A stretch of DNA of 31,413 bases from a virus. A program made the translations under genes and the position numbers. The stretch lies in the IMG/VR virus record IMGVR_UViG_3300030450_002428, positions 1 through 31,413 of that record; one strand, written 5' to 3'. Below, piece by piece: positions 1-31,413 of this stretch (position 1 is the stretch's first letter; every line of letters starts with the position of its first letter). The notes under the pieces are model-generated. The model searched no databases and was not told the DNA's origin. It worked only from the letters and a program-made list of their open reading frames with translations.

Positions 1-75
1 AGAGTTGATGGTTCTATGATTTATACTAATAGACTTAATACAGATGGTACTGCTATCGAGATTATGAAAGATGGT
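1..75 (+). repeat. 75-bp perfect repeat of 30549-30623 (left copy)
   Basis: Bases 1-75 match 30549-30623 exactly. The match then continues with a few differences to about base 102 before the sequences diverge. Both copies are in the same codon phase of fibre coding sequence (AGA GTT GAT GGT). A repeat at the very edge of the window is what an assembly or circularisation break inside a repetitive fibre gene would leave. Confidence 0.9.
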
Positions 76-2274
76 ACAACTGTAGGTGTCATTGGTACTC
101 AAAAATGGGGTATAGGCATCAGTAGCCCAAATGCACCATTATCTTTTGCAAATAGTGTTGCAACAAGAAAGATAAGTTTATTTGAAGTAGCAAATAATAA
201 TTTTCAATTCTATGGTTTTGGTATAGAAAGCAATACGCTAGTTTATTCTGTTGCTGACGTAGGTGATAGTCACGTATTTTTTGCAGGTTCAGGTACTTCT
301 TCCAGAAGTGAATTAATGAGAGTAAACGGAAACGGAAACGTAGGACTTGGAACGTCAAGTCCGTCTGAACTTCTTACCTTGAATAAAGCATCAGGTGCTG
401 TAGGAATATTATTAGAAGGTAATGGTGATGATGTAGGTAAATTTAAAGTTAGTAGTGCAGGTGTAAACCACGCTGTTCAAATAGGTACTATTAGTAATAA
501 CGAAGTTCAATTTCATACTAACGATGGTGAAAAAATGAGAATCCACCAAGACGGAAACGTAGGTATAAATCAGACGAACCCAAGTGAAAAATTTGAAGTT
601 GTTGGTAATATATATGCAAATGTTTCTGATACTGGTGGCTTTATGCTTACTTCTAGTTCTGCAAGTGGTTTAGTTAGAAGTGGTGCTACAGGTTTAGCAT
701 TAAGAACTAATACAACAGATAGAGTTGTAGTTACAAGTACTGGTCGTACAACAATAAAAAGAACAGGCATTACTGGTTTTGCTAAAAATGATATGACACT
801 TCATATAGGTTTTGAGGGCAATAATGGTCAACATAATTTGATTGGTTTTGGTTTTAACGGTGGTACAGAAGTACCTGCGTACATAGGTTATACAACGACA
901 AGTGGTAGTTCAAATACAAAAGGTGATTTGATATTTGGTACAAGGTCAGTTGTCACAGATAGTACACCAACCGAGAGAGTTAGAATCACAAATGATGGTA
1001 GATTGGGCGTAGGTGTAACGACAGTCAACGCACAACTTCACGTTGTTGGCGATATGGGTACGTCTGCATCAGCAGTAGCAAGATTTAGAGATACAAACGC
1101 AACTGCAAAGGTAACTAGACTTCAATTAGAAGATAGAAATGGTGCAATATGTGATGGTTTGATTGATTTAGTTGTGCCAAACTCTGATGCTACTGGTTCA
1201 TATTTAGGGATTGGTCATAACGATAGTACACAGCTTGTACTTGCAAATGGTGGTAATGTTGGAATCGGTGGTGTTACTACACCTGCAAATTTATTAAGTT
1301 TAAGTGCAAGTGGTACTGTTACAACTAGATATACGTCTAGTGATACTGGTTCATTTTCTTTGTTACAATTTGAAAATAGTGGTAGTATTGTATTTTCTGC
1401 TGACCACGGTAATACTCAATCAAATAGTAATATAATTTTTAAATCAGATGGTGCAACCGAGAGAGCAAGAATCACATCTGATGGTAGGTCATTTTTTAAT
1501 TATTCAAACGAAACTATCTCAACTTATGGTAGTGGTGCTTATGGTGGTTCAGTTGTTGTAAAAGCACCAAGTGGTTCATCTAATGGTTTAGCAATATTAA
1601 ATGAATCTGTTGGTGGTACATCAGAAGTAGCATTAAACTTTACGAATGAATTTGTAGCAAATCAATACAATTATCTTGGTCGAATCGTGGCTATACCTGA
1701 ATCAAGTTGGACTGGTACTGCATCAACAAGGTCATCTGCATTATCATTTCAAACAAATAATGCAGGTACTATTTCTGAAAAAACAAGGGTGACAAGTGTT
1801 GGTACAGTTGGCATAAATCAGACTAGCCCAGATGGCAGACTTCACATAACGTTTAATGATGCCTCAGGTGGCACTATAAACGTTGGTGCAAGAATAGAAG
1901 CAGAAAGAACAAACTCATCTTCTTGTATTGCTTTTAAAAACCCTAACGGAACTGTAGGTACAATACAGACTTTAAATTCTGCAACGTCTTATAACACTTC
2001 TTCTGATTACAGATTAAAAGAAGATTTACAAGATTTCAATGCTTTAGAGATTGCATCAAAGATTAAGATGTATGACTTCAAGTGGAAGGCAGATGATTCA
2101 AGAGGTTACGGTGTTATGGCACACGAATTACAACAAGTAGTGCCACAAGCAGTTAGTGGTGATAAAGATGACCAATATATGCAACAAGTAGATTACAGTA
2201 AGCTAGTACCTATATTACTAAAGTCAATACAAGAACTTGAAGCTAGAGTTAAAGAACTAGAAAAAGAGATTTAA
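1..2274 (+). CDS. Tail fibre, C-terminal part with S74-type intramolecular chaperone (5' end outside window)
   Basis: The frame is open from base 1 (757 codons before the stop), so the first ATG at 16 is internal. The body is low-complexity, Gly/Ser/Thr/Asn-rich and repeats a motif like GNVGIGTSSP followed by a short beta segment, as in receptor-binding fibres of marine phages. The end carries the S74 chaperone signature: SDYRLKEDL, then YDFKW and GYGVMAHEL, then a C-terminal coiled coil. By analogy with the K1F endosialidase family, Ser at 2002-2004 and Lys at 2017-2019 form the S-x4-K dyad, and the chain would cut itself just before that Ser, releasing a 90-residue trimerisation chaperone. 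It is probably the same gene as the one starting at 27942, because bases 1-75 repeat 30549-30623 in the same phase. The receptor is unknown. The fibre and S74 call is strong; the joining of the two halves is inference. Confidence 0.88.
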   Translation, partial: RVDGSMIYTNRLNTDGTAIEIMKDGTTVGVIGTQKWGIGISSPNAPLSFANSVATRKISLFEVANNNFQFYGFGIESNTLVYSVADVGDSHVFFAGSGTSSRSELMRVNGNGNVGLGTSSPSELLTLNKASGAVGILLEGNGDDVGKFKVSSAGVNHAVQIGTISNNEVQFHTNDGEKMRIHQDGNVGINQTNPSEKFEVVGNIYANVSDTGGFMLTSSSASGLVRSGATGLALRTNTTDRVVVTSTGRTTIKRTGITGFAKNDMTLHIGFEGNNGQHNLIGFGFNGGTEVPAYIGYTTTSGSSNTKGDLIFGTRSVVTDSTPTERVRITNDGRLGVGVTTVNAQLHVVGDMGTSASAVARFRDTNATAKVTRLQLEDRNGAICDGLIDLVVPNSDATGSYLGIGHNDSTQLVLANGGNVGIGGVTTPANLLSLSASGTVTTRYTSSDTGSFSLLQFENSGSIVFSADHGNTQSNSNIIFKSDGATERARITSDGRSFFNYSNETISTYGSGAYGGSVVVKAPSGSSNGLAILNESVGGTSEVALNFTNEFVANQYNYLGRIVAIPESSWTGTASTRSSALSFQTNNAGTISEKTRVTSVGTVGINQTSPDGRLHITFNDASGGTINVGARIEAERTNSSSCIAFKNPNGTVGTIQTLNSATSYNTSSDYRLKEDLQDFNALEIASKIKMYDFKWKADDSRGYGVMAHELQQVVPQAVSGDKDDQYMQQVDYSKLVPILLKSIQELEARVKELEKEI

Positions 2275-2282
2275 AAAATTAC

Positions 2283-2290
2283 TATATTTG
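2283..2290 (+). promoter_or_regulatory. Bacteroidetes-type -7 box TATATTTG upstream of 2313
   Basis: TATATTTG fits the TAnnTTTG -7 consensus and lies 22 nt before the ATG at 2313. I see no TTTG or TTG element at the usual distance upstream, so the box is supported mainly by its recurrence before other virion genes (3893, 27918 and variants). Confidence 0.5.
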
Positions 2291-2312
2291 TTAAAATATT
2301 AAATACAAAATT

Positions 2313-2666
2313 ATGGCAAAAGCAAAAAATACTTATTCGTGGGACTGCAAGACAGTTGACTGTTACCCATCAAAAGACGATAATACAGACGTAGTTTATA
2401 ATATACATTGGAGATACACTTGTACTTCTGACAAAGTAGATGCAGAGAGCAATCCATATACTGCAACAATCATAGGCACACAAGTTATTTCAACTGATGA
2501 TATTACTGACTTTATACCTTTTGCTGATTTGACAAACGCAAAAGTCACAGAATGGTGTGAATCAGCTCTAGGTGCAGAAAAAGTTGACGAGTTCAAAGCA
2601 AGTTTAGATGCACAGATTGCAGAGAAGATTAATCCTACATCTGTAACATTATCAGTATCTGAATAA
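2313..2666 (+). CDS. Small unknown protein following the tail fibre
   Basis: 117 aa starting at ATG in an A-rich leader, with its own TATATTTG box upstream. I do not recognise the function with confidence. The sequence has an N-terminal TYSWDCKTVDCYPS segment, then VVYNIHWRYTC, then an acidic C-terminal half. The TYSW...YP...VYNIHWRY pattern recalls small proteins found beside tail-fibre or virion genes in marine phages. It sits between the fibre and the major tail protein, so a virion-associated or fibre-attachment role is a guess from position only. There is no signal peptide or membrane segment. Confidence 0.75.
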   Translation: MAKAKNTYSWDCKTVDCYPSKDDNTDVVYNIHWRYTCTSDKVDAESNPYTATIIGTQVISTDDITDFIPFADLTNAKVTEWCESALGAEKVDEFKASLDAQIAEKINPTSVTLSVSE

Positions 2667-2689
2667 AAAAAATTATAATTTATTCTAGC

Positions 2690-2697
2690 TATCTTTG
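2690..2697 (+). promoter_or_regulatory. -7 box TATCTTTG upstream of the major tail protein
   Basis: TATCTTTG matches TAnnTTTG and ends 28 nt before the ATG at 2726. The upstream -33 position is A-rich and does not show TTTG. A separate promoter would suit a protein needed in many copies. Confidence 0.45.
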
Positions 2698-2725
2698 GTC
2701 ATGTTTAAAATAAAATATAAATAAC

Positions 2726-3148
2726 ATGGCAACAAGTGGAGTTTTTAACGCAACAAATTTATTGCTTAAATTATCGTCAGATGGCGGTTCTACATTTACT
2801 AATTTAGGACATACTACAAGTTCCTCGATTTCATTTACTTTAGATACACCTGAAAGTACATCAAAAGACAGCGGTGGCTATAGAGAGGTTATTGCAGGTA
2901 CAAGAAGTATTGAGATTAGTTTCGATGGTCTGGTAGCTTATGATGATGGTTTTGGTGCAGAATCTATTGTTAACATATTAAATAACAGAACTAAAATACA
3001 AGCTAAATTTGGTACTGCTTCTACAGGAGACCCTGTATATACAGTTGAAGGCTTTATATCTTCAATGGAAGTAAGTAGTGAAATGGAAAGCCCTGCAAGT
3101 TATTCAGGTACTTTCATTGCTACAGGTTCAGTTACAATTACTAGCTAA
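2726..3148 (+). CDS. Major tail tube protein (TP901-1-like)
   Basis: 140 aa, beta-rich and cysteine-free. It starts ATSGVFNATNLLLKLSSDGG and contains SISFTLDTPESTSKDSGGYREVIAG, a segment typical of TP901-1-type (Phage_tail_2-like) tail tube subunits, where a loop with the spacing S-K-D-x-G precedes an RSIEISF strand. The C-terminal YSGTFIATGSVTIT is the usual final hairpin. The protein would form the hexameric rings of the tail tube. Position supports this: the tail-assembly chaperone pair and the tape measure follow directly. It is separated from the tail terminator (25476) by the lysis and fibre block, which is unusual. Confidence 0.85.
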   Translation: MATSGVFNATNLLLKLSSDGGSTFTNLGHTTSSSISFTLDTPESTSKDSGGYREVIAGTRSIEISFDGLVAYDDGFGAESIVNILNNRTKIQAKFGTASTGDPVYTVEGFISSMEVSSEMESPASYSGTFIATGSVTITS

Positions 3149-3184
3149 TTTTGTTATTCCAATATCTTTATTTAGATTTGGTTT

Positions 3185-3559
3185 ATGAATAAGCAAAGAG
3201 GTTATTACTCTCTAAAGATTGGGGGTAAGAACAGAACCATGCACTTTAGCATGAATTTTTGGGCATCATTAACAGAAGTTTTAGATGTTGGATTACAAGA
3301 TTTAGAAAAAGTTTTTTCAGATAAGTCACAGTTATCGTCTATAAGGGCGATTATATACTGTGGCTTATTAGCTTATGACCAAGAGGAGGGCAATGAAATA
3401 GATTACAATATCTATAAAGTTGGTTCTTGGTTAGATGATTTGAAGCAAGATGAGTTTCAAAATGTTATGCAGGCTATGACAGAAACAAAGATATTAGGAA
3501 ACGAAATCAATGCAGGTATAGAAAGGACTCAAAAAAAAACTCAACAGCAAAGCAAGTAA
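3185..3559 (+). CDS. Tail assembly chaperone, short form (lambda gpG-like)
   Basis: 124 aa, mostly alpha-helical, lying between the major tail protein and the tape measure, which is the standard place for the chaperone that coats the tape measure during tail assembly. It starts at the ATG at 3185; a TAGATTTG string at 3173-3180 is too close to the ATG to count clearly as a promoter. Near the end, nine A residues (3531-3539) contain an in-phase A-AAA-AAA slippery site. A ribosome slipping back by one continues into the open frame ending at 3888, as in lambda G/GT. Recognition rests on position, length and the frameshift rather than residue motifs. Confidence 0.8.
   Translation: MNKQRGYYSLKIGGKNRTMHFSMNFWASLTEVLDVGLQDLEKVFSDKSQLSSIRAIIYCGLLAYDQEEGNEIDYNIYKVGSWLDDLKQDEFQNVMQAMTETKILGNEINAGIERTQKKTQQQSK
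3532..3538 (+). promoter_or_regulatory. Programmed -1 frameshift site (A-AAA-AAA) in tail chaperone gene
   Basis: In the frame of the 3185 gene the codons read CAA AAA AAA ACT, so the heptamer A AAA AAA at 3532-3538 is correctly phased for tandem -1 slippage. After the slip translation continues AAC TCA ACA and so on, with no stop until 3888. The 0-frame stop is only seven codons downstream. I did not identify a strong stimulatory stem-loop. Confidence 0.75.
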
Positions 3560-3888
3560 GTAATTGGGATAGTGTCTTAGATTATTATCTAGGTCAAGTT
3601 GGAATCTCTCCTAAAGATTTTTGGAAATACACTTTCAAAGAATGTTACTTGGTTGCAGAGCATTATCATATAAACAACAATCTAGATTGGGAAAAATTTA
3701 GATATGTGTCTTGTATGATTTATAATTCTAACATTACAAAAAGCAATCAAGCAAAAAAACCACATCAATTATTTAAGTTACCTCAAGATAATATTACAAA
3801 AGCTTCCGGCCCAAAATCAACAAAAGAGGAGTATGAAACATTCCTTAAAAAAATAGAAGAGAAAGAGAAAAAAAGCAAAGCTAAATAA
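3538..3888 (+). CDS. Tail assembly chaperone, frameshift extension (gpT-like part of G-T fusion)
   Basis: This -1 frame stays open from the slippery site to 3888 and adds 116 residues to the first 118 of the upstream gene, giving a 234-residue fusion. The extension begins after the A run with NSTAKQVSNWDSVLDYYLGQ and continues GISPKDFWKYTFKECYLV. This resembles the short helical T domain of tail chaperones, which recruits tube subunits to the tape measure. The C-terminus is highly charged, rich in Lys and Glu. A separate start exists only as a TTG at 3649, and none of the residues between 3538 and 3649 would then be used, so I favour expression by frameshifting. The next gene is the tape measure. 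Confidence 0.7.
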   Translation, partial: NSTAKQVSNWDSVLDYYLGQVGISPKDFWKYTFKECYLVAEHYHINNNLDWEKFRYVSCMIYNSNITKSNQAKKPHQLFKLPQDNITKASGPKSTKEEYETFLKKIEEKEKKSKAK

Positions 3889-3892
3889 TTCT

Positions 3893-3900
3893 TATATTTG
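3893..3900 (+). promoter_or_regulatory. -7 box TATATTTG upstream of tape measure gene
   Basis: Exact copy of the octamer at 2283 and 27918, ending 15 nt before the ATG at 3916. No clear -33 TTTG is visible. Confidence 0.5.
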
Positions 3901-3915
3901 TTGTAAATATTTATT

Positions 3916-6015
3916 ATGGCTCTCAGTAATTTTGTAATTCCAGTAAAGGTTGATACGTCGCAAGTTTCTAAAGGTCTTAGAAGCGTTTCATCTCAATTTC
4001 AAAATTTATCAAATAATCTTAAGGCCACAGGGCAGGCTCTAACATTAGGTGTAACAGCACCTTTAGCACTCTTAGGTAGAGAGTTCGTAAGGACCGCATC
4101 TGATGCAGAAGAAACTCAAGCAAAATTTAGTGCTGTATTTAAAGAGCTTACAAATGATGCAGAAGAATTTGTACAAGCTACAGCACAGCGTATAGGCCGT
4201 TCAACAAATGACCTACGTAAGTTTATGGGTACATTGCAGGATACATTTGTTCCGCTTGGTTTTGCTCGTGCAGAAGGTCTTGAATTTTCAAAAGCATTGA
4301 CACAATTAACATTAGATTTAGCCTCTTTCAACAATATGGCTGAATCAGAAGTTTTAGAAGGCCTACAATCTGCTATTGTAGGTAATCATGAAACAATGAG
4401 AAAATTTGGTGTAATTATAAACCAAACAAACCTGAATCAAGAGTTACTTAATATGGGTCTCAAAGATGGCATTAAAAATGCTACTGAGGCACAGAAGGCA
4501 CAGGCTAGATTAAATATTATAATGGCAGGTACCGCAGATGCACAAGGTGATGCTGAAAGAACTTCTGGAAGTTTTGCAAATCAACTTAGAAGATTACAAG
4601 GTTTATTTGAAGAATTAGCTGTAGAACTTGGTAACATCATTATGCCCGCTATACAAAAGTTGATTACTTTTTTTGGTAATGCAATTCAAAGATTTAGAAC
4701 ACTTAGCGACGAAACTAAAATTTTAATTATAGGTATAGGTGCTTTAGTTACAGCTTTAGGTCCTCTACTTTTAGCATTAGGTTATTTGATTACTCCTATA
4801 AATTTAGTGATAGCAGGTATTGTTGGTTTCGGTGTCGTTGTTTATAAAAACATTGAGCCTATAACAGATGTCCTTTCTAACATTGCAAATGCTTTTATTG
4901 ACATCTATAACGAATCTGAATTTTTAAGATTGAGCATTTTTGAATTAGGATTCTTTTTTACTGCATTAGGAAAAACTGGGGGTACTGTTTTAAAATCTTT
5001 AGTAGATGGATTTGCAGGTTTAACTACAGCTTTCAATTTGATAAAACAAGGTGAATTTGATATAGCAGGTCTAATATTTAAAGGCACAGCAGAAAAAATA
5101 AAAACTAATTTTGAAGATTTAGATAATGAAATGTCAGCTGCTTATGATATAGGTAAAGTAGGTGCATTAAGAAATAAAATAGAAAACACTACAGGCGAAG
5201 GTATCAGAGATAGTATTGCTAATTCTTTACTAGGAGTCAAGGATGATTTGTTAATCATGTTCAAAAACTTAGGCTTTGATATTGGTAAAAGTACTGAGGA
5301 AGGTATTAATGGTGGCTTAGAAACATTAAATAGTGATGATGAAGATAGCCCATTAACGAAGCTTACTACTAAGATGAATGAGGTGCAGGAAAAAGGACAA
5401 GAAATGGCTAATGCTGTTAGCGGTGCTTTTGGTCAATTTGCAACAAACGTTGTCAGTAGTTTTGAACTAGCTAATGAAGGTGCAAGCCAATTTTTTAATC
5501 AGATTATAAGCATGATGATTAAATTAATACAGATGGTTATACAAGATGCTATAATTAGAAAAATGACAAATAAACAAGTTATAGCTGACGAAGCGAAAAA
5601 AATGGCTACCCTAGCAGGTCTGCAGTTCGCAGGTCTTTCATCTTTAGCATCTGTAACAAGTGCTAAGATGGTTATTGACCAAGCTTCTGCAACAAGTTCT
5701 GCTATTGCAGGTGGTGCGGCTAGTGGTGCGGCAACAGGACCTGCTGCAATTTTTACATCTCCAGCCTTTATAGCTACATTAGTTGGTGGTGTTTTAGCGG
5801 CATTTGCATCTATACCTAAATTTGCTAAAGGTGGTATTGTCACAGGTCCTACAATCGGTTTAGTTGGAGAGGCCGGTGCAGAGGCTATCATACCATTAAA
5901 TAAACTAGATAGCATGATGGGTGGTGGAACAAAGGGAGAGTTTGTATTAAGAGGTCAAGACTTAGTTTTAGCACTAGAAAGGGCTGATGATTTCAGAACA
6001 AGAATAACAGGATAA
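3916..6015 (+). CDS. Tail tape measure protein
   Basis: 699 aa. The N-terminal half is helical with typical tape-measure segments (SSQFQNLSNNLKATGQALT, then FVRTASDAEETQAKFSAVF). A long hydrophobic region follows at about residues 268-312 (ILIIGIGALVTALGPLLLAL and on), then a helical segment. The C-terminal segment FAKGGIVTGPTIGLVGEAGA plus EAIIPLNKLD is a widespread tape-measure ending. The protein sets tail length and is chaperoned by the G/GT products encoded just upstream. At the usual 0.15 nm per residue this length suggests a tail of roughly 100 nm, which is inference. Its stop overlaps the next start by one base (TAATG), so the downstream tail-tip gene is probably coupled to it. Confidence 0.92.
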   Translation: MALSNFVIPVKVDTSQVSKGLRSVSSQFQNLSNNLKATGQALTLGVTAPLALLGREFVRTASDAEETQAKFSAVFKELTNDAEEFVQATAQRIGRSTNDLRKFMGTLQDTFVPLGFARAEGLEFSKALTQLTLDLASFNNMAESEVLEGLQSAIVGNHETMRKFGVIINQTNLNQELLNMGLKDGIKNATEAQKAQARLNIIMAGTADAQGDAERTSGSFANQLRRLQGLFEELAVELGNIIMPAIQKLITFFGNAIQRFRTLSDETKILIIGIGALVTALGPLLLALGYLITPINLVIAGIVGFGVVVYKNIEPITDVLSNIANAFIDIYNESEFLRLSIFELGFFFTALGKTGGTVLKSLVDGFAGLTTAFNLIKQGEFDIAGLIFKGTAEKIKTNFEDLDNEMSAAYDIGKVGALRNKIENTTGEGIRDSIANSLLGVKDDLLIMFKNLGFDIGKSTEEGINGGLETLNSDDEDSPLTKLTTKMNEVQEKGQEMANAVSGAFGQFATNVVSSFELANEGASQFFNQIISMMIKLIQMVIQDAIIRKMTNKQVIADEAKKMATLAGLQFAGLSSLASVTSAKMVIDQASATSSAIAGGAASGAATGPAAIFTSPAFIATLVGGVLAAFASIPKFAKGGIVTGPTIGLVGEAGAEAIIPLNKLDSMMGGGTKGEFVLRGQDLVLALERADDFRTRITG

Positions 6016-8348
6016 TGGCTTACGGTGAAAGATTCAATGTTGACTTTTTTGATGTAGATGAAAATAAATTTAAGCTACAGATTTTCAAAGATGGGTTTAC
6101 AGGTTCTTCATCAAGCAACTTAACTTTAGGTCCTAATCCTGTCCAAATTTCTTGGAAACAAGCTGACGATTATTTTAACCCTATTATAGGTAGTAACTGC
6201 AAATTACAATTCTATATAGATGATAGTACAGGTGGCGATGAATGGGAAGATGAAGAAACTAATTGGGAGGCTGCCTTTTGGAAGTGGGAAGAGTCTGGAC
6301 TTGAGTTTTTAATACCAACATTCGACAGAGAATTCAAAGTCGTTATTTCATTTAATAATCTTGCAGGTACAAGCGATGCCTATGCTGTAGCAAGTAGACT
6401 CAAAGACACAAGTGTAGATTTTACTGTAGCTCTAAACGTTGGAGATATTGTTGTCAATACAACAACAGGTGCCAGTACTACGGTTGCACAAGTTAGTAGT
6501 GCAAATATTATAAAACTAAGTGCTGATATTTTTTCAGATGCAGGGGGAGAAAATTATGAGATTTTCCAAAACTATTGGACCGGTTTTATTGTACAGGACC
6601 AATTTACTATTCCTATGCAATCCTATCCTTTCCTAGTTGAAATTAATGCTTCTGATTTAATAGGTACAATAGATGGTTATAATTACGAGTTAACAACAAA
6701 AACACCTACAATATTTCAAGCTATAAGAGAGACATTAAAAAACATAAATGTACAAAACGGGGCAGGAGACACAGGTAAATCTTTAGACTTTGGTTATAAG
6801 ATTTTATGTAGGTATAATTCTAAGATTGCTAGCGGTTCTTTAACTTCAAATGGTAATCCTTTTGATTCTGTATATGTAAATGATGTTACGGCTTTCCAAG
6901 ATGAAAATGGCAACGCTCTAAATTGCAAAGATATTTTAAAGTCTCTACTAAAAATATTCAACGCTAGAATTTTCCAACACGAAGGCACGTGGACTATAAT
7001 TGACAATGGTGCTTTATCTTTAACAACTTTTAGTGATGGCGGTGGCTCTTACTCAAAAGAGTTTTTAGCATTTGATAAAACAGGTTCTTCTTTGACAAAT
7101 TTCTCTATAGCAAATCCGATAACAAACATTGACGATACCTCTGGGTCCGGTACCTTACAACCTCTTGGCAGAACACTAGAGAGAGTTATAAAAAGCCCTG
7201 CTATAAGAAACCGAGTTATTGTTGATTTGAAATTAAAAAGTGCTTTTGAAAATTTTGGATTTGAACAAACAACAATTAACACTACGGGTTATGGCTTTCT
7301 TCCAAGCGGAAGTAATTGGACCCTACAAGATTCTTCTGGTACAGGTTTAAAAAATACTATTGTTAGCTCTAGCACTTTCAATTCAACTTTATCTGTACAG
7401 GTTGGTATAGAGCCATATGGAGGAACTAAAAGTTTACTAGCACAAGGCTCAGAAGCTACATCATTTAATACTTTAGTAGCATCTAACAACACAGGAAATA
7501 TTGGAACTACATCCGGCTCTTTGTCTTTTAGCTTTGCACATTATGCAAACGACCCTGCACAAAGTTCAATCAGTTATACAATCAGATATCAACTTGTCTT
7601 AGATGATGGCTCTGGAACTTTATATTACTGGAAAGCGAGTACAAATGAATGGGTAACATCTTCCACACAAGGTCAAAATACAGTATCTAGTTCAGTTTCT
7701 GAACAATGGGTATTGAATGAATTTACACCAACAGCACCCCCTGTTACAGGCACTCTGACTGTGAAATTATATACCTCTCACGAGTCGCTACATAATAGTT
7801 CTCTTTTTAGAACTTACTACGATGATTTTGTTTTCAAGAGTTCATCAGATTTAAAATATTATGTTAATACAACAATAGTAACTGAAAGCACAATTAATCA
7901 AAACAGTTCTGTAATTAAAAAGTCAGATGTAATTTTTGGTCAGTTAGGAGATGTTAAATATTCTAATTGCTTGACTAACTCTAGCAATGTTCCTATTTCT
8001 GCTTTCAAATATTTTGATACCATAACATCTGAAACAAGCTTAGAGAACTTAACTTGTATGCTAAGATTAAATGACCTTGCTATAAACAATGATAGATATA
8101 CAGGAACTTTTAGAAAGATTAAAGAGAGTTATGGCTACCTTAAGCCTGTAGATTTATTAACATTACCCAAGCTTAATTTTACAACATTCCAATCTGCTAC
8201 AAATCATCTTGCAATAGATAATATAACTTTTAATTTAGCTAAGAATAGAATAAAGATTAATACACACACACCTCAGCAAACCAAGTTAACTGCAACTACT
8301 GACGTTAGCAATAATCGTTCTTTCTATGAGGAAAAGCCTAGTGATTAA
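6015..8348 (+). CDS. Large tail-tip / baseplate protein
   Basis: 777 aa, starting with ATG overlapping the tape-measure stop by one base. The N-terminal part (YGERFNVDFFDVDENKFKLQ, then LTLGPNPVQISWKQADDYFN) looks like the start of distal-tail or tip proteins that close the tail tube. The middle is mixed alpha/beta with a DILKSLLKIFNARIFQHEGTW segment common in phage tip proteins. The residues from about 415 to 620 look like a beta-sandwich or carbohydrate-binding-like insert (FENFGFEQTT...LSVQVGIEPYGG). A position after the tape measure and at the end of the tail module fits a hub or adhesin platform. The exact role (Dit, Tal or host specificity) cannot be settled by eye. A hairpin at 8353-8372 follows at once. 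Confidence 0.75.
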   Translation: MAYGERFNVDFFDVDENKFKLQIFKDGFTGSSSSNLTLGPNPVQISWKQADDYFNPIIGSNCKLQFYIDDSTGGDEWEDEETNWEAAFWKWEESGLEFLIPTFDREFKVVISFNNLAGTSDAYAVASRLKDTSVDFTVALNVGDIVVNTTTGASTTVAQVSSANIIKLSADIFSDAGGENYEIFQNYWTGFIVQDQFTIPMQSYPFLVEINASDLIGTIDGYNYELTTKTPTIFQAIRETLKNINVQNGAGDTGKSLDFGYKILCRYNSKIASGSLTSNGNPFDSVYVNDVTAFQDENGNALNCKDILKSLLKIFNARIFQHEGTWTIIDNGALSLTTFSDGGGSYSKEFLAFDKTGSSLTNFSIANPITNIDDTSGSGTLQPLGRTLERVIKSPAIRNRVIVDLKLKSAFENFGFEQTTINTTGYGFLPSGSNWTLQDSSGTGLKNTIVSSSTFNSTLSVQVGIEPYGGTKSLLAQGSEATSFNTLVASNNTGNIGTTSGSLSFSFAHYANDPAQSSISYTIRYQLVLDDGSGTLYYWKASTNEWVTSSTQGQNTVSSSVSEQWVLNEFTPTAPPVTGTLTVKLYTSHESLHNSSLFRTYYDDFVFKSSSDLKYYVNTTIVTESTINQNSSVIKKSDVIFGQLGDVKYSNCLTNSSNVPISAFKYFDTITSETSLENLTCMLRLNDLAINNDRYTGTFRKIKESYGYLKPVDLLTLPKLNFTTFQSATNHLAIDNITFNLAKNRIKINTHTPQQTKLTATTDVSNNRSFYEEKPSD

Positions 8349-8372
8349 AAAAAGGCTGCCCTAAGACAGCCT
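8347..8372 (-). terminator. Rho-independent terminator of the leftward operon
   Basis: AGGCTG (8353-8358) pairs with CAGCCT (8367-8372) around an 8-nt loop. Read leftward, the stem is followed by a run of seven T. It therefore ends transcripts of the minus-strand genes. It overlaps the stop of the convergent tail-tip gene, but on the plus strand no T run follows the hairpin. Confidence 0.8.
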
Positions 8373-8393
8373 AAACTTAGTATGAATAATAAT

Positions 8394-8828
8394 TCAAATA
8401 TAACGCTTTTCAGCAGTTATTTTTTCTATATCATGTTTACACCCCATTTCAAAAAGAAAATCTAACAGAGGCATCTTAATTTTGTAATATTGGCGTTTAT
8501 GGTAATAACCATGTACACAGGTTTTTTCAGCCATTATATCTTCATGCGGTTTTGTTTTATGATAAAGATAGACAACAAATCCTTCTTTTTTGTCTTTATA
8601 CTGCCAAGAATCTATTATTCTTTTTAACATTATGTTTTGCCCATCCCTATTGAAATCTTTAAAGCTTTTATGTTTTCTTTCTATGTGCTTAAATTCTAAT
8701 AGAAATAGAAAACGGTTATCGAATTCTAAAACACCATCAATATCTGAAGGGTGTATTTTATCAAACTGAATTCCGCTATAATTAATTAATTGCTTTATTC
8801 TTTTGGGATATTTTATTAAGTCTGTCAT
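8394..8828 (-). CDS. PD-(D/E)XK-type nuclease, small
   Basis: 144 aa. The segment HPSDIDGVLEFDNRFLFLLE followed by FKH gives a D31...E45-F-K47 motif, the core of PD-(D/E)XK nucleases: an acidic residue, a beta hairpin, then E-x-K at the end of the next strand. The later part has paired Lys/Tyr-rich strands (YYHKRQYYKIKMPLLDFLFE). It is the last gene of the leftward operon, next to the terminator. Its start overlaps the preceding ORF by 47 bp; ATG at 8828 is preceded by AGAGG on the coding strand. A Holliday-junction-resolvase or structure-specific nuclease role is plausible, but the substrate cannot be read from the sequence. Confidence 0.7.
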   Translation of the reverse strand: MTDLIKYPKRIKQLINYSGIQFDKIHPSDIDGVLEFDNRFLFLLEFKHIERKHKSFKDFNRDGQNIMLKRIIDSWQYKDKKEGFVVYLYHKTKPHEDIMAEKTCVHGYYHKRQYYKIKMPLLDFLFEMGCKHDIEKITAEKRYI

Positions 8829-8991
8829 CCTCTAATTTCTTAAGACTTTCATCCTCAATCTTAATGAATTTTTTAATTTTTTTCAACTGTTCTTTATAGA
8901 TATTAATTAGTTCTCTACGGTGGTTCAAATCGTGCATATTGTTAGAACAGCTATCTAAAAAATGTTCTTTTATATATTCAGAGATTTCCAT
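8782..8991 (-). CDS. Small charged protein of unknown function
   Basis: 69 aa, Lys/Glu-rich, predicted helical with a likely coiled coil in the second half (LKKIKKFIKIEDESLKKLED). Its ATG lies inside the end of the preceding gene (22-bp overlap) and its end overlaps the following nuclease gene by 47 bp. Such packing is normal in this operon. I recognise no family. It could be an accessory subunit of the nuclease that follows, judged only from coupling. Confidence 0.55.
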   Translation of the reverse strand: MEISEYIKEHFLDSCSNNMHDLNHRRELINIYKEQLKKIKKFIKIEDESLKKLEDDRLNKISQKNKAIN

Positions 8992-9224
8992 ATTTTTAAT
9001 TTCTCTTTAAGTTGTCTTTGCTCTTTGTTCAATCTTCTTTTTTCAGACGTAATATAATCTATTCTGTTTTTAATTATATAATCTAAAGAATCTGTAATCT
9101 CATCAGCGGGTATGCTGACACTATATAATTCATTATAGTGTGTCATACCCTCAAAGACTAATTCATTATCGTGGCTCCAAAAAGCATCGATGTTCCTAAA
9201 TGAAATATGTTTTGGAGAACTCAT
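8970..9224 (-). CDS. Unknown small protein with C-terminal coiled coil
   Basis: 84 aa when started at the ATG at 9224, which overlaps the stop of the 26-residue ORF upstream as ATGA. I prefer it to the in-frame ATG at 9248 because of that four-base coupling. The first half (SFRNIDAFWSHDNELVFEGM and on) is beta-rich; the second half (DYITSEKRRLNKEQRQLKEK) is a clear amphipathic helix or coiled coil. No family recognised. Confidence 0.65.
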   Translation of the reverse strand: MSSPKHISFRNIDAFWSHDNELVFEGMTHYNELYSVSIPADEITDSLDYIIKNRIDYITSEKRRLNKEQRQLKEKLKIWKSLNI

Positions 9225-9301
9225 GATACTAAAATTAAAGCTATCCAAGTAAGTGTCGTTAGCATTAAAAGAAATAAAAATTCTGTTATAGCTTTTACCA
9301 T
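9221..9301 (-). CDS. 26-residue single-span membrane peptide
   Basis: A short ORF starts at ATG 9301, inside the last codons of the upstream gene (AAATGGTAA arrangement). It ends at TGA 9221-9223, whose bases overlap the next ATG. The product begins MVKAITEF and is then almost wholly hydrophobic (LFLLMLTTLTWIALILVS), one transmembrane helix. Coupling at both ends is the main argument that it is real; without it the region 9225-9294 would be the only gap in a gap-free stretch. Function unknown; small phage membrane peptides often affect host envelope or exclusion functions. Confidence 0.55.
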   Translation of the reverse strand: MVKAITEFLFLLMLTTLTWIALILVS

Positions 9302-9588
9302 TTTACATCGCTTTTATGTTCAACATAACCAACAACTTTCAATACAACTATATCAGTACCGTTATCAGAATCAATATCCAAATAATCTAAATGTGCATCC
9401 CATATATCAGGGTTATCATCTTTTTGTATTTCAAACCACACCGGCTCAATATATCTAGTGTGTCTTTCTTCGTAGATGTTATCAGCCAAGTCTTTGATAG
9501 ACTTAATGTTGTCGTTAATCGACATTTTTCTTTTTTTTAACTGTTTGTAAGCATCTGTGTGCTTCATAATCTCATTTATCTGCTTCAT
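9295..9588 (-). CDS. Unknown acidic protein
   Basis: 97 aa. The N-terminal 45 residues are helical and basic (YKQLKKRKMSINDNIKSIKD); the C-terminal half is acidic (DDNPDIWDAHLDYLDIDSDN) and ends in short beta strands (IVVLKVVGYVEH). ATG at 9588 lies within the end of the TTG-started ORF upstream (17-bp overlap). No known family recognised. Confidence 0.6.
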   Translation of the reverse strand: MKQINEIMKHTDAYKQLKKRKMSINDNIKSIKDLADNIYEERHTRYIEPVWFEIQKDDNPDIWDAHLDYLDIDSDNGTDIVVLKVVGYVEHKSDVKW

Positions 9589-9745
9589 AATATTTGATTA
9601 AATTTTTTATTTTATTACGAACAGAAAGCCACAAGTCAGCTTCAAACTCACTTTGTGACCATTCTGTGTATCTCTTACAAGTAACCTCAATTTCTTTTAG
9701 TTCCTGTAATTGATTAATAAAAGGTTTATACTTTTTGTTTTTCAA
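9572..9745 (-). CDS. 57-residue unknown protein, TTG start
   Basis: This leftward ORF fills the gap between its neighbours. It can start only at TTG 9745 (or a weaker codon), because a stop lies two codons upstream. That TTG lies inside the last codons of the 9726-10139 gene, and the ORF ends 17 bp into the next gene. The product (KNKKYKPFINQLQELKEIEV, then a Trp-containing helical half) looks like ordinary coding sequence with mixed charge. No family recognised. The non-ATG start lowers confidence. Confidence 0.5.
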   Translation of the reverse strand: MKNKKYKPFINQLQELKEIEVTCKRYTEWSQSEFEADLWLSVRNKIKNLIKYYEADK

Positions 9746-10139
9746 ATTTTAATTTTTCAGGATGAAACTCGTGATGAAGCATTCTTGCAGTCTGTAACCA
9801 TTCTTTATCAATAAAATAATTTCCATCATTAGTTACAACATTATAAAGTAATCTTCCTAAATCTGAAATAGCCTCAGAAAGAGTTTTGCCTTTTACAGCC
9901 TTTACATCACTAAAATCAATTAATTCATTTTCTTGATACTGCAGATTGTAAGCTGTTATGTTAGCTACATACATGTACCAAAGCATCCTTCCTAAATATT
10001 CTTTAGGACTTTCAAAAGAATATTCAGCTCTATACTTATAATGTTTTTGAGCTTTTATAAATTTGAGAACATCTTCTCTGTCTCTTAAACTCTCATTAAC
10101 ATTTTCTATAAATTTTCTATCAAATAAAATTACACTCAT
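9726..10139 (-). CDS. Unknown helical protein downstream of a structured RNA leader
   Basis: 137 aa, predicted mostly alpha-helical, with a conserved-looking core (SPKEYLGRMLWYMYVANITA) and a HHEFHPEKL segment near the end. I do not recognise the family. The gene begins 25 nt after a strongly folded element (10165-10256), whose closing stem is followed by five T, so its expression may depend on that RNA. It is followed by four small overlapping ORFs. No membrane segment or signal peptide. Confidence 0.65.
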   Translation of the reverse strand: MSVILFDRKFIENVNESLRDREDVLKFIKAQKHYKYRAEYSFESPKEYLGRMLWYMYVANITAYNLQYQENELIDFSDVKAVKGKTLSEAISDLGRLLYNVVTNDGNYFIDKEWLQTARMLHHEFHPEKLKFEKQKV

Positions 10140-10164
10140 ATCTAAAGTTTTAAAGTTTTAAAAA

Positions 10165-10256
10165 GATTGAGAGTTTAGCTTAGTCCCCTGCAACTGAATA
10201 ATTTAATATTCTTGCTGAGAGGAATTAAATGCCCGCATCTAAACCAACCCTCAATC
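10165..10256 (-). ncRNA. Candidate structured RNA / leader element (92 nt)
   Basis: Read on the minus strand, the outer 7-bp stem GATTGAG/CTCAATC encloses a 6-bp stem GTTTAG/CTAAAC. Inside are a small ATG-CGGG-CAT hairpin and a long arm: CCTC/GGGG (one wobble pair), then GCAA/TTGC, then GAATA/TATTC with loop TTAAAT. ATTTAA beside the small hairpin (10225-10230) is exactly complementary to that loop (10201-10206), so a pseudoknot is possible. The closing stem is followed by TTTTT and, 25 nt after the element, the ATG at 10139. It is not a tRNA (no T-arm or CCA) and I can match it to no known riboswitch. It may be a cis-regulatory leader, an attenuator or a free phage RNA. Confidence 0.6.
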
Positions 10257-10312
10257 ATATAGCTAATATCGAAAGTTTTTTTATAAATTCAAAATATTTT
10301 TAAAAAATATTT

Positions 10313-10663
10313 TTAAAAAGTATTGATGATTTTGTTGTCGATTAACATCTCTAAAATCTCTAGCCAATCGTTCTTTTCCATTATTACGTATTCTCTGCCG
10401 CCTTTACGCTTATGATATATCAATTTGTATTGAGGTTTATTAGGCCTCATCTCATCTAAAATTTTATGATAACTAGGATTGTTGCTAGTGGCTTTACATT
10501 GTATTGCAAAGGGGTCCGTAGCAACTAAATCAATTTTTGCATTATCAATCATCTTAGATGCGTACCTAGATGTCTCACAATACTTCCAACCTAACTTACG
10601 AAATTCTAGTCGTATTTGTCTTTCGTAATCGTGGCCACGCTTTCTTGACGTTCTCCCTGACAT
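10313..10663 (-). CDS. PD-(D/E)XK endonuclease, Holliday-junction-resolvase-like
   Basis: 116 aa, the usual size of archaeal-type Hjc and related phage resolvases. It begins SGRTSRKRGHDYERQIRLEF, giving the helix with the conserved Glu (E14). It then has KIDLVATDPFAIQCKA, giving D45...Q55-C-K57, in which the common E-x-K is Q-x-K, a tolerated variant in this superfamily. The basic N-terminus fits DNA binding. It lies between the possible nucleotide-modification protein and the structured RNA. A role in resolving replication or recombination intermediates before packaging is likely; the exact substrate is inference. Confidence 0.75.
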   Translation of the reverse strand: MSGRTSRKRGHDYERQIRLEFRKLGWKYCETSRYASKMIDNAKIDLVATDPFAIQCKATSNNPSYHKILDEMRPNKPQYKLIYHKRKGGREYVIMEKNDWLEILEMLIDNKIINTF

Positions 10664-10727
10664 ATAATAAAGATAATATACTTACAAGTACAATAGCAAC
10701 TAATTTAATTATTCTTTTTTTGCCCAT
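10596..10727 (-). CDS. Possible 43-residue membrane peptide overlapping the nuclease start
   Basis: An ATG at 10727, inside the last codons of the upstream gene, opens a 43-residue ORF. It starts MGKKRIIK and continues with one hydrophobic span, LVAIVLVSILSLLYV, then a basic tail. It bridges the 41-bp gap before the nuclease gene but then overlaps that gene by 68 bp. The positive-inside topology looks natural, yet the long overlap leaves it uncertain. Confidence 0.35.
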   Translation of the reverse strand: MGKKRIIKLVAIVLVSILSLLYVRENVKKAWPRLRKTNTTRIS

Positions 10728-11031
10728 CTCTTTCTACAAACAGAGCATAACCCAGATAACAATAATTGATTATATCTGCAAACCTAGAATGAATAGGCTC
10801 TGATTTTTTTAAATTTGCGTTATTTATGTGAGAAAAAATTGACTGTAGCTGTTTATCAAAAAAAACTCCAAAGCATTTTAATTCTGAAATCCCTAACCTT
10901 TCTGCCGTATTTCTGAAATTTGTTAAGACATCAGTATTTTCTAATGTATATTCCGGTCTTTTAGATAGTCTTATTTCCTCAGCATAGTTATTTAATTGTC
11001 TTACTAATTTATCAAATTCTTTTTCTGTCAT
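10705..11031 (-). CDS. Possible nucleotide-modification-associated (DUF1599/Nmad1-like) protein
   Basis: 108 aa, all helical. The segments ERLGISELKCFGVFFDKQLQ and SEPIHSRFADIINYCYLGYA (from residue 77) follow the pattern of DUF1599-type small phage proteins. In these a K..R helix is followed by an E/S...R..D..NY helix near the end, resembling the all-alpha MazG-like fold. Members have been linked by context to modified-nucleotide metabolism. Its ATG overlaps the preceding stop as ATGA. If the assignment holds, it fits with the dioxygenase and methyltransferase genes at 15587-17058, but the family call is by eye and uncertain. Confidence 0.5.
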   Translation of the reverse strand: MTEKEFDKLVRQLNNYAEEIRLSKRPEYTLENTDVLTNFRNTAERLGISELKCFGVFFDKQLQSIFSHINNANLKKSEPIHSRFADIINYCYLGYALFVERDGQKKNN

Positions 11032-11273
11032 ATCACTTTTTTTAATACATCATATTTTAGAGGGTCAAGTTCTTTTATCTTACTTAGATAAACTAACTGT
11101 TGGCCCTTTGCTTTTTCTATTTCTTCATCTGTACTGTCGATACCTAGATTACATTCTATAATCTGACATTTGTGCATAAGTGCATCAATTTTTGCTCTTA
11201 CTATCTTATTTGTTTGGTACGCACCAAACAACTGTCTTTTTTCATATTTGCTTAAATCGTCTGTTGTTGTCAT
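11028..11273 (-). CDS. Small unknown protein next to RecE-like exonuclease
   Basis: 81 aa, helical and charged (SKYEKRQLFGAYQTNKIVRA; EEIEKAKGQQLVYLSKIKEL). It overlaps the RecE-like gene by four bases upstream and the next gene by four bases downstream, so it is translated as part of a coupled trio. No family recognised. In many phages the gene after a RecE-type exonuclease is a single-strand annealing protein, but this one is too short and lacks any RecT- or Erf-like motif. Confidence 0.65.
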   Translation of the reverse strand: MTTTDDLSKYEKRQLFGAYQTNKIVRAKIDALMHKCQIIECNLGIDSTDEEIEKAKGQQLVYLSKIKELDPLKYDVLKKVI

Positions 11274-12025
11274 AAAATTAAACTTCCATCGTTATTATAA
11301 TTTTCCCACCAAAATCCTCCAACATCATTTGATTCTAAATACTCCTTCCAACAATCAAAAGCTATTCTCCAAGCATCTTTACCATAATCAATCATATCAT
11401 CACTCATTGCAAAAACTTCAACTGAATATGGATATTTATTCTCTATTGTTATGAATCTAAATCTTGAAGGGTCAAATCCCAATGCTTCACAGTAGAAGCA
11501 TGCCTGTAGATGATAAGCAAAGTTATATATAGAACTTTTAAAATATCTAGGGCTAGCATCTGCTGATGTTTTGATATCTATAATATAATCATTTTCTTTT
11601 ATGCCATCCGGCCTTACTCTTACAGGAACATCATTTATTTTACCATAATAAGAAACTTCTTTTTCAGTCAAGCGTTCAATTAAATTCTTTGCCAAATTAT
11701 GTTTACTGAAATTATATTTAATATTATCTATAGCGGCTTGCTCTTCCTGCCTAATAATTATTTTACCTTTATTTTCTTTAATGAAATCCTCCTTTATTTT
11801 TTTTCCCTTGTTTGTTCTAAGATTAACTTCCGGCATTACTGCAATATCATTACTATCTTCAAGTATTGCAGAGTGAACAGCACTACCAAAGTTCATTGCA
11901 TCTGTCATTCTAAAAGATTCTTTCAGATAATGATTAACAGATTTTTTGTAGATAGTCTTAAGACCACTAGCAGAAATGCTGTTATGTGAATGATATTGTT
12001 CGTTACTATCTTTTATCTTTTTCAT
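11270..12025 (-). CDS. RecE-like PD-(D/E)XK exonuclease
   Basis: 251 aa from the ATG at 12025 (KKIKDSNEQYHSHNSISASG). An in-frame ATG at 12130 would add 35 hydrophobic residues untypical of the family, while the family normally opens with YH...ISASGLK. Further motifs are AMNFGSAVHSAIL, then RVRPDGI, YIIDIKTSADA and YHLQACFYCEALG. These match the RecE/DUF3799-type exonuclease domain, with D of RPDGI and D-I-K as metal ligands and the Q-x3-Y helix after them. Such enzymes resect double-stranded ends for recombination. The SSB-like gene lies upstream and two more nuclease genes lie downstream in the same operon. No recognisable annealase accompanies it. Confidence 0.85.
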   Translation of the reverse strand: MKKIKDSNEQYHSHNSISASGLKTIYKKSVNHYLKESFRMTDAMNFGSAVHSAILEDSNDIAVMPEVNLRTNKGKKIKEDFIKENKGKIIIRQEEQAAIDNIKYNFSKHNLAKNLIERLTEKEVSYYGKINDVPVRVRPDGIKENDYIIDIKTSADASPRYFKSSIYNFAYHLQACFYCEALGFDPSRFRFITIENKYPYSVEVFAMSDDMIDYGKDAWRIAFDCWKEYLESNDVGGFWWENYNNDGSLIL

Positions 12026-12159
12026 TTTGTTGTAATGCTTGATTGATGTAATAGAAAAGTCCATATAAGGCAGGAGAACTATATAAGATAGTCCATAAAT
12101 TAGGGTGCCATATTTCACCGCAAAATCCAAAACTGTGTTTTACTATTTCTATCATAAAC

Positions 12160-12211
12160 AAAAAAGTGCCGGCTTCCAAGGTGCTTCCAAACTACCTATT
12201 GACACCGGCAC
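12160..12211 (-). terminator. Terminator / attenuator with two-stem design, shared with 17057-17138
   Basis: On the minus strand GTGCCGG (12205-12211) pairs with CCGGCAC (12166-12172), followed by six T. Inside, TCAA pairs with TTGG. The left arm GTGCCGGTGTCAA matches GTGCCTGAGTCAA of the element at 17057 at 11 of 13 positions, and the right arm plus T run matches at 13 of 14. It lies just after the SSB-like gene and about 140 nt before the RecE-like start, so it may end or attenuate transcription between them. The rest of 12026-12248 shows no gene I can support. Confidence 0.7.
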
Positions 12212-12248
12212 ATAAATTAACTAACTTAATTATGAAATGTCTGACGAC

Positions 12249-12506
12249 CTAAAAAGGCATATCATCAGAACTATCTTTTACCGTTTCCTTTCGTTCAAAA
12301 TTATCCCATTTGATGTATAAATCTTGACCCCCCTTACCTTTGTCTTTTCTCTTACCAACAGTCAACCATAAAGTCTTTTTGTCATCCTCTTTACGGATGC
12401 AGTCCGGATTTTTTGCTAATTCGTTTAAATCTAAACATAAAGTATAGAAGTCACCCCATTTGCCTTTTTTGGTCCAACCACTACCTAACCATATTGTATT
12501 GCTCAT
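12249..12506 (-). CDS. SSB-like single-strand DNA-binding protein
   Basis: 85 aa, shorter than cellular SSB. The body is beta-rich with aromatic and Lys/Arg residues suited to ssDNA stacking (TIWLGSGWTKKGKWGDFYTL; KTLWLTVGKRKDKGKGGQDL). It ends in an acidic tip DSSDDMPF, equivalent to the D-D-I-P-F peptide by which SSB recruits partner proteins. A position near the HTH regulator and upstream of the RecE-like exonuclease suits a replication and recombination role. The start overlaps the preceding stop by one base. A terminator-like element follows. The fold assignment is by the tip and context rather than a full OB-fold match. Confidence 0.7.
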   Translation of the reverse strand: MSNTIWLGSGWTKKGKWGDFYTLCLDLNELAKNPDCIRKEDDKKTLWLTVGKRKDKGKGGQDLYIKWDNFERKETVKDSSDDMPF

Positions 12507-12694
12507 TATTTTAAAAGTTTATTGTTATTGTTATACTTCTTACCATGATAACAGTAATAAGCTATTTCACTAGCTGTATCTATAATGTCATTTATGGTAA
12601 TATCTTGTGCGTTAGTTTCTGTTTTAATCTTCCAATAATCTATTGAAGATTTTACAGAACTCTGTCTAATAATCATTTTTTGTTTTTCATCCAT
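12506..12694 (-). CDS. Unknown small protein
   Basis: 62 aa, helical (SSIDYWKIKTETNAQDITIN; DIIDTASEIAYYCYHGKKYN), ending in an Asn/Lys tail. It overlaps both neighbours by a single base (TAATG), so it is translated as one unit between the HTH regulator and the SSB-like protein. No family recognised. Confidence 0.65.
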   Translation of the reverse strand: MDEKQKMIIRQSSVKSSIDYWKIKTETNAQDITINDIIDTASEIAYYCYHGKKYNNNNKLLK

Positions 12695-12885
12695 TAGACC
12701 TCTATTATAAAGCTTTTTATAAATCCTACTTTAGTAAGTTTTTTTAATTCTGAAATTTTAAATCCATCAGGGTTGTTGAATTTATTGTAAACAGTCATGG
12801 TCGTAACATCAATCTTGCTAGCTAGTTTCTGTTTATCGAGTTTCATCTCCTTGAGACGTCCTTCCAAAAGTTCTGTAGTCAACAT
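12694..12885 (-). CDS. Small HTH DNA-binding regulator (Cro/XRE-like)
   Basis: 63 aa. Residues about 14-45 (MKLDKQKLASKIDVTTMTVY and the following NKFNN) form a helix-turn-helix of the XRE/Cro type: a K/Q-x-L-A helix, turn, then a T-x-x-T-V-Y recognition helix. It is the first gene of the leftward operon, only six bases from the -7 box of a consensus promoter. A 14-bp perfect inverted repeat (12908-12921) covers the -33 element. Autoregulation and control of the divergent rightward genes are the natural inference. There is no dimerisation or cleavage domain, so it is closer to Cro than to a lysogenic repressor. Confidence 0.75.
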   Translation of the reverse strand: MLTTELLEGRLKEMKLDKQKLASKIDVTTMTVYNKFNNPDGFKISELKKLTKVGFIKSFIIEV

Positions 12886-12890
12886 AAGAA

Positions 12891-12921
12891 CAAAACTATA
12901 AACTTTTTTTGATTTATCAAA
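12891..12921 (-). promoter_or_regulatory. Leftward early promoter, TTTG-N19-TAGTTTTG
   Basis: Read on the minus strand, TTTG (12918-12921) is followed after exactly 19 nt by TAGTTTTG (12891-12898), which meets the Bacteroidetes consensus TTTG-N19-TAnnTTTG in full. The HTH start codon lies at 12885, so the transcript leader would be very short or absent. Confidence 0.75.
12908..12921. promoter_or_regulatory. Candidate operator, perfect inverted repeat TTTGATTTATCAAA
   Basis: TTTGAT and ATCAAA are exact reverse complements around TT. The site covers the -33 element and part of the spacer of the leftward promoter and lies just upstream of the rightward -7 box at 12942. It is the obvious candidate binding site for the HTH protein encoded next to it. 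Confidence 0.55.
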
Positions 12922-12941
12922 ATTTTTTTTAAATTTATTTT

Positions 12942-12949
12942 TAATTTTG
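12942..12949 (+). promoter_or_regulatory. Candidate rightward -7 box TAATTTTG
   Basis: TAATTTTG fits TAnnTTTG and is the only good rightward box in the divergent region. No TTTG occurs at 19 nt upstream; the nearest (12908-12911) is 30 nt away. It lies 94 nt before the ATG at 13044, leaving a long leader that contains the inverted repeats. Confidence 0.4.
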
Positions 12950-12951
12950 TT

Positions 12952-13016
12952 CTAACTTCTTCTAGCTTCTATTATTTTTTTCTTAAAAAAAAATAATAAT
13001 TTCTTAAGGAAGTTAA
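12952..13016. repeat. A+T-rich inverted repeats in the divergent region
   Basis: Two direct copies of TTCTAnCTTC stand at the left. TAACTTC (about 12954-12960) is the reverse complement of GAAGTTA (13010-13016). Between them ATTATTTTTTT faces AAAAAAAAATAAT, giving a long A/T hairpin. The region has no gene. It could be a leader structure of the rightward transcript or an unwinding element of a replication origin next to the helicase operon; neither is proven. Confidence 0.5.
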
Positions 13017-13043
13017 TTTCTAGTAAAAAAAATAAAAAAAAAC

Positions 13044-13349
13044 ATGCACTTAAAAAAGGAAACATTAAAAAAATTTATTGAAGATTACGAAAACGACCCA
13101 ATAACCAAAAAATGGATTGATTCAGTTGACAACCGAGGTAAGTTTCAGAGAGATTTAGATAAAGAATTTTATGATTTATCAAGATTTACAATAAATAAAT
13201 TAGTTGACTTGATAATTTTTATGAACGCATTACACGTGGGTGCAGAAAAAATAACTGATAGTATTCAAGTTCAGCAAGAAAAATATTTAGATATTGTGAC
13301 CGATTTAGAAAAACAAATAAACAGATTAAAAAATGGGAATAAAGGTTAG
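13044..13349 (+). CDS. Unknown helical protein, first gene of the rightward early operon
   Basis: 101 aa, Lys/Glu-rich, all helical, with a probable C-terminal coiled coil (QVQQEKYLDIVTDLEKQINR). ATG at 13044 follows a strongly A-rich leader. Its end overlaps the helicase start by 17 bp, so the two are coupled. No family recognised; a helicase-loading or accessory role is only a positional guess. Confidence 0.65.
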   Translation: MHLKKETLKKFIEDYENDPITKKWIDSVDNRGKFQRDLDKEFYDLSRFTINKLVDLIIFMNALHVGAEKITDSIQVQQEKYLDIVTDLEKQINRLKNGNKG

Positions 13350-14283
13350 AGATTTCGATGATATCTTAAAAAAAGATTATAATAAAAATGCTTGTAAAGA
13401 AGTATTTGTAGATGATATTAAAGACAAACTATTTGATTATTACGAGAAAGGTTATCCAATGGGAGAGAGTTCTATGATTAAAGGCCTAGATGATAATTTT
13501 AGATGGCGAAAAGGATTTTTATATTGTTTTAGTGGTTATCCTCAAAGCGGTAAATCAGAGATTATAAATTACTTATCAATACTTAGAGCATATCATTACA
13601 AAGATAAGATTATGATGTACTCACCAGAAACAAATACCGCTGAACTTGTGCTAAACTTATGTCAAGCTTATTTAGGTAAAAATGTAAATCCTTTATACGG
13701 TGACACTTGTAAACAGGACGAGATGAATAAAGCTTTAGAATTTATAAGCAATCATTTTGCATTTCTTGAGAACAATGACGAGATGCCTACAATAAACTCA
13801 CTCGTAGATAAATTTGAAGATTATGTTGAAAAAGGTTTTAATAATTTCATTATTGACCCATTAAACTGGGTAGTAGAATCTAATGCAGGAGAAAGTAATA
13901 TGTATCAATACTTAAAGCTTACCTTAACAATTTTAAAACAATTTGCAAAAAATAATGATAGTATAATGACTTATATAGAACACCCAAAGACTCCAAGCTT
14001 AAGCAGGGCCAATATCAAGCCTCGAGCCAATTCCTATTCGCTTGCGGGCGGGACTATGCATTTCAACAAAACTGACTGTATGGTAATTATGCATAGACTT
14101 GATGATAATGAAGTAGCGGAAAAAATCAAGGGTAAAGATTTAGTTGACACTTTACTTTTAAATCAAGAAAAACATATTAAATTTGTTGAGTTCGAAACAG
14201 TCAAAATGAAGTCCCAACGTTTGAACGGTACTTTAGGAAGCTGTTTCATACAATACGATTTAAAAACAGGTAGATATAAATAA
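13333..14283 (+). CDS. Replicative helicase ATPase domain (Twinkle/DnaB-like), no primase part
   Basis: 316 aa. The Walker A motif is GYPQSGKS at residues 68-75. MMYSPET corresponds to the SPE segment after the second strand. NNFIIDPLNWV is the Walker B strand ending in Asp. The segment EHPKTPSLSRANIKPRANSY, followed by SLAGGTMHFNKTD and MVIMHR, corresponds to the HP...K, Y-x-I-x-G-S-x-x-x-x-N-K-x-D and R motifs of the phage and mitochondrial Twinkle-type ring helicases. The protein lacks the TOPRIM/primase half found in T7 gp4 and Twinkle, and no primase was recognised elsewhere in the window. It probably unwinds the phage fork and relies on host primase and polymerase. Confidence 0.82.
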   Translation: MGIKVRDFDDILKKDYNKNACKEVFVDDIKDKLFDYYEKGYPMGESSMIKGLDDNFRWRKGFLYCFSGYPQSGKSEIINYLSILRAYHYKDKIMMYSPETNTAELVLNLCQAYLGKNVNPLYGDTCKQDEMNKALEFISNHFAFLENNDEMPTINSLVDKFEDYVEKGFNNFIIDPLNWVVESNAGESNMYQYLKLTLTILKQFAKNNDSIMTYIEHPKTPSLSRANIKPRANSYSLAGGTMHFNKTDCMVIMHRLDDNEVAEKIKGKDLVDTLLLNQEKHIKFVEFETVKMKSQRLNGTLGSCFIQYDLKTGRYK

Positions 14284-14290
14284 ACAAATT

Positions 14291-22556: not shown

Positions 22557-23787
22557 TATAGACGAAAACACTCAAGAGCATCTCAACAAACTCGCTGACT
22601 TAATCGACGAAAAGATTGAGAAAGCAGGGAAGGCATCTAAAGATAATTTAGAAGGCAAAGTTGATGAGGTGGTTAAGGGTGAAGTACAAAATCTCGTTAA
22701 TAAATTTAACGAGGAGACAGAGGCTCTGAATAAACGTATTGATACTTTTGAAGTTGAAAATAAAAAGAACAACTTCAACAATACTTTCACGAGCAAGAAA
22801 GAAGCGTTTAATAACGCTATCGAAAAAAGCGAATCTCTACAGGCTATGAAAAGTGGCTCAAGAGGTAACGCATCTATGGAAATCAAGGCAGACGTTTTAA
22901 TTTCTTCAGATTTTGCAGGTGCAAGTTCTGCTAGAGATGCGACTGGTGTATTACGTGTAGATGGTATCAAAAGAGACCCATCTAATGTAACAAATATGAT
23001 GGGCATTATACCTGTTGGAAATACAGATTCTAACGTTATTAGATACGTAAAAGAGTCTGCATATACTGACAATGCTGCTAATACAGCAGAAGGTTCTGCA
23101 CCAACAGATTCAGAATTCCAGTTAACAGCTGAGGATGCAGTAGTTCAAAAGACAACTGCAGTAATGACTATATCCCAAGAAATGTTGGAAGACACTCCGG
23201 GCCTTAGTTCTTACCTTTCTCAAAGATTACCTGCAAAAATCAGTACGGTTATAGATGACCAACTGATTGGAGGCTCTGGGAGTTCACCTAATTTATTAGG
23301 TTTAATGAATGGTGGTACAACTTTCGCTGCAGGTGGTTTTGCAAACGCTATTGAATCAGCTCAAGAACTTGATGTTCTATATGTAGCAATGAATCAGTTG
23401 GCACTTGCTAATTACGCTGCTAATGGAATCGTATTGAATCCAACTGACTATCATAAGATAGCACTCTTAAAAGACAGTACTAATGAGTACCTTAGAGGTA
23501 ACTCTTTAGTGGCTGCAGATGGCTTCTTTAGGATTAATGGGGTACCTGTTTACATGAATAACAAGATGGCTGCCGGTAACTTTGTAGTTGCTGATTTTTC
23601 ACAAGCTTCACAAGTATGGCAAAGAGAAGGTTTACGTGTCGATTTTGGGTACGAAGATGGAAGCAATTTTTCCAAATATCTCGTCAGCGTGCGTGGCATT
23701 GCAAGAATTGCACATTCAATTTACTTACCTACAGGTATTGTTAAGGGTTCGTTCTCAACTGCTAAAACAGCACTTGAAACATCTTAA
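22549..23787 (+). CDS. Major capsid protein (HK97 fold)
   Basis: 412 aa. Residues 1 to about 105 form a charged coiled-coil delta domain (EHLNKLADLIDEKIEKAGKA and FNEETEALNKRIDTFEVENK) that would serve as scaffold and be removed by the protease encoded upstream. The mature part begins around the SSDFAGASSARDATG segment and carries the usual HK97-family pieces: RYVKESAYTDNAANTAEGSA, VMTISQEMLEDTPGLSSYLS, NGIVLNPTDYHKIALLKDS and RVDFGYEDGSNFSKYLVSVR. The gene ends before a strong terminator. Confidence 0.93.
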   Translation: MSSIDENTQEHLNKLADLIDEKIEKAGKASKDNLEGKVDEVVKGEVQNLVNKFNEETEALNKRIDTFEVENKKNNFNNTFTSKKEAFNNAIEKSESLQAMKSGSRGNASMEIKADVLISSDFAGASSARDATGVLRVDGIKRDPSNVTNMMGIIPVGNTDSNVIRYVKESAYTDNAANTAEGSAPTDSEFQLTAEDAVVQKTTAVMTISQEMLEDTPGLSSYLSQRLPAKISTVIDDQLIGGSGSSPNLLGLMNGGTTFAAGGFANAIESAQELDVLYVAMNQLALANYAANGIVLNPTDYHKIALLKDSTNEYLRGNSLVAADGFFRINGVPVYMNNKMAAGNFVVADFSQASQVWQREGLRVDFGYEDGSNFSKYLVSVRGIARIAHSIYLPTGIVKGSFSTAKTALETS

Positions 23788-23807
23788 TTTAGTTTAATTG
23801 ATTAGTT

Positions 23808-23842
23808 TAAAAAGGGCAACAAATTAGTTGTCCTTTTTTTTT
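23808..23842 (+). terminator. Strong Rho-independent terminator after the capsid gene
   Basis: AAGGGCAAC (23812-23820) pairs with GTTGTCCTT (23827-23835), one G-T wobble, around AAATTA, followed by a T run to 23842. It would limit transcription into the connector genes. A box TATCTTTA, one base off the -7 consensus, starts at 23842 and may restart transcription for the next gene. Confidence 0.88.
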
Positions 23843-23872
23843 ATCTTTACATTGAACAAAAATTTAATTATC

Positions 23873-24049
23873 ATGAAAGTAAAATTAAAAACAGAATTAT
23901 TAAAGGATGGTGTAACTTACGACAAAGGTTGTGTTATGGACGTTTCTGATGCCAATGCAGAAGTATGGATTGCTAAGGGTTGGGCCTCTAAAGAGGAAAA
24001 AGGTAAAAAGGAAACAAAAGAATTAAAACAAGATAAAGAGACTAAATAA
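23873..24049 (+). CDS. Small head-region protein of unknown function
   Basis: 58 aa from the ATG at 23873. An in-frame ATG further upstream would lie inside the terminator and is rejected. The first 40 residues (KVKLKTELLKDGVTYDKGCV, then VSDANAEVWIAKGWA) are a small beta fold often seen between capsid and connector genes in flavobacterial and other HK97-like phages. The tail is Lys/Glu-rich. It overlaps the next start by one base. A head-completion or decoration role is a guess. Confidence 0.75.
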   Translation: MKVKLKTELLKDGVTYDKGCVMDVSDANAEVWIAKGWASKEEKGKKETKELKQDKETK

Positions 24050-24615
24050 TGGTAAGCGTACAGATTGACTCTACTACTGGAAGTGAGTTGGTTTCTACTT
24101 CTGAAATAAAAGATTATGCAAGAATTGAAACCACTAGCGATGATACTTTAATTGGTATTTTGAATACTGCGGCTAGGACTGCATGTGAAGATTATATAAA
24201 TAGAGATATCGTTGCCAAAACAAGAACTTATTTCAGAAGCCATATACCTGAAAAGGGTGGTAATTATGATGGTCTTTACGCTGATAGATATAAAATTGTT
24301 TTACCATATGCTCCAATAAATGCTATAACTAGCGTGCAAACTCAAGAGAGTGATGGCTCCTTGAAAACTGCAAGCTTTGATACTTATGGCTTCGATGATA
24401 AATATATCATTTTAACGGGCCTGCCTAACGAAGATATCAAAATAGTATATACCACTACAGGGCTAACAGATAGTGCCTTAAAACTCGCTATATTGCAATT
24501 AGCGACCACATATTATGATAATAGGACAGACTTTGTAACAGGTACAATCGTATCTGAAATTCCAACCAATATAAAAAGGATATTAGACCCTTTTAAATTT
24601 ATAAGCGACATTTAG
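24049..24615 (+). CDS. Head-tail connector (HK97 gp6-like)
   Basis: 188 aa. The N-terminal helical part (STSEIKDYARIETTSDDTLI, GILNTAARTACEDYINRDIV) is typical of the gp6/Phage_gp6 connector family, with the helix pair that stacks under the portal. The second half has KIVLPYAPINAITSVQTQ, then the DIKIVYTTTGL strand and the ALKLAILQLATTYYDNRTDF helix found at the end of these proteins. It is the first connector ring below the portal. Confidence 0.88.
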   Translation: MVSVQIDSTTGSELVSTSEIKDYARIETTSDDTLIGILNTAARTACEDYINRDIVAKTRTYFRSHIPEKGGNYDGLYADRYKIVLPYAPINAITSVQTQESDGSLKTASFDTYGFDDKYIILTGLPNEDIKIVYTTTGLTDSALKLAILQLATTYYDNRTDFVTGTIVSEIPTNIKRILDPFKFISDI

Positions 24616-24616
24616 A

Positions 24617-24943
24617 ATGAATATCGGTGAATTTAGAGATAGAGTAACGGTCAAAAGGCTAACTAATTCTGCAGACGGATTTGGAGGATTCACATCTTCA
24701 CAATCCACAGTTGCAACTATTTGGGCTAAATTAATTTTTACAGATGGTGATATGTCCTTCGAAAATGATAAAAGACAGTTAAACAAGGGTATTGAATTAA
24801 CAATTAGAAAGAATACTGCTACTGCTAATATACAAGTTGGTGATGTACTTTTCCCAGAGAGAGACAATAATCAGTATAGAATCAATACAATTTTAGAATT
24901 AGATTTGTATTATTTTAGCGTAAAAGGAAATAGAACAGCATAA
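24617..24943 (+). CDS. Head closure / head-tail adaptor (Phage_H_T_join-like)
   Basis: 108 aa, starting with NIGEFRDRVTVKRLTNSADG FGG, the standard opening of head-tail joining proteins (SPP1 gp16-like: I-G-x-x-R-x-R-V-x-x). WAKLIFTDG, then ELTIRKN, IQVGDVLFP and YRINTILELD complete the small beta barrel. It closes the head after packaging. The stop overlaps the next ATG by one base. Confidence 0.85.
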   Translation: MNIGEFRDRVTVKRLTNSADGFGGFTSSQSTVATIWAKLIFTDGDMSFENDKRQLNKGIELTIRKNTATANIQVGDVLFPERDNNQYRINTILELDLYYFSVKGNRTA

Positions 24944-25479
24944 TGAGAATAGGAAATACATCTTCTCAAGTTCAAAAATTAAAAAGAGAACTAAACCAAA
25001 AAACTAATTTATTAGATGAAAATCTTTTTAAAGCTATTAATGGTTTTAGTTTAGTCTTTTCTGCTTTAGCAAACTCTAACTTAGGTGCTAAGAACTTTAA
25101 TCTTACGGGAAAGGTAGAGCCTTTTTTATCTAAAAGAAATCTTACAGGCGGTGCTCAAGTTGATGAATTATATGGAGCCTTTCTTGAATTTGGTACAAGA
25201 AGTCAAGTGAATGTTCCAAGTGAGTTTACTAACATAGCAAAACAATATAAAGGTGCTAAGTTTAAAAGTGGTGCAAGCTTCAAAGAATCTATTGAAAGGT
25301 GGATTGTTACAAAGCTTGGTAAGACGGAAGAAGAAGCAAAACAGATATCATTTCCAATCATGATGAAAATTTTAAAAGTTGGAACAAAGCCGCAACCGTA
25401 TATGTATCCTGCTTTTAAAATGGCATTAAAAGATTTATACAGAAATATTAGAAAAGAAATAAAAAATACAACTAAATGA
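24943..25479 (+). CDS. HK97 gp10-like tail completion protein
   Basis: 178 aa. YGAFLEFGTRSQVNVPSEF and KPQPYMYPAFKMALKDLYRN are the two hallmarks of the HK97 gp10 family (the E-x-G-T strand, and P-x-P-Y/F-x-x-P-A in the last helix region). These proteins sit at the tail end of the head-tail connection. The central part is Lys-rich. It overlaps the tail terminator gene by four bases. Confidence 0.87.
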   Translation: MRIGNTSSQVQKLKRELNQKTNLLDENLFKAINGFSLVFSALANSNLGAKNFNLTGKVEPFLSKRNLTGGAQVDELYGAFLEFGTRSQVNVPSEFTNIAKQYKGAKFKSGASFKESIERWIVTKLGKTEEEAKQISFPIMMKILKVGTKPQPYMYPAFKMALKDLYRNIRKEIKNTTK

Positions 25480-25910
25480 AAGAGCCTGCACACTTTGTTA
25501 GAAGAGGTTTATTTAACGTTTTAAATGGTAACATATCGTATGGTGGTAGCAATGTACCTGTTTATAATGCTGTCCCAAATAATGCAACTTACCCTTACAT
25601 AGTAATTTATTCTGTTAGCACAAATCAAATCGAAGATAATATTAGCAATTACATTGCAGATGTATCTACAAGGATTGAAGTTGTAACAAGATTTGCTGAT
25701 GGAGATGGTGGTCAATTACAAGCCAACCAAATAATTAATTCTATCTCACAATTAGTTATTTTAAAAAGCGGCTTGCTGAATCTTAATTCAGATGGCTTCA
25801 ATGTTTATTCACAAATCAATGAAGGTATAACTTATCTAACAGAGGATTCACCGGACCATACTTATTATAGAGGTGTTATTTCGCTATCTGTTAAACTAGA
25901 ACAAATATGA
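25476..25910 (+). CDS. Tail terminator protein
   Basis: 144 aa. VPVYNAVPNNATYPYIVIYS is the segment typical of tail terminators of the gpU/DUF3168 type (P-x-x-x-x-x-P-Y-I-x-x). The strand STRIEVVTRFADGDGGQLQA with the following helix, and the final HTYYRGVISLSVKLEQI strand, complete the fold. It caps the tail tube and stops its growth. In most siphophages the tail tube gene follows at once; here lysis and fibre genes intervene. It overlaps the next gene by four bases. Confidence 0.8.
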   Translation: MKEPAHFVRRGLFNVLNGNISYGGSNVPVYNAVPNNATYPYIVIYSVSTNQIEDNISNYIADVSTRIEVVTRFADGDGGQLQANQIINSISQLVILKSGLLNLNSDGFNVYSQINEGITYLTEDSPDHTYYRGVISLSVKLEQI

Positions 25911-26386
25911 TAGGACTTGAGTTATACAGATTTAGTTCGCAAAAAGATAGTACCTTAGGAATATTATTTTTTAAAAACCATGAGACAAACGAAAAAGATT
26001 TTTTATGCTTTACTATTGAAGATGAAAAAAGGGCGGTCAAAGTTTATGGAGAAACTCGCATACCTCAAGGGACTTATAAAATTGAATACAGAAAAGAGGG
26101 AGGTTATCACAATAAGTATTCAAAACGTTTTCCAAGCATTCATAGAGGTATGCTTGAAATTCGGGATGTGCCTAATTTTAATTACATTCTTCTTCATATT
26201 GGTAATAGTGATGATGATTCAGATGGCTGCTTATTACTTGGAAATGTTTTATCACAAAACATTACGAAAGATGGATTTCTAGGGCAATCTACAGAATGTT
26301 ATAAAAGAGTTTATCCAAAAATCTGCGATGTCTTAGATAAACAAAAAAAACTATCAATTAAAATCATTAATTTTGAAGAAAGCTAA
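25907..26386 (+). CDS. DUF5675-family protein, possible murein-active enzyme
   Basis: 159 aa. The pattern YGETRIPQGTYKIEYRKEGG, YSKRFPSIHRGMLEIRDVP, then LLHIGNSDDDSDGC matches the DUF5675 proteins found near phage lysis genes. H97 (in LLHIGN) and C108 (in DSDGC) are placed like the His and Cys of YkuD-type L,D-transpeptidases, where a beta-rich core presents H-x-x-x and S-x-G-C. No other endolysin is recognisable in the window, and the gene is followed by small membrane proteins and a holin. A cell-wall or lysis role is therefore a reasonable inference, not shown. There is no signal peptide. It overlaps the tail terminator gene by four bases. Confidence 0.75.
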   Translation: MIGLELYRFSSQKDSTLGILFFKNHETNEKDFLCFTIEDEKRAVKVYGETRIPQGTYKIEYRKEGGYHNKYSKRFPSIHRGMLEIRDVPNFNYILLHIGNSDDDSDGCLLLGNVLSQNITKDGFLGQSTECYKRVYPKICDVLDKQKKLSIKIINFEES

Positions 26387-26396
26387 AATCAAAAAC

Positions 26397-26699
26397 ATGG
26401 AGGATATAACCAATAAAAAGGTTGCAATAGACGTTGATGGTGACGGTAAATCTGACTTACGTATAGATATTAAATTTATAGGTCTATTAGTTGGCGGCAT
26501 CATATCACTTACAATGACTTATTCACAGCTAACTTCTGAGATTGAGATAGCTAAAACTCTTCCAGAGTATAAAATTGAACAAGATGATACCAAAGTTATC
26601 AATCAAAAAATTGATTATTTAATTAGAGAACTTGAGAAATATGAGGAGCAAACCAACAGAAGATTAAATAATTTAGAAGATAAAGTATATAAGAAATGA
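26397..26699 (+). CDS. Single-span membrane protein with a calcium-loop-like motif and coiled coil
   Basis: 100 aa from the ATG at 26397; the ORF could extend to a TTG at 26373, but that would overlap the previous gene. Residues 12-20 (DVDGDGKSD) form a D-x-D-x-D-G-x-x-D loop of the EF-hand or dockerin type. One hydrophobic span follows at about 26-43 (FIGLLVGGIISLTMTY), then a charged coiled coil (LEKYEEQTNRRLNNLEDKVY). This fits a holin accessory or spanin-like protein in the lysis module, but no family is certain. It overlaps the next gene as ATGA. Confidence 0.65.
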   Translation: MEDITNKKVAIDVDGDGKSDLRIDIKFIGLLVGGIISLTMTYSQLTSEIEIAKTLPEYKIEQDDTKVINQKIDYLIRELEKYEEQTNRRLNNLEDKVYKK

Positions 26700-26887
26700 A
26701 ATTATTAAGCGATATAAGTTTATCAGAAAAAGATGTAAATGAGCAGTTGAAAACCACACAGACATTATCTAAAATAAATACGCTTATGGATGTTGCAGAT
26801 GGTTTAAAGGAGTGGGAAGGTGTACAACGTATTGAAATTTTTTTAAGAATTGAACATAAATTAATGGATTTAATAGATGAATTATAA
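26696..26887 (+). CDS. Unknown small helical protein in the lysis module
   Basis: 63 aa, fully helical, without a membrane segment (KLLSDISLSEKDVNEQLKTT; DGLKEWEGVQRIEIFLRIEH). It is coupled by overlaps on both sides (ATGA upstream, TAATG downstream). No family recognised. Confidence 0.65.
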   Translation: MKLLSDISLSEKDVNEQLKTTQTLSKINTLMDVADGLKEWEGVQRIEIFLRIEHKLMDLIDEL

Positions 26888-27000
26888 TGAGAATAAATTT
26901 AGAGAACGTAGATTTTGCTGTAGTGGCTGTGACACTTGCTGGTGCCTTGTTAGTTGGTGGTCTAATAATTTATGTTTGGTTAACAGATAAAGATAGATGA
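26887..27000 (+). CDS. 37-residue single-span membrane peptide in the lysis module
   Basis: The ATG overlaps the preceding stop by one base, and the TGA overlaps the next ATG as ATGA. The product begins MRINLENVDF, continues with a hydrophobic helix (AVVAVTLAGALLVGGLIIYV) and ends WLTDKDR. Double coupling and the membrane span argue that it is real; an antiholin or accessory role would fit its place before the holin. Confidence 0.65.
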   Translation: MRINLENVDFAVVAVTLAGALLVGGLIIYVWLTDKDR

Positions 27001-27383
27001 ATAAGATATTTCAAAAAATCTTTGGCGAAACTGCCACAGGTATTGCTAATATTGTTGACCGCTTTGTGCAGACCAAAGAAGAAAAACATCAAGCAAATAA
27101 AGAGATACAGCAATTATTTCAATCCTTTGAGATTGAGATGCAAAAGAATACCACAGAGAGGTGGAAGTATGACAGCACTTCTGATAGTTGGCTTTCTAAA
27201 AACATTAGGCCCTTAGTTTTATTGATTTTAGTTATCAGTACAATCTTACTCGTTTTTATAGATGCAGGAAAAATATCTTTCGAGGTTAAAGAAAGTTGGG
27301 TAGATTTATTACAAATTGTTTTGATAACTGTAATCGGTGCATATTTTGGTTCTCGTGGTCTAGAAAAGTATTCTAAGAAGTAA
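26997..27383 (+). CDS. Holin, 3TM (GTA_holin_3TM-like) family
   Basis: 128 aa. The N-terminal half is amphipathic and charged (QTKEEKHQANKEIQQLFQSF). The segment DSWLSKNIRPLVLLILVIS is the family signature: a W-L-x-x-x-x-R-P motif just before the first clear span (about 72-88). A second span follows at about 102-118 (LLQIVLITVIGAYFGSRGLE), ending with G-x-R-G-x-E-K. Holins of this family form membrane lesions at the end of infection. It is preceded by two small coupled genes and the DUF5675 gene. Confidence 0.82.
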   Translation: MNKIFQKIFGETATGIANIVDRFVQTKEEKHQANKEIQQLFQSFEIEMQKNTTERWKYDSTSDSWLSKNIRPLVLLILVISTILLVFIDAGKISFEVKESWVDLLQIVLITVIGAYFGSRGLEKYSKK

Positions 27384-27523
27384 TGGCCAAAAGGTTTTTT
27401 CCAAAAGCATACGAAGCAAAACCAAAGAAAAAAAGAAGAGGCATACATTCTAAAAATAAAAATACTAACAACAAAAAAGGAAAATATTATAGTGGCTCAA
27501 AATACAGAGGACAAGGAAGGTAA
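27383..27523 (+). CDS. Small very basic protein
   Basis: 46 aa. The ATG overlaps the holin stop by one base. It is Lys/Arg/Asn-rich throughout (AKRFFPKAYEAKPKKKRRGI) and ends YYSGSKYRGQGR. Short basic proteins with a KYRGQGR-like end occur in many marine phages; function unknown, perhaps nucleic-acid binding. The HNH gene starts inside it. Confidence 0.6.
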   Translation: MAKRFFPKAYEAKPKKKRRGIHSKNKNTNNKKGKYYSGSKYRGQGR

Positions 27524-27917
27524 AATTTGTGCAACATGTAAAAAGGTAAAACCCTTAACTAGATATTATAAAAGGGCCAACAAAAAACCAGAGATTCATT
27601 GTAGAGATTGTAGAAATAAAAAAAGAGAAAAAAATCACAGGCATTGGAAACAAGAGTTTATTTATAAACTTTCTACGTATATAGATATTAAATGTGTAAG
27701 ATGTGGTTATGATAAAAATTTTAGTGCATTAGACTTCCATCATACAAAAAGAAAAAAATTTGCTATTGCAAGAGCAATTAGAAATCTGTCAGAAAAAAGT
27801 TTTTACGATGGTAAAGTTGATGCTATACTTACAGAGATAATGGCAAAGTGCGAAGTCTTGTGTGCCAACTGTCACAGAGAGCATCACAACAAGCACATAA
27901 TGAAAATGAAAAAATAG
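27492..27917 (+). CDS. HNH endonuclease
   Basis: 141 aa with GTG start at 27492, 32 bp inside the preceding gene; no nearby ATG is available. CATCKKVKP and HCRDCRNKK form an N-terminal zinc-binding pair. The HNH core is CVRCGYDKNFSALDFHHTKR, with DFHH giving the first catalytic His, and later KCEVLCANCHREHHNKH, with the N-C-H-x-x-x-H-H end. Such free-standing HNH genes are often homing endonucleases, or may serve packaging. Here it separates the lysis module from the fibre gene, which suggests a mobile gene, although the overlapping start shows it is well integrated. Confidence 0.85.
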   Translation: MAQNTEDKEGKICATCKKVKPLTRYYKRANKKPEIHCRDCRNKKREKNHRHWKQEFIYKLSTYIDIKCVRCGYDKNFSALDFHHTKRKKFAIARAIRNLSEKSFYDGKVDAILTEIMAKCEVLCANCHREHHNKHIMKMKK

Positions 27918-27925
27918 TATATTTG
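27918..27925 (+). promoter_or_regulatory. -7 box TATATTTG upstream of the tail fibre
   Basis: Same octamer as at 2283 and 3893, starting just after the HNH stop and ending 16 nt before the fibre ATG at 27942. No clear -33 element. Confidence 0.5.
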
Positions 27926-27941
27926 TAAATAAAATAATCTT

Positions 27942-30900
27942 ATGGGTACAGCACTTACTGGAAATACTATTGCATCCTCGTATTTAGGATTACTAAAATC
28001 AACTGATTCGTTAGCGATAGGTGGAACAAAAAAAATAATTACAGATGGTGCAGGTAACAATCTACCGTTTGGCATTTCAACATCATCCTTTACATTTAAT
28101 GCAGGAACAGCAGGTGTACCAACTCTATCTATTGGTAATATTGATGATGGCTTTTTCTTACAAGCTGATGAATCAATTGGAATAACTTTAGGAGGTTCTG
28201 AAAAATATAGATTTTCTAGTGCAGGAATGACATCAAATGAAAGTATAACCATTGCTGCAACAAAAAAATTACAATTTGCAGATGATAAAATAAATATTGG
28301 TGACACTAGCAGTACATTAGGTACAGAAGCTATTGGTATAGGTTTAGATGCAGATGCGACTGGTAATCAATCTATTGCTATAGGTTACAACCCACAAGGT
28401 ACTGGTGCACAAGGTATTGCTATAGGTTACAACCCTACTGCAAGTGGTTCATTATCTACAGCCATTGGTTATAATGTAAGTGCTACAGGAACAGGTACAT
28501 TCGTTGTTGGTAGCACAGGTTCACATAGCGACACAAATACTTTTGTAGTAAGTGGTCTTGCTTTAAAATTAAGTTCTTACGGTAGTGGTAACATTACTGG
28601 TACAGTAACACAAAGACTAGGTGTAACATCAAGTGGTCAAGTTGTCGAGATACCTATTGGTGCAGGTGCTTTAGATGGTAGCGGTACAGCAGGAAAACTA
28701 GCAAAATTCACAGATTCAGATACTCTTGGCGATTCTCTAATGTCAGAAAGTGGAGACCAAATAACTCTGACAGCAGGAACACCATCTTTTAAGTTAAGCG
28801 ATTCAAGTTCAGGTGGTAGCACAACTCATACTTTAGATGGTATTAATTATACATTATCTAATTTATCTACAAATGGACATATTATTTTATCAACAAATGG
28901 TACTGGTGGCATAGGTATGAATCTAACATCTCCTACTGCACGTTTACAAGTTAGAACTACAGCAGATACACCTGCAAATATTTTAGCAAATGGCGATTAT
29001 GGTCTTATAGTTGATGGTGATACAAGTGGAACAAATGGCAAAGGTGTAGGTATTCATATAAGTGGTATTTCTGCTGAACCTACAGCAATAAGAGGTGTAT
29101 CTTTAATTGCTGAAAGATTAAGTACAGGCAATCAACACGATTTAATTATTGCAACATCGGCAAATGCTTCTGCACCATCTGAGAGAGTAAGAGTAACAAA
29201 TGACGGTTTGGTAGGCATAAATACAAGTATTCCTGCGAGACCTTTATCAGTAAAATCGACTCAAATTTCTGCAAGGTTTACATCATCATCTGCTGACTCA
29301 CAAATTGAATTAGCTGATAGTAGTGGCACAGCAGTTCTAGGTAGCTCTAGTGGTGCTTTTTTAGTACAAACTGGTAGTGCAACAAGATTAACTATATCGA
29401 CTAGTGGCGAAGCCACCTTTGCAGGTGATGTAGGATTAGGAGATAATAAAAAATTAACCTTTGGTGCTGTACCTGATTTTGAAATATTACATAATTCAAC
29501 AACAAACGTCAATCATATTTCATCATTACTTAGCAGACAATTATCATTAAATTCAGATATAATTAATCTTACTAATGAAGCAAATAATTCTACCTATTTA
29601 TTATTAAACAGTACTAGTGCTACCTTTGCAGGTAATGTAAATATTGAAAATTCTTCTACACCTTTACTGACAATTAAAGATACAACTAACAACGTAAATG
29701 TATTAATTGGTGCAGATGATACTAACACTTTCATTAGAGGTTCTAGTGGTAGTGTATTTCTACAAACTAATGGTTCGAATACTGCTATGACTTTAGACTC
29801 TTCTCAAAGAGTCGGGGTAGGCACGACTTCACCTGCTGATAAATTTGTTGTTAAAGGTGGTACTGCTGGTAATGCAGATTTAGTATCATTTCAAAATTCA
29901 AATGGGAATGAAACACATAGATTTTATACAGATAGTGATAACGATGGTGTTATTGAAACAGTTACAAACGCAGGTACGACAGCAAACCTTATACAATCGT
30001 CAGGAAGCTCTTATTTTAATGGTGGTAACGTAGGAATCGGAACGTCAAGCCCAACGAGTGATGCTATAGTTAAATTCATTGAAATAGAAGATTCAACAAG
30101 TGCAGGAATTGTTTTAGATGCACCAAGAGTTTTTTCAATGTTTTCTAGTTCTTCAAGTACGTTAGTATTCAGAGATGAAACAGCAGGTGCTAGTAGAATG
30201 TTTTTAGATTCAAGTGGTAATTTTGGTGTAGGTTATTTCAATCCATCAGCTTATGGTAAATTTCTTGTAAGAGATGCAAGTGCTAATCTTATAAATTTAG
30301 ATAACACTGGTGGTTCTGCAAAAATAAGATTTTTTCAAAATGGTACTGGTCGTTTTGTTTTACAGAGTTTAGATGGTTCTGATGGTCTTGCTTTTGTAGA
30401 TGGTGATGGAAGTAGTGAGAGAGCAAGAATTGATAGTGATGGTAATTTTTTAGTGGGTACTACTGATAGTAATTTAACAAATAATTCAGGTTCAGGTGCA
30501 GGTATAAATCTTGGCATTGCAGGTATAACTGGCACTATTGCGACAGCAAGAGTTGATGGTTCTATGATTTATACTAATAGACTTAATACAGATGGTACTG
30601 CTATCGAGATTATGAAAGATGGTTCAACTGTAGGTGTTCTAGGTACTCAAAACTCAGGTCTAGGTACTACAACTTTAACATCAATTACAAGTAATGTATC
30701 TACGCTTTCACTAGGTGGTACAAATGCTAATGTCTCTGGTGGTATTGCATATCAAGCGAATGCTACAGCAAAAGCATTTCATTATGTAGAAAATAACAAT
30801 TTAGCTCATCAAGCATCAACAGGCGTAGGTCAACTATTTCTAACAAATAACGCTACTGCATTAGCAATAACTACATCTGGTAATTTGGGTCTTGGTACAA

Positions 30901-31413
30901 CTGCCCCAACAAGTGATGCTATTGTAAAATTCATTGGAATAGTAGATTCAACAAGTGCAGGTATTGTTTTAGATGCACCAAGAAAATATTCTATTTTTTC
31001 TAGTTCTTCTAGTACGTTATCGTTCAGAGATGAAGATGCAGGTTCAGAAAGACTTACACTAGATTCTAGTGGTAATTTTGGGGTAGGAACGAATGTGCCT
31101 ACAATGAAACTAACTATCTCTCACGCAGACCAAGATGGTTTAAGGTTTACTTGTGCTGATGGTTTAGAAACATTTATAGATTTTGGTGATGCTAGTGATA
31201 ATGATATTGGTAGAATAAGTTATGACCACGCTGACAATCATATGGCTTTTAGAACAAACAACGCAGAACGTATCCGAATAACGGATAGTGGCAATGTAGG
31301 TATCGGCACAAGTACAGTCAACAATCGTTTTGTCGTAGATTCAAGTGACAGCGATATTGCTTTATTCCAAGGCTCTAGAGATTTTGGATTAAAATTTGGT
31401 GAAACAAGTGTTG
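27942..31413 (+). CDS. Tail fibre, N-terminal part (3' end outside window)
   Basis: The reading frame from the ATG at 27942 stays open to the right edge: 1,157 codons plus one base. It begins GTALTGNTIASSYLGLLKST, an opening common in fibres of marine Bacteroidetes phages. Residues about 131-183 hold three repeats like SIAIGYNPQGTG / GIAIGYNPTASG / STAIGYNVSATG, the beta-roll repeat of trimeric adhesin heads (YadA-like). The rest repeats GNVGIGTSSP-type units separated by beta-rich segments, as in the gene end at 1-2274. A 182-bp segment is duplicated in frame (30051 and 30906). With the left-edge part the full protein would exceed about 1,910 residues, very long for a 31-kb phage. Confidence 0.85.
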   Translation, partial: MGTALTGNTIASSYLGLLKSTDSLAIGGTKKIITDGAGNNLPFGISTSSFTFNAGTAGVPTLSIGNIDDGFFLQADESIGITLGGSEKYRFSSAGMTSNESITIAATKKLQFADDKINIGDTSSTLGTEAIGIGLDADATGNQSIAIGYNPQGTGAQGIAIGYNPTASGSLSTAIGYNVSATGTGTFVVGSTGSHSDTNTFVVSGLALKLSSYGSGNITGTVTQRLGVTSSGQVVEIPIGAGALDGSGTAGKLAKFTDSDTLGDSLMSESGDQITLTAGTPSFKLSDSSSGGSTTHTLDGINYTLSNLSTNGHIILSTNGTGGIGMNLTSPTARLQVRTTADTPANILANGDYGLIVDGDTSGTNGKGVGIHISGISAEPTAIRGVSLIAERLSTGNQHDLIIATSANASAPSERVRVTNDGLVGINTSIPARPLSVKSTQISARFTSSSADSQIELADSSGTAVLGSSSGAFLVQTGSATRLTISTSGEATFAGDVGLGDNKKLTFGAVPDFEILHNSTTNVNHISSLLSRQLSLNSDIINLTNEANNSTYLLLNSTSATFAGNVNIENSSTPLLTIKDTTNNVNVLIGADDTNTFIRGSSGSVFLQTNGSNTAMTLDSSQRVGVGTTSPADKFVVKGGTAGNADLVSFQNSNGNETHRFYTDSDNDGVIETVTNAGTTANLIQSSGSSYFNGGNVGIGTSSPTSDAIVKFIEIEDSTSAGIVLDAPRVFSMFSSSSSTLVFRDETAGASRMFLDSSGNFGVGYFNPSAYGKFLVRDASANLINLDNTGGSAKIRFFQNGTGRFVLQSLDGSDGLAFVDGDGSSERARIDSDGNFLVGTTDSNLTNNSGSGAGINLGIAGITGTIATARVDGSMIYTNRLNTDGTAIEIMKDGSTVGVLGTQNSGLGTTTLTSITSNVSTLSLGGTNANVSGGIAYQANATAKAFHYVENNNLAHQASTGVGQLFLTNNATALAITTSGNLGLGTTAPTSDAIVKFIGIVDSTSAGIVLDAPRKYSIFSSSSSTLSFRDEDAGSERLTLDSSGNFGVGTNVPTMKLTISHADQDGLRFTCADGLETFIDFGDASDNDIGRISYDHADNHMAFRTNNAERIRITDSGNVGIGTSTVNNRFVVDSSDSDIALFQGSRDFGLKFGETSV
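30051..30232 (+). repeat. Duplicated fibre module, copy 1
   Basis: Aligns without gaps to 30906-31087, an offset of 855 bases (285 codons), with scattered substitutions. Shared peptide pieces are TSDAIVKFI, DSTSAGIVLDAPR, SSSSTL and DSSGNFGVG. The copies are diverged, so the duplication is not recent. Confidence 0.85.
30549..30623 (+). repeat. 75-bp perfect repeat of bases 1-75 (right copy)
   Basis: Identical to the first 75 bases of the window and in the same codon phase. The copies differ at the next base (T here, A at base 76). It lies between the two copies of the duplicated fibre module, so a further copy about 855 bases later would fall at the right edge of the window. Confidence 0.9.
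30906..31087 (+). repeat. Duplicated fibre module, copy 2
   Basis: Second copy of the segment at 30051-30232, in frame. It ends GNFGVGTNVPTMKL, entering a new segment not present after copy 1. Confidence 0.85.

Follow-up and report, generated by a model that had tools for sequence, protein, structure and literature searches.

A predicted RNA fold enclosing a 27-codon reading frame in the early operon of a phage of Bacteroidota-type bacteria

What is a strongly folding stretch of RNA doing in a gap of a phage early operon? The question is raised by positions 10165-10256 (minus strand) of IMG/VR record IMGVR_UViG_3300030450_002428, analysed here over all of its 31,413 nt (hereafter, the window). 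The record is that of a phage, with tail tape-measure, portal and major head genes all present. Relatives of the portal include those of Cellulophaga phages, named relatives of the rusA-like gene that precedes the element are confined to Flavobacterium phages, and the host group of the virus is Bacteroidota-type bacteria. The early operon runs on the minus strand from 12885 to 8394. Within it, the element occupies a 173-nt gap between a resolvase-like gene (10663-10313; PHROG 244 ‘RusA-like’, E = 2e-12; viral contigs contain 46 relatives) and the long gene that follows (10139-9726; 137 aa, no family), both on the minus strand. A preliminary description of this locus called the gap the only sizeable non-coding one in the operon, which is doubtful: it holds a 27-codon open reading frame (ORF), and the operon has two further gaps of 137 nt (with a 57-aa ORF inside) and 118 nt. 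An AAACTTT.GATAT..ATGA-like motif lies on both flanks of the element (10140-10164 and 10258-10285, minus strand), possibly serving as short homology for gene exchange in the slot.

As a computed property, the fold is real. Read from the minus strand, the RNA of 10165-10256 reaches a minimum free energy (MFE) of -32.9 kcal/mol, against -16.7 ± 2.9 for shuffled sequences (z -5.6; 0 of 5000 as low), so that on this measure the structured RNA of the preliminary description is supported. Among 1254 101-nt windows taken from both strands, the one around the element has the lowest MFE; the other top windows, re-tested with 400 shuffles each, gave z values of -3.0 to -4.8. The plus-strand copy folds like its shuffles (-13.2, z -1.0). 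Two readings at the DNA level were rejected: an inverted repeat, because the opposite strand folds poorly and the helix uses strand-specific G-U pairs, and a small mobile element, other copies and a target duplication both being unseen.

According to the MFE and the structures of all three known copies, the RNA is predicted to form one dominant rod. Its closing helix, of 18 bp with one bulged A (GGUUUAG pairs with CUAAGCU), is followed on the 5' side by a 15-nt one-sided bulge, AUGCGGGCAUUUAAU, and then by an arm of 6+4+5 bp (15 bp in all) capped by the loop UUAAAU. Several details given earlier can be recognized in this structure, namely the outer 7 bp between GATTGAG and CTCAATC, the 5 bp GAATA/TATTC that form the tip of the arm with its loop TTAAAT, the TTTTT immediately behind the closing stem (10164-10160) and the ATG at 10139, 25 nt past that tract. 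The multi-stem architecture built from them is unsupported: where separate 7-bp and 6-bp stems had been drawn, the MFE gives the bulged 18-bp helix instead, and the bases assigned to a small hairpin are unpaired. The suggested AUUUAA/UUAAAU pseudoknot also falls, because a one-nucleotide linker to the base of the arm would have to span 15 bp; the apex is out of reach unless the arm melts, and, judged from this geometry, the pairing looks sterically impossible.

At the 5' end of the fold lie two features that the preliminary description did not contain, a promoter-like element and the ATG of the 27-codon ORF. The promoter consensus of Bacteroidota is TTTG/TANNTTTG; in F. johnsoniae, most transcripts carry leaders, and initiation is generally weaker where the start codon lies close to structure (PMC6847099). 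A candidate promoter of this type, TTTG-N19-GATATTAG, is found at 10263-10293 (minus strand); it matches eight of ten consensus positions, its -7 box being imperfect, and relatives have TTTG-N19-TAAATTTG or TTTG-N19-TAAATTAG at the same place. The window also contains two perfect promoters with 19-nt spacing, at 3150-3180 (plus strand) and 12921-12891 (minus strand), each with an ATG 4-5 nt beyond it, which suggests that leaderless mRNAs occur in this phage. The candidate shares both the spacing and the 4-5 nt to an ATG with these two. Since the promoter-like boxes and the ATG at 10258 adjoin its 5' end, and the fold begins only a few nucleotides after the boxes, the fold appears to start where transcription, and perhaps translation, would start.

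The element outlasts a change of neighbour. Copies were found at two of the 46 viral loci with a rusA-like protein, L042 and L043 (also designated L016 and L020, respectively). Whereas the window continues from the element into the 137-aa gene, both relatives carry an unrelated 95-aa gene there; beyond these genes the operons match once more. Since the element persists although the first downstream gene is exchanged, its role is probably not tied to one particular downstream gene.

Given the observed fold, ORF and promoter-like boxes, and the retention of the element across this exchange, we tentatively favour, as the best of the explanations weighed here, a structured 5' leader that opens a short accessory operon, encloses a leaderless micro-ORF and does not depend on which gene comes next. 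The fold is confined to the operon strand, is the strongest in the window and adjoins the promoter-like boxes, all of which argues for such a leader; the lack of any two-sided base change, the restriction to three close copies and the imperfect -7 box argue against it. Transcription would start at about 10258-10262, and the first bases of the RNA would form the 5' strand of the 18-bp closing helix, while the leaderless ORF within the fold would be translated. Ribosomes on the micro-ORF could then hold the closing helix open, allowing the transcript to continue into the accessory genes. When translation fails, the rod would form and, ending in U5, might reduce read-through, or else shield the 5' end of the mRNA or direct its processing. 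The most specific version, a translation-coupled switch in which a leaderless micro-ORF folded into a rod gates an exchangeable accessory operon whatever its genes, is quite improbable. On present evidence, the element is not a new kind of RNA: it is lineage-specific and would act, if at all, like known leaders.

Three such systems offer partial parallels. Leader-peptide attenuators of the trp/his type likewise have a short ORF that sits at the 5' end and overlaps a structure, and a U tract ahead of the operon genes; unlike them, the element has no regulatory codon run, its loop is too large for a standard terminator, and one dominant rod is predicted in place of two clear alternative hairpins. 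The ompA-type leader carries a 5'-terminal stabilizing stem-loop. The element resembles it in having a strong helix a few bases from its putative 5' end, whichever gene follows, but differs in that the leader contains an ORF, and the likeness is one of position and predicted fold. T7-type phages have RNase III processing hairpins between early genes, and the element, too, would be a long irregular hairpin between genes of an early phage operon; unlike those sites, it lies directly behind promoter-like boxes, and its uninterrupted pairing is short.

A close rival, although itself somewhat doubtful, is that the locus is an ordinary micro-gene for a leaderless 27-aa peptide, placed in the variable slot that follows the rusA-like gene, the fold being incidental. 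The ORF, MIEGWFRCGHLIPLSKNIKLFSCRGLS, runs from the ATG at 10258 to a TAA at 10175 (minus strand), its stop codon falling in the 3' strand of the closing helix. The -7 box is 4 nt away from its ATG, much as at both perfect promoters, and all three contigs keep the frame open. In other related phages, a small accessory protein gene follows the rusA-like gene in the same slot, directly behind the same promoter position, and that of L047 begins with an ATG at the homologous base; those accessory genes, however, are clear protein genes, whereas the ORF here has 27 codons of atypical content. Its codon log-likelihood is -0.107 per codon, against 0.23 ± 0.11 for real 26-codon stretches of the phage, which places it below all 289 of them and within the off-frame range; for so short a sequence, this lowers the likelihood of coding without excluding it. 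In 20% of shuffles with a fixed ATG, the frame behind it stays open for 26 codons. The peptide yielded no homologue or family, and a scan of GTDB with a degenerate peptide pattern returned 22 matches, all unrelated. Recoding also speaks against an incidental fold, as the element folds more stably than 1500 of 1500 synonymous recodings of the ORF. Fold strength alone is nevertheless no proof of an RNA function, because L001 has, in that slot, a genuine protein gene that also folds strongly (z -4.4) and, when the ORF's own synonymous codons were permuted, 9 of 1000 permutations folded as well as the element.

Does the element have a function at all? It might instead be a remnant in a fast-changing gene slot, functionless as RNA and as peptide, with a fold that is the chance extreme of 31 kb. 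The strongest fold in the window was the one picked, several coding windows likewise reach z values of -4 to -5, and only three copies are known. Nor is the element unusually conserved: L042 and L043 differ from the window copy at three and two positions, respectively, and such a divergence of 2-3 in 94 nt is no lower than the 6-7 in 351 of the neighbouring gene. Neither the frame nor the fold has been lost in any copy, however, the fold is strand-specific, and the element lies exactly between the promoter-like boxes and the U5 tract. We consider this reading unlikely; the micro-ORF and the fold, each a putative functional feature, both look placed rather than random.

The variable sites themselves are few. 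Three of the four lie at third codon positions (AGC/AGT, AGG/AGA and TAA/TAG) and one at a second position (GGT/GTT), so that three of the four changes are synonymous, including that from TAA to TAG, as would be expected of a micro-gene. All four tolerate the fold: three are one-sided and pair-compatible, and the fourth breaks one pair, which is restored by moving the bulge. The preliminary description had named two signs that would count against a structured RNA, and they diverge: compensatory double changes are absent from the three sequences, yet the energy is below that of shuffles. When the majority base serves as reference, changes drawn at random from the same types keep the fold as well with P = 0.005 (0.008 for synonymous sites only); when the window copy does, P = 0.26. 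This retention of the fold gives weak support to an RNA.

The element is lineage-specific, known from three contigs that are all close, and its reach is small. A blastn search of it against phages and plasmids returned only a 19-base chance match. Scans of IMG/VR by the rusA-like protein and by DNA and peptide patterns for the 5', middle and 3' parts gave only the two loci already described as real copies, the remaining pattern matches folding unlike the element or sitting in other genes. A covariance model (R1), run on 151 sources, recovered known copies only and found none in 395 Bacteroidota genomes, the latter scan being without a positive control. Such pattern and model searches detect close or moderately close copies only.

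A third alternative, distinctly unlikely, is a phage small RNA in its own right, about 95 nt long, reaching from the promoter to U5 and acting in trans or as a decoy. The ends of the fold do coincide with the promoter-like element and with the T5 tract directly 3' of the closing helix (10160-10164, minus strand; kept in both relatives), the rod is compact, and it is kept while the neighbouring gene changes. Against this stand the narrow distribution, a separate promoter for the following genes being unseen in the 25-nt spacer behind the element, and a negative scan for intrinsic terminators (GC-containing stem, loop of 3-8 nt, at least five T behind), even though U5 follows an 18-bp helix; a standard terminator would have a smaller loop and a longer U tract. 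No known RNA emerged either: Rfam 15, riboswitches included, gave no family at the curated cut-off and none accepted at E values up to 10, the best sub-threshold score being that of RydC (19.8 bits against 48 required), and ARAGORN found no tRNA or tmRNA cloverleaf. In this respect, the structured RNA without an Rfam match that was described at first is supported. A gene-specific riboswitch or protein-binding leader, as the leader position and compact fold might suggest and as had also been proposed (a ligand-sensing leader), is hardly credible, because the copies are not all followed by the same gene, both downstream genes have relatives in other places that lack the element, no Rfam family matches and a conserved multi-helix junction is lacking.

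Should the favoured structured leader indeed regulate, it would show a way for phages to control exchangeable accessory genes without gene-specific signals, in a host group whose transcription and translation signals differ from those of Escherichia coli. If the locus is a micro-gene, it is a case in which a strong predicted fold of an AT-rich phage turns out to be a small coding sequence.

Other features were noticed in relatives. A tRNA-like hairpin of about 45 nt occurs in the accessory slot of three of them (L053:2247-2292, L054:4079-4124 and L085:442-487); it combines an acceptor-like stem with a standard-looking T-arm, GGGUG-GUUCAAUUC-CACCC, has neither a D nor an anticodon arm, and was missed by ARAGORN and, where scanned, by Rfam. 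After the rusA-like gene of L060, about 400 nt (5342-5760) behind a promoter-like region have stops in all three sense frames; a further non-coding element may occupy the slot here. In L066, a short hairpin, GGGGTG...CACCCC, lies between the promoter region and a start codon (5339-5375).
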